Source: Candidatus Methylomirabilis tolerans
Lineage (GTDB): Bacteria > Methylomirabilota > Methylomirabilia > Methylomirabilales > Methylomirabilaceae
Direction: 5' to 3'
NCBI GenBank assembly: GCA_019912425.1
Contig: JAIOIU010000102.1
Location: 1 to 37,654, forward strand
Length of the DNA stretch: 37,654 nucleotides
Shown here: one piece after another, positions 1-37,654 of the stretch
Layout of the letters: each line of letters starts with the position of its first letter
How positions within the stretch are numbered: the first letter of the stretch is position 1
The notes under the pieces: model-generated
Database searches by the model: none
What the model saw: only the letters and a program-made list of their open reading frames with translations
What the model was told of the DNA's origin: nothing
Position numbers and translations under genes: made by a program

Positions 1-755
1 AAATCGATCCCGTTGACGCCCACAAGATGGAACTCCCGGGTAATGGCGCGAACGACCTGTCTGATGCGATCGACAAGGTCGCCCCATTCGGCCTGCCCCG
101 TCCCCATCGGCCCGAGGATACTTCCGCAATAGCGAAAGTCGTCCGCCCCGAACTCTGTCCTGCCAATAAGCTGTTCGGAGATACCCAACAGACACGCATC
201 CCGACCATCTGCAGCAAACACTGCGCCGTACGGCAGGCCGTCCAGATACTCCTGCAGGAAAAAACCGGTCTCAAGGCGATCCCCTGGCAGGTGAATGGCG
301 ATTCCATGACCGCCCCCGCTTCGCAGCGGTTTGCGTAGCCATCGGATATTAAAATCGAGGTCGAGGGGCTCGGAGTCAATGATGATCTTTGGCGCAGAAA
401 TACCGGCGTTCGTAAGGCACTCGAAGAATGTAACAGGGTCTCTTACCAATCCCAGAACAGTGGGGCTGTTACCGAGGATCTGTTTCCCGCCAGCCATCAC
501 CTCAACTACTGACGGATAGTTCTCCAGGTTAGCGACGTACATCAGGGCATCGAAGGTCAGGCCCGCAGACGCCTGGATCAGATATCCAGGATCGTACGGA
601 AGGTTGAGGTCCCGTTTGATCGAGCGGTAGGTACAGAGGAGTCCTAGGTCGAAATCTCCGAAGTAGTCGACCGTAACGATCCGATGCCGCAGTCCGCTTT
701 GAACCGCCGACTCCGCCAATCCGCGCGCGCTGACTCCCCCGATCAGGATATCCAC
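1..755 (-). CDS. ATP-grasp domain protein (COG2232-like), 3' end outside window
   Basis: The minus-strand frame is open from a GTG at 755 to the window edge, about 251 codons. An AGAGGA Shine-Dalgarno lies 5 nt before the GTG, and an in-frame TAG lies upstream at about 847. The N-terminus reads VDILIGGVSARGLAESAV, a Rossmann-like start. ATP-grasp signatures follow: KPLRSGGGHGI near residue 143 (glycine-rich ATP loop) and FLQEYLDGLPYGAVFAADGR near 167, typical of the lid and acidic strand. This pattern matches the COG2232 group of predicted ATP-dependent carboxylate-amine ligases. From family knowledge, members of that group sit in tetrahydromethanopterin C1-transfer clusters of methanogens and methylotrophs; a cofactor-modifying role here is inference. 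It is the gene downstream of pntB on the same strand, 120 bp away. The missing end leaves catalytic residues unchecked. Confidence 0.7.
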   Translation of the reverse strand, partial: MDILIGGVSARGLAESAVQSGLRHRIVTVDYFGDFDLGLLCTYRSIKRDLNLPYDPGYLIQASAGLTFDALMYVANLENYPSVVEVMAGGKQILGNSPTVLGLVRDPVTFFECLTNAGISAPKIIIDSEPLDLDFNIRWLRKPLRSGGGHGIAIHLPGDRLETGFFLQEYLDGLPYGAVFAADGRDACLLGISEQLIGRTEFGADDFRYCGSILGPMGTGQAEWGDLVDRIRQVVRAITREFHLVGVNGID

Positions 756-875
756 CGATTCCTCTTTCTGCCGAGGCGGGAGCAAACAACAGCAGGTTAT
801 GCGGCGTGCGGGTGCTGTCTCATCCTGGGATAGGTGTGCGTGCTCCGGCTATCTGCTACGACAGTTGCTTACGTC

Positions 876-2243
876 TTAATTCTTGAGCCCCTGTACCATC
901 TTTGTGAGCGTCTGCTTCGCGTCGCCGAATACCATCATGGTATTAGGCAACACAAAGAGCTCGTTATCAATACCTGCAAAACCAGGGCTCATGCTGCGTT
1001 TAAGCACGATGACCGTACGCGCCTCGTCCACGTTGAGGATCGGCATCCCGTAGATCGGACTCGACGGGTTCGTTTTCGCGCCAGGGTTGACGACATCATT
1101 GGCGCCGACAACGATCACCGCATCCGTCTTGGAAAATTCGTCATTGATATCTTCAAGGTCGCAGATCTGATCGTACGATACGTTGGCCTCGGCCAGAAGA
1201 ACATTCATGTGGCCCGGCATGCGGCCCGCTACCGGGTGGATCGCGTATTTCACTGTGGCGCCATCCGAGCTCAGCAGATCGCCTACTTCACGCAGGGCAT
1301 GCTGTGCCTGGGACACGGCCATTCCGTAGCCGGGTACGATGATGACTTGCTGCGCATTTTGAAGGACAGTAACCGCATCATCGATCGTCCCTTCGGACAC
1401 CGCGCCCGTGGCGGATATCGTAGTGGAGCCGGCGGTACTCACAGCACCGAATCCACCAAATAGCACGTTTGTCAAAGACCGATTCATCCCCTTGCACATA
1501 ATATTCGTCAGAATAATGCCGGACGCGCCCACGAGAGATCCGGTGATGATCAGGGCGTTGTTGAACAGGACAAAACCTGTCGTAGCCCCAGCCACCCCTG
1601 AATACGAGTTAAGTAGGGAAATCACCACCGGCATGTCGGCCCCTCCGATAGGGATCACGACAAGGATTCCCAGGACCAGACCTACCAGATTCAGGAGGAT
1701 AAAGGGGCCCCATGCGCCAGGATCGACCGTTACCCAGCCACCCAGGAGAATGGCCCCCAGGAGGAGCAGCACATTGATCCAGTGCTGCCCGGTAAAAAGG
1801 ATCGGTCGTCCCGGCATCAACTCTTGTAGCTTGGCAAAGGCTACGACACTTCCACTGAAGGTCAACGCGCCCACGAATACGGAGAGCTGGACCGCGATCA
1901 GAGCGATTAGGGGGAGCTCGCTGCCGGATCGGTACAACTCTGCAATGGCGACAAGTTGGGAGGCGCCGCCCCCGACCCCGTTAAAGAGGGCAACCATCTG
2001 GGGCATAGCCGTCATTTGGACTTTCGTGGCCGAGACAACTCCGATGACGGAACCAACCACGATCCCGGCGATAATCTGAGTCCAGGTGAACTCGCCCCCC
2101 CGCATCAGGGTCGCCAGGATGGCCAGGCCCATGCCGACGGCTGAGAGGAGATTCCCAGTCTTGGCGGTCGGGACCCCACTCATCATCTTGAGACCGACGA
2201 TGAACAGAACGGTCGCGGCCAGGTACAGGACCTCGATGATCAT
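876..2243 (-). CDS. pntB: NAD(P) transhydrogenase subunit beta
   Basis: 455 residues, the usual PntB length. PntB forms the membrane proton channel and the NADP(H)-binding domain III of the proton-translocating transhydrogenase, which uses proton-motive force to reduce NADP+ with NADH. The N-terminal 250 residues hold repeated hydrophobic segments (MIIEVLYLAATVLFIVGLKM at the start). The C-terminal part carries domain III motifs: VPGYGMAVSQAQHALREV, HPVAGRMPGHMNVLLAEANV, then VIVVGANDVVNPGAK and KRSMSPGFAGIDN near the end. The start overlaps the end of pntAB by 4 bp (ATGA), so translation is probably coupled. It is the last gene of the pntAA-pntAB-pntB operon. In a C1-oxidising organism the complex would balance NADPH and NADH pools; that role is inference. 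Confidence 0.97.
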   Translation of the reverse strand: MIIEVLYLAATVLFIVGLKMMSGVPTAKTGNLLSAVGMGLAILATLMRGGEFTWTQIIAGIVVGSVIGVVSATKVQMTAMPQMVALFNGVGGGASQLVAIAELYRSGSELPLIALIAVQLSVFVGALTFSGSVVAFAKLQELMPGRPILFTGQHWINVLLLLGAILLGGWVTVDPGAWGPFILLNLVGLVLGILVVIPIGGADMPVVISLLNSYSGVAGATTGFVLFNNALIITGSLVGASGIILTNIMCKGMNRSLTNVLFGGFGAVSTAGSTTISATGAVSEGTIDDAVTVLQNAQQVIIVPGYGMAVSQAQHALREVGDLLSSDGATVKYAIHPVAGRMPGHMNVLLAEANVSYDQICDLEDINDEFSKTDAVIVVGANDVVNPGAKTNPSSPIYGMPILNVDEARTVIVLKRSMSPGFAGIDNELFVLPNTMMVFGDAKQTLTKMVQGLKN

Positions 2244-2548
2244 TGCGACTTCCCCCTCTGACCCTTCTCCTCCCGTTTAAACATGCGGAGCATCCGGTCC
2301 GTGACCAGGTAACCCCCCACAACGTTGATGGTCCCGAAGGTCACGGCAAGGAAGCCGAGTAGGCCCAGCAGATCAAATCCACCGTACCCGGCAGCAATAA
2401 GGGCCCCAACCAGCGTAATCCCCGATATCGCATTGGAGCCCGACATCAGCGGGGTATGCAGGATGGGGGGGACTTTGGAGATCACCTCAAACCCCACGAA
2501 GATGGCCAGGACAAAAACATAGACGGCAAGCATCACCTCATTCGCCAT
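2240..2548 (-). CDS. pntAB: NAD(P) transhydrogenase subunit alpha 2 (membrane part)
   Basis: 102 residues forming the small membrane piece of the alpha subunit, encoded separately as in the split, three-subunit transhydrogenases of Rhodospirillum and many other bacteria. It is almost wholly hydrophobic, with three to four predicted helices: ANEVMLAVYVFVLAIFVGFE, then a conserved polar turn with HTPLMSGSNAISGITLVGAL, then LGLLGFLAVTFGTINVVGGY, and a basic tail. The HTPLMSGSNAISG stretch is the family signature. Its ATG shares one base with the stop of pntAA (TAATG) and its own end overlaps pntB by 4 bp, so all three are one translationally coupled operon. Confidence 0.96.
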   Translation of the reverse strand: MANEVMLAVYVFVLAIFVGFEVISKVPPILHTPLMSGSNAISGITLVGALIAAGYGGFDLLGLLGFLAVTFGTINVVGGYLVTDRMLRMFKREEKGQRGKSQ

Positions 2549-3690
2549 TATCCTTCTCCCCTCTGCATCAGGACCTTGACCTTGGGATGGACCACCTCAC
2601 CCATATGGGTAATCACACACCCTTGCGTGATCTCCTCCTGGAGATTGAGCTTCAGCCCACCATCTTTGTCCGTCAGGTGCAGGAGAAGTTTCTCCATATT
2701 ACGCGAGTACATCTGACTCGCGTGGACCGCCAGGCGACTCGGAAGATTCAAGCGGCCGATAACCGTGACCCCATGCTTCACCGTTTCATTTCCGGGTTCG
2801 GTCAGGGCGCAGTTGCCGCCCTGCTCCGCCGCAAGGTCCACGATGACCGATCCCGGCCTCATGGCCTGCACCATCTCTTCCGTAATCAGAATAGGAGCGC
2901 GCTGGCCGGGAATAAGGGCTGTCGTAATACAGACATCAGACTTAGCGATATGCCGGCGTAGAAGTTCCGCCTGTCGTCCCTTGTATTCATCAGAAAGTTC
3001 CTTCGCATACCCGCTCGATGTCTGCGCGTCCTCAGCCATGTCCACCTCAACGAACCGCGCTCCAAGACTTTCTACCTGCTGCCGCACGACCTTTCGCGTA
3101 TCGAATGCCTCCACTGCGGCGCCGAGCCGCCTCGCGGTGGCGATAGCCTGAAGCCCCGCGACACCGGCGCCCAAGATCAGGACTTTGGCCGGCGCAATAG
3201 TCCCCGCGGCAGTCATCAACATCGGAAAGAATTTCGGAAGTGCATACGCAGCCATGATCACCGCGTAGTATCCCGAGACCGTGGCCTGCGAGCTGAGGAC
3301 ATCCATCATCTGGGCCAGCGTAGTTCGAGGAATGCTGTCCACCGCAATCGCGGTAATCTTACGAGACGCAAGGGCCTGGACGAGGTCCTGGTTGACCATC
3401 GGATACAGCAAGCTGATGATCGTAGTGCCTTCGCGAATCTTCAGCAATTCCGCCGGAGCGGGGCGCTGAATCTTGATGATGACATCCGTGGCGGCAAGCA
3501 GCGCTTCCGCCGAAGGCTCTATTACGGCACCGGCCTCCTCGTACTCCCCATTCCGGAAACACGAACCTTCACCCGCACCGGACTCCACGGACACCTCGAC
3601 TCCCTTTTTTATCAGTCGCTTAACTGTTTCCGGGATAATTGCGACACGCCTTTCTCCCGACTCAATCTCCTTTGGAACTGCAACCCTCAT
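2548..3690 (-). CDS. pntAA: NAD(P) transhydrogenase subunit alpha 1 (NAD-binding)
   Basis: 380 residues, the length expected for the soluble NAD(H)-binding domain I when it is encoded apart from the membrane part. The N-terminus MRVAVPKEIESGERRVAI matches the PntA/alanine dehydrogenase family start. A Rossmann nucleotide loop, LILGAGVAGLQAIATARRLG, lies near residue 170 and is followed by EAFDTRKVVRQQVESLGARF. RPGSVIVDLAAEQGGNC near residue 280 is another family signature. It is the first gene of the pnt operon. A sigma70-like promoter lies about 180-210 bp upstream. Confidence 0.96.
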   Translation of the reverse strand: MRVAVPKEIESGERRVAIIPETVKRLIKKGVEVSVESGAGEGSCFRNGEYEEAGAVIEPSAEALLAATDVIIKIQRPAPAELLKIREGTTIISLLYPMVNQDLVQALASRKITAIAVDSIPRTTLAQMMDVLSSQATVSGYYAVIMAAYALPKFFPMLMTAAGTIAPAKVLILGAGVAGLQAIATARRLGAAVEAFDTRKVVRQQVESLGARFVEVDMAEDAQTSSGYAKELSDEYKGRQAELLRRHIAKSDVCITTALIPGQRAPILITEEMVQAMRPGSVIVDLAAEQGGNCALTEPGNETVKHGVTVIGRLNLPSRLAVHASQMYSRNMEKLLLHLTDKDGGLKLNLQEEITQGCVITHMGEVVHPKVKVLMQRGEG

Positions 3691-3870
3691 CTATCGACTC
3701 TCTCGAATATGGTTAGACTGTCGTCTCGCACTCGACATTACTCCGAGAATGGTCATGGTCCCCCGTGGCCCCTGGACGCAACAGATGAATGGACTCGATT
3801 TCTAGGCTGGAGGCGGCTGTTCAGCTATCCGTTAGGTTCTAGCGAGCTTTAGCGCCACCCATAGCCGCAT

Positions 3871-3900
3871 AGTGTACTAAAACGCAACATCTAACGTCAA
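3871..3900 (-). promoter_or_regulatory. Candidate sigma70 promoter for the pnt operon
   Basis: Reading the minus strand, a -35-like TTGACG (3900-3895) is separated by 18 bp from a -10-like TACACT (3876-3871). Transcription would start near 3864 and leave a leader of about 170 nt before pntAA at 3690. The rest of the spacer 3691-4045 shows no convincing reading frame, tRNA or strong stem-loop. The call rests on consensus resemblance only. Confidence 0.4.
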
Positions 3901-4045
3901 CTATAAAAAACCTACGCCGAGTGGAAGGATATCCAATACTCGGTCGAACGAAATACGCGACAATAGGCTGGGAGGCAGGTAGGCTGAATACCGAACGCAG
4001 TAGACGGAATCACCAGCAGAAGCTATTCAGGAGAGGATCGACGCG

Positions 4046-4252
4046 TTAACCCTTCCCTTCGCCGGATCGCTTGTCCTCGCCCTTCTCCTTCTTCGGTGTC
4101 ACATCGATGGCATCCTTTCCCGTCAACGAATCTTTGAAGCCTCGAATGGCTTTACCCAGGCCGCTGCCGAGTTCCGGTAGTCGGCTGGCGCCGAAAAGGA
4201 GCATCACGATGATGAGAATGATCAATAATTCTTGAACCCCCAATCCAAACAT
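4046..4252 (-). CDS. tatA: Sec-independent protein translocase TatA/E
   Basis: 68 residues, a standard TatA size. The N-terminus MFGLGVQELLIILIIVMLLF is the short transmembrane helix with the conserved glutamate at the membrane edge. It is followed by the FGASRLPELGSGLGKAIRGF amphipathic helix with the invariant F-G hinge and LPELGxGLGKxIRxFK signature. The tail is charged and lysine-rich (KKEKGEDKRSGEGKG). TatA oligomers form the pore through which folded proteins with twin-arginine signals leave the cytoplasm. A strong AGGGAGGAAGG ribosome site precedes the ATG. It lies 24 bp downstream of selB on the same strand; tatB and tatC are not in the window. Confidence 0.96.
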   Translation of the reverse strand: MFGLGVQELLIILIIVMLLFGASRLPELGSGLGKAIRGFKDSLTGKDAIDVTPKKEKGEDKRSGEGKG

Positions 4253-4276
4253 ATACCTTCCTCCCTGCGAGATCCC

Positions 4277-6184
<1,908 letters not shown>

Positions 6185-6228
6185 CGTCACACCGTCATCG
6201 TAGCATACGGGGCTTCGCGCCAGCAAGG

Positions 6229-6693
6229 TTGAACTCCCGCAGGCGATTCGTTACGTCGAGACGTTGGAGCTTTACGAAATCCACATGCCCGGTATTGTAG
6301 GAAATGCTGGAAGAATTACCGGTTCATAATGGAGGGTGGAAGTGCTATATCACCAATGCAATTAAGGAACCTGAAATAGTTGCAACCCGGAATGAGCGAA
6401 AACGCGACGCCCGATATTGGCAACAACAAACGGAGAGATGGCTGCCTGTACTTCAACAACAGATAGACGATGGAACCCCCAGAGTCTTTGTTGCTCTCGG
6501 CGGGCAAGCGCACAACATCCTAATGCATATGGAACGTTTGGGTTTGAAGTGCCCACTGGTGATCAAGGTCAACCACTATTCGTATGTCATGTTTCGGCCG
6601 GAAGCAAGAACAAGGCGAGGGTCTCGCCATCCGGACCGGATTGCGGAGTTCAAATCCAGCATCTGTGCAGTCGCCAAAGCATATGATGCCTAA
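6229..6693 (+). pseudogene. Uracil-DNA-glycosylase-like remnant with frameshift
   Basis: From 6304 an open frame of 129 codons reads CYITNAIKEPE, then WLPVLQQQIDDGTPRVFVALG and a late VNHYSYVMFRP. This follows the pattern of UDG-superfamily proteins (ITNAVKC, then a helix, then a P-x-V-hydrophobic-ALG strand, then an H-containing loop). The part just upstream is in another frame: 6282-6315 reads PGIVGNAGR, and the two frames spliced together give PGIVGNAGRxLEEL, close to the PFVGxAGxxLxELL family motif. A stop (TAG at 6298-6300) blocks the 129-codon frame immediately upstream. The first catalytic motif (GExPG) is not found. I infer a 5'-truncated, frameshifted gene; an intact small protein starting at 6304 cannot be excluded. 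Confidence 0.4.
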
Positions 6694-7099
6694 CACTCGC
6701 ATCGCGCCGGACGGCTTCCTGCTACGCTGTCCTCCGCAGTCCACCGCTGAACAAGCACTTGGAGCAGGCGGTCGGCTGCACAGAACCGCAGCGCCACCGA
6801 GCGAGGCGTAGATTATACTCCCATAGTTCACACGTCCTTCGCTGCGCCGTTCACTCGGCACACCCTTTCCCCCACAATAGGCGTCCTACCAGTTATCCGA
6901 AGGCTCTTGCGCCACAGCTAAACCTTTGAGATGATTTACTCAGAAAATCAGCCACGACTGGAACCCCTCAACCCCCCCCTTTGGCAAGGGGGGGTTGAGG
7001 GGAGTTTCTTGATACATGGGTGGCCTCAGGGCCATGACCATTTTAAGGGTATCCTACTTCGGCCCGCGAAGGTTGCCCCATACCAGCGGAGGTCTTGCT
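6694..7099. other. Intergenic stretch with a palindromic repeat
   Basis: About 400 bp without a supportable gene. The reading frames present are short and show no recognisable protein pattern. The only structure I can support is the palindrome at 6964-7002. The sequence just after the remnant (GCCTAAC at 6689-6695) resembles an attC inverse core site, but no matching core site follows. Confidence 0.5.
6964..7002. repeat. Palindromic C/G-rich intergenic repeat, copy 1
   Basis: The left arm CCCCTCAACCCCCC runs into CCTTT, a short GGC centre follows, and the right arm is AAGGGGGGGTTGAGGGG. The arms pair over about 16 bp, giving a very stable hairpin about 100 bp upstream of the oxidase gene. 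It belongs with a related palindrome inside argG (14670-14715). Such REP-like hairpins are common and dispersed in environmental genomes; whether it affects the downstream transcript is unknown. Confidence 0.75.
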
Positions 7100-7768
7100 A
7101 TGGGTTCGAAACTGAAGACATTAACGGCCGAACAACGCCGCCAAGCGCAGCAAGTTACGCTCGGCTCTCCAAGGATGCGGTACAGTATCTTGCCCCGCCT
7201 CCTCTTCATGACGATGGACCTCGTGTATGGTCGCAAAAAGACGTTCAGCAAATTTAAGGTCCTGGAACTCATCGCCCGCGTCCCCTATCAGTCCTGGGAG
7301 AATGTCGCTTACATTGCCATCACCCACATGTATGCCGATCGTGAGTTTGCCCGCCGGGTTTTCGACCGGGTCAAGGAGGCCCGCGAGGCTCAAGATAACG
7401 AGATGTGGCACTTACTCATCCTGGAGGAACTCACCCACGCCCGCGGAATCAAGGAAAATGTTCTCCTGTATCGCATCCTGCCCCAGGTGATCGCCTTCAC
7501 CTACTACCAGATCTGCTGGCTCCTCTACGTCATCAAGCCGTCGTGGAGTTATCTGGTGAACGCCCAATTTGAGGACCATGCCGAGCACGAATATATGGAA
7601 TTCGTAGCAGAAAACCCTCAGTTCGAGTCGGAGCCTTTCAAGAGCCTCTTTGAGGAGGACTACGCCTCCTTTGAAAGCGTGGCGGACATATTTCGTCAAA
7701 TCGGGCATGACGAGCGGATGCACAAGGAAGAGAGCTTGGAATGGCTTGCGGCGGCCCGATTCCAGTGA
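7100..7768 (+). CDS. Alternative oxidase (AOX/PTOX)-like diiron protein
   Basis: 222 residues from the ATG at 7100, chosen because GGAGG lies 7 nt upstream; an earlier in-frame ATG at 7016 lacks this. The pattern follows the AOX/PTOX family of membrane-bound, cyanide-insensitive quinol oxidases. Candidate diiron ligands: E67 in RVPYQSWENVAYIAITHMY, E101 and H104 in NEMWHLLILEEL, E158 in NAQFEDHAEHEYMEF, and E205 and H208 in IGHDERMHKEES. This gives the expected E, ExxH, E, ExxH order. The hydrophobic stretch VIAFTYYQICWLLYVIKPSW near 130-149 fits the membrane-binding helices. It would pass electrons from quinol to O2 without pumping protons. It stands alone behind the palindromic repeat. Similarity to plant-type AOX is partial, so another quinol-linked diiron oxidase is possible. 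Confidence 0.85.
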   Translation: MGSKLKTLTAEQRRQAQQVTLGSPRMRYSILPRLLFMTMDLVYGRKKTFSKFKVLELIARVPYQSWENVAYIAITHMYADREFARRVFDRVKEAREAQDNEMWHLLILEELTHARGIKENVLLYRILPQVIAFTYYQICWLLYVIKPSWSYLVNAQFEDHAEHEYMEFVAENPQFESEPFKSLFEEDYASFESVADIFRQIGHDERMHKEESLEWLAAARFQ

Positions 7769-7964
7769 ACAGTGAGTGGAGACTTAGGAGGGTTGCCAGT
7801 GCAAGCTGCGCTGCCATCCCCCGGGATGGGCTATCAAAAAAGGTTGACAGTTCGGAAAGGAGTGCTGTAGCGAAGTGCCGTCAACGGTGTTACAATAAAC
7901 GAAAGGTCATCGATCGATCAGCCGTCCCATGGCTCACCGACATCGCAAAGCGCGAGGCCGAAGC

Positions 7965-9170
7965 ATGACAATGAAAGACGCCGCCAGACGCGCAGTGCTT
8001 GGAATCCTAATCTTGGCGCTGGCGCCGCCGTCCTGCGCTCTGGGGCAACTCCCCCAGCCGTCCTCGCCGCCGCCTGCGGACGCCCCTGCAGCATCGACCT
8101 TCCAACAGGAAGAGTTGGAGCAACTCCTGGCGCCGATTGCCCTGTATCCCGATGCGCTCTTGGCGCAGATCCTGATGGCTGCCACCTATCCGCTGGAGGT
8201 GGTGCGAGCCGCCCGCTGGGTCCAGGCGAATCCGAACGTCGAAGGCCCGCAGCTAGAAGCGGCGATGCAACAGCAGCCCTGGGATCCGAGCGTGAAGTCG
8301 CTGACGGCATTTCCCCAGGTACTCGTCATGATGGATACGAACCTGGACTGGGCTCAGAAGTTGGGAGACGCCTTCCTCGCCCAGCAGCCGGACGTGATGG
8401 CCACCATCCAGACGCTGCGGTCGAAGGCACAAGCTGCAGGCTACCTCCAGAGCACCCCCCAGCAAACCGTCGTCGCCGAGCCGCAGGCCATCAGGATCGA
8501 ACCGGCGGCCCCGCAGATCGTCTACGTGCCCATCTATGACCCGACTGTGGTCTACGGGCCGTGGTGGGCTCCAGCTTACCCGCCATATTATTGGTATCCA
8601 CCGGGGTACGTGGTCGGGACGAGCGGGATTTCGTTCGGCATCGGCCTGACCGTGGGAGCCCTCCTTTGGGGCGGCTTCGACTGGCACCATCACAGCGTCA
8701 CGATCGTCAATGTGCACCACTACAACACCTTCAGCCGGACCACCTTCAGAAACTCCACCTGGCACCACGACGTGGTCCACCGCCGGGGTGTGCCCTACCA
8801 TGATCCAGGCGTGCGAGAGCGCTTCGGCCAGGGCCCGCTGCCAGGCGCAGGAGCCCGCGAGCCGTTCCGCGGCCGCGCGCAAGAGGTGCCGCGGCAACCG
8901 GGCTCCCGTGGTGCCAGTCTCCCCCCTGGCGGCGGATCAGCCGCTCGCGTTGGCAAGGGTCCGCAGAGCGCTCCCGCCGCACCGCAGGCCCCCCGGGCGC
9001 CCCGTCCACCGGCTGCGCTTGAGGGACTGGGGCGTGGCGGTGAGACCCGCAGCTTCAGCGACCGCGGGCGTACGAGTCGGATGGGTACGGGCGCCGCCAG
9101 GCCGGCCCCGAGTGTCCCGAGGGCTCCGGCCGGGGGGAGCCGCATCGGTGGCGGCGGAGGGCGCAAGTGA
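7965..9170 (+). CDS. DUF3300 family exported protein
   Basis: About 401 residues from the ATG at 7965. An N-terminal signal sequence (AVLGILILALAPPSCALGQ) is followed by a proline-rich linker and the DUF3300 core: ELEQLLAPIALYPDALLAQI near residue 50, then YPLEVVRAARWVQANP, and QIVYVPIYDPTVVYGPWW near 180. A YPPYYWYPPGY segment and a glycine-rich hydrophobic stretch (FGIGLTVGALLWGGFDW) lead to a low-complexity Arg/Pro/Gly tail of about 130 residues. The family function is unknown. DUF3300 and DUF2950 genes are commonly adjacent, as here, so the two products probably act together in the envelope. The tail is much richer in G and C than the core. Confidence 0.9.
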   Translation: MTMKDAARRAVLGILILALAPPSCALGQLPQPSSPPPADAPAASTFQQEELEQLLAPIALYPDALLAQILMAATYPLEVVRAARWVQANPNVEGPQLEAAMQQQPWDPSVKSLTAFPQVLVMMDTNLDWAQKLGDAFLAQQPDVMATIQTLRSKAQAAGYLQSTPQQTVVAEPQAIRIEPAAPQIVYVPIYDPTVVYGPWWAPAYPPYYWYPPGYVVGTSGISFGIGLTVGALLWGGFDWHHHSVTIVNVHHYNTFSRTTFRNSTWHHDVVHRRGVPYHDPGVRERFGQGPLPGAGAREPFRGRAQEVPRQPGSRGASLPPGGGSAARVGKGPQSAPAAPQAPRAPRPPAALEGLGRGGETRSFSDRGRTSRMGTGAARPAPSVPRAPAGGSRIGGGGGRK

Positions 9171-9258
9171 GGGGCGTCGCGAACGGTCGAGGCTGGAGCC
9201 GATTCCCTTCCCGCGCGAGTGAACAATGCCACAAACGGCAGTTCTGAAGGAGGTAAGC

Positions 9259-10242
9259 ATGTCGTCGTCCTTTCGGCAGGCGCGTCCCACCCTGATCCGA
9301 CGGCTCACCATAGCCGTGGTGGTGGCACTGCTCATCGGCGCCGCCCGATCACAGGACGCGCTTGCCGCCGCGCCGCGCCAGAGGACCTTCGCCTCGCCAG
9401 GGGAAGCGGTGCAGTCCCTCGTCAAAGCCGTGAAGACCGGAAACCTGAAGGCCCTCGCTGCCATCCTGGGCCCTGAGGGCCGGCCACTTCTCGCGTCCGG
9501 GGATGCGGTGGCCGACGCACAGGATCGGGAGCACTTCATTCGCGCTTACGAGCAGTCGCACAAACTGGAACACCCCACCAAAACAAAAGCGGTGGTGGTC
9601 ATCGGGCAAGACGAGTGGCCCCTGCCGATCCCGGTGGTGAAAGAGGGGGACACGTGGCACTTCGATACCGCCGTGGGAAAAGAGGAGATCCTCAACCGTC
9701 TGATCGGTCGAAACGAGTTGAACACCATGCAAGTCTGCCTGGCCTACGTCGATGCCCAGCGCGAGTACGCGCGGGTGGCCCGCGAGGGCAACGGGCTACT
9801 CACGTACGCGATGAAGTTCCAGAGCGACGAGGGCAAGCACAACGGGCTCTACTGGCCGACTAAGGAAGGTGAAGGACTGAGTCCGTTGGGCGTGCTCGTC
9901 GCAAATGCCAGGGCGGAAGGCTACTCCCGCAAGGCATGGGAGAGTAAGCCGTCCCCCTACCATGGCTACGTCTACCGGATCCTGACGGCTCAGGGTCCGG
10001 ACGCGCCGGACGGCGCCTACGACTATGTCGTGAACGACAAAATGATCGGTGGGTTCGCGCTTGTCGCATACCCGGCGCAGTACGGGGTCTCGGGTATCAT
10101 GACCTTCCTCGTAAACCACCAGGGCGTCATCTACGAGAAGGACCTTGGCCCGGACACGGAACACCTCGCTCGTGCCATGCGGACGTACAACCCGGATCAG
10201 ACCTGGAAGCAAGCGGGAGCATCGCCGCCACCTACCCGCTAG
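9259..10242 (+). CDS. DUF2950 family exported protein
   Basis: 327 residues from the ATG at 9259, which sits 6 nt behind a perfect AGGAGGT; a start at 9226 would lack this signal. A cleavable signal (LTIAVVVALLIGAARSQDALA) precedes the mature part. Family features: FASPGEAVQSLVKAVKTGN near residue 45, KEGDTWHFDTAVGKEEIL near 130, LNTMQVCLAYVDAQREYA near 155, PYHGYVYRILTAQG near 235, and VNDKMIGGFALVAYPAQYG near 265. The family has no assigned activity. It lies 88 bp after the DUF3300 gene on the same strand, the usual arrangement for these two families. Confidence 0.92.
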   Translation: MSSSFRQARPTLIRRLTIAVVVALLIGAARSQDALAAAPRQRTFASPGEAVQSLVKAVKTGNLKALAAILGPEGRPLLASGDAVADAQDREHFIRAYEQSHKLEHPTKTKAVVVIGQDEWPLPIPVVKEGDTWHFDTAVGKEEILNRLIGRNELNTMQVCLAYVDAQREYARVAREGNGLLTYAMKFQSDEGKHNGLYWPTKEGEGLSPLGVLVANARAEGYSRKAWESKPSPYHGYVYRILTAQGPDAPDGAYDYVVNDKMIGGFALVAYPAQYGVSGIMTFLVNHQGVIYEKDLGPDTEHLARAMRTYNPDQTWKQAGASPPPTR

Positions 10243-10531
10243 CTGACACCGCCACGGTCTCACAAAGGATTTTCGGCGCGACCCTGCGGAATGGGCAGGA
10301 GGGTGGACGCACAACACGCACCCTCCTCGATTCTCTTTGTCCAGGCCTCTCCATAGAGTAAATTGCACCCACAAAATCCACACTTCCAATCGGGACCATA
10401 CGAGCGCGCACCATATAAGATTGCACCACATGAAAGCGTACCTTAACGCTAACTGGGATCGGTGATAGAAGAGGTGCATCCTGAAAGGCACTCGACAACA
10501 TTCGAGCATCGAGCCAAAGAGGAGGTCGGCC

Positions 10532-10927
10532 ATGAAAAGGAGCTGGAACCTGTTGCTGCCCATGATCCTTTTGACATTGCTTGCGCTCGCCGGATGCCAG
10601 ACGGCCCCAGTCGGCCCAGATGAGAAGCTGACAGTCGGGCAGGTGCAGAAGGAGATCCGGGTCGGCATGAGCGGCGCCGAGGTCGCACAGGTGCTGGGCT
10701 CGCCCAATGTGGTCACGACTGACGAATTGCGGCGTGAGGTCTGGATCTACGACAAGATTGCCACCACAAGCGCCAATTCCGGATATGTCGGAGGACTGCT
10801 GACCCTCGTGTTCGTGATCCCGTACGGGTACTCGAGCTCAACAACTCAGCAGACGCTGACAGTCATCGTCAAGTTCGACGAACACAAAAAGGTTCGTGAC
10901 TTCGCCTACCATGCATCTCGCTTCTAG
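10532..10927 (+). CDS. SmpA/OmlA (BamE-like) domain lipoprotein
   Basis: 131 residues. The signal ends in the lipobox LAGC with the lipidated cysteine at 22. The mature part has LTVGQVQKEIRVGMSGAEVA followed by QVLGSPNVVTTDELRREVW, the helix-turn pattern of SmpA/OmlA (BamE-like) domains in which a G-M-s-xx-V step precedes LGxPxxV and a strand. A hydrophobic GLLTLVFVIPYGY segment lies near residue 90. AAAGAGGAGGTC precedes the ATG. It starts a three-gene lipoprotein group (next gene 15 bp downstream). A BamE role in outer-membrane assembly should not be assumed, because many small lipoproteins share this fold. Confidence 0.8.
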   Translation: MKRSWNLLLPMILLTLLALAGCQTAPVGPDEKLTVGQVQKEIRVGMSGAEVAQVLGSPNVVTTDELRREVWIYDKIATTSANSGYVGGLLTLVFVIPYGYSSSTTQQTLTVIVKFDEHKKVRDFAYHASRF

Positions 10928-10942
10928 CGGGAAGCTACGAAC

Positions 10943-11470
10943 ATGGCGCTCAAAGTCAAGGCGCTATCGTTGGTCCTCGCCGGTATCTTGGCTGGATGCG
11001 CCTCCATTCCTCAGGACATACTCCAGCTTTCGCCGGAGAGTCTTGAGGAGCGTCAACTCCAGACTCGGCGATTTGAAACTGAGGATGAGGCGAAGCTGCT
11101 GTCCGCATCCGCCACCCTCCTCCAGGACCTTGGGTTTACCATAACTAAAAGCGTAACCAGCCTGGGCGTGATCACAGCCTCGAAGGACCGGAGCGCCGTC
11201 GAAGCGGGTCAGGTGGCTCTGGCCGTCCTGCTCAGCATCCTGGCTCAGCAGAATGTGCCCTACGATGAAACGCAGAAGATGCGGGTATCGGTGGTGACCC
11301 AGCCATTGGGGGACGGCAAGAGTACGGCCGTTCGGGTGACCTTTCAACGCATCGTCTGGAATACCCATAAGCAGATTAGCAGGCGAGAGCAGTTGAGCGA
11401 CCCCGAGATCTACCAGGAGTTTTTCTCCAAACTCTCCAAGGCTGTCTTTCTGGAGGCGCATCAACTATGA
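10943..11470 (+). CDS. Lipoprotein, paralogue of next gene
   Basis: 175 residues with signal and lipobox LAGC (cysteine 19). I do not recognise a named family. The mature protein contains RRFETEDEAKLLSASATLLQ, then DLGFTITKSVTSLGVITASK, and ends near YQEFFSKLSKAVFLEAHQL. These three blocks recur in the next gene (SRAFDTTDKAQTLRTTISLL, QDLGFIIDQADLALGTVTGT, YRTFFTALEKAMFLTGHQV), so the two are tandem paralogues. The copy here carries about 30 extra residues in the middle, including hydrophobic VEAGQVALAVLLSILAQ. The end overlaps the next start by 4 bp, indicating coupled translation. Confidence 0.85.
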   Translation: MALKVKALSLVLAGILAGCASIPQDILQLSPESLEERQLQTRRFETEDEAKLLSASATLLQDLGFTITKSVTSLGVITASKDRSAVEAGQVALAVLLSILAQQNVPYDETQKMRVSVVTQPLGDGKSTAVRVTFQRIVWNTHKQISRREQLSDPEIYQEFFSKLSKAVFLEAHQL

Positions 11471-11898
11471 GAAGTTTGACGTGCTCTAAAGCGTTGCTGG
11501 GTCTTTTCTTCGTCCTCATCCTGGGGACGGGGTGTGCCACCACGCAGGCGAGGCTTCTGGATAGCGATGAAAGCCAGGTGAGACTGCGAAGTATCCAGAG
11601 CCGTGCGTTCGATACAACAGACAAGGCGCAGACCCTCCGCACCACCATCTCCCTCCTGCAGGACCTCGGCTTCATCATAGACCAGGCTGATCTGGCGCTG
11701 GGAACGGTGACAGGGACAAAGCTTGCCGGATACCAGGTGAGGATGACGGTGAGTGTCCGGCCTCGGGGCGAGACCCAGCTTATTGTCCGGGCCAATGCCC
11801 AATATGATCTCGAGCCAGTGACGGACCCCGAGCCCTACCGAACGTTCTTTACGGCGTTGGAGAAGGCGATGTTCCTAACGGGCCATCAGGTGGATTAA
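11467..11898 (+). CDS. Lipoprotein, shorter paralogue
   Basis: 143 residues; the lipobox LGTGC places the lipidated cysteine at 23. Its ATG overlaps the previous stop by 4 bp. The conserved blocks shared with the previous gene (FDTTD, LLQDLGF, LGTVTGTK, FFTALEKAMFL) argue that the fold and role are the same. Strand-helix alternation and the VRMTVSVRPRGETQLIVRAN region suggest an alpha/beta domain. No enzyme motif is visible. The last gene of the lipoprotein group; the 290 bp that follow hold nothing I can support. Confidence 0.85.
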   Translation: MRSLTCSKALLGLFFVLILGTGCATTQARLLDSDESQVRLRSIQSRAFDTTDKAQTLRTTISLLQDLGFIIDQADLALGTVTGTKLAGYQVRMTVSVRPRGETQLIVRANAQYDLEPVTDPEPYRTFFTALEKAMFLTGHQVD

Positions 11899-12188
11899 CA
11901 AGGCGGACACCGCTCCCATCGCCGAGCTCCCACTCCCCGTGCCGGGTAGCCTCCCGTACGGCATTACCGCCGGCTCCGACGGCGCCTTCTCTCATTCACC
12001 AAGTTGAACAGCGGGATCATCGAGCGGATAGTGCCACACCTGATGCTCAGGGTGAACGGAGGTTTGCAGGGCAGGCTCTCTTGTGGGCATGTATCAGCGA
12101 TACTGGCAAGCCGGCTGGGTGCTGTCACAAATCGCTGGATATCTGATCGTATACAAGCTGAAACTATGAGAACTCGGAACAGCGGTGG

Positions 12189-13235
12189 TTATGGAACGCG
12201 AACCTCAATGGTCGCCGAGGGGACGCTCTCGTTGTGTCTCGAAGAGGCGTCAACGGCCGTCACCGTGTAGATGTATCGACCGCCTGATCGAACCGATCGG
12301 TCGGTCAGGATTGGCGACTTCAGCGGGGTTTCCGTCAGTCGTTGGGAAAGACGTTGCGCGGCGTCGCTTCGATAGACCAGATAGCCGAGCAGATCCGATT
12401 CCCGGTTAAGCTCCCAGCTCAGCGAGACTACCGCGCCAGGCCCAGTCACCGCCCGGACACCTTGTGGAGGGGCTGGAGGCGTGAGATCGACCGGAGCGGC
12501 ACTCACCTCGCTGGATGGTAACCCCTCCTGCCAGGGCGGCTCTTGGCTCTCCACCGCCGTCACACGGTAGTAATACGTTTGATCGTTGACCAGATTCGCA
12601 TCCTGGAACTGCGTGCCTTGAACCGGATCACGATTGATCGGAGATGGATCGTATCGGCCTGGGTCGACGCCCCGGTAAACGTTATACCTTGGGATCACGG
12701 CCAGTGGGCTTGCATCGACTCGACGGATCGGGGCAACCCAGGAGAGCCGAATCGCTCGCTCGCCGGCCTCTGCGTGCAGACTCGAAGGGGCCTCAATCTC
12801 GACCGTAACAAGAGCTGTCGCCTCCGCTGATGGTGGCCCAGCGACCCCTCGACGACTCACCGCCTCGATAAAATAGGTATACCTCCCTCCCACAACTACA
12901 TGGCTATCGGTAAAGGCATACCGATTGCCGGTAACGACGGCGTTCTCCGGCTTCTCAGCCTTCACGGTGGCAATGACCGACGGGGCAGAGGACTGAGGAG
13001 CCGTTTGCTGTCTGGAGATTCGAAAGGTGGTCAGGTATTTCAGTACGGTACCGTCAATATTGGTTGTCGGTCTGGTCCACACAAGGACCACCGCACGGCT
13101 CCGCACAAGAGACGTGAGATCGGTCGGCGGCGATGGCTCCACCATGATCGGAGCTACCGGCGGACCACTCCGACCGCACCCGGTGAGCATAAAAAGTCCA
13201 AGAGACGCTGCAACAACGATCTGTCGAGTTCGCAT
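12189..13235 (-). CDS. Lipoprotein with fibronectin type III repeats
   Basis: 348 residues. The N-terminus MRTRQIVVAASLGLFMLTGC gives a lipobox (LTGC) with cysteine 20, followed by GRSGPPVAP. That start resembles the short LptM/YifL lipoproteins often encoded right after argH. The mature part contains about three FN3-like beta sandwiches: residues about 36-130 (PPTDLTSLV to VTVEIEAP), about 149-235 (PSSLHAEAGERAIRLSW to PVDL) and about 239-345 (PPQGVRAVTGPGAVVSLSWE to the C-terminus). Each shows the W in strand B and Y-x-Y in strand F (YTYFIEAVS, YYYRVTAVE, YIYTVTAVD). It starts one base after the argH stop, so it is the last gene of the arginine operon. Function unknown; surface adhesion or an envelope scaffold is inference. 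Confidence 0.88.
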   Translation of the reverse strand: MRTRQIVVAASLGLFMLTGCGRSGPPVAPIMVEPSPPTDLTSLVRSRAVVLVWTRPTTNIDGTVLKYLTTFRISRQQTAPQSSAPSVIATVKAEKPENAVVTGNRYAFTDSHVVVGGRYTYFIEAVSRRGVAGPPSAEATALVTVEIEAPSSLHAEAGERAIRLSWVAPIRRVDASPLAVIPRYNVYRGVDPGRYDPSPINRDPVQGTQFQDANLVNDQTYYYRVTAVESQEPPWQEGLPSSEVSAAPVDLTPPAPPQGVRAVTGPGAVVSLSWELNRESDLLGYLVYRSDAAQRLSQRLTETPLKSPILTDRSVRSGGRYIYTVTAVDASSRHNESVPSATIEVRVP

Positions 13236-13236
13236 C

Positions 13237-14634
13237 TTATCGACTCCGAAGTTTGACCTTGGCGGCCTTGATCGCCTTCTTCACCGCACCCGTCGCAGTC
13301 CCGCCGGTGGCCGTCCGCCGCTCAATACAGGCCTCTAGTGCGATGTAGGTAAAGACATCCTGCTTGAATAGCGGCGAGGCGGCCTGTAGCTCGTCCAGGG
13401 AAAGCTCCTCGATCCGACACCGCATGGCAAGCGCGCGCCGAACCAGCAGGCCTACCACCTCGTGAGCTTGCCGGAATGGCATCCCCTTACGCACCAGGTA
13501 GTCGGCCAGATCGGTGGCGTTGAGGAATCCATCCTCTGTCGCCTCCCGCATCCGATCCGCACAGAACGTAAGTGTGCTCACCAGCGACGCCATGACGAGG
13601 AGGGTCGCCTTGACAGATTCCGCGCTGTCGAAGAGAGGTTCCTTGTCCTCTTGCAGATCGCGGTTGTAGCTGAGCGGCAATCCCTTGACGACGGTGAGTA
13701 GTGCTACCAGGTCGCCGTACACGCGGCCGGTCTTCCCTCGTGCCAGCTCTGCAACGTCTGGATTCTTTTTCTGGGGCATCATACTGGAACCGGTGGCAAA
13801 GGCGTCAGGCAGCTCAATAAATCCGAACTCTGCCGATGCCCACAGGACGATCTCTTCTGCCAGACGAGACAGGTGCGCCATGAGGAGCGCGAAGGCGAAC
13901 AGCGGCTCGATGACGAAATCGCGGTCCGACACCGCATCCAGCGAGTTGGCCGACAGCTCCCGGAACCGAAGCTCCCTGGCGACGAAGCGGCGATCGATCG
14001 GAAGGCCGACCCCAGCCAGAGCGCCTGAGCCGAGCGGAAGCACCTCTACTCTGCAAAGCGCATCGTGAAGCCTGGCGCGATCTCGCTCCAGCATCTCGAC
14101 ATAGGCCATCAGGTGGTGTGCCAAAAGGACCGGCTGAGCCCGCTGCATGTGGGTGTAGCCCGGCATGATCAGGTCAAGATGGGCTTCGGCTTGGGCGATC
14201 AGGGCCCGCTCAAGCCCTGCGATCAGTCGGCGAACCTCTCCGATCTCGTCTCGCACATAGAGCCGCAGGTCGAGGGCAACCTGGTCATTTCGGCTCCGGC
14301 CAGTGTGGAGCTTCGCACCGGCCTCTCCCGTTTTCTTGATGAGCCGGGCCTCGATCGCCATATGAATGTCTTCCAACGAAGGGTCAAAACGAAACTCTCC
14401 GCGCTCGATCTCGTCCCCGATCTCCCCAAGCCCCGCCACGATCTTGTCCGCCTCAGCCTTTGTCAGCAGGCCGCACTTCGCCAGCATCCGCGCATGCGCA
14501 ACACTGCCGGCAATATCGTACTTGTAGAGGCGACGGTCAAAGTGGATAGAGGCGGTGTACGCTTCCACTGCCGGATCGGTCGCCTGCTTGAATCGTCCGC
14601 CCCACGGCTTTCGAGTCTTGGATCCGGATTTCAT
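13237..14634 (-). CDS. argH: Argininosuccinate lyase
   Basis: 465 residues, normal for ArgH. It splits argininosuccinate to arginine and fumarate, the last step of arginine synthesis. The fumarase/aspartase-superfamily signature [20 protein letters not shown] lies near residue 280, with the catalytic serine in the GSSMMP loop. [20 protein letters not shown] near residue 107 and [19 protein letters not shown] near 156 hold the other active-site residues, including the catalytic histidine of THMQ. The start overlaps argG by 4 bp and the FN3 lipoprotein begins one base after its stop. Confidence 0.98.
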
Positions 14635-15956
14635 CGTTTCGACCGTTTCCCCTTCGGTCCCCGCACCTTAAATCCCCCCGTACCCCCCTTTTGTAAAGGG
14701 GGGGTGGGAGGATTTTTGCGTTGTTTTCTCAAGGCGCGAATACGCAGCCGCAGCGCGTTCAGGCGGATAAACCCCTCGGCGTCAGACTGCCGATACACCT
14801 GATCTTCCTCAAATGTCGCGAAGGCCGGATCGTACAGCGAAACGGCCGACTTGCGCCCCACAACCTCACAATTGCCTTTGTACAGCTTGACCCGAGCCGT
14901 ACCGGTCACCCCCTGCTGCGACGCCTCGATCGTCTGCATCAGCAGTTCCATTTCAGGAGAGAACCAATAGCCGTAGTAGACCAACTCCGAGAAGCGGGGG
15001 ATGAGGGAGTCACGCAGGTGCATCACCTCGCGGTCCATCGTGAGCGATTCTACGGCGCGGTGGGCGGCCTGCAGGATGGTTCCCCCCGGCGTCTCGTACA
15101 CCCCCCGCGACTTCATCCCAACGTAGCGGTTTTCGACGATATCGACTCGGCCGATTCCGTGTTCGCCACCGATCTTGTTCAAGCGCTGAAGCAGCCTGGC
15201 GGGCGAGAGGCGCTTGTCGTCCAGTGCAACAGGCTGACCATCCTGAAACTCCACCTCGACATAGGTCGCGCGATCCGGCGCCTTCTCCGGCGAGACACTC
15301 AAGACAAACATCTCTTCAGGCGGCTCCTGCCAGGGGTCTTCCAGCACCCCGCCCTCGAAACTGATGTGAAACAGGTTACGGTCAGTACTATACGGCCGCG
15401 CTTTCGTAATCGGCACCGGGATGTCGTGCCTCCTCGCATAGGCAATAAGATCGGACCGCGACTTAAGGCGCCACTCGCGCCATGGCGCGATGACCCGGAT
15501 ATGCGGATCGATAGCATAACAGGAGAGCTCGAAACGGACCTGATCGTTCCCTTTACCGGTCGCGCCATGCGCCACCGCGTCCGCGCCCTCTTTTCTCGCA
15601 ACCGTCATCTGATGCTTCGCAATCAGCGGCCTCGCCATCGAGGTACCGAGTAGATAGCGCCCCTCATAGAGGGCATTTGCCTTCACGCAGGGAAAGACGA
15701 AGTCCCGGACGAATTCTTCCCTCAGGTCTTTAATGTAGACCTTGCTGGCGCCCGTCTTGAGCGCTTTCTCGCGAACCGGGTCCAGTTCCTCTCCCTGTCC
15801 CAGGTCGGCGCAGAAAGCGATCACCTCGGCCTGGTAGGTCTCGATGAGCCACCGCAGGATCACCGAGGTGTCCAGCCCGCCGGAGTACGCAAGAACGATC
15901 TTCTTTACTCGCTTCGCCTGGATTTGTGATTTCATCGGAGCTTTTGTCATCCCCAT
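14631..15956 (-). CDS. argG: Argininosuccinate synthase with repeat-encoded tail
   Basis: 441 residues, about 40 more than the usual 400. It joins citrulline and aspartate with ATP. The P-loop pyrophosphatase motif [15 protein letters not shown] lies near residue 23 and [15 protein letters not shown] near 130. The family body ends near residue 412. The extra tail reads [15 protein letters not shown] and then a basic KGKRSKR; its first half is the translation of a palindromic repeat (14670-14715) lying in frame. The ATG shares one base with the argF stop (TAATG). A second in-frame ATG at 15935 (MKSQIQ) is an alternative start; neither has a strong ribosome site. Confidence 0.97.
14670..14715. 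repeat. Palindromic repeat inside the 3' end of argG
   Basis: The plus strand reads AAATCCCCCCGTACCCCCC, TTTTGTAAA, GGGGGGGTGGGAGGATTT, an imperfect inverted repeat of about 18-bp arms. It resembles the intergenic palindrome at 6964-7002 (C-run, TTT, short loop, AAA, G-run). In the argG frame it encodes [16 protein letters not shown]. Its position just before the argG stop gives the protein a C-terminal extension and may also form an mRNA hairpin at the argG/argH junction. Confidence 0.8.
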
Positions 15957-16888
15957 TACGGTGTGTGATGTCCCAATAGCGTCACCAGGATCGCTTTCTG
16001 GACATGCAATCGGTTCTCGGCCTCGTCGTACACGATCGAATGCGGGCCATCGAGGACCTCGTCGGTAATCTCTTCGCCGCGGTGGGCAGGCAGGCAGTGC
16101 ATGACCAGGACGTCGGGTTTGGCCAGTCGGACCAGCGCCGCATCGACCTGAAATCCCCGGAAGTCATGCCGCCGCTTCGCCGCCTCTGCCTCCTGGCCCA
16201 TGCTGGTCCAGACATCGGTGTACAGAACATCGGCTCCCTCCGCCGCAGCCCTCACATCGTTCAGCAACGTAATGCGTCCACCGGAGGCTTCAGCCTCCTG
16301 GCGAGAGGCAGCCACGATACCAGCGTCCGGCTCGTACCCTTCGGGGCAGGCCACGTTGAGATCAATTCCGATCTTCGCCGCACCGTACAGCCATGAATGA
16401 CAGACGTTATTGCCGTCACCGATGTAGGCAACCTTCACGCCGTGCAGCATGCCGCACTTTTCCTGAAGGGTAAAAAGATCCGCAAGAATCTGGCACGGGT
16501 GAGTCAGGTCGCTCAGTCCATTGATGACCGGGATAGCCGCATGGCGGGCCAGTTCTTCGACGGTCTGGTGGGTAAATGTTCGCGCTACAATCCCATCCAC
16601 CCATCGTTCGAGATTTTTCGCCACATCCTTGACGGTTTCCCGTTTTCCCACCTGAATGTCAGTCGGGGCCAAATAGATAGCGCGGCCGCCCAACTGGGCC
16701 ATTCCGACCTCAAAGGTCACTCGAGTCCTGAGCGACGGCTTCTCGAAGATCATGCCCAGTGTCTTACCGGGCAACAGTGGGTGGGCGATCCCCTTACGCT
16801 GCTGCGCTTTCAGGTCGGCAGTGAGAACAAACAGTGAGTCGATCTCTGAGGCTGTCAGATCACTGATCGACAGAAGATCCTTTTTCAT
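15956..16888 (-). CDS. argF: Ornithine carbamoyltransferase
   Basis: 310 residues, a standard OTCase. It transfers the carbamoyl group of carbamoyl phosphate to ornithine, giving citrulline. Family motifs are in order: [20 protein letters not shown] near residue 50 (the carbamoyl-phosphate loop, with SLRTR in place of the commoner STRTR), [18 protein letters not shown] near 127, [15 protein letters not shown] near 150, and [20 protein letters not shown] near 265 with the HCLP ornithine-binding loop. It overlaps argD by 4 bp upstream and shares one base with the argG start, in the middle of the coupled argD-argF-argG-argH string. Confidence 0.98.
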
Positions 16889-18084
16889 GACGATTTCTCC
16901 GCCAGCACCAGATCGAGAATCTGTATCGCCTCATCCACTTCGGCCTCGCCGATAATCAGCGGCGGGACAAAACGGAGGACCTGATCGCCCGCGATCAGGA
17001 TCAGCAAGCCGCGCTCCAAGCACCGTGCGACGATCGGCTTGGCCGGCACGCTCAGCTCCATGGCGAGCATCAGCCCCTTACCACGGGCATCTTTCACGAA
17101 AGAATATCGAGCAGCTAATTCCCGCAGACGGCCCAGGAAGTACGCGCCGGTCTTGGCCGCTCGCTCAGGCAATTGCGCGTCGATGATCTCCGCCAGCACC
17201 GCGTGGGCGACAGCCGTGATAAACGGGTTGCCGCCGAAGGTTGACGCATGGCTGCCCGGAACGAAAGCACCTGCTACGGCCCCCTTCGCCAGCATGGCGC
17301 CGATCGGCAACCCTCCCCCAAGTCCCTTGGCGAGCGTCATAATGTCCGGCTCGATCCGGGAGTGCTCGTAGGCAAAGAGCCGCCCGGTCCGCCCCATCCC
17401 CGTCTGGACCTCATCCAGGATCAGGAGGACCTCCCGTTCCGAACAGAGCCTCCGGAGTCCTGGCAGATATGCATCATCCGGCACCCGCACCCCTCCCTCG
17501 CCCTGGATCGGCTCAACCAGTACGGCACAGGTCCTCGAATCGATCGCCCGCTCCGCCGCCGGCAGGTCATTGAAGGGAATGTGCTTGAAGCCCGACAAGA
17601 GCGGCTCGAAGCCTTGGCTGTACTTCTCCTGACCGGTGGCGGTCACCGTCGCCATCGTCCGGCCGTGGAATGAGTCCCGCATACAGACGATCTCGTACCG
17701 GTCGGAGCTCCACCGCGCTTTGGCATAGCGGCGAGCCAACTTGATCGCCGCCTCGTTCGCCTCTGCTCCGCTATTGCAGAAAAAGGCCTGACCGCCAAAT
17801 GAGTGTTCGCTCAATGCACGGGCCAACCGAATCTGCGGCTCGATGAAGTAGAGGTTCGAAACGTGCAGCAGCAGTTCCGCCTGCGCCCTGATGGCCTCCA
17901 CCATTTTAGGGTGACAGTGGCCCAGGATATCTACGGCGATGCCGGCGGCACAGTCAAGGTATGACTTGCCCTCAGCGTCCCAGACCCTGGCACCGCTCCC
18001 CTTTACCAGCACGATCGGAAAGCGGGCATAGGTGTTGACCAGGTAGCAAGCCGTCTGCGTAATCAGTTCGTCGGTTACGGTCAT
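16885..18084 (-). CDS. argD: Acetylornithine aminotransferase
   Basis: 399 residues from the ATG at 18084; a TTG two codons earlier is also open. This PLP enzyme converts N-acetylglutamate semialdehyde and glutamate to N-acetylornithine and 2-oxoglutarate. Class-III aminotransferase signatures: FFCNSGAEANEAAIKLARRY near residue 100, the LILDEVQTGMGRTGRLFAYE stretch near 222 (aspartate contacting the PLP ring), then PDIMTLAKGLGGGLPIGAML with the Schiff-base lysine. STFGGNPFITAVAHAVL follows. Directly upstream lies the 7-bp array 18089-18158, and no clear ribosome site is visible before the ATG. The DapC activity (lysine pathway) that ArgD proteins often share is possible. Confidence 0.96.
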   Translation of the reverse strand: MTVTDELITQTACYLVNTYARFPIVLVKGSGARVWDAEGKSYLDCAAGIAVDILGHCHPKMVEAIRAQAELLLHVSNLYFIEPQIRLARALSEHSFGGQAFFCNSGAEANEAAIKLARRYAKARWSSDRYEIVCMRDSFHGRTMATVTATGQEKYSQGFEPLLSGFKHIPFNDLPAAERAIDSRTCAVLVEPIQGEGGVRVPDDAYLPGLRRLCSEREVLLILDEVQTGMGRTGRLFAYEHSRIEPDIMTLAKGLGGGLPIGAMLAKGAVAGAFVPGSHASTFGGNPFITAVAHAVLAEIIDAQLPERAAKTGAYFLGRLRELAARYSFVKDARGKGLMLAMELSVPAKPIVARCLERGLLILIAGDQVLRFVPPLIIGEAEVDEAIQILDLVLAEKSS

Positions 18085-18088
18085 GTGC

Positions 18089-18158
18089 AAAGTTCAACGT
18101 TCAAGGTGCAACGTTCAAGGTTCGGAGTTTACCGTTCAAGGTTCAAGGTTCCGGGTTC
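18089..18158. repeat. Tandem heptamer array between argB and argD
   Basis: Ten consecutive 7-bp units on the plus strand: AAAGTTC, AACGTTC, AAGGTGC, AACGTTC, AAGGTTC, GGAGTTT, ACCGTTC, AAGGTTC, AAGGTTC, CGGGTTC. The register is exact over 70 bp and the consensus is AAGGTTC. The array ends 4 bp before the argD ATG on the other strand, so it occupies the argD leader. Confidence 0.85.
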
Positions 18159-18179
18159 CAAACTTGGATCTGGGAACCG

Positions 18180-19094
18180 TTATCCGATGATCTCCGTGCC
18201 AACCCCCTCTGGCGTGAAGATCTCCAGCAGAAGGGCGTGCGGAATGGTGCCGTTCACGATATGGATTTTCCTTACCCCATTGTCAAGGGCGGTGAAACAC
18301 GCCTGGGCCTTGGGTAGCATCCCTCCCGAGATGACGCCATCTGCAATCAGCCCCTTCATCTCTGCCCTACTTAACGTGGGAATGAGGGCGCCATCCTTAT
18401 CCAGAATGCCGTCAGTATCGGTCAGAAGAACGAGCTTTTCTGCCTGAAGTGCGCCGGCGATCTCGCCGGCCGCCAGATCAGCATTGATGTTGTACGTTAC
18501 CCCCGCCCCATCACAACCGGTCGGGGCCACTACCGGCGTGAAGCCGTCGCGCTCCAGGGCGAGGAGAATTCGTTTATCGACGGCCGTAATCTCGCCAATG
18601 AATCCCAGATCGATCTCTGGTTCGACCGGGCTCATAGGAGACTTAGCGGCTACCGTTGGGCGGGCCTTCCTCGCCCGGATCAACCCGCCATCCTTGCCCG
18701 AAAGGCCGACGGCTGACCCGCCATGCTGGTTGATAAGCGCCACCAGATCCTGATTAATCTGGCCAACCAGCACCATCTCGACGATCTTCATCGTCTCCTG
18801 ATCGGTCACCCGCAACCCACCAACAAAGGTCGGCGTGAGGCCCGCTCGCTCCATCGCCCGCGTGATCTCCGGGCCGCCGCCGTGAACCACAACCGGCTGC
18901 ATCCCGACATACCGCATCAGGATGACGTCCAGCGCCACCGATTGCTTCAGCGTCTCATCGTTCATCGCTGCGCCGCCGTACTTGACCACCACAGTCTTGC
19001 CGGCAAACGCTCTGATGTATGGGAGCGCCTCGATCAGGACATTCGCCTTGTCGATCCCGCGCTGGACCTCCGACCGCTTCCGCTGACCCACCAT
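18180..19094 (-). CDS. argB: Acetylglutamate kinase
   Basis: 304 residues. It phosphorylates N-acetylglutamate, the second step of arginine synthesis. Amino-acid-kinase motifs: KTVVVKYGGAAMNDETLKQ near residue 33 (lysine and glycine loop for the phosphates), MQPVVVHGGGPEITRAMERA near 68, and NINADLAAGEIAGALQAEKL near 203. An N-terminal helix of about 30 residues before the kinase core (SEVQRGIDKANVLIEALPYI) is the type of extension found in arginine-inhibited hexameric enzymes, so feedback control is likely but unproven. It lies 52 bp after hslU on the same strand; argC, argJ and argA are not in the window. Confidence 0.97.
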   Translation of the reverse strand: MVGQRKRSEVQRGIDKANVLIEALPYIRAFAGKTVVVKYGGAAMNDETLKQSVALDVILMRYVGMQPVVVHGGGPEITRAMERAGLTPTFVGGLRVTDQETMKIVEMVLVGQINQDLVALINQHGGSAVGLSGKDGGLIRARKARPTVAAKSPMSPVEPEIDLGFIGEITAVDKRILLALERDGFTPVVAPTGCDGAGVTYNINADLAAGEIAGALQAEKLVLLTDTDGILDKDGALIPTLSRAEMKGLIADGVISGGMLPKAQACFTALDNGVRKIHIVNGTIPHALLLEIFTPEGVGTEIIG

Positions 19095-19146
19095 TTACTC
19101 CGCTGCTTATAACGTTCTGCCTGACCGCTGAAGGTTGATCGCTGAC

Positions 19147-20502
19147 CTACAGGATATAGCGGCTCAGGTCCTCGTTCTTCACGATCTCCTGCAGCCGTTC
19201 CCGGACATACGCGGCATTAATATTTACCTTGGCCCCACGCATGGCAGGCGCTTCAAACGAGATCTCGTCCAGCATCCGCTCCATGATGGTGTAAAGCCGG
19301 CGAGCGCCGATATTTTCGGTCGCCTGATTGACGGTGCTGGCAATGGCGGCGATCTCCTGCACGGCGTCCTCCGAAAAGTCCAGTCTCACCTCCTCCGTCT
19401 CCAGCAGGGCGACATACTGCTTGATCAAGGCATTCTGCGGTTCTGTAAGGATCCGGACGAAGTCGTCCTGCGTGAGGCTGGCTAACTCCACACGCAACGG
19501 GAAGCGTCCCTGCAATTCCGGGATCAGGTCGGACGGTTTGGCGACATGAAACGCCCCGGCCGCAATGAACAGGATATGATCAGTCCGCACCAAGCCGTAC
19601 TTGGTAGTGACCGTGCACCCCTCGACAATCGGCAGGAGGTCGCGCTGCACCCCCTGGCGAGAAACATCCGGTCCCTGCGATGACCCGCGGCCGGCGATTT
19701 TGTCGATCTCGTCCAGGAAGATGATCCCGGATTCCTCGACCCGACGGACCGCCTCTGACCTCACTGCGTCCATATCGATAAGCTTGTCGGCTTCTTCCTG
19801 AGTGAGGATCCGTTGGGCCTCCCGAATCTTGACCCTACGTCGTTTGCTCCGCTGAGGCAGGAGGTTCCCCAGCATCTCCTTGATGTTGTCCATCTCCTCG
19901 AGGCCGGAGTTGCTGAAGACCTCCACCATCGGCATGGCGCCTCGATCCTTAACCTCTAACTCCACGGTACGGTCGTCCAGCTTCCCTTCGTGTAGTCGCT
20001 TTCTGAGCTTCTCACGAGTCTCAGCAGCGGAGGTGATTGCAGCCGGGTCAGGAGTCTGCTCGACGCTCGGCGACGGCGCCATTCTGCCGACGGGAAGGAG
20101 TATATCCAGAAGCCGCTCCTCTGCTAACTCCTGGGCCCGCTCCTGTACTGCCTTGGTCTTTTCCTCCTTCACCATATCCACCGCCAGCGCAGTCAGGTCG
20201 CGCACCATCGATTCAACGTCGCGTCCGACGTAGCCCACCTCCGTATACTTACTGGCCTCCACCTTGATAAACGGGGCGTCAACCAGCCTGGCGAGGCGGC
20301 GAGCAATCTCGGTCTTACCCACGCCGGTTGGGCCGATCATGATGATGTTCTTCGGCGCAACCTCATCCCGCAGCTCCGCAGGAAGCCTCTGTCGCCGCCA
20401 CCGATTACGCAGCGCAATAGCTACGGCCCGCTTTGCATCCTTTTGACCGATGATGTATCTGTCAAGCTCAGCAACAATCTGTCGCGGTGTCAATGGTTCC
20501 AT
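19147..20502 (-). CDS. hslU: ATP-dependent protease ATPase subunit HslU
   Basis: 451 residues, the expected HslU (ClpY) size. It is the AAA+ unfoldase that feeds proteins into HslV. The N-terminus [20 protein letters not shown] is the family start. Walker A is [15 protein letters not shown] near residue 58, followed by [20 protein letters not shown] with the GYVG pore loop. Walker B is [12 protein letters not shown] near 260. The sensor and C-terminal region ends [20 protein letters not shown] and then the HslV-docking tail EDLSRYIL. The inserted I-domain lies between about 110 and 245. AAGGA 7 nt before the ATG is the ribosome site. It is separated from hslV by about 100 bp containing heptamer repeats. 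Confidence 0.98.
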
Positions 20503-20523
20503 CTGAAGTTCCTTATTCCTTGC

Positions 20524-20601
20524 TCAATGTTCAACGTTCAAGCCTCCCAGTTCCTCGGGCCGTCTTCAACCGTGAACTTTGCACTTAGAACTTTGAACGT
20601 T
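20524..20601. repeat. Degenerate heptamer repeats between hslV and hslU
   Basis: Two short runs of 7-bp units. 20524-20544 reads TCAATGT, TCAACGT, TCAAGCC. 20574-20601 reads GAACTTT, GCACTTA, GAACTTT, GAACGTT. The second run is related to the first in inverted orientation (GTTCAA against TTGAAC). The middle holds no repeats. This fills most of the spacer between hslV and hslU and resembles the array at 18089-18158. Confidence 0.7.
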
Positions 20602-20602
20602 G

Positions 20603-21142
20603 TCATAGCTCTTCAATCGTGATCGTGTCGTTGGTGTACACGCAGAGTGAGGCGGCAATCTTCATCGCCTCCTCGGCGATCCGTCTCGCGTCGAGATCCG
20701 AGAAGCCTACGAGGGCTCGAGCCGCAGCGGCCGCATACGACCCTCCTGAACCGATGCCGATCACCCCGTCGTCGGGCTCGATGACATCCCCCGTCCCGGA
20801 GATGACCAGCGAATGCTCCTTATCGACCACTACCAACAGTGCCTCTAATCGGCGAAGCGCCCGGTCGGTGCGCCAATCTTTCGCCAGCTCAACCGCAGCG
20901 CGCGGCAGGTTGCCGCCGAACTCCTCCAGCTTCACCTCAAATTTGGTGAAAAGGGCGAACGCATCGGCGGCAGCGCCGGCAAAACCGGTAACCACCCGAT
21001 CATTCCACATCCGACGGACCTTGCGCGCGGTGTGCTTCATCACCGTGTCGCCAAAGGAGACCTGTCCGTCCCCGGCCACCACCACTCGCCCCTTGTGGCG
21101 CACCGCCAAGATCGTCGTGCTCCGAACTCTGTTTGATCCCAT
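20603..21142 (-). CDS. hslV: ATP-dependent protease peptidase subunit HslV
   Basis: 179 residues from the ATG at 21142; a GTG three codons earlier (21151) is also open. HslV (ClpQ) is the proteasome-beta-like peptidase partner of Hsl[21 protein letters not shown] carries the catalytic N-terminal threonine (first T) and the conserved GDGQVSFG turn. This start implies a propeptide of about eight residues (MGSNRVRS), longer than the single methionine of many HslVs, so processing would be needed. [25 protein letters not shown] and [15 protein letters not shown] are further family blocks. The start region overlaps a tandem heptamer array whose AGGG units supply the only ribosome-binding sequence. 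Confidence 0.97.
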
Positions 21143-21168
21143 ACCCTCCACCCTAAACCCTATACCCT
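21141..21168. repeat. Heptamer array overlapping the hslV start
   Basis: Four in-register 7-bp units on the plus strand: ATACCCT, CCACCCT, AAACCCT, ATACCCT. On the coding strand they read AGGGTAT, AGGGTTT, AGGGTGG, AGGGTAT and run into the ATG of hslV. Each unit contains AGGG, so the ribosome-binding site of hslV lies inside the repeat. Confidence 0.75.
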
Positions 21169-21173
21169 GGTTC

Positions 21174-22178
21174 TTAGGCCCGCGGATGTGCTTTATCGTA
21201 GACCTCCATCAGATGATCAAGGTTCAGATGGGTATACCGCTGAGTAGTCGAGAGACGTGAATGCCCCAACAGCTCCTGAATTGCGCGGAGATCGGCCCCG
21301 GCTTGAAGCAGATGCGTGGCATAGCTATGTCGCAGCCCGTGGGGTGTGATCTTCGGCCCCACCCCGCTCCGATTCAGGTGCTTCAATACAATTCGAGCAG
21401 CGCCCCGTGAGCTTAAGCGGCCGCCTTGGCGGTTGAGAAACAGTGCTACGGGTTCGGGGGTTCCCCGCTTCGACTCTGGGATCAACTCACTCCGCCGATC
21501 AAGATAACACCTCAAGGCGGTAGTCGCCTTCGACCCCACCGGAACAATCCGCTCCTTACTACCTTTACCTTTCACCCGAACAAGACCCTCTCGAATGTCC
21601 ATGTCCCGCACGCTCAAACCCGTTAACTCGCTTAATCGGATGCCTGAAGCATAAAATAGCTCAAGGATCGCCACATCGCGCGCGCTCGCAACATCTTCTT
21701 CGCCGGGCGGCACCAGAAGCCGATCAACCTCGTCCACGGTCAGATACGCGGGAAGCCGCTTCGGCAGTTTCGGGGTCGGCACAAGCTTCGCCGGATTCGC
21801 AGCAAGCACACCCTCCCGGCACAGGTATCGGAAGAACGATCGCAGGGTCGCCAACTTCCGCGCGATGCTGCTTCGAGCGATTCCCCTTCTATGCAGGTCC
21901 GCCACGAAGGCTCTGATCGCCAGGGTGTCGATCTCGGTCGGCTCAATAGTCCGATCCAGGACATCGCTTCGAAAGCCCCCTCCACCCATTCCCTTCCCCT
22001 CCGACGGGGGAGGGCTGGGGAAGGGGTTAGGGTTCGGCTGCGGCAACCCACCGGCCCTGAGAAACGTCCGAAACTGCTGCAAGTCGATCGTATAGTTCTT
22101 GAGCGTATGCGGAGAAGCCGCTCGCTCCGCCTGAAGATATAATAGATACGCCTCAATCTGTTCCAGCATCTGCTTCAC
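21174..22178 (-). CDS. xerC: Tyrosine recombinase XerC
   Basis: 334 residues, about 30 longer than a typical XerC. XerC/XerD resolve chromosome dimers at dif. Catalytic residues: R181 in [15 protein letters not shown], a lysine in [14 protein letters not shown] (203-210), H280 and R283 in [21 protein letters not shown]306 in [14 protein letters not shown] and the nucleophile Y315. The N-terminal SAM-like domain begins [20 protein letters not shown]. Residues about 45-70 ([19 protein letters not shown] then MGGGG) do not belong to the family and coincide with a palindromic repeat. The coordinate given starts at GTG; an ATG three codons later (22169) is equally plausible. It heads the hslVU-arg gene string. 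The order xerC-hslV-hslU is common, which favours XerC over XerD. Confidence 0.94.
21976..22032. repeat. Palindromic C/G-rich repeat inside xerC
   Basis: The plus strand reads CCCCCTCCACCC, ATTCCCTTCCCCTCC, a GAC centre, then GGGGGAGGGCTGGGGAAGGGG. CCCTTCCCC (21991-21999) pairs with GGGGAAGGG (22017-22025) around a second, slipped inner pairing. It has the look of the CCCTCACCC/GGGGAGAGGG class of dispersed genomic hairpins. Translated in the xerC frame it gives a Pro/Gly/Ser-rich insert of about 25 residues. Confidence 0.7.
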
Positions 22179-22454
22179 CCGCTTCTGCGTCTGCCCGGTA
22201 CGATACGAGGAATGCGCGGAAAGATCAAGGCAAAATCGGCCGTTACGGGACTGAAACCTGCGAGATGTTAGCAGACCAACTCAAAAAACGCCAGCGACCT
22301 TCGTGTAGCCGGATCCCTTTGATCTTCCTGCTATGGTGCGCCTTGGTTCAGAAGGTTCACCCGTTCGATACCATAGGGGGGCAGTGTGATACACTCGATA
22401 TACTGCAATGCCAACATCATGTAAAATCAAGACGATTAGGGGACGGTTCATACA

Positions 22455-23408
22455 ATGACAGGGACGGTTGAAAAGCGGGTACGAATCGGCACCTCTGGCT
22501 GGTCGTATCCACGGGGAGAGGGGCGTTGGAACGGGATCTTCTATCCCGCAAAGCCCAAGAACGAGCTCGAGCTGTACAGCCAGGTCTTTAATGCCGTAGA
22601 GGTCAACTCCACCTTCTACCGGCTGCTCGATCCACAAACCGCGAGGACGTGGGTCATGATGACGCCGAAGGATTTTGCATTTGCCGTCAAGCTCTGGCAG
22701 AAGTTCACGCATCCAGGGATGTTCCAGAAGGCAACAGGCGCCGAGCCTGAGATCACGCAACAGGATTACGACGATTTCAAACGAGGCATCAACCCGATTG
22801 CCGAGGAATGCAAGCTCGCCTGCCTGCTGATCCAGTTCTCCGAATGGTTTGCGTGCACGCCTCAACACCAGGGCATCCTTTCGATGCTCCTACGGCAGTT
22901 TCAGGACTATCCCGTGGCGGTCGAACTGCGCCATGCCTCCTGGGGCGAGAAGGCAAGCGAGACCAAGGCATTGCTCGACTCCTGCGGCGCCGGCTTGGCC
23001 TACATCGACATGCCGGAACTTCCGGGTACGATCAGGCAGGAACTGGAGCCGCAGAGGCTGCTGTACCTGCGCTTCCACGGCAGGAACCGCGAAAAGTGGA
23101 GACAGCATGAGGCAGCCGAGGAGCGGTACGATTACCTGTACTCAGAAGAGGAGTTGAAGCCGTTCGCGGAGAAGGTTCGGGGGATTACAGCGGCTGGAGA
23201 GAGCAAGATATTGATCTTCTTCAACAACCACGTGCGCGGCCAAGCCCCCGCGAACGCCTTGATGATGGCGCGTCAAATCGGGCTACCGCCCACAGCGACC
23301 GTGCGGGCGGAGTTCGTCAGGGCGTTTCCTGCGACCAAGGATGCCATCAAGGAGATTCGCATCCCAGAAGAAAAGGAACCAGGCCAGGGTGTGCTGTTTT
23401 CTGCCTGA
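22455..23408 (+). CDS. DUF72 (YecE-like) family protein
   Basis: 317 residues. The start VRIGTSGWSYPRGEGRWNGI is the DUF72 signature (GTSGWxY...W.G.FYP), and FNAVEVNSTFYRLLDPQTAR near residue 48 is the second (E-N-x-T-FY). MTPKDFAFAVKLWQKFTHP, then LIQFSEWFACTPQH and VAVELRHASWGEKA near 155 follow the TIM-barrel pattern. YLRFHGRNREKW near 197 and IFFNNHVRGQAPANALMM near 255 complete it. Members form a TIM barrel related to sugar-phosphate isomerases or endonuclease IV folds; no reaction is established. The last residues converge, 4 bp apart, on the ABM-like gene on the opposite strand. Confidence 0.93.
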   Translation: MTGTVEKRVRIGTSGWSYPRGEGRWNGIFYPAKPKNELELYSQVFNAVEVNSTFYRLLDPQTARTWVMMTPKDFAFAVKLWQKFTHPGMFQKATGAEPEITQQDYDDFKRGINPIAEECKLACLLIQFSEWFACTPQHQGILSMLLRQFQDYPVAVELRHASWGEKASETKALLDSCGAGLAYIDMPELPGTIRQELEPQRLLYLRFHGRNREKWRQHEAAEERYDYLYSEEELKPFAEKVRGITAAGESKILIFFNNHVRGQAPANALMMARQIGLPPTATVRAEFVRAFPATKDAIKEIRIPEEKEPGQGVLFSA

Positions 23409-23412
23409 ACGC

Positions 23413-23730
23413 CTACTGGGGCAGATTTGGAATCTTATGGATGGTCGAGTTGGACACCGCAAAGGTATGTACCTGCGGCTCGCCGTCGATCACCCCTTCG
23501 AGCGCCTGCAGCACTCGCGGATAGGTCTCGCGATGATACGCATCCGCGCTATCAGCCCTATCCCACAGGCTGATGGCTATCGCCTCGCTGCGCTCCCCTG
23601 AGACGATAGAAATCTCATCGTAAAATCCTTCTTGTTCCCTGAGAATGGGGATAATTTCACTCTGCAGCGTCCGGGAATACGCCACCGAGCTGCCCGGACG
23701 AAGCTTGACGCACACCTTTCTTGCAAACAT
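23413..23730 (-). CDS. ABM-fold (dimeric alpha/beta barrel) small protein
   Basis: 105 residues from the ATG at 23730, chosen because GGAGG lies 6 nt upstream; a GTG at 23742 overlaps that site. The pattern, VCVKLRPGSSVAYSRTLQSE followed by IIPILREQEGFYDEISIVS and AIAISLWDRADSADAYHR, then a second helix and PQVHTFAVS, is that of the antibiotic-biosynthesis-monooxygenase-like ferredoxin fold (strand, helix with a conserved Q/E, GF-x, strand with W, helix). Members range from monooxygenases to stress-linked proteins of no known activity, so no substrate is assigned. It lies alone on the minus strand, convergent with the DUF72 gene. Confidence 0.7.
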   Translation of the reverse strand: MFARKVCVKLRPGSSVAYSRTLQSEIIPILREQEGFYDEISIVSGERSEAIAISLWDRADSADAYHRETYPRVLQALEGVIDGEPQVHTFAVSNSTIHKIPNLPQ

Positions 23731-23860
23731 GCACTCCTCCACATGACAAACGGTTTATCGATGGGGTTCCAGGTGATCCGAACGATGAGGACGACCGCGG
23801 AGCTCCCGGTGGCAGGACTTCAATCACTGGATTTTATTCAAGGCGATAATGTGTGTCAAC

Positions 23861-23891
23861 AAAAATCCCCCAACCTGATCGGTTGGGGGAT
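23861..23891 (-). terminator. Rho-independent terminator (minus strand)
   Basis: On the minus strand ATCCCCCAACC, loop GATCA, GGTTGGGGGAT is followed by TTTTG. The 11-bp arms pair perfectly, and the T-run follows only in the minus direction. It would end the transcript of the small exported proteins at 24581-24070, leaving a 3' untranslated stretch of about 180 nt (23892-24069) with no supportable gene. Confidence 0.75.
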
Positions 23892-24069
23892 ATGAAAATG
23901 TTATTCTCTCCCTTTTTCAAAGCGACTTGATGTTGTGCTCCGCCCTCCTTGCAGTCGCATGCCTTCCCTCTCTCTCGCTCCCAATGGGCCCAACCCCTGC
24001 TTGGCCACAGAACGTTTGTGGCCAAGTGTGCCTCCATGGTGAAGCTGGTGCCGGAAGCCCTTGGGCGGA

Positions 24070-24351
24070 TCAGGGGCAGTCTTGCGCGGATCGAAGCTTC
24101 GCCTTAATATGATCGCCGACTTTGTAATCCTGAAGTGTTTCCTTCGACGCCTGGAACTCGTGAGTCGTCCCATCGGCCCCGCGCACGGTCAATTTACCTT
24201 TTTCCGTGTCAACCGTGACTACCTGGCCTTCCACTTTCTCCTTCGCACTCGACTTATTACAGCCAGCCGGTTGACCCTCCCCCAGGGCGGTCCCACTCCA
24301 CAACATGACTCCACAAGCTGATCCCACCAAGAGACGCGTCCAGATTTTCAT
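24070..24351 (-). CDS. Small exported protein, unknown
   Basis: 93 residues with a clear signal peptide (TRLLVGSACGVMLWSGTALG). The mature part is short and polar. KVEGQVVTVDTEKGKLTVRG then TTHEFQASKETLQDYKVGD looks like a small beta-barrel (OB-like or KOW-like), ending IKAKLRSAQDCP. Two cysteines (GCNK near the start of the mature part and DCP at the end) could form a disulfide. The repeated idea of a sequence that sets the charge of a small barrel is seen in many periplasmic hypothetical proteins; I assign no function. GAGGT lies upstream of the ATG. It follows the glycine-zipper gene by 23 bp on the same strand. Confidence 0.75.
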   Translation of the reverse strand: MKIWTRLLVGSACGVMLWSGTALGEGQPAGCNKSSAKEKVEGQVVTVDTEKGKLTVRGADGTTHEFQASKETLQDYKVGDHIKAKLRSAQDCP

Positions 24352-24374
24352 AATGGAAACCTCGACCCTCTGTT

Positions 24375-24581
24375 CTACTTCGTTATGTCGTAGATGGCGC
24401 CTGCAGCCACGCCAACCCCCGTGCCGATGAGCGCGCCCTTGCCGGCCCCGTACCCCGTACCCGCACCGATGGCGGCCCCTGTTCCCGCGCCAATTGCGCC
24501 GCCCTTAACTGTGCTGCAAGCCACGGTCGTCAGAGCGAATACCAGTAACCCAATGGCGGCAATCATCTTCCGCATCTTCAT
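24375..24581 (-). CDS. Glycine-zipper small envelope protein
   Basis: 68 residues from the ATG at 24581 (AAGGA lies 9 nt upstream); an ATG at 24590 is an alternative. The signal segment MIAAIGLLVFALTTVACS gives a weak lipobox (TVAC). The mature protein is a run of small residues, GGAIGAGTGAAIGAGTGYGA then GKGALIGTGVGVAAGAIYD, a glycine-zipper pattern that packs transmembrane helices tightly. Such proteins (Gly-zipper 2TM, YMGG-like) are outer-membrane or periplasmic lipoproteins of unclear role. It is cotranscribed with the small exported protein at 24070-24351, and both end at the terminator at 23861. Confidence 0.8.
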   Translation of the reverse strand: MKMRKMIAAIGLLVFALTTVACSTVKGGAIGAGTGAAIGAGTGYGAGKGALIGTGVGVAAGAIYDITK

Positions 24582-24866
24582 GGTCCGCATCCTTTTGAAT
24601 GATAAGCGGTTACCTTTAGGGCAGGGCCCCAATACCCAGGCCCAACCCGTCCTTTCGCACCACACTGTTGTTAGCCTAGGCTTCCTCGCGTACATCTGTC
24701 AATAAGAAAGTGCCGGAGAGACGAGAGCGCAAGCGTGGGAACCGGAAAAGCAGTAAACCAGTCTCCATGTGGCACGATCGCTCGCGCAGGATCACGACGA
24801 AGGATTAGCTAAAAACGAGAGGTCGGCGTTCACGTTGGCGCCCGCGCCGCGGGCCGTCTAGTGCTT

Positions 24867-24953
24867 TCAGCCCGACCCTCGTCTGCGGACGAACAGAAAG
24901 GCGATAACCACAATCAGTATAAGTCCAACAATCTTCCCCGCCAGCTCTTCCAT
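24867..24953 (-). CDS. 28-residue single-pass membrane peptide
   Basis: A short gene of 28 codons starts at the ATG at 24953-24951, and a perfect GGAGGT lies 5 nt upstream. It sits 9 bp after the aconitase stop (24963) on the same strand, so the two are likely cotranscribed. The product begins MEELAGKIVG and continues LILIVVIAFLFVRRRGSG: a negatively charged N-terminus, one 14-15 residue hydrophobic helix and a basic RRR tail, which predicts an N-out/C-in single-span peptide. It stops at TGA (24869-24867). I recognise no named family. Such microproteins behind a gene often modulate a membrane complex; here no partner can be named. Confidence 0.6.
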   Translation of the reverse strand: MEELAGKIVGLILIVVIAFLFVRRRGSG

Positions 24954-24962
24954 GTTTACCTC

Positions 24963-26891
24963 CTAAGCCGTACTCCTAATCGTATAGTTCAGCATCCCAC
25001 CGGCCAGGACGATATCTACCTCTCGAGCGGTAAGATCATGCCTGGCCACAAACTCCGTGCCCTTCGTGACATTGTTCACAACAACCTGCTGTCCCCCTCG
25101 GATCTGCTCGGCCACTCGCTCGATCCGGAGCTGATCCCCCTGGCCGATGCTGTTATAATCCTGCCCATTCGCAAAGATTAGCGGTAGGATCCCGAAGTTG
25201 ATCAGGTTGGCACGGTGGATGCGGGCGAACGATGTGACGATGGCCCCCTTCAGACCCAGGTACATCGGCGCCAGCGCCGCATGCTCTCTGCTCGAACCCT
25301 GGCCATAGTTGCTGCCCCCGACTACGAAGCCGCCCCCTTTCTCCTTTGCGCGCCTGGCGAACTCCGGATCGACCCGGCTGAAGGCGTACTCCGAGATGGC
25401 CGGGATATTGCTACGGAGCGGCAGGATCTTGGAGCCCGCCGGGAGGATATGGTCGGTGGTGATGTTGTCGCCCATCTTCAAGAGGACCTCGCCCTCGATG
25501 GTGGAGGGGAGCTCGCCCCGGATCGGAACCGGCTTGATGTTGGGGCCGCGCGTCACCTCGACCTGTTCCGGATGTGGCGACGGCGGGACAATCAGGTTAT
25601 CGTCAAGGACGAACCGCTCCGGCGGGAGCACCGACACCGGCTGGCTGACGCGCCTCGGATGGACGATTTCGCCGGCCAGAGCGGAGGCCGCGCAGACCTC
25701 CGGGCTTGCCAGGTAAACCTTGTCGTTGGGCGCGCCGCTCCGTCCCTCGAAGTTGCGATTGAAGCTTCGGAGCGAGGCGGTGCCGCTGGCCGGGGCCTGA
25801 CCCATGCCGATACACGGGCCGCAGGCCGCTTCCAGGATCCGCCCCCCGGACGCGATCAGGTCGGTAAGCGCTCCGTTGGAGGCAATCATGGTGTAGACCT
25901 GCTTCGAGCCCGGCGTGACCGTAAAGCTGATGTCCGGGTGGACCGTCTTGCCCTTGAGCATCATTGCCACCGTCATCAGATCCCGGAAGGACGAGTTGGT
26001 GCAGCTTCCGACGCAGACCTGCGAGATCTTAGTCCCCTCGACCTCAGAGACCGGGCAGACGTTGTCCGGACTCGATGGCCGGGCCACCATTGGCTCAAGT
26101 TGATCCAGGTCGATCTCCAGCAGTTCGTCGTAGGTGGCATCGGGATCGGGCGCCAGAGCAACCCAACTACCCTCCCGTCCCTGCGCCGCGAGATAGCGGC
26201 GGGTCTGGTCGTCACTGGGGAAGATGGAGGTCGTCGCGCCAAGCTCAGCGCCCATGTTCGTGATCGTGGCCCGCTCCGGCACGGTGAGGCATGTCACCCC
26301 GTCGCCGCCATACTCCAGGATCTTTCCCACACCGCCTTTTACGGTAAGCCGCCGTAAGACCTCCAGAATGATGTCCTTGGCCGCCCCCCATGGGCCTAGC
26401 CGGCCGTTGAGTCGGACCAGCAGAACCTTTGGCATTGGGAGGTAGAATGGCCCGCCCCCCATGGCTACGGCGACATCCAGGCCGCCCGCCCCGATGGCGA
26501 TCATCCCGACGCCGCCGCAGGTAGGCGTATGGCTGTCGGAGCCGAGCAGGATCTGGCCCGGTGCGCTGAACCGTTCCAGGTGGACCTGATGGCAGATGCC
26601 ATTCCCGGGACGCGAAAAGTAGATGCCGTACTTGGCCGCGATGCTCTGCAGGAACCGATGATCGTCGGCGTTCTCGAAACCGGTCTGCAGCATGTTGTGG
26701 TCCACGTAGCTGACGGACAGCTTTGTTCTGACACGCGGGATACCCATCGCCTCGAACTGCAAATAGGCCATCGTCCCGGTCGCGTCCTGGGTCAGCGTCT
26801 GGTCAATCCGGATCGCCACCTCTTTGCCGGGGATCAGCCCCCCAGCGACTCGGTGAGCCTCAAAAATCTTCTGCACCAGATTCATGCCCAT
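24963..26891 (-). CDS. acn: Aconitate hydratase (Aquifex-type)
   Basis: 642 residues, the length of the shorter aconitase family (Aquifex-type, TIGR01342), not the 890-residue AcnA. It isomerises citrate and isocitrate through cis-aconitate in the TCA cycle. 4Fe-4S ligands are C297 (VCVGSCTNSSFRDL), C357 and C360 (EAACGPCIGMGQAPASG). HLERFSAPGQILLGSDSHTP near residue 104 and FVVGGSNYGQGSSREHAALA near 525 are the other aconitase signatures; the latter belongs to the swivelling C-terminal domain. The first codon is ATG with GGGTGA 5 nt upstream; an ATG two codons later is also open. The 28-residue membrane peptide starts 9 bp after its stop. Confidence 0.97.
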   Translation of the reverse strand: MGMNLVQKIFEAHRVAGGLIPGKEVAIRIDQTLTQDATGTMAYLQFEAMGIPRVRTKLSVSYVDHNMLQTGFENADDHRFLQSIAAKYGIYFSRPGNGICHQVHLERFSAPGQILLGSDSHTPTCGGVGMIAIGAGGLDVAVAMGGGPFYLPMPKVLLVRLNGRLGPWGAAKDIILEVLRRLTVKGGVGKILEYGGDGVTCLTVPERATITNMGAELGATTSIFPSDDQTRRYLAAQGREGSWVALAPDPDATYDELLEIDLDQLEPMVARPSSPDNVCPVSEVEGTKISQVCVGSCTNSSFRDLMTVAMMLKGKTVHPDISFTVTPGSKQVYTMIASNGALTDLIASGGRILEAACGPCIGMGQAPASGTASLRSFNRNFEGRSGAPNDKVYLASPEVCAASALAGEIVHPRRVSQPVSVLPPERFVLDDNLIVPPSPHPEQVEVTRGPNIKPVPIRGELPSTIEGEVLLKMGDNITTDHILPAGSKILPLRSNIPAISEYAFSRVDPEFARRAKEKGGGFVVGGSNYGQGSSREHAALAPMYLGLKGAIVTSFARIHRANLINFGILPLIFANGQDYNSIGQGDQLRIERVAEQIRGGQQVVVNNVTKGTEFVARHDLTAREVDIVLAGGMLNYTIRSTA

Positions 26892-27382
26892 CGCTTCACC
26901 CTATCGGTCAGTGGCATAGTCATGTTCGAGACATATGATCTTGTAGCAGCCGGTACAACCAACCGTGCACACATGTTATATTCATCGTAATTGCAACCGC
27001 CCACAGCGTCAACGAAAAAGGGGCAGCATCTTGTGCGATGGGCTATTTCGAGCGTATCGCGTTGTCCCGTCCCCTCACCGGATAGTTCCGGCGCGAGCAG
27101 GCCCTCGAGGTGGTGCACCAGTTGGGCTTTCGTTTAACGCAAACCGGGTAGTGCAAGAAGAAATGTCAGTGCGCTCACTACCCATACTCTCCCTTGCCGA
27201 CCCGAGTATGCCTCAGGAAATCAATGAGTTGCCGCTTGAACCGTGAAACCTCTCGAAGCTGGCATGGCGATTGCTTCTTTCTCAGGCAGACGTATCTTGC
27301 GCGAAACGATCGAGACCAGATCACCAAAAGTCGTCATGGTGCTGTAGGGTCTATGCTCTGTCACTCAAAGGAGGCGGGTCAG
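26892..27382. other. Intergenic region between divergent genes
   Basis: 490 bp separating the divergent aconitase and Pro/Tyr-rich exported-protein genes. Frames on both strands are short and show no family pattern. It must hold the promoters for both neighbours, but I see no convincing -35/-10 pair with correct spacing and no obvious operator. Confidence 0.4.
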
Positions 27383-27727
27383 ATGAACAGGTTCACGAAG
27401 CGATTCGTTCCAGGGCTGATCGCCGTACTGCTCTTGAGCAGCCTGCTCCTCATTCCAGCCGAGCCCGTGCCGGCAAAGACAAAGTTCTTCTTCGGGCTGA
27501 ACGTCGGAGTTCCAATTGCGCCGTACCCGATGTATGCGTATCCCCCTCCGGCGCCCGTCTACTACCCACAGGTCTACCCACATCCTGCTCCGGCGCGCGT
27601 CCATCACCGGCCGGTCTACCGGGCCCATCCGCCATGCGCACAGGTCTGGACTCCTGGGTACTATGACTTCTATGGAAACTGGGTCTTCGGCTACTACCAG
27701 TCCGTCTGTCCCCCTTACGGCTACTAG
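27383..27727 (+). CDS. Pro/Tyr-rich exported protein
   Basis: 114 residues from the ATG at 27383, behind AAAGGAGG at an 8-10 nt distance; the frame is open far upstream but that part has no ribosome site or signal peptide. The signal FVPGLIAVLLLSSLLLIPAE precedes the mature part, which is rich in Pro, Tyr and His (YPPPAPVYYPQVYPHPAPAR) and ends in VWTPGYYDFYGNWVFGYYQS. The W-x-PG-YYD...W.G.Y ending resembles the YXWGXW-type repeat found in small envelope proteins of proteobacteria and NC10-like genomes. No activity can be read from it. The 320 bp after it hold the first DUF5615 remnant and the antitoxin promoter. Confidence 0.75.
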   Translation: MNRFTKRFVPGLIAVLLLSSLLLIPAEPVPAKTKFFFGLNVGVPIAPYPMYAYPPPAPVYYPQVYPHPAPARVHHRPVYRAHPPCAQVWTPGYYDFYGNWVFGYYQSVCPPYGY

Positions 27728-27796
27728 CCGAACGGGGTAGGCTCGTTAAATCCGGACCGCCAAACTACCTGAGCGGCGTGCTGCCGCTGGCCATCC

Positions 27797-27941
27797 GGCA
27801 GTCTGTGCTCGCTTCCGATCCCGAGACCACCCGTAGTGCCCCTTCGGTTCTACGCCGACGTTCACATTCCGCGTGCCATCATGCTTGGTCCCAGACTCCG
27901 CAGCGTGGACGTACTCACGCTCAAGATGATCACGTCTCCGC
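27797..27941. repeat. Direct repeat, copy 1 (DUF5615 region)
   Basis: About 145 bp closely similar to 29341-29488, in the same orientation and 1.54 kb apart: GGCAGTCTGTGCTCGC against GGCAGTCTCTGCTCGC, then ACCACCCGTAGTGCC against GCCACCCGTAGTGCC, and GATGATCA near the end. Both copies contain the start of a DUF5615-type gene with some 40 bp of shared upstream sequence. Confidence 0.8.
27836..27941 (+). pseudogene. DUF5615 PIN-like toxin fragment, copy 1
   Basis: From the GTG at 27836, VPLRFYADVHIPRAIMLG and RLRSVDVLT match the N-terminus of DUF5615 (Mut7-C/PIN-like) proteins, in which the FYADVHIP aspartate is a predicted metal ligand. After VDVLT the frame is lost: alignment with copy 2 shows two single-base losses (ACCGCGCAAGATGATC against ACGCTCAAGATGATC), and homology stops near 27941. 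About 35 of an expected 110-120 codons remain. DUF5615 proteins are usually toxin-like partners of DUF433 antitoxins; none is visible here. Confidence 0.65.
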
Positions 27942-27955
27942 ATAGATTTGTAGCC

Positions 27956-27985
27956 TTGACAGAGTGTAGCCTAGAGGCTACACTC
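27956..27985 (+). promoter_or_regulatory. Promoter with palindromic operator for the antitoxin gene
   Basis: A consensus -35 TTGACA (27956-27961), a 17-bp spacer and a -10 TACACT (27979-27984) are overlapped by a perfect inverted repeat: GAGTGTAGCC (27962-27971), TAGA, GGCTACACTC (27976-27985). The right arm covers the -10. A dimeric HTH protein bound there would block RNA polymerase. The HTH antitoxin starting at 28047, 62 bp downstream, is the natural candidate for autoregulation. Confidence 0.75.
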
Positions 27986-28046
27986 TTCGCAAGAACGATC
28001 TGTTCGCCAGGTAGCTTGACTCGTACGCAACCTCTAGGAGCAGACG

Positions 28047-28346
28047 ATGAGTAAAACCGTGACCAGTCGCTACGATGTAGCCGAGCACCTTCGAACCCCA
28101 GAGGAAATGGCGGCCTACCTTGAGGCGTGTCTTGAAGAGGCGAAGGGCGATGCCACCTTCATCGCCAAAGCGCTGGGAGACATTGCGCGTGCCAAGGGCA
28201 TGGCACAGGTCGCCCGCGATGCCGGCCTCTCCCGCGAGAGCCTGTATAAAGCGCTGTCCGGCGAACGCAGCCCCAGCTTTGACACCATCCTCAAGGTGGT
28301 TGCCGCGTTAGGATTGAAGTTGCACGCTGAAGCCGCTCATGGGTGA
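28047..28346 (+). CDS. Addiction-module antidote (HigA-like), orphan
   Basis: 99 residues. The N-terminus SRYDVAEHLRTPEEMAAYLE followed by EACLEEAKGDATFIAKALGD and IARAKGMAQVARDAGLSRES matches the putative addiction-module antidote family (TIGR02684, HigA-like). The XRE-type helix-turn-helix is MAQVARDAGLSRESLYKALS near residues 52-71. In the usual operon a RelE/HigB-like killer gene (TIGR02683) precedes and nearly overlaps it. Here 27986-28046 is too short for one and the upstream sequence is a toxin remnant of a different family, so the antitoxin looks orphaned. Its palindromic operator is intact. Confidence 0.85.
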   Translation: MSKTVTSRYDVAEHLRTPEEMAAYLEACLEEAKGDATFIAKALGDIARAKGMAQVARDAGLSRESLYKALSGERSPSFDTILKVVAALGLKLHAEAAHG

Positions 28347-28449
28347 CGCCTCACTGGAAGCTAGTGGAAAAAGACCTGAGGGGATTATAAATAATGGCTC
28401 TTCGTGAAATCCTATTGGGGGACACATTGAAACACTTTCGGCGGATGTA

Positions 28450-29046
28450 ATGAGCAACGGGGACGCTCGATTTGTCGCGCCGACCACCAGCCGGCTGCGA
28501 GTGATGCGCGACGGAGGGAGTATCATCCGTAGCGCGCGCATTCCCAAACCGGTCGCACTGGTGGACACGCGGGAGCGGGAACCCTTTCCGCTCCACGCGA
28601 ACCACCCGAACTGGATTGGCGGGGAAAGGCTGGCCACGCTGAACACTGGCGACTACACGTTGGAAGGGATGGAGAGCCTCCTCTCGCTGGAGCGAAAGAG
28701 CCTGGCGGACTTAGTGGCGTGCACGGTAACCTACCGACGGAGATTTATTGCCGCCTGCGGTCGGCTCGCTCGGTTTCGCTGAAAGGCCATTCTAATCGAA
28801 GCAACCTGCGAAGACCTCAAGGGCGGGTTGGGGCAGTGCGACATCCCCTCCGAGGTCCATCCCAATTCTATTTGCGGAACCCTGGACGCGATCGAAGCAA
28901 AGTTTGGCATCCCTGTCATCTACACTTCCACCGTACAGGATCTTGCGACGGAGCGCGCCGCGAGCTGGCTCTCAAAGCACTTCACCTACTGGTGGTTGGA
29001 GGAGCATGGCTACGGCCGGGTATTGATCGACTCGGACGGGCTGTGA
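28450..29046 (+). pseudogene. ERCC4-type nuclease interrupted by in-frame TGA
   Basis: A single frame of 199 codons broken once by TGA at 28780-28782. The first half holds PVALVDTREREPFPLHANHP (the ERCC4/XPF V-D-x-R-E metal site), then LNTGDYTLEGM and LLSLERKSLADLVACTV (the E-R-K-S motif). The frame then reads RLARFR, stop, KAILIEATCEDLKGG and continues without shift to SEVHPNSICGTLDAIEAKFG, IPVIYTSTVQDLATERAASW and ends VLIDSDGL at 29046. Homologous nucleases of this phage-borne type carry an aromatic residue at the stop position (R-W/Y-K/A-A-I). The loss is most simply a TGG-to-TGA change. Without readthrough the product would be 110 residues with the catalytic motifs but no C-terminal half. 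Confidence 0.75.
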
Positions 29047-29200
29047 CCGGGAGGGGACACTTCCACACCCAGACGCCGATACCACGAAAGGGCGGGCCGC
29101 GCGAGGGTTCGGGTAGGAGTTAATCGGAAGGATTTTGGCTCCTGCTAACTTCCACAAAAACGGTGATTGTGTCCTCCAACCTGTATTCTACCGTTTCAAT

Positions 29201-29265
29201 GAGTAATACACGTGTAGCAGAGGGGAAGACCAAGAAAGGATTTCAACAAATAGTGTCTGTCCCTT
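29201..29265 (+). repeat. Solo right end of a Y1-transposase mini-element
   Basis: 65 bp (GAGTAATACACGTGTAGCAG, then AGGGGAAGACCAAGAAAGG through AAATAGTGTCTGTCCC) about 88% like the right end of the mini-element at 35442-35506. No matching left end lies upstream. The stretch 29047-29200 shows nothing I can support. Confidence 0.75.
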
Positions 29266-29340
29266 TTATCCTTTTTCTTTTACGGACGGTACGGTAGCAC
29301 AGAGAAAGTCCTCGCCTAGCTATTCCTTCGCTGGTTCTTC

Positions 29341-29488
29341 GGCAGTCTCTGCTCGCCTCCGACCCCAAGGCCACCCGTAGTGCCATTTCGGCCCTACGCC
29401 GACGCTGGTATTCTGCGTGCTATCATGCTTGGTCTTTGACTCCGCGGCCTAGACGTGCTGACCGCGCAAGATGATCAAGCCTCCCGCT
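29341..29488. repeat. Direct repeat, copy 2 (DUF5615 region)
   Basis: Second copy of the repeat at 27797-27941, same orientation. Homology begins at the same upstream position and continues into the DUF5615 reading frame; copy 2 extends further into that gene. Confidence 0.8.
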
Positions 29489-29585
29489 TTACTGATCCGA
29501 TGTTGTTGGATCGCCCCACCAGCCTGGGGCGCATACTCTTCTCTTTCGACACCGACTTGCTCCTTCACGCTGGTCGCGACCAGTG
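29380..29585 (+). pseudogene. DUF5615 PIN-like toxin fragment, copy 2
   Basis: The GTG at 29380 opens VPFRPYADAGILRAIMLGL, then an in-frame TGA (29437-29439, where homologues have arginine), then LRGLDVLTAQDDQASRFTDP, LLDRPTSLGRILFSFDTDLL. This follows the DUF5615 pattern to about residue 65: the FYAD start, VDVLTAQ-D, DPELLDRAT, LGRVLFSxDxDLL with its second metal aspartates. The remaining half of the domain (AGIIYAHQ onward) is missing and replaced by a fragment of another gene. A nonsense change plus truncation makes this dead. Confidence 0.75.
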
Positions 29586-29696
29586 CTCGTCCACCAGATC
29601 GAGACGGACCTCCATCGATGCCAGGCCAAGGCCGTCACTAACTTCAAGAAACACCTGCCCGCTCCGCAGACAGGGAGAACGTACCCAAGATCCTGA
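29583..29696 (+). pseudogene. YhcG (DUF1016) nuclease fragment
   Basis: In a frame different from the DUF5615 remnant, 29583-29696 reads VLVHQIETDLHRCQAKAVTN then FKKHLPAPQTGRTYPRS and stops. The I-E-x-x-L..R.Q.KAVTNF..xLPAPQ pattern is the middle linker of YhcG/DUF1016 PD-(D/E)XK nucleases, which continues DLAxxTLKDPYxFDFL in intact members. Only about 28 codons of that family remain, abutting the toxin remnant. It is a recombination scar. Confidence 0.5.
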
Positions 29697-29714
29697 AAAC
29701 GCGAATATTATCTA

Positions 29715-29745
29715 TTGACATTGTAATATTCTCTGTATTACTGTA
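29715..29745 (+). promoter_or_regulatory. Promoter with palindromic operator for the RHH/GHKL operon
   Basis: TTGACA at 29715-29720 is followed 18 bp on by TACTGT-like -10 bases (29739-29744). Between them, and touching the -10, lies an inverted repeat GTAATA (29723-29728), TTCTCTG, TATTAC (29736-29741). The gene starts at 29778 with GGAGAGACG before the ATG. The AT-rich palindrome is a likely operator for a ribbon-helix-helix or winged-helix regulator, plausibly the first gene's own product. Confidence 0.6.
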
Positions 29746-29777
29746 CACGCCGTGATGCTAAGCATAGAGGAGAGACG

Positions 29778-30935
29778 ATGATTGTCTGTTTTAACTGTGA
29801 CTCTGAAACGAAGGTCAAAATGGATAGCCTGATGGCCAATGATCATTATACTGACTACAGTGAATTGATCGCCGTGGCTATGGCGAATCTCTGGATGCTG
29901 GATCGAGAGATTGCCGAAAAGGGCGCACTCGTGATCGGCGAAGGGACTCCGCTGTCCTTAAGCGTCCCATCATCCCGGCCTGTCAAGATTGCAAACCCGG
30001 TTCCAGCCACCTCGTCAGTCCCGCCGTCGCGCGAGCGCCCCCCCGCCAAAACCGCCGCGCCTCCCGCCGAACGTGCGCCGCTTTCCATCCCAGACTTGTT
30101 CCTGCCCGTTGGCTTGGATGGATTATCCGTCGCAACAGTCGATATTGAACGCCAAGAACCGATTACCGCGGATTCGTTCACGCTAGACCGCTGGCTGTTC
30201 GGCCAGTACAACAAACTGCTGCCCGCCAAGGCCAACTGCCGCGCCCTGGTCCGACTGGCCGCCGAGCACCCGGACGGCGAGCCGCTGGAAGAAACCGCCC
30301 CCCGCATCGCCGAAGTCGCCGCGCTGCTGGGCGACTGGCTGGCCGATTACGATCGCCGCCACCAGATCGGACGCGACGACGCCATGGCGACCGCCTTTCC
30401 CCGAAGCGGCCCCAACGCCGAAAAAAGCCGCGCACGCTACGCCAATCAGTTCGTCGGCAGCGTCAACAGCCAAGGGGCGCTCTCCGGCCTGCTCCAGGAT
30501 TATCGCTTGGCAGGTCTCGCGCCGGGGAACGGCCCACGTCTGCTGCCGACGAAACAAGGGATGAGCTTGGCCCGGCTCGCCAATCCCATCCTCGACGGAC
30601 ACCGGACGGAACCGGCGCAGAGGTTTTCAGCGGAAGAGACCGCGTTTCTGCTAAAGCACATCCGTTCCTTCGTGCCGGTGGAGGCGTTCGCCTTCCGAAC
30701 ACTCCTGCGGGCGATCGCCGATGCCGCGGACACGCCAGACAAACTGGATGAAGCGTTGCGCGTGTTCGTGCCGACCGACTCCAACCGTTCCCTCAGCTCG
30801 TCGTTCCTCACTTCGCAGCGTTCCGGCGCGCTCTCGCGCATGGCCGACCTTGGCCTGATCTCCCGCGTCCGGAAAGGGGTAAGGGTATCGTATGCAATGA
30901 CCGAGCAGGGACAAATCTTCATCAAGTCCAAGTAA
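29778..30935 (+). CDS. Putative RHH/winged-helix DNA-binding protein
   Basis: 385 residues; I know no named family. Residues 1-45 (ETKVKMDSLMANDHYTDYSE then LIAVAMANLWMLDREI) look like a ribbon-helix-helix or CopG-type dimerisation segment: strand, helix, then a Y-x-D-Y-S-E turn and helix. Residues about 60-105 are a Pro/Ser/Ala linker. A helical middle (SFTLDRWLFGQYNKLLPAKA, then LVRLAAEHPDGEPLEETAPR) follows. The C-terminus from about 290 (FLLKHIRSFVPVEAFAFRTL to SRMADLGLISRVRKGVRVSY) resembles a winged helix. The middle (about 30180-30600) is strikingly G/C-richer than both ends, which suggests mosaic origin. It lies 26 bp before the GHKL ATPase and shares its promoter. Role as repressor and as sequence-recognition partner are inferences. 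Confidence 0.65.
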   Translation: MIVCFNCDSETKVKMDSLMANDHYTDYSELIAVAMANLWMLDREIAEKGALVIGEGTPLSLSVPSSRPVKIANPVPATSSVPPSRERPPAKTAAPPAERAPLSIPDLFLPVGLDGLSVATVDIERQEPITADSFTLDRWLFGQYNKLLPAKANCRALVRLAAEHPDGEPLEETAPRIAEVAALLGDWLADYDRRHQIGRDDAMATAFPRSGPNAEKSRARYANQFVGSVNSQGALSGLLQDYRLAGLAPGNGPRLLPTKQGMSLARLANPILDGHRTEPAQRFSAEETAFLLKHIRSFVPVEAFAFRTLLRAIADAADTPDKLDEALRVFVPTDSNRSLSSSFLTSQRSGALSRMADLGLISRVRKGVRVSYAMTEQGQIFIKSK

Positions 30936-30961
30936 CCGTTCGGATAAGGAGAAAAGCGATC

Positions 30962-33481
30962 ATGACCGAACACGAAGCCAAGGAACTTTGTCTTGCGCTG
31001 ATGCGAGCGGACTCAGAAGACGAGGTTATCGACCTGCTCAAGAAGGCCGGATACTGGGATAAACAGGAAGATTGGCGTTTCTATGGTGACTACGAGAACA
31101 ACTACAACGCCATCGGCAACCAGCAAAGCCGTCCGGATGCCGCGTTGGTGGAAAAGCTCGTGAACTCCGTCGATGCCAGACTAATGAATGAATGTTTGGC
31201 TCACGGTATGAACCCCGAAGATGCAAGCGCCCCGCGAGGCATTCAAGAAGCAGTCGCTCTCTTCTTTGATGGTGAAAGTGCAGGAAAGACCTCGTTGGCG
31301 GGGTGCATTCGCGATTGGACCGACAGCAAGAGAACGGACGTTGCTCGGGGAATCGCTTTGACTGCCACAGGAGCGAAACCGGGAAGCGGGAAACCTTGTT
31401 TCACAATCGTCGATGCCGGAGAAGGTCAAACACCTGAGCAGATGCCATACACCTTATTATCTCTTAATCGTTCCAACAAACTGCGCATCCCTTTCGTGCA
31501 AGGTAAGTTCAACATGGGCGGAACTGGTGTCCTAAAGTTTTGCGGCAAGCACAATCTCCAACTGGTCATCAGCCGAAGGAACCCTACCATCCTTCAGCAT
31601 TGCAACGGGGCGCAACAGGACGATGGCAAATGGAGTTTCACGGTTGTTCGGCGTGAAGACCCGCAAGGAAACCGCAGAAGTTCCGTATACACATACCTTG
31701 CGCCTGTTATGGCAAATGCCAACAGCGACCACAAACGTGTTCTTCTTCGATTTTACGCTAACACCCTTCCCATATTCCCAGAAGGTAAGCAGCCCTATGC
31801 CAGGAGCGTAGAGTGGGGAACGCTTATCAAACTTTACGAATACTCGGCTACTGGGTTCCAATCGCATATCTTGATGAAGGATGGTCTCCTCGGACGCGTT
31901 GATTTGCTGCTACCGGAAATTGCCTTACCTATGAGATTCCATGAGTGTCGCGACTACAAAGGGCACGGAGGAAGTACCGAGACGACCCTTACAGGCGTGC
32001 GCGTCAGGCTCGAGGACGACAAACAACAGAACCTTGAGGAGGGTTTTCCTGCTTGTGCGCCGATGATGGTTAATAGCGAGGAAATGCTCGTGTCCATCTA
32101 TGCATTCAAAAAGAAACGCAGCGAAGCTTATCGCAAGAACGAGGGAATTATCTTTGTAGTTAATGGGCAGACCCATGGACACCTAACACAGGATTTCTTC
32201 TCGCGAAAGAAAGTCGGACTGTCGTATTTGGCCGATTCGATTCTCGTGAGCACTGATTGTACAAAGCTAAGTGGTCGCGCCCGTGAAGACCTTTTCATGA
32301 ACAGCCGGGACCGTTTAAGCGGCGGCGATCTTCGCCAGCAAATAGAAAACAGTCTTGAGGAGCTTCTAAAGCAGCACCAAGGCCTCCGGGAGTTGAAAGA
32401 GCGAAGGCGCCGCGAAGAAATCGAATCCAAGCTGGACGATGCAAAACCTCTTGAGGACATTCTCGATAAGCTATTGAAACAATCGCCGGCTCTCTCGAAC
32501 CTGTTTCTTCAAGGCCTGAGAGCCTCCACACCGTTCAAAACGGTTGCAGTACAAGCACAAGAACAAGAGTTCAGGGGGCGGCGTTTCCCGACGTTCTTTA
32601 AGTTCAAAGGCAAAGACTACGGGCATATTCTCGACCGAGAATGCCCCATCAACATGAGATGCCGGTTGGCTTTTGAGACCGACGCTGAAAACGAGTATTT
32701 CTCGCGAGCCATTGATCCCGGTGAATTCCACTTGTTGTTGAAGCGAGGCGAAGGTGAGTCATCCGTACAAAATTACGTGCTGAATCTCCAGAACGGAATA
32801 GCTACGCTCAGCCTTTCGCTTCCCGAAGATACCACTTTGGGCCAGAGCTTGCGGTATAGCGCTACGATGAACGATTACTCCCGTACGGAGCCTTTCATCA
32901 ATACATTTCAGGTGACCGTGAAAGAAGAGCAGCAAGCGCGCGGGAACAGCAGCGATAGAAGGAAGCCTCCAAGCAAAGAAGAAGGAGAAGACCGGGAAAG
33001 ATCTTCTGGAATCAAGCTGCCAAATATTCGATTGGTCGAAGAAAAGGACTGGCAGGACCAATCGCCTCCATTCGATAAGTATGCTGCAATGCGCATTATC
33101 AACGCCGGTAGCAACGAAGACGGCGAGGAAGAGTCTGTATCGAACGTTGTCTATGACTTCTACATCAACATGGACAATCTCTATCTCAAGACTGAATTGA
33201 AGAGTACGAGAGCCGAGTCAGCCTTGGTAAGGGCGCAATTCAAATTTGGCATGGTATTGATGGGCCTTGCGCTGCTTCAACGGGACATTGAGGACCAGCG
33301 GAAGCAATCTGGCGGCGAAGAACAGGCGGAAGACGAGAATGGCAACGGAGTGAGCATAGAGAAGAAGGTGGAAGAGTTCTGCCGGGCGGTTGCCCCGGTG
33401 GTAATCCCGATGATCAACTCGCTTGGCTCCCTATCCGTGGAAGATGAGCCTGTTCTTGGTGCGTCTGGCGAAGCAACGTGA
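30962..33481 (+). CDS. GHKL (MutL/MORC/Hsp90-like) ATPase, defence-type
   Basis: 839 residues. The N-terminal ATPase has the full GHKL motif set: N-box EKLVNSVDARLMNECL (E64, N68, D71), G1 box VDAGEGQTPEQM (D151-G155) and G2 box GKFNMGGTGVLKFCGK (181-190 onward), preceded by LSLNRSNKLRIPFVQ. The G2 loop forms the ATP lid. A transducer-like domain follows to about 450, then a charged coiled-coil-like stretch (LKQHQGLRELKERRRREEIE), beta-rich modules (about 520-650), a Ser/Lys/Glu linker and a helical C-terminus. I see no nuclease motif. Such ATPases occur in MORC/paraMORC and MZA-type defence systems. GC content is visibly lower than in the core genes, consistent with horizontal gain. A GGATAAGGAG site precedes the ATG. 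Confidence 0.85.
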   Translation: MTEHEAKELCLALMRADSEDEVIDLLKKAGYWDKQEDWRFYGDYENNYNAIGNQQSRPDAALVEKLVNSVDARLMNECLAHGMNPEDASAPRGIQEAVALFFDGESAGKTSLAGCIRDWTDSKRTDVARGIALTATGAKPGSGKPCFTIVDAGEGQTPEQMPYTLLSLNRSNKLRIPFVQGKFNMGGTGVLKFCGKHNLQLVISRRNPTILQHCNGAQQDDGKWSFTVVRREDPQGNRRSSVYTYLAPVMANANSDHKRVLLRFYANTLPIFPEGKQPYARSVEWGTLIKLYEYSATGFQSHILMKDGLLGRVDLLLPEIALPMRFHECRDYKGHGGSTETTLTGVRVRLEDDKQQNLEEGFPACAPMMVNSEEMLVSIYAFKKKRSEAYRKNEGIIFVVNGQTHGHLTQDFFSRKKVGLSYLADSILVSTDCTKLSGRAREDLFMNSRDRLSGGDLRQQIENSLEELLKQHQGLRELKERRRREEIESKLDDAKPLEDILDKLLKQSPALSNLFLQGLRASTPFKTVAVQAQEQEFRGRRFPTFFKFKGKDYGHILDRECPINMRCRLAFETDAENEYFSRAIDPGEFHLLLKRGEGESSVQNYVLNLQNGIATLSLSLPEDTTLGQSLRYSATMNDYSRTEPFINTFQVTVKEEQQARGNSSDRRKPPSKEEGEDRERSSGIKLPNIRLVEEKDWQDQSPPFDKYAAMRIINAGSNEDGEEESVSNVVYDFYINMDNLYLKTELKSTRAESALVRAQFKFGMVLMGLALLQRDIEDQRKQSGGEEQAEDENGNGVSIEKKVEEFCRAVAPVVIPMINSLGSLSVEDEPVLGASGEAT

Positions 33482-33504
33482 TCCAATCGCCGACGAATAG
33501 GGAG

Positions 33505-34704
33505 CTATGAACGCTTGTGTATCAACAGGACTTCTTTTGAAGAAGGTGTACTGCCTTTGCGGTCCGCGTAAAACTTCCTATTGGGGACAGTTCGCCATGA
33601 TCGGCCGTCAATGGCGTGAGGCAGATCATCGAGAAGGACTTCATCAAAGCCACACTCTTGAAGGATTTTCAGAAAAAGAGGCAATTGCCATTCAGGGGTC
33701 GAGAATGCTACAAGCTGGACAAGCCACGTGTTTGTGTCAGCGATAGTGGAAAGCGCCATGTAGCATTCCCTCATGTTTTCAAAGTAGCCTTCCAGCCCCC
33801 TTTGATTGCGATCTCCAAAGGTATAGAACGCCGCTCCATTCCCATCAAGGCAATTTGCGATCCAATACGGTGCGGGGGTTTCTTTGCGCCCGTTGATCTG
33901 CCAGCGATGATAGAGCACATGCACTCCGGGATAAGGTGGTGAGGTAAGAATGAGTCTTGGAGCGGAAGAAAATGGATAGTTGGGTGGTTCTGCAATGTCA
34001 TGGGCGGAAAGATAGAGACATGCAGGTGCGGTATCGTCGTTGCTGGAGCATCCGAACCTGAGCAAATCAAGTTCTCTGCGAAACTCGAGCGCTCCTTCGA
34101 TCATCTCCTCGGCATAGGAGATAAGCTGCTCTCTGAAATCACGGGCCGATGGGTGATATTTGCGGCAATCGACCGCCCATTGTGCGGTCTTGAGCAGGAG
34201 GCACCTAACAAAGTCTCGCTGTCTGTTGTTGTGTAGTGAATCCAGGCCAGCAAGGGCAATCTCTATGGTCTTTCGAATCGGCCAAGTGGTGCGTCCACTG
34301 ATGTTTCTTTGGTAGCCTTGAGATATCCAATCAACCGGCCTGTCCGAAATTCTCGTAAGTTTCAAATCCGACTGCGCTTGCTCGACCCATGTGCGAACGT
34401 CTGAAATATCCTTATCGGTGACTAGTGTGGTTTTCGTTCTGGAAACAAATACGGCCAAGCTGTTCAAATCGGTCCCAATACTTCTACGGCCCAAACGCAT
34501 GGCTTCAACAAGGGTCGTTCCGCCACCCATAAAGGGATCATACACGATCTCGCCCGGCTGAGTGAAAAATTCAATAGCGGCCTCAGCAAATCGCGGCGAA
34601 AAACGAGCGGGATAACGGTAGAACGCATGAGTCAATCCAGTGACAGGCTTCTTATCATTGATAGACTCGATAAGAGAAGAGATGTCGGTCCGTATTTCTT
34701 TCAT
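33505..34704 (-). CDS. DNA methyltransferase (TSPPY type)
   Basis: 399 residues. Motif I for S-adenosylmethionine is VYDPFMGGGTTLVEAMRLGR (D56-T63) and motif IV is LILTSPPYPGVHVLYHRW (T254-Y258), the catalytic TSPPY box of amino-methyltransferases acting on N4 of cytosine or N6 of adenine. About 190 residues separate the two, room for a target-recognition region between them. HAFYRYPARFSPRFAEAAIE near residue 26 is a common start in these enzymes. The stop faces the end of the GHKL gene across 23 bp, so the two transcripts converge. The XRE regulator lies 185 bp upstream on the same strand. Target sequence unknown. Confidence 0.92.
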   Translation of the reverse strand: MKEIRTDISSLIESINDKKPVTGLTHAFYRYPARFSPRFAEAAIEFFTQPGEIVYDPFMGGGTTLVEAMRLGRRSIGTDLNSLAVFVSRTKTTLVTDKDISDVRTWVEQAQSDLKLTRISDRPVDWISQGYQRNISGRTTWPIRKTIEIALAGLDSLHNNRQRDFVRCLLLKTAQWAVDCRKYHPSARDFREQLISYAEEMIEGALEFRRELDLLRFGCSSNDDTAPACLYLSAHDIAEPPNYPFSSAPRLILTSPPYPGVHVLYHRWQINGRKETPAPYWIANCLDGNGAAFYTFGDRNQRGLEGYFENMRECYMALSTIADTNTWLVQLVAFSTPEWQLPLFLKILQECGFDEVLLDDLPHAIDGRSWRTVPNRKFYADRKGSTPSSKEVLLIHKRS

Positions 34705-34857
34705 TCAGGTTCGCCTCGGTCAATTATTGGAGTAATCGTGTGCGCACCGCCTAAGCACATATTCGATAACGTCACTCGCCGGATCTCGGTCCGTGACTGA
34801 GCAGGTCGGAGAGTGCAACCCGGTGAGGCCGCGGGCATAACCCGGGGTTAGACGCCC

Positions 34858-34886
34858 GGACTCGCAAGGTCGCGACTTGGGAGTCC
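34858..34886. other. Stem-loop behind the XRE gene
   Basis: GGACTCGCAAG (34858-34868), 7-nt loop, CTTGGGAGTCC (34876-34886): 11-bp arms with one mismatch. It begins 4 bp after the XRE stop in the transcript direction and is not followed by a T-run, so it is either a weak terminator or a 3'-end processing hairpin. The rest of 34705-34857 shows no gene. Confidence 0.5.
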
Positions 34887-34889
34887 ATC

Positions 34890-35102
34890 TCACTTACTCT
34901 TCTTGCTTCCGACTTCCTGCCACAATTCCTCGACGCGGCGCTGGGCCAGGGGCGACGGCCTGCCCTTCCCGTTCTCCCAGCGGTTGACGGTGGAGACCGT
35001 GACGCCGAGTCTTGCGGCGAACTGCTCCTGTGTCAGATCCAACGCGGCGCGAAGCGTCTTTACGGTCCTCTCCGAGGCTTTATGGGCCATTCCTCGATTC
35101 AT
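34890..35102 (-). CDS. XRE-family helix-turn-helix regulator
   Basis: 70 residues, hardly more than one helix-turn-helix. ERTVKTLRAALDLTQEQFAA then RLGVTVSTVNRWENGKGRPS is the XRE/Cro fold with the QEQFAARLGVTVSTVNRWENG core, and PLAQRRVEELWQEVGSKKSK is the tail helix. An ATG four codons later (35090) is an alternative start. It is upstream of the methyltransferase on the same strand, the position of a controller (C) protein of a restriction-modification locus, although C proteins normally lie beside a restriction nuclease as well. Confidence 0.85.
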   Translation of the reverse strand: MNRGMAHKASERTVKTLRAALDLTQEQFAARLGVTVSTVNRWENGKGRPSPLAQRRVEELWQEVGSKKSK

Positions 35103-35179
35103 CCTTTGGCAATTCCAGCGTTCCCAAGCATCTTACAAAGCAAATGATAGGTTACTTGCACGGCAGAGTCAAGCGCTTC

Positions 35180-35210
35180 AGCATGGCATCCCGAATTTCC
35201 TGTAACCGAG
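35180..35210. repeat. Short dispersed repeat, copy 1
   Basis: AGCATGGCATCCCGAATTTC followed by CTGTAACCGAG is nearly identical to 37253-37283 (one T/G and one A/G change in the conserved part). Same orientation, 2.07 kb apart, lying outside the genes between them. Confidence 0.75.
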
Positions 35211-35215
35211 GGAAA

Positions 35216-35508
35216 AATAGGGATAGATACTATTATCGTGACAATTCGTGGGGCTTGCGATCATGATCGTGCATGCCACGGATTGCTCGAATCGTTGCTC
35301 CCGGCCACCCGTATCATGTGAGGCAACGAGGGAATGATCGCCAGGCGATCTTTCGGAACGACAGCGATTCGAAGGCCCACGACGACAGAACGGCTACTGC
35401 GAAGAGACGGGTTCATCTGGGAGGTGCGCAGGACACTGGACGAGTAAGACACGTGTTGCAGAGGGGAAGACCAATAAAGGATCTCAAGAAATAGTGTCTA
35501 TCCCTATA
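35216..35508 (+). mobile_element. REP-associated (Y1) transposase mini-element
   Basis: About 293 bp bounded by 19-bp inverted repeats, AATAGGGATAGATACTATT (35216-35234) and AATAGTGTCTATCCCTATA (35490-35508), 17 of 19 pairing. Inside, 35273-35494 is a 73-codon frame that begins PRIARIVAPGHPYHVRQRGN, the start of REP-associated tyrosine transposases (IS200/IS605-like Y1 fold). It then jumps to a C-terminal-like tail, QRGRPIKDLKK. The catalytic H-x-H and tyrosine segments (about 150 residues) are deleted, so it can move only with a transposase supplied elsewhere. A solo copy of its right end lies at 29201-29265. Confidence 0.75.
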
Positions 35509-35579
35509 TCCTATATCCATTCAGGCGATTACGTACCGAAGGCGCCCAGGGTTGGCTCGCGGGGACAAGCTCGAAGCGC

Positions 35580-37082
35580 TCATCGAAGCCCCGCAAGTGC
35601 GCGCAGCCGCTCGTAGAGCCGCACCATGCCCATGCTGTCGCGCTCACAGTAACGAAGGAGGTTGTGCCGGAGCACCTGCCGCTCGGTGGCGGTGAGGGCG
35701 TCGGCACCGAGCAGCAGCGTCTCAAGTGCCGCCGATGCGGAGCCGCCGTCCTGGATCTCGAGGTCGTTGTAGCCAAGCCCTGGCACGAGCGCCGGCAGGA
35801 CCTTCTTGATGCTGAAGCTTCCCCCGAAGTCCGGGTGATAGACGTGGTCGCGCACAATCGGAAGAAGATCGCGGATCCGACGCGAGAGCGCTACTAGCTC
35901 GCCCTCCATGTGCGGGAGCACTTCGATCAGTCCGTCGATGCACCGTTGCTCGAAGGGCGCGTTGTAGGCGAGCACCGTGTTGACGCCCGCACACGCCGCG
36001 ATGAGCGCGTGTGCGAGCTGCTCACGCGGGTCGTCGGGGCCCTCAGTCAACCATGCGCGGTGTTCGACTCCGTCGGCCTTGAGTACGTGGCAACTGAACT
36101 GCACCGGCACCAGGGCGTAAGGGCGGCAGCCCGGCCAGACCGGGATGGCGGGGTTCACGGTCTCGAAGTCGAGGAAAGCGATCGGCGGAGCCATGGAAGC
36201 GAGTGCGCGGCGGAGGTCACGCTCGACGATCACTTCGCCCGCCCGGACGCTACGAATCTGCCGGCGCGCTGTGGGCGAGGCAGCGAACTTGCGCGGCAGG
36301 TCGAAGAGCGTCTTGTAGCCGTCGGCGACGTACTCCTCCGCCTTGGCCTTACGGATCCCATAGAGCGTGCTGACGTGGTGAACCGGGAGGGGAGGCCAGC
36401 ATCGTTTGATGAACGGGCAGGCATACGGCGTCGTGCAGTGCGGACCGGTCTTGACCTCCGGCAGCGGACCCGCCAACGTCGACAGAAGCTCCCCGGCCTG
36501 TTTCGGCACGGCTCGCAGCGGGGAGCGGATCAGCGACGTGACGTTCTCGCGCACAAACAGGTTCGAGAGGTCGGGGTGACGGCACTCGCGGTTGAGGTGC
36601 ATGACCTCTGCACGTGTGACCACGAGCCCGGCGCGTCGGACGACGTGCGTCTGGACGGCGACATCAGGGATGTGCTCGTTCTTGATGTCGAGCGTGGCCT
36701 TAACCTCGACCAGAACGAACCCGTCGCGGCGCCGTTGGAGAATGTCCACGGCGACGAAGATGCCGTCCTCGAGGAAGCTCGCCTCGTAGACAACCGGCGC
36801 TCCATCCGCGATTGCCAGCGCCGTGTCGGCCAGTCTGCGCTCGATCTCGTGGTGCGGGAGGTCGATAAGGACACCGCCTGGCACGAACGTGCGCGCGAGC
36901 TCGCCGACGCGCCTGCCTCGCTCGAAGATCACCCGCTGCAACTCCTCGCCGGCGGCGAGCTCCGGCGCCTCGGGCTCGTGCACCATCCACCAGAGCATCT
37001 TCGGACACTGCAGTCCTGATACGAACTGGGACTTCGAGAGCCGTATGACTGGTCGCACGCTGGTCCCCCTTGACTTTACCAC
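35580..37082 (-). CDS. DUF2779 fused RecB/Cas4-like and DEDD-like nuclease
   Basis: 500 residues with two nuclease halves. Residues about 1-240 are PD-(D/E)XK, RecB/Cas4-like: VYEASFLEDGIFVAVDILQR then DGFVLVEVKATLDIK gives the D and E-x-K active site. Four cysteines (SGLQCPKMLWW near 25, then C-x4-C-x5-C in the KTGPHCTTPYACPFIKRCWP segment) would hold a 4Fe-4S cluster. Residues about 290-495 are the DUF2779 domain with RNase-H-like DEDD features: PPIAFLDFETVNPAIPVWPG (D-F-E), YNAPFEQRCIDGL, then LRYCERDSMGMVRLYERLRA. Family function is unproven; single-strand DNA processing in repair or defence is inferred. It is on the minus strand after the accessory genes. Confidence 0.9.
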   Translation of the reverse strand: MVKSRGTSVRPVIRLSKSQFVSGLQCPKMLWWMVHEPEAPELAAGEELQRVIFERGRRVGELARTFVPGGVLIDLPHHEIERRLADTALAIADGAPVVYEASFLEDGIFVAVDILQRRRDGFVLVEVKATLDIKNEHIPDVAVQTHVVRRAGLVVTRAEVMHLNRECRHPDLSNLFVRENVTSLIRSPLRAVPKQAGELLSTLAGPLPEVKTGPHCTTPYACPFIKRCWPPLPVHHVSTLYGIRKAKAEEYVADGYKTLFDLPRKFAASPTARRQIRSVRAGEVIVERDLRRALASMAPPIAFLDFETVNPAIPVWPGCRPYALVPVQFSCHVLKADGVEHRAWLTEGPDDPREQLAHALIAACAGVNTVLAYNAPFEQRCIDGLIEVLPHMEGELVALSRRIRDLLPIVRDHVYHPDFGGSFSIKKVLPALVPGLGYNDLEIQDGGSASAALETLLLGADALTATERQVLRHNLLRYCERDSMGMVRLYERLRALAGLR

Positions 37083-37252
37083 TGGAGTGCATTGAAGAGG
37101 CCTAGGAGTCGAATGGCCTGGCGGCTACGTCGCATCGCTCTATCCCAACGACTGCTCTGCTACACACGGGACCCTCAGAGGCCAACAAAATAGCTCAGGA
37201 GTACTCGGAGCGACTCACTCTATCCTTCGACTGCAAAGGGTGTCAAGGCGAA

Positions 37253-37283
37253 AGCATGGCATCCCGAATGTCCTGTGACCGAA
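37253..37283. repeat. Short dispersed repeat, copy 2
   Basis: AGCATGGCATCCCGAATGTC, CTGTGACCGAA: second copy of the 35180-35210 repeat in the same orientation. Confidence 0.75.
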
Positions 37284-37333
37284 GGTGCCACAGTGTTGAT
37301 GTATACTATGGTTCTCAAGGAAGCAAAAGACCC

Positions 37334-37391
37334 TGTCATCTCAACACTCGCCTGGCGCTGTGGTGCGTAGTGTGTTTGCAGCGAGATGACA
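37334..37391. repeat. Inverted repeat upstream of dinB
   Basis: TGTCATCTC (37334-37342) pairs with GAGATGACA (37383-37391), and inside it AACACT (37343-37348) can pair with AGTGTGTT (37369-37376), giving a branched hairpin of about 58 nt. It sits about 110 bp before the dinB start and could be a regulatory hairpin or a mobile-repeat end. Confidence 0.55.
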
Positions 37392-37504
37392 CGCTGTACC
37401 GAAGCGCGGTATGATCTGACCCAGGGTGGAATCACGAGCTTGGACGGAGAGGGCGACGGTTTACCGTGCGAAGGGCTCTGCTACCAAGGAGAGCAGTGAG
37501 GTCC

Positions 37505-37654
37505 ATGCAGACGGGTGGCGATCGATTAGGGGAGCACAGATGGATCCTCCATGTCGACATGGATGCCTTCTACGCTTCGGTCGAGCAGCGCGATCACCCG
37601 GCCTATCGCGGGCGTCCCGTGATCGTAGGGGCCGATCCCCAAGGCGGCAGAGGC
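37505..37654 (+). CDS. dinB: DNA polymerase IV, N-terminal 50 codons
   Basis: The ATG at 37505 (GAGG 5 nt upstream) opens a frame to the window edge. [20 protein letters not shown] is the Y-family polymerase start, with the catalytic aspartate of H-V-D-M-D-x-F and the steric-gate region [22 protein letters not shown] follows, as in DinB. Pol IV is an error-prone translesion polymerase. Only the first palm segment is present, so length and further motifs cannot be judged. Confidence 0.95.

What the first reader, a model, noticed from the sequence alone, without database searches (positions are those of the whole stretch)
28450..29046. ERCC4-type nuclease with one in-frame TGA in a genome that encodes SelB
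Only one TGA (28780) breaks an otherwise clean 199-codon frame, with conserved sequence on both sides. Since selB is in the window, selenocysteine insertion must be considered. But the stop replaces a residue that is aromatic in relatives, not a cysteine, and the neighbouring toxin remnant also has a TGA nonsense, so decay is more likely. A truncated product keeping the catalytic V-D-x-R-E and E-R-K motifs is also possible.
Basis: partly seen in the sequence, partly recalled or inferred. Interest (0 to 1): 0.6.

Follow-up and report, generated by a model that had tools for sequence, protein, structure and literature searches.

The report
Freshly broken ERCC4-type nuclease gene
A bacterial gene for a small DNA-cutting enzyme, which turns up in unrelated bacteria, appears recently broken here by one stop codon where every intact relative examined has tryptophan; it is an ordinary young pseudogene, not a hidden selenoprotein.

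Summary
The 199-codon frame at 28450-29046 encodes an ERCC4-domain nuclease with a single in-frame TGA at 28780-28782 (codon 111). All 17 intact relatives aligned, from many phyla and one Rhodoferax plasmid, carry Trp (TGG) there; none carries Cys. Besides the TGA, this copy departs at only 1 of the other 53 columns invariant among relatives, and it is as constrained after the stop as before. The lesion is therefore recent, or a sequencing error. The genome does have selA, selB and tRNA-Sec, but no stable hairpin follows the TGA and the site is Trp, so selenocysteine is rejected. tRNA-Trp is ordinary and TGA ends other genes, so there is no sign of a code change. The gene lies between two decayed copies of a DUF5615 toxin-type gene, one with its own TGA nonsense. 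A same-species genome matches at 99% up to 27470, where its contig ends, and the rest was not found in it. A 110-residue product would keep the VDTRE, GDY and ERK motifs but lose about half of the nuclease fold. A side finding may be more interesting than the target: a second tRNA-Sec-like tRNA with UCA anticodon and U73, conserved in four genomes of the genus.

The parts
28450..29046 (+). ERCC4-type nuclease gene with one internal nonsense codon; 198 codons plus stop
   Evidence: Frame; Pfam ERCC4 over cut-off; relatives up to 78% identical over residues 1-198
28780..28782 (+). In-frame TGA, codon 111; Trp (TGG) in all 17 intact relatives aligned
   Evidence: Codon table across relatives; alignment A2
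28450..28779 (+). Part translated before the stop (110 residues), with VDTRE, GDY and ERK motifs
   Evidence: Translation; motif columns conserved in relatives
28783..29043 (+). Untranslated but still conserved second half of the nuclease
   Evidence: No departures from invariant columns after codon 111; low pN against pS
28047..28346 (+). HI1420-type addiction-module antidote gene, intact; no partner toxin gene recognised beside it
   Evidence: PF21716 and TIGR02684 over cut-off
27785..27939 (+). Left direct repeat: remnant of a DUF5615 toxin-type gene, frameshifted
   Evidence: Repeat pair, 80% identity; similarity to the open DUF5615 frame on C82
29329..29583 (+). Right direct repeat and DUF5615 remnant, with TGA nonsense at 29437-29439

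Best explanation
This is a recently inactivated, horizontally acquired gene for a small stand-alone ERCC4-type (XPF/Hef/Mus81-superfamily) DNA nuclease. In the intact ancestor the ~198-residue protein would have used the VDxRE...GDY...ERK metal site to cut branched or flap DNA (inferred from the family). One nonsense codon at invariant Trp111 now ends translation after 110 residues, before about half of the nuclease fold is made. The product is expected to be inactive and degraded, apart from trace full-length protein that ordinary leaky reading of UGA might give. Shown here: the frame, the stop, Trp at the site in relatives, constraint on both sides, decayed neighbours, no match to the region in a same-species genome. 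Inferred: loss of activity, recency, horizontal origin, branched-DNA substrate.
For: One TGA in an otherwise open 198-codon frame. Trp, codon TGG, in 17 of 17 intact relatives. 52 of 54 invariant columns kept, none lost after codon 111 except none, and pN/pS alike on both sides and similar to pairs of intact relatives. Two flanking DUF5615 remnants with a frameshift and a TGA. Other remnants of the same nuclease family with stops or truncation in other genomes and on contig C82 of this one. No other match in 98 related genomes, none in the same-species genome G120.
Against: The full reading frame is still well conserved, which an old pseudogene would not be; so the change is very young or an error in the sequence. 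No reads, transcript or protein data were available.
Confidence: 0.8

Rival explanations
1. Sequencing or assembly error: the gene is intact with TGG, and the TGA is one wrong base in a draft assembly of 167 contigs.
For: It is the only lesion, and 52 of 54 invariant columns are kept. The assembly is fragmented.
Against: The adjacent DUF5615 genes carry independent lesions, so the neighbourhood is really decaying. Nonsense at Trp is also seen in another remnant of the family (L025, codon 173).
Confidence: 0.12
2. Selenocysteine insertion at UGA, using the genome's SelA, SelB and tRNA-Sec.
For: selA, selB and a standard tRNA-Sec are present.
Against: Trp in 17 of 17 intact relatives, never Cys. 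No hairpin better than shuffles after the TGA. Rfam finds nothing in the window.
Confidence: 0.01
3. Programmed or efficient read-through of UGA, restoring Trp by near-cognate tRNA-Trp, or inserting another residue by the second UCA tRNA, so that the gene stays functional.
For: The lost residue is Trp, and tRNA-Trp with a 4-bp anticodon stem reads UGA in E. coli (PMC13092985). A second UCA tRNA exists. The next base is A, a leaky context as recalled from memory.
Against: This genome's tRNA-Trp has anticodon CCA and a standard 5-bp stem; no UCA form of it appeared in the pattern search. TGA ends selB, argG and the DUF72 gene, and 13 window genes have no in-frame TGA.
Confidence: 0.03
4. A functional 110-residue short nuclease.
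For: The VDTRE, GDY and ERK motifs all precede the stop.
Against: Trp111 lies before a core strand; the conserved HPN...EAKFG...PVIY block shared with Hef is lost. No short relative of this form was found; the truncated copies found keep the C-terminal part instead.
Confidence: 0.04

Closest known systems
ERCC4 nuclease domain of archaeal Hef (Pyrococcus furiosus, PDB 1j22)
   Same: Same domain by sequence (E=3.3e-5) and best fold match; GDY...ERK metal-site motif and HPN block shared
   Different: Hef fuses the nuclease to a helicase; this protein stands alone, with its own N-terminal ~35 residues and a C-terminal helix of HFTYWWLE type
ERCC4 domain-containing protein of Rhodoferax ferrireducens plasmid (WP_011458674.1)
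   Same: Full-length relative, 55% identical, Trp at the site
   Different: Intact; on a conjugative plasmid; different neighbours
ERCC4-type nuclease of haloviruses (Halorubrum tailed viruses 25 and 27; PHROG 3490)
   Same: Same domain; 31-35% identity
   Different: Distant; the match does not cover the whole protein

Membership tests
ERCC4/XPF-superfamily nuclease (PF02732) | Match to the domain profile over its curated cut-off | tested here: met
   33 bits against a cut-off of 24, read through the stop
ERCC4/XPF-superfamily nuclease (PF02732) | Metal-site motif GDxn-ERK | tested here: met
   GDY 67-69 and ERK 81-83, conserved in relatives
ERCC4/XPF-superfamily nuclease (PF02732) | Cleavage of branched or flap DNA | not testable with these tools
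   Needs a biochemical assay
Nonsense pseudogene | Stop at a site where intact homologues have a sense codon | tested here: met
   Trp TGG in 17 of 17
Nonsense pseudogene | No functional product | not testable with these tools
   Needs expression data; the alignment to Hef suggests loss of half of the fold
Selenoprotein | Sec machinery in the genome | tested here: met
   selA, selB, tRNA-Sec
Selenoprotein | Cys or Sec at the site in homologues | tested here: not met
   Trp in all 17
Selenoprotein | SECIS-like hairpin just after the UGA | tested here: not met
   Folding z-scores -0.21 to +1.20
UGA=Trp genetic code | tRNA-Trp(UCA) or 4-bp-stem tRNA-Trp(CCA), and TGA inside conserved genes | tested here: not met
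   Canonical tRNA-Trp(CCA) with 5-bp stem; TGA used as a stop and absent inside 13 window genes

The most novel reading that the evidence does not exclude
UGA is partly suppressed in this organism, for instance by the second UCA tRNA with U73, so that some frames with an in-frame TGA, including this one, still yield full-length protein.
Probability: 0.03. Interest if true: 0.65.

Novelty: new member of a known kind. Interest (0 to 1): 0.13.

Why it matters
It removes a false selenoprotein candidate from a genome that does make selenoproteins, by a clean criterion: the residue at the site in homologues. It also points to a mobile, stand-alone ERCC4 nuclease family found in many phyla and often left as remnants, whose role is not known.

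Tried and rejected
SECIS fold: no hairpin better than shuffles; Rfam scan of the window: nothing. Code reassignment: tRNA-Trp and the stops of known genes speak against it. Integron-like cassette: the flanking 155-nt direct repeats first looked like recombination sites, but they are remnants of a DUF5615 gene and fold no better than shuffles. Conserved operon partner: almost none recurs across relatives; the two Desulfobacteraceae loci share the gene just upstream (ARPP-1 in L006), and nearby genes elsewhere vary (GmrSD-type restriction genes in two, DnaB helicase in Geobacter). Anti-phage assignment: no PADLOC hit for the nuclease. AlphaFold model: mean pLDDT 56, used only for the order of elements.

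Full report
Observation. The frame 28450-29046 translates with one internal stop, TGA at 28780-28782, codon 111. Read through, it is an ERCC4-domain protein (Pfam PF02732, 33 bits; Hef nuclease 1j22 by sequence, and as best fold match). The VDTRE, GDY and ERK motifs all lie before the stop.

Relatives. A scan of bacterial and archaeal genomes returned 24 loci in many phyla, the best 78% identical over the whole length, and a plasmid of Rhodoferax ferrireducens carries a 55% identical copy. In the window's own group, none of 98 other genomes, 13 of them in the same genus, has a match. A patchy spread at such identity suggests horizontal movement (inference). Several genomes hold truncated, frameshifted or stop-bearing copies, and the window's genome has a second fragment, residues 156-195 only, on contig C82.

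The TGA site. At codon 111 all 17 intact relatives aligned have Trp, and every one uses TGG. No relative has Cys. The window copy keeps 52 of 54 columns invariant among relatives; the two departures are the stop and V36A, and none lies after codon 111. Nonsynonymous divergence is low relative to synonymous on both sides of the stop and similar to that between intact relatives. The lesion is thus very recent or an error of the sequence.

Recoding tests. The genome has selB (window 4277-6226), selA and a standard tRNA-Sec. Selenocysteine is still rejected: the homologous residue is Trp, and the RNA after the TGA folds no better than shuffles. A Trp reading of UGA as a code is not supported: tRNA-Trp has anticodon CCA and a 5-bp anticodon stem, not the 4-bp stem that reads UGA in E. 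coli (PMC13092985), and TGA ends known genes. Trace leaky reading of UGA by tRNA-Trp is possible and would restore the ancestral residue (own knowledge), but it is unlikely to sustain the gene.

Surroundings. The gene sits with an HI1420-type antidote gene (28047-28346) between two 155-nt direct repeats. Through an open homologue on contig C82 these repeats are seen to be remnants of a DUF5615 toxin-type gene, the left one frameshifted, the right one with TGA at 29437-29439. A same-species genome, G120, matches the window at 99% up to 27470, where its contig ends; for the searched stretches from there to 37600 it gave only dispersed repeats and short or partial matches. G120 is about 99% complete, so absence of this region is likely but not proven.

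Truncated product. Codon 111 precedes a predicted strand 112-117 and the following HPN...EAKFG...PVIY block shared with Hef. A 110-residue product would lack about half of the fold. The model is weak (mean pLDDT 56), so this rests mainly on the alignment to Hef.

Side finding. The genome has a second Rfam tRNA-Sec match over the cut-off (57.9 bits) with UCA anticodon, 12-bp 7/5 acceptor-T arm and U73. The same-species genome and two other species of the genus have it; the other species change acceptor pair 3:70 from U-A to C-G on both sides. It resembles the reported selC* tRNA-Cys class in U73 and UCA, but those have an 8/4 arm (PMC7609411). Its role is open, and nothing links it to the nuclease gene.

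Verdict. An ordinary, recent nonsense pseudogene of a mobile stand-alone ERCC4 nuclease in a decaying toxin-antitoxin neighbourhood.

Noticed in passing
L031:1501-1598 (G000:C18:9326-9423): Second tRNA-Sec-like gene with UCA anticodon, U73 and a 7/5 arm, beside the standard tRNA-Sec (L030). It recurs in the same-species genome G120 and in G001 and G008 of the genus, with a compensatory change at acceptor pair 3:70. Possibly a relative of selC* tRNA-Cys.
   Followed up: partly
L030:1774-1840 (G000:C162): An int-alpA RNA (RF02996, 45.4 bits) lies just downstream of the standard tRNA-Sec gene, which suggests an integrated element there.
   Followed up: no
window 27471-37600: Not found in the same-species genome G120, whose matching contig ends at window 27470; apart from dispersed repeats and short or partial matches the region looks strain-variable.
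   Followed up: partly
window 29778-33481: Two long neighbouring frames (385 and 839 aa) match no Pfam, NCBIfam or PADLOC family; next to them lie a DNA methylase-like frame (33505-34704) and a DUF2779 protein (35580-37082).
   Followed up: no
L003-L026, L042: A stand-alone ERCC4 nuclease family spread over many phyla at up to 78% identity, with few shared neighbours and many remnants that keep the C-terminal part.
   Followed up: partly
window 29201-29272 and 35214-35512: Dispersed repeat, up to about 300 bp, with several copies in G000 and in G120.
   Followed up: no
G000:C102:40829-41922 (L044:3829-4922): Tandem array with a period of about 126 nt, beyond the window's end.
   Followed up: no

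Follow-up and report, generated by a model that had tools for sequence, protein, structure and literature searches.

A GHKL ATPase and methyltransferase cassette with an exchangeable partner as a candidate restriction-like system in Candidatus Methylomirabilis tolerans

We describe a compact cassette in Candidatus Methylomirabilis tolerans (GCA_019912425.1, contig JAIOIU010000102.1) in which an intact GHKL ATPase (protein B) follows a putative DNA-binding partner (protein A) and converges on a predicted DNA methyltransferase (protein M). The window, meaning the whole stretch of DNA that was analysed, spans positions 1 to 37,654 of the contig, and all coordinates are window positions. We put the chance at about 55% that the cassette is a restriction-like system in which a GHKL clamp is policed by methylation, and the system is best read as a new variant within the predicted MORC/paraMORC radiation. 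In such a defence system, M would methylate host DNA at a specific motif, and A, or the product of a gene that replaces it, would be a DNA-binding factor that delivers B to DNA without this mark. B would then bind ATP, dimerise via its GHKL domain like Hsp90, MutL and MORC proteins, and close on DNA as a clamp. Invading DNA might be disabled by blocking or compacting, or by a nuclease recruited from elsewhere in the genome.

Gene order and island context

As shown in Table 1, all four genes that the earlier note had placed here were found in position, with A, B and M intact. Judging from ORF coordinates, A and B are separated by 26 bp on the same strand, the stop codons of B and M are 23 bp apart in the convergent arrangement that had been claimed, and an XRE-type gene lies 185 bp from M. 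Scans gave no clear signal for promoters (5 promoter-like sites versus 3.2, s.d. 1.6, in shuffles) or terminators (11 terminator-like sites versus 6.3, s.d. 2.8).

Table 1. Features of the cassette, its island and its proteins.
Feature	Position	Strand	Basis
Protein A, 385-aa partner protein	29778..30935	+	ORF, 14-homologue alignment, AlphaFold2 model, structural matches
Protein B, 839-aa GHKL ATPase	30962..33481	+	ORF, alignment of members, AlphaFold2 model, structure matches
Protein M, predicted 399-aa amino-methyltransferase, tail-to-tail with B	33505..34704	-	ORF, Pfam N6_N4_Mtase (E 2.2e-14)
XRE-type HTH gene, 70 aa, upstream of M	34890..35102	-	HTH_3, E 9.5e-14
Lineage-specific island, about 9.7 kb	27726..37394		Empty-site comparison with sister genomes
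64-bp direct repeat left of cassette	29201..29264	+	91% identical to 35442-35505
Dispersed repeat of about 300 bp right of cassette, contains an ORF	35211..35515	+	Repeat comparison
A, RHH-like N-terminus	before linker 54-98
A, disordered linker	residues 54-98
A, tandem winged-helix region	residues about 132-385
B, GHKL ATPase	residues about 37-290
B, transducer	up to about residue 488
B, helical stretch	residues 456-519
B, beta-sandwich	residues 546-654
B, alpha/beta C-terminal domain	residues 688-822

The cassette occupies a lineage-specific island whose flanks lie only 405 and 496 bp apart at the empty site in two sister genomes, L114 and L113; the right flank of L113 begins at window position 37,441. 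The island context proposed earlier is real, and the island is larger than had been supposed. Lateral mobility is supported, the distribution is patchy (see below), and in another genome of this species the assembly contains no B. The 64-bp repeat left of the cassette is a piece of an element of about 300 bp that is repeated across the genus, and the ORF in the dispersed repeat on the right is one that we take to resemble REP-associated transposases. Rfam returned no match over the island.

Fold and conservation of the ATPase

The N, G1 and G2 boxes expected of a GHKL protein are all present in B, including the catalytic glutamate E64 (E64-K65-N68-D71, D151-G153-G155 and G181/G186/G187), as the earlier note had read them. 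Across 73 aligned members of the family, E64, K65, N68, D71, D151, G153, G155, G181 and G186 are invariant and G187 is retained in 68. In structure comparison, the AlphaFold2 prediction for B (mean pLDDT 83.4, pTM 0.81) showed a GHKL-plus-transducer fold, with matches to the Bergerat fold and an S5-type transducer from residue 43 onward. The model aligned with Hsp90 (6xlg_A; Z 15.2, 307 aligned, rmsd 4.7), and its residues 43-484 with MORC3 (5ix2_A; Z 14.2, 301 aligned, rmsd 4.0). The ATPase part of B is thus predicted to have the Hsp90/MORC3/gyrase/Topo VI-B fold. Searching viral structures with B returned RIIA proteins, topoisomerases, unnamed proteins and small Ig-like proteins; the beta-sandwich is probably Ig-like on the basis of this search, which did not state which part of B had matched.

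In sequence searches, B had no Pfam family above cut-off and no PADLOC or NCBIfam match at E up to 1, while a PDB sequence search gave nothing convincing (a single match at E 0.93) and its profile gave none. Judged by these searches, Pfam, PADLOC and NCBIfam contain no dedicated model for the large family, found in bacteria and archaea, to which B belongs.

B could be a nuclease of unrecognised fold, in which case the cassette would be a conventional restriction-modification system whose ATP-dependent restriction enzyme is unusual; this would overlap with the clamp reading save for the cutting step. The convergent layout of methyltransferase and effector would suit such an enzyme, as would ten residues of the C-terminal half that are kept in 90% or more of the 73 members (E462, R482, R568, D574, R582, D638, N736, D738, N739 and K747). 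However, the conserved polar residues are dispersed over several domains in the AlphaFold2 model, and no histidine is kept in 90% of members across residues 456-839. Nor was any nuclease family recognised in 51 members (Pfam, E up to 0.01, with the C-terminus scanned within whole proteins), in line with the earlier claim that the ATPase lacks a nuclease motif. We consider a cutting role for B improbable.

Linkage of the ATPase to the methyltransferase

M matches Pfam N6_N4_Mtase (E 2.2e-14), with a motif I region around residues 56-63 and SPPY at 255-258, and is predicted to be an amino-methyltransferase acting on N6-adenine or N4-cytosine. It would supply the methyltransferase component of a Type II restriction-modification system; no cognate restriction endonuclease was recognised in B (51 members, Pfam) or, among the neighbour families listed, as a conserved neighbour.

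A search with the window's own B gave 148 relatives, and we examined linkage in the best 80 (L001-L080), a sample that is for that reason biased towards kin of the query. Gene calls followed a simple longest-ORF rule, and the loci were placed on a quick, unrooted tree of B. M was present in 41 of 71 scorable loci and required 3 changes on the tree versus a minimum of 17 in 300 shuffles. It was missing from all 28 scorable loci of a 35-row clade and present in 41 of 43 among the other 46 rows, which need not form a clade because the root is unknown. The two exceptions were L009 and L075, and the 41 include L006 and L021, scored as M-bearing from fragments of 241 and 75 aa. M lies tail-to-tail with B at 37 loci, with a gap of at most 66 bp in 35 of them. 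Across 39 pairs, the distances in B and in M were correlated (Mantel r 0.48, 0 of 5000 permutations).

B and M also co-occurred in genome surveys. B (E up to 0.001) occurred in 4 of 95 genomes of the window's phylum. Full-length M was found in 3 of 94; all three carry B on the contig that bears M, in one case as a divergent two-gene B. Among 297 genomes of the order around a Mesorhizobium, both were found in the same 4, adjacent and convergent. One positive genome in each sample is the starting genome itself, and in both surveys the scoring covered only some of the first-look candidates for certain genomes (e.g., 6 of 32). The M-bearing form is present in named strains such as Mesorhizobium loti CJ3sym and Sphingopyxis flava. 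The conservation of the GHKL-methyltransferase pair, as first proposed from the window, is far above chance by both co-occurrence and tree tests.

This distribution bears on whether B serves the chromosome, as a MORC-like DNA-compacting or MutL-like repair factor for which the mark of M is an epigenetic landmark with no antiviral role. Such a function would agree with the MORC3/Hsp90-like fold and with apparently stand-alone copies of B that adjoin metabolic genes in the methylase-free clade. It accords poorly with so patchy a distribution in both surveys, with the absence of B from an assembly of the same species, with the location of the cassette in a variable island, and with two viral contigs that carry M without B. 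We give it a slim chance, marginally below that of a nuclease.

The methylase-free clade poses a genuine problem for restriction-modification in the strict sense. It often retains the same partners as M-bearing loci, and its 28 scorable loci imply that B and its partner can exist without a linked methylase. The earlier note had held that housekeeping contexts or unlinked genes would speak against defence; neither characterised the M-bearing loci, but copies beside metabolic genes in the methylase-free clade partly follow that pattern.

The claim that M is led by an XRE gene stood for the window, but this leader is not conserved beyond it. L001, the closest relative (73% identity in both B and M), shows nothing XRE-like among the ORFs listed for the 700 bp preceding M. 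At other loci M is preceded by HTH_17 or, as judged by eye, by RHH or another XRE, and some have nothing recognisable there. We therefore dropped the XRE gene as a core gene; it seems incidental and probably acts in local regulation.

An exchangeable partner upstream of the ATPase

The proposal that A joins an RHH domain to a winged helix was supported by its AlphaFold2 model (mean pLDDT 81.8), whose helices are compatible with an RHH and two winged helices in tandem, and by a haloarchaeal homologue annotated as 'ribbon-helix-helix domain-containing protein'. Structural matches linked the winged-helix region to the recognition domains of FokI (A residues 138-385; Z 10.4, 188 aligned, rmsd 3.5) and N.BspD6I (132-385; Z 10.3, 184 aligned, rmsd 3.6), as well as to MarR-type winged helices. 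Unlike those two enzymes, A has no recognised nuclease domain, and the sequence profiles do not match: hhalign gave A and FokI a probability of 0.3%, with a thin FokI profile of 4 sequences. We accordingly dropped A as a proven FokI homologue and retain a structural resemblance only. Foldseek found no match to A below 0.001, Pfam no family above cut-off, and PADLOC and NCBIfam no match at E up to 1; a PDB sequence search with the A profile gave only matches at E 0.3 or above. A is probably a subunit for DNA recognition or for regulation.

The position upstream of B is frequently taken by a different gene. RHH-winged-helix proteins are replaced by proteins of about 75 or about 210 aa, by VapBC-like AbrB-PIN proteins (AbrB identified by eye, PIN by Pfam), by DndB and by HTH_17 proteins, and six other kinds in all occupy the place of A. 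What holds of the earlier note is a DNA-binding partner that accompanies the conserved pair of GHKL ATPase and methyltransferase; its RHH-GHKL pair is only one of several versions. Treating A and the partner of about 210 aa as a single family was rejected (hhalign probability 5.7%, N-terminus only). On the B tree, 49 loci required at least 17 changes of partner versus a minimum of 23 in shuffles, which indicates that it is inherited yet often exchanged, as would be an exchangeable specificity or regulatory subunit. The partner probably recognises DNA. Some relatives of B adjoin DndB or lie near sulfur-modification-type genes, which suggests that B reads modification state more generally.

AbrB-PIN, DndB and RHH proteins are frequently transcriptional regulators, and the RHH fold is typical of autorepressors. 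The upstream genes might therefore be autoregulators or antitoxin-like brakes, with B alone sensing and attacking DNA while M protects the host; a promoter-proximal DNA-binding gene would restrain a dangerous ATPase and be swapped like other regulators. The AbrB-PIN, DndB and HTH_17 replacements would fit this arrangement, as would the 32 of 81 copies of B that have no recognised partner. However, 17 of 18 invariant columns of A (14-homologue alignment) fall at or beyond residue 142, in the large tandem winged-helix part. Moreover, RHH-winged-helix genes in haloarchaea precede other effector-like genes, including one for a protein with GHKL-like boxes (by eye), and these contexts are as compatible with a working subunit as with a regulator. 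A brake of this kind has B and M in common with the preferred clamp system and differs in the role of the partner; the odds of the two overlap, and we regard the brake as rather unlikely.

Neighbours, viruses and plasmids

We scanned with Pfam 133 neighbouring proteins from 42 M-bearing loci and 114 from 35 loci of the other clade, taking the two nearest genes per side (110-999 aa) and leaving out the window's own neighbours, B, M, RHH-winged-helix proteins, and the small and 210-aa partners. A conserved nuclease neighbour was dropped as a candidate, the families having at most three members each among the 25 of 132 and 25 of 116 families listed. Ten genes lying directly downstream in the methylase-free clade were of mixed kinds. 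PADLOC matches to the 133 neighbours (E up to 1e-10) included AbiE, Gabija, Mza, DISARM and type III restriction among the 25 of 106 families listed; these uncontrolled counts do not establish defence-island enrichment.

Seven full-length M genes lay on viral contigs, and for two of them the DNA fetched contained no B. One of these two contigs has a terminase-like gene and the other has polymerase-like, resolvase-like and structural-looking ORFs (all three by eye). M without B is as expected if phages evade the system using its mark, and would fit action on unmethylated DNA. Among 50,697 annotated phage records, none covered 80% of M and 3 had partial matches, so phage carriage of M rests on the two uncharacterised contigs. 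B had no match in annotated phage records, and neither FokI nor A was found in viral contigs, A by a pattern search that misses members, since L090, found through B, holds an A homologue. On plasmids, 6 of 7 gene tables (incomplete) showed no methyltransferase of the M kind next to relatives of B. M itself matched 29 plasmid records, one covering at least 80% of M at 24.5% identity, with no ATPase of the kind of B named in its gene table. The wider superfamily of M is not tied to B.

Relation to known systems

The MZA system consists of the MutL-like MzaA, Z1, DUF4420 and AIPR. It resembles the cassette in its GHKL/MutL-like ATPase and in a methyltransferase link that the earlier note stated. 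As that note also held, the MZA partners are missing: none of seven scanned window proteins matched Z1, DUF4420 or AIPR (Pfam), and the PADLOC library in which B found no match at E up to 1 includes MzaA models.

MORC/paraMORC GHKL ATPases were predicted in 2008 to act in restriction systems (PMC2292703), and the biochemistry of bacterial MORC-like ATPases was described in 2021 as poorly understood (PMC8011034). MORC and paraMORC1-5 share with the cassette a GHKL domain plus S5-type transducer, DNA methylase linkage, sporadic distribution and proposed DNA looping (PMC2292703). Most of their loci are described there with helicase, Vsr or RE-fold partners, whereas the B cassette has a tail-to-tail methyltransferase and a swappable upstream gene, a layout not described in the sections of that study cited here. 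The MORC S5-domain motif GhXhhpXXRhl is lacking in all 73 members of the B family; by our alignment, the invariant glutamine Q403 (in NGQTH) occupies its Arg position. The paraMORC2-type ExxxH (5 of 73 members, residues 290-455) and paraMORC5-type HxH (8 of 73, residues 456-839) are not conserved. No TIR domain, as in paraMORC4, was found in 51 members or among the 25 families listed for each neighbour set (132 and 116 matched). VcSduA, a type I-D Shedu (paraMORC3) protein that protects against phages, likewise has an N-terminal GHKL ATPase, but the cited sections give it a C-terminal PD-(D/E)xK nuclease, DUF4263 (PMC12137116), absent from 51 B members (Pfam, E up to 0.01). The paraMORC-derived HEF_HK/Response_reg_2 systems, as far as the sections cited go, place a HATPase_c_3-type GHKL domain near DNA methylases (PMC8011034), whereas B and the 51 members had no HEF_HK or HATPase_c match (Pfam). 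Kinases with HATPase_c_3 and HATPase_c do lie beside or one gene from relatives of B on Ensifer and Devosia plasmids; their HEF_HK match was slightly under cut-off in Devosia and not listed in Ensifer.

Implications

The cassette is a compact test case: its ATPase is intact, it has a single methyltransferase and a single exchangeable partner, and no nuclease is obvious. If clamping is true, self and non-self would be discriminated through methylation without cutting. We tentatively entertain, as a rather unlikely extension, nuclease-free restriction in which an exchangeable recognition subunit loads a MORC/Hsp90-type clamp, unmethylated DNA is silenced or compacted, and some phages counter with M alone. 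Were this so, the system would be a prokaryotic counterpart of MORC-dependent silencing.

Gene layout and the surrounding island

The gene order proposed in the earlier note, an RHH/winged-helix gene (A) and a GHKL ATPase gene (B) facing a convergent methyltransferase gene (M) with an XRE gene, was borne out by the ORF listing and Pfam searches. A and B share a strand and are spaced 26 bp apart, and B and M lie tail-to-tail with stop codons separated by 23 bp. M matched the Pfam family N6_N4_Mtase (E = 2.2e-14) as well as many PADLOC type II methyltransferase models, and the XRE gene matched HTH_3. Neither A nor B matched a Pfam family above cut-off or, at E up to 1, anything in PADLOC or NCBIfam.

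Coordinates of the genes in the window and of related arrangements at other loci (L-numbers)
Feature	Location	Strand	Length	Remark
A, RHH and tandem winged-helix protein (RHH-wH)	29778-30935	+	385 aa	ORF listing
B, GHKL ATPase	30962-33481	+	839 aa	ORF listing
M, amino-methyltransferase	33505-34704	-	399 aa	ORF listing
XRE gene	34890-35102	-	70 aa	ORF listing
Two-gene form of B	L119:6102-9025; L147:6181-9102			adjoins M-family methyltransferase
DndB-type gene and GHKL relative	L118:4001-5122; L135:3595-4767			window's genus; Rhodococcus plasmid
AbrB-PIN (VapBC-like) pair	L002:7330-7961; L017:7324-7990; L050:2176-2810			directly upstream of B
RHH-wH A homologue and 620-aa protein	L132:4683-7627			haloarchaeal
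M-family methyltransferases	L148:4009-5181; L149:3091-4527			viral contigs; no ATPase in fetched DNA

The island holding these genes is absent from two sister genomes, in which its flanks lie 405 and 496 bp apart. B is also absent from the assembly of the other genome of the species, where the matching contig stops at window position 27470, short of the site. A 64-bp direct repeat brackets the cassette (29201-29264 and 35442-35505) and is part of an element of ~300 bp with many copies in the genus. The element at 35211-35515, whose internal ORF we take to be transposase-like, has many sister-genome copies, most of them, among the matches listed, in genome G022. Within the left part of the island are an HI1420-type addiction-module antidote gene (28047-28346; PF21716, E = 2.2e-30) and a 95-bp direct repeat with 84% identity (27796-27890 and 29340-29434). 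On the right, 35580-37082 encodes a DUF2779 protein with Cas4-like similarity. This region seems to move independently of B because a 90% identical DNA stretch occurs on another contig of G022, which has no B match.

Predicted folds of B and A

The GHKL boxes claimed for B were confirmed, as their key residues (E64, N68, D71, D151, G153, G155, G181 and G186) are invariant across 73 aligned family members. HATPase_c_3 was reached by 3 of 51 members (E up to 0.01; best 0.0032), and one plasmid relative passed its cut-off. The observation that no nuclease motif is seen in B also held: a nuclease was recognised in none of the 51 members scanned in Pfam, nor as a conserved neighbour among the neighbour families listed.

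Structure prediction, which the earlier note had called for, gave models of both proteins. For B, AlphaFold2 with 73 sequences produced a model (pLDDT 83.4, pTM 0.81) that matched Hsp90 (6xlg_A; Z 15.2, rmsd 4.7 over 307 aligned residues) and MORC3 (5ix2_A; Z 14.2, rmsd 4.0 over 301), mostly within residues 43-488, and Foldseek returned gyrase B and Topo VI-B. C-terminal of this part, the model contains a beta-sandwich (546-654) that is probably Ig-like, since the viral-structure matches to unspecified parts of B include some small proteins with Ig-like names. The last domain (688-822) contains a conserved cluster of N736, D738, N739 and K747. The MORC-defining motif quoted in PMC2292703 (GhXhhpXXRhl) was found in none of the 73 members; in our own alignment, the place of its Arg is taken by the invariant Q403 of an NGQTH strand, and more distant relatives have variants of this strand that are readable by eye.

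For A, the model built from 14 sequences (pLDDT 81.8) comprises RHH-compatible helices, a disordered linker and two winged helices. With VIA-align, A matched the recognition regions of two enzymes: FokI (1fok_A; residues 138-385 of A, Z 10.4, rmsd 3.5 over 188 aligned) and the nickase N.BspD6I (2ewf; residues 132-385 of A, Z 10.3, rmsd 3.6 over 184 aligned). MarR-type proteins matched at about equal Z, but with only some 70-80 residues aligned. Plain Foldseek found nothing under E = 0.001 and profile-profile comparison with four FokI homologues, a thin profile, gave a probability of 0.3%. Thus, the modelled resemblance to FokI is one of arrangement.

Linkage of B and M across genomes

Scanning 84,980 species genomes yielded 148 B relatives, of which we kept the best 80; by record titles these belong to bacteria of many phyla and to archaea. 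With the window this made 81 loci, 71 of them scorable for M. The survey supported the suggested GHKL-methyltransferase linkage: M was present at 41 of the 71, counting a distant 166-aa match (L032) as absent. It was convergent with B at 37 of these, 35 of them with no more than 66 bp between the genes, and the remaining four M genes lay 0.6-3 kb away on the opposite side of B. On the B tree, M was found in 0 of 28 scorable rows of a 35-row clade of shorter proteins, which includes all loci archaeal by title (L030, L032, L047, L066 and L072), and in 41 of 43 scorable among the other 46 rows (exceptions L009 and L075). M status required 3 changes on this tree, against a minimum of 17 and a mean of 23 in 300 shuffles. 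Distances of B and M were correlated over 39 pairs (Mantel r = 0.48; 0 of 5000 permutations).

Co-occurrence was also seen at the genome level. Within the window's phylum, B occurred in 4 of 95 genomes (G000, G026, G027 and G080; E up to 0.001), A in 2 of 95 (G000 and G080), and full-length M in 3 of 94 (G000, G027 and G080), always on the contig of B, which in G080 is a divergent two-gene form. Genome G082 has a 98-residue piece of M and no B within the fetched locus. Among 297 genomes of the order of Mesorhizobium, a sample defined by a genome picked for having B, B (E up to 1e-10) and M (E up to 1e-40) occurred in the same four and nowhere else, adjacent and convergent with the small ~75-aa partner upstream in each.

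An exchangeable upstream partner

At 49 of 81 loci the gene directly upstream of B was of one of six recurrent kinds: a small ~75-aa protein (16 loci), RHH-wH (15, window counted), a ~210-aa protein (11), AbrB plus PIN (3), a ~140-aa protein (2) or an HTH_17 protein (2). The other 32 had no recognised partner. The RHH-GHKL pair of the earlier note is one version of the arrangement, present at those 15 of 81 loci. The partner is inherited yet often replaced, as its kinds required at least 17 changes on the tree against a shuffle minimum of 23 (mean 27; 300 shuffles). A seventh kind, DndB, lies directly upstream of B at L118 (PF14072, E = 8.9e-106) and of a B relative on a Rhodococcus plasmid.

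B itself is split into two genes at a similar point in G080 (L119; 363 + 611 aa) and on a viral contig (L147; 360 + 609 aa), the respective parts being 49% and 42% identical and each pair lying beside M. Genome G026 has a distant B immediately after a different methyltransferase, which is 30% identical to M over 93 residues. Plasmids differ from this pattern: B has seven relatives there (26-30% identity), and for the six checked no DNA methyltransferase of M's kind was listed next to B. Genes found in the vicinity of plasmid relatives encode PAPS-reductase, DUF4007 and class-V aminotransferase proteins and HATPase_c/HATPase_c_3 kinases. On haloarchaeal plasmids, RHH-wH genes precede genes other than B. 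At L132 the next gene encodes a protein of 620 aa with visually apparent GHKL-like boxes, which neither Pfam nor the B profile matched; at L130 and L131 there follow two unknown genes and a DEAD/DEAH helicase (ResIII in L131).

M on viral contigs

A search of viral contigs with M as query found 21 relatives, including seven at full length. Of these, five adjoin B, once in its split form, and two are candidates for stand-alone METHYLTRANSFERASES, having no B in the fetched DNA. One of the two, L149, lacks B within 5 kb after M; the same 5 kb contain a terminase-like gene, whose product is 30.7% identical to a Phage C75C1 protein across 96% of the query and matches named large terminases at E = 7e-12. 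In the other, L148, polymerase-like and resolvase-like ORFs precede M, which converges with a structural-looking ORF (all by eye), with the end of the contig 1.1 kb further on. As evidence on the other side, across 50,697 annotated phage records no place covered 80% of the window's M, with partial matches in three, and the M proteins of these two viral contigs likewise matched only partially. Since methyltransferases also serve phages in other ways, stand-alone M as counter-defence is possible and suggestive only.

Interpretation

We found no description of the A-B-M layout in passages of PMC8011034 and PMC12137116 or in the text of PMC2292703, which treats MORC and paraMORC families; B could possibly be paraMORC1 or another family of PMC2292703. 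Among the papers listed by literature searches, with subscription journals mostly outside coverage, titles and abstract beginnings revealed none describing the layout.

The odds of the explanations overlap: that partners are regulators or brakes, or that B is a nuclease of unrecognised fold, shares most of the best explanation, a restriction-like GHKL clamp system. As the clade lacking M shows, the core can occur with no methylase linked to it, which is the weightiest objection to a strict restriction-modification model; members of this clade may rely on another mark or an unlinked methylase, or have a different role. Our results establish B and M as a linked pair whose partner is exchangeable. 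Read most simply, M would mark self and B, guided or controlled by its partner, would act on unmarked DNA, possibly by ATP-driven clamping given its fold class.

Follow-up and report, generated by a model that had tools for sequence, protein, structure and literature searches.

A mobile, apparently unnamed gene cassette built on a GHKL ATPase, with a linked DNA methylase and a swappable upstream partner

The question raised by this locus is what is done by a large protein that begins with the motifs of a GHKL ATPase and continues into a long C-terminal part of no familiar family. The gene (P0001, 839 amino acids) lies at 30962..33481 on the forward strand of the window, by which we mean the whole stretch of 37,654 nucleotides of Candidatus Methylomirabilis tolerans that was analyzed. 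It is supported by the open reading frame call, its relatives, its motifs and a structure model, and an AAGGAG ribosome-binding site stands 5' of the frame. Since full-length homologues of 38-73% identity occur in many phyla, we regard it as a genuine gene. Its context, which was absent from the original prediction, tells more than its tail: P0001 forms the conserved centre of an apparently unnamed, widely distributed cassette consisting of a DNA-binding partner, the GHKL ATPase and a DNA methylase.

All three motifs of the nucleotide site lie on the forward strand. The N-box covers residues 64-72 (EKLVNSVDA, 31151..31177) and follows the pattern E64xxxN68xxD71(A72), the G1 motif covers residues 151-155 (DAGEG, 31412..31426), and the G2 motif covers residues 181-189 (GKFNMGGTG, 31502..31528) with the pattern G181....G186G187xG189. 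They had been described as textbook motifs, and all are present in the expected order, with E64, N68, D71, D151, G153, G155, G181 and G186 identical in 71/71 relatives of the family alignment on which the conservation figures for P0001 are based. Judged from the sequences, this identity far exceeds chance. Nevertheless, no model in Pfam, NCBIfam or PADLOC matched P0001, and neither the protein nor its family profile nor a C-terminal profile matched a PDB sequence. No HATPase Pfam match was obtained for P0001 at E <1 (two relatives reach only 0.1-0.15), and HHalign of its profile against MutL and further GHKL proteins from related genomes gave an alignment confined to the G1 region. The missing GHKL profile match is a matter of sensitivity and not a feature that defines the superfamily. 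As the protein is unseen by these sequence searches, its assignment rests on motifs and predicted fold, and by these P0001 is a protein of the GHKL ATPase superfamily.

The AlphaFold2 model (monomer) computed from the family alignment has a mean pLDDT of 83 and a pTM of 0.81. A Foldseek comparison of its first half with the PDB returned TopoVI-B, the 43-kDa GyrB fragment, MORC2 and Hsp90/TRAP1 with a probability of 1.00. The TopoVI-B and GyrB matches have 9-13% identity, and their overall TM-score is low because the C-terminal parts are unlike. By model and Foldseek the GHKL (Bergerat) ATPase domain spans residues ~1-300 (30962..31861, forward strand) and is closed by a GT motif at residues 286-287; it is therefore larger than was originally assumed, and ~540 residues remain beyond it instead of the ~600 claimed. 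An S5-type transducer with an NGQTHG loop follows at residues ~301-455 (31862..32326, forward strand). Its presence is indicated by Foldseek matching over the whole 43-kDa GyrB fragment, because that fragment comprises an S5 transducer as well as the GHKL domain; Q403 of the transducer loop occurs in 71/71 relatives. The loop FMNSRDRL at residues 445-452 contains R449 (32306..32308, forward strand), a candidate basic finger with arginine in 71/71 relatives, and from the likeness of the motifs it would be the counterpart of the QTK loop lysine of GyrB.

Beyond the transducer the model predicts charged exit helices at residues 456-517 (32327..32512, forward strand), namely 456-470, 473-488, 495-507 and 509-517. 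The segment at 455-480 that had been read as coiled-coil-like thus appears in the model as the first two helices leaving the transducer. A second monomer model, of residues 534-839, reaches a pLDDT of ~97-98 in both of its folded domains. One is an Ig-like beta-sandwich at residues 540-655 (32579..32926, forward strand; pLDDT ~97), over which the best 50 PDB Foldseek matches of this model, all of them Ig-like domains or Ig-containing chains, are located. The other is a terminal domain of the order b-a-b-b-a-a-a at residues 686-823 (33017..33430, forward strand), which is defined by the high-confidence model and by alignment conservation, with N736 and N739 invariant. The beta-rich modules and the helical end are thus found in the model as claimed. 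A viral structure library gave matches to T4 RIIA-like, topoisomerase and Hsp90-like proteins, which for the most part fall within the ATPase half.

The expectation of a C-terminal part outside known families is borne out at the level of sequence, as no family was matched in Pfam, NCBIfam, PADLOC or the PDB. The further proposal that a new effector or DNA-binding fold could hide in the tail has to be narrowed: the S5-like transducer that had been thought of directly after the lid is indeed there at residues ~300-455, residues 540-655 are Ig-like, and only residues 686-823 stay unmatched. No structural match for this terminal domain was seen among the best 50 Foldseek matches, all taken by the Ig fold, and for this reason it is not proven to be a new fold. 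A Toprim, PD-(D/E)XK or CW module, which had also been considered for the tail, was not found, and neither Pfam nor the structure models revealed a nuclease, Toprim, PD-(D/E)XK or CW module anywhere in P0001. A hidden PD-(D/E)XK site in the segment TELK (E745, K747) was considered and rejected, as K747 is helical and both residues vary.

A nuclease might be concealed in the terminal domain, or come in trans. In the first case residues 686-823 would be an undescribed nuclease and the cassette an ATP-dependent restriction enzyme of the MutL or paraMORC3 type. This would agree with the lack of a fold match among the best 50, with the conserved polar set N736, D738, N739, E/D745 and K747, and with described relatives such as VcSduA that have a C-terminal nuclease (PMC12137116). 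However, the modelled b-a-b-b-a-a-a order with its helical K747 is unlike the strand-borne (D/E)xK of PD-(D/E)XK enzymes, and within the polar set invariance is limited to N736 and N739, while D738, E745 and K747 are substituted in some members. We therefore consider a hidden nuclease unlikely.

More can be learned from the neighbouring genes. For this survey, a simple longest-ORF caller was applied to 80 loci, the best matches of a P0001-seeded scan; the frames were clustered, and the assignments were repeated with tblastn. The DNA methyltransferase P0003 (399 amino acids, 33505..34704, reverse strand; Pfam N6_N4_Mtase, E 2.2e-14) is convergent with the ATPase, with 23 bp between the genes, and this convergent arrangement with few bases between the stops is the usual one in the relatives. 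Its nearest solved relatives are N4-cytosine and N6-adenine DNA methylases, while PADLOC matched it with generic MTase models only. Motif I (DPFMGGGT) and TSPPY are kept; the motif I core residues D56, G60 and T63 and the SPPY at residues 255-258 are invariant in 37 homologues, and from these intact motifs P0003 is presumably active. Outside one clade a methylase of this family adjoins the ATPase in 42/43 evaluable loci, a linkage that holds for the nearer relatives because the 80 loci are the best matches of the scan. The sole exception is L076; three further loci, interrupted by contig ends or a transposase, lie outside the 43. The divergence of ATPase and methylase is correlated (Mantel r 0.43, reached in 0/2000 permutations).

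The partner gene lies on the same strand 5' of the ATPase, mostly with a 4-bp overlap with the ATPase start or a gap of a few dozen bp. In the window it is P0002 (385 amino acids, 29778..30935, forward strand), whose stop lies 26 bp before the ATPase start, and which has an RHH-like N-terminus, a conserved middle (GQYNKLLPxK) and a winged-helix-like C-terminus; its helix-turn-helix reading is based on a sequence pattern and a weak PaaX match (E 0.0023). A homologous partner occurs at the equivalent position in ~14 other loci. The partner families are unrelated to each other and comprise the P0002 type (~375 amino acids), c3 (~75), c4 (~215) and the HTH_17-containing c24, further types being Mrr_N-containing, DndB-like, c20 and an AbrB + PIN pair. 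Along the ATPase tree the partner type switches at least 17 times. We predict the partners to be mostly DNA-binding, c3 and c20 having no recognisable DNA-binding domain; comparison of the partner-family profiles with the PDB gave nothing useful. In four loci (L003, L015, L018, L051) an AbrB/MazE-like + PIN toxin-antitoxin pair replaces the partner directly 5' of the ATPase. This replacement spans methylase-bearing and methylase-less clades; for L015 the PIN gene alone was checked.

No cluster of nucleases or helicases recurs within +/-6 kb of the 80 loci, and no PADLOC model matched the ATPase, P0002 or the partners c3, c4, c20 and c24. The literature searched contained no match to the cassette; with preprints, subscription papers and DefenseFinder outside this comparison, it may already carry a name elsewhere.

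The cassette is laterally transferred and mobile. The ATPase family occurs in 25 named phyla, archaea included (73 bacterial and 5 archaeal rows of known domain), at least 41 phylum changes are needed among 74 labelled rows, and distances within phyla equal those between phyla. At E 1e-20 only 2/95 genomes of the window's phylum carry the family, and one conspecific genome lacks it. Two congeneric genomes have the sequences on either side of the cassette close together: the flanks of window positions 27740/37406 are only 446 bp apart in one (G006), and those of 27725/37394 only 405 bp in the other (G004). The window therefore has an extra, strain-variable segment of ~9.7 kb (27741..37405, no strand assigned) that holds the cassette. 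GC3 is 0.57 for the ATPase and 0.52 for the methylase, compared to 0.80 for the flanking aconitase gene.

The variable segment contains further elements. At 35214-35512 lies a repeat of ~300 bp bounded by inverted ends, with a reading frame similar to the beginning of a REP-associated tyrosine transposase (MPRIARIVAPGHPYHVRQRGNDRQ); the genus has many copies, one genome (G009) alone more than 20. Across the cassette, at 29201-29272, a 71-bp end copy is found in the same orientation. Also 5' of the cassette, an apparently broken ERCC4-like nuclease frame with a stop near 28781 and a weak Pfam match is found at 28450-29060, and a small HTH protein, by eye similar to HigA-type antidotes, at 28047-28346 on the left side of the segment. 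A DUF2779 / TM0106-type RecB-like gene (P0004) occupies 35580-37082; as a candidate for the missing nuclease it was rejected, since none of the 80 relatives has a homologue of it nearby.

A clade of 35 rows in the ATPase tree (SH-aLRT 100) has no P0003-family methylase at the locus. In 26 genomes of this clade none was found genome-wide with a profile that detected the methylase in G012 and G086, two genomes with the standard cassette layout and more divergent proteins. It follows that the ATPase can work without this enzyme and that methylation of the P0003 type is not obligatory; the clade must rely on a different self-mark or trigger, or on a marking enzyme encoded elsewhere. Its flanks include genes for DUF499 (adjoining one relative only), DndB, SIR2, HNH and N6_Mtase proteins. 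In G008, of the same genus as the window, a divergent ATPase (L156) begins 3 bp past an unrelated methylase whose motif order is permuted (TSPPF ahead of DPFAG), which indicates that linkage to a methylase evolved on at least two occasions. Divergent plasmid relatives (~27-30% identity) have PAPS-reductase, DUF4007, GmrSD_N and SIR2 genes in their vicinity. Taken over all relatives the defence-type neighbours are SIR2, DUF499, DndB, GmrSD_N, PAPS_reduct, HNH and N6_Mtase, and we treat this enrichment of defence genes as suggestive only.

Some relatives deserve separate mention. In G086 the ATPase is present as two overlapping ORFs (363 + 611 amino acids; L155:3103-6026) between the usual partner and methylase, which may reflect a frameshift, gene decay or a real two-subunit form. 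A relative of 806 amino acids on a 596-kb IMG/VR contig (L091:5992-8412) adjoins possible phage structural genes and may be a defence-type ATPase carried by a jumbo phage. Beside the divergent plasmid relatives we observed a pair of proteins of 776-786 and 635-680 amino acids (L107:1336-5708, L106:8524-13023). The larger protein has HATPase_c and HATPase_c_3 matches in its Ensifer copy and the smaller has no Pfam match; the pair resembles the HEF_HK / Response_reg_2 pair of PMC8011034.

We regard it as probable that the three genes form a modification-linked defence cassette, a role for which the gene context gives good support. Starting from the GHKL site, the transducer, the methylase linkage, the exchangeable partners and the mobility described above, we hypothesize a role for the partner and a closure on DNA. 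The linked methylase would mark the host's own sites, while the swappable DNA-binding partner might locate target DNA or gate expression. The GHKL dimer could then close on unmarked DNA in an ATP-driven manner through GHKL, transducer and C-terminal contacts. Once closed, it may clamp, compact or block DNA in the manner of MORC or topoisomerase gates, and/or recruit host nucleases. Since no nuclease or helicase recurs, clamping or compaction is favoured over cutting, and the cassette may trap or silence foreign DNA; the clamp mechanism itself is put forward as a tentative idea, somewhat short of an even chance. The complete statement, a mobile restriction-modification-like cassette for self/non-self distinction with P0001 as ATPase core, no recognisable nuclease and the clamp steps, seems to us about evenly balanced between right and wrong. 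A wider view would see here a widespread, restriction-modification-like immunity whose restricting part, in place of a nuclease, is an ATP-driven GHKL clamp by which unmarked DNA is topologically trapped or condensed, as a prokaryotic functional counterpart of MORC silencing, with interchangeable sensors and self-marks (two unrelated methylase classes, and possibly phosphorothioation in the divergent relatives); this we hold to be doubtful.

As unlikely as the hidden nuclease is a MutL-like matchmaker role, in which the ATPase would sense unmethylated or hemimethylated DNA and recruit nucleases or helicases that the host encodes elsewhere than in the cassette. Cooperation with stand-alone nucleases is discussed for MutL and GHKL proteins (PMC2292703), the cassette lacks a nuclease of its own and some of the islands contain nuclease genes, but no nuclease family is recurrent nearby and the ATPase family spans phyla with differing host nucleases. 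Less probable still is a module of methylation and clamp ATPase that regulates genes, or organises the chromosome, for the host or the mobile element itself and not for defence: the resemblance of the partners to transcription-factor domains (RHH, wHTH, HTH_17) and the location of some copies in likely prophages (L088, L089) would suit it, against which stand the patchy distribution, the heavy transfer and the defence-type neighbours. A toxin-antitoxin-like abortive-infection unit, with a harmful ATPase restrained by methylase or partner, would be in line with the AbrB + PIN pair in the partner's place at four loci and with the frequent 4-bp overlap of partner and ATPase, and is very improbable given one clade without methylase and a P0001 without known toxin domain.

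If the reading as a modification-linked defence cassette is correct, this cassette, which occurs in 25 or more phyla and is missing from the searched libraries of families and defence systems, would represent a further type of such defence, one with no recognisable cutter. It would also offer a small three-gene bacterial model for DNA silencing by MORC-type ATPases, and the conserved ATPase with its swappable partner permits clean gene-swap experiments.

With BREX and the phosphorothioate systems (Dnd/Ssp) the cassette shares the character of a modification-linked defence, and divergent relatives of the ATPase adjoin genes for PAPS reductase, DUF4007, DUF499 and DndB. However, PglZ and BrxC of BREX and DndCDE of Dnd lie outside the cassette, and no PglZ/BrxC cluster recurs in the 80 loci. 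With restriction-modification systems of N4/N6 methylases it has in common a dedicated SPPY methylase whose SAM motifs are intact; in place of an endonuclease, which was recognised neither within the cassette nor recurrently around it, there is a conserved ATPase and a swappable partner. The ATPase module of TopoVI-B and GyrB gives the best structural matches to the GHKL domain and transducer, whereas the Toprim or TopoVI-A cleavage partner of type II topoisomerases is absent from P0001 and its neighbourhood.

GHKL ATPases within restriction-modification loci are an established theme, with MORC and paraMORC1-5 described by Iyer, Abhiman and Aravind 2008 (PMC2292703), and with paraMORC-like HEF_HK proteins (PMC8011034) and VcSduA, the paraMORC3 / Shedu type I-D defence protein with an N-terminal GHKL ATPase and a C-terminal DUF4263 nuclease (PMC12137116). 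VcSduA and P0001 agree in an N-terminal GHKL domain followed by a C-terminal extension; P0001 has no DUF4263 and is accompanied by methylase and partner genes. The PD-(D/E)XK domain (DUF4263) at the C-terminus of paraMORC3/Shedu is absent (no Pfam match, and the fold differs), as is the C-terminal TIR of paraMORC4 (by Pfam, and by a model showing an Ig-like and a small alpha/beta domain), and for the C-terminal HxH of paraMORC5 the P0001 family has no invariant or near-invariant histidine in that part.

The closest described kind of protein is the MORC/paraMORC ATPase of restriction-modification loci, with which P0001 shares the GHKL + S5 arrangement, a C-terminal extension, horizontal spread and links to DNA methylases and restriction-type loci. 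It differs from these by the extra Ig-like and the unmatched terminal domain, by the missing Pfam GHKL match and by the lack of an endonuclease partner. In most MORC loci a superfamily II helicase is linked, in contrast to the +/-6 kb around the 80 loci studied here, where none recurs. The MORC S5 motif GhXhhpXXRhl reads EGIIFTxNGQTHG in the P0001 family, so that the position of the arginine is taken by Q403 in 71/71 relatives. The traits of paraMORC1 and paraMORC2 are a family-specific C-terminal extension and an ExxxH in S5, and P0001 is set apart here from MORC and paraMORC3-5 only. In view of Q403 at the MORC arginine position and of the missing paraMORC3, 4 and 5 modules, we place P0001 outside these named families, as a variant of the MORC/paraMORC kind.
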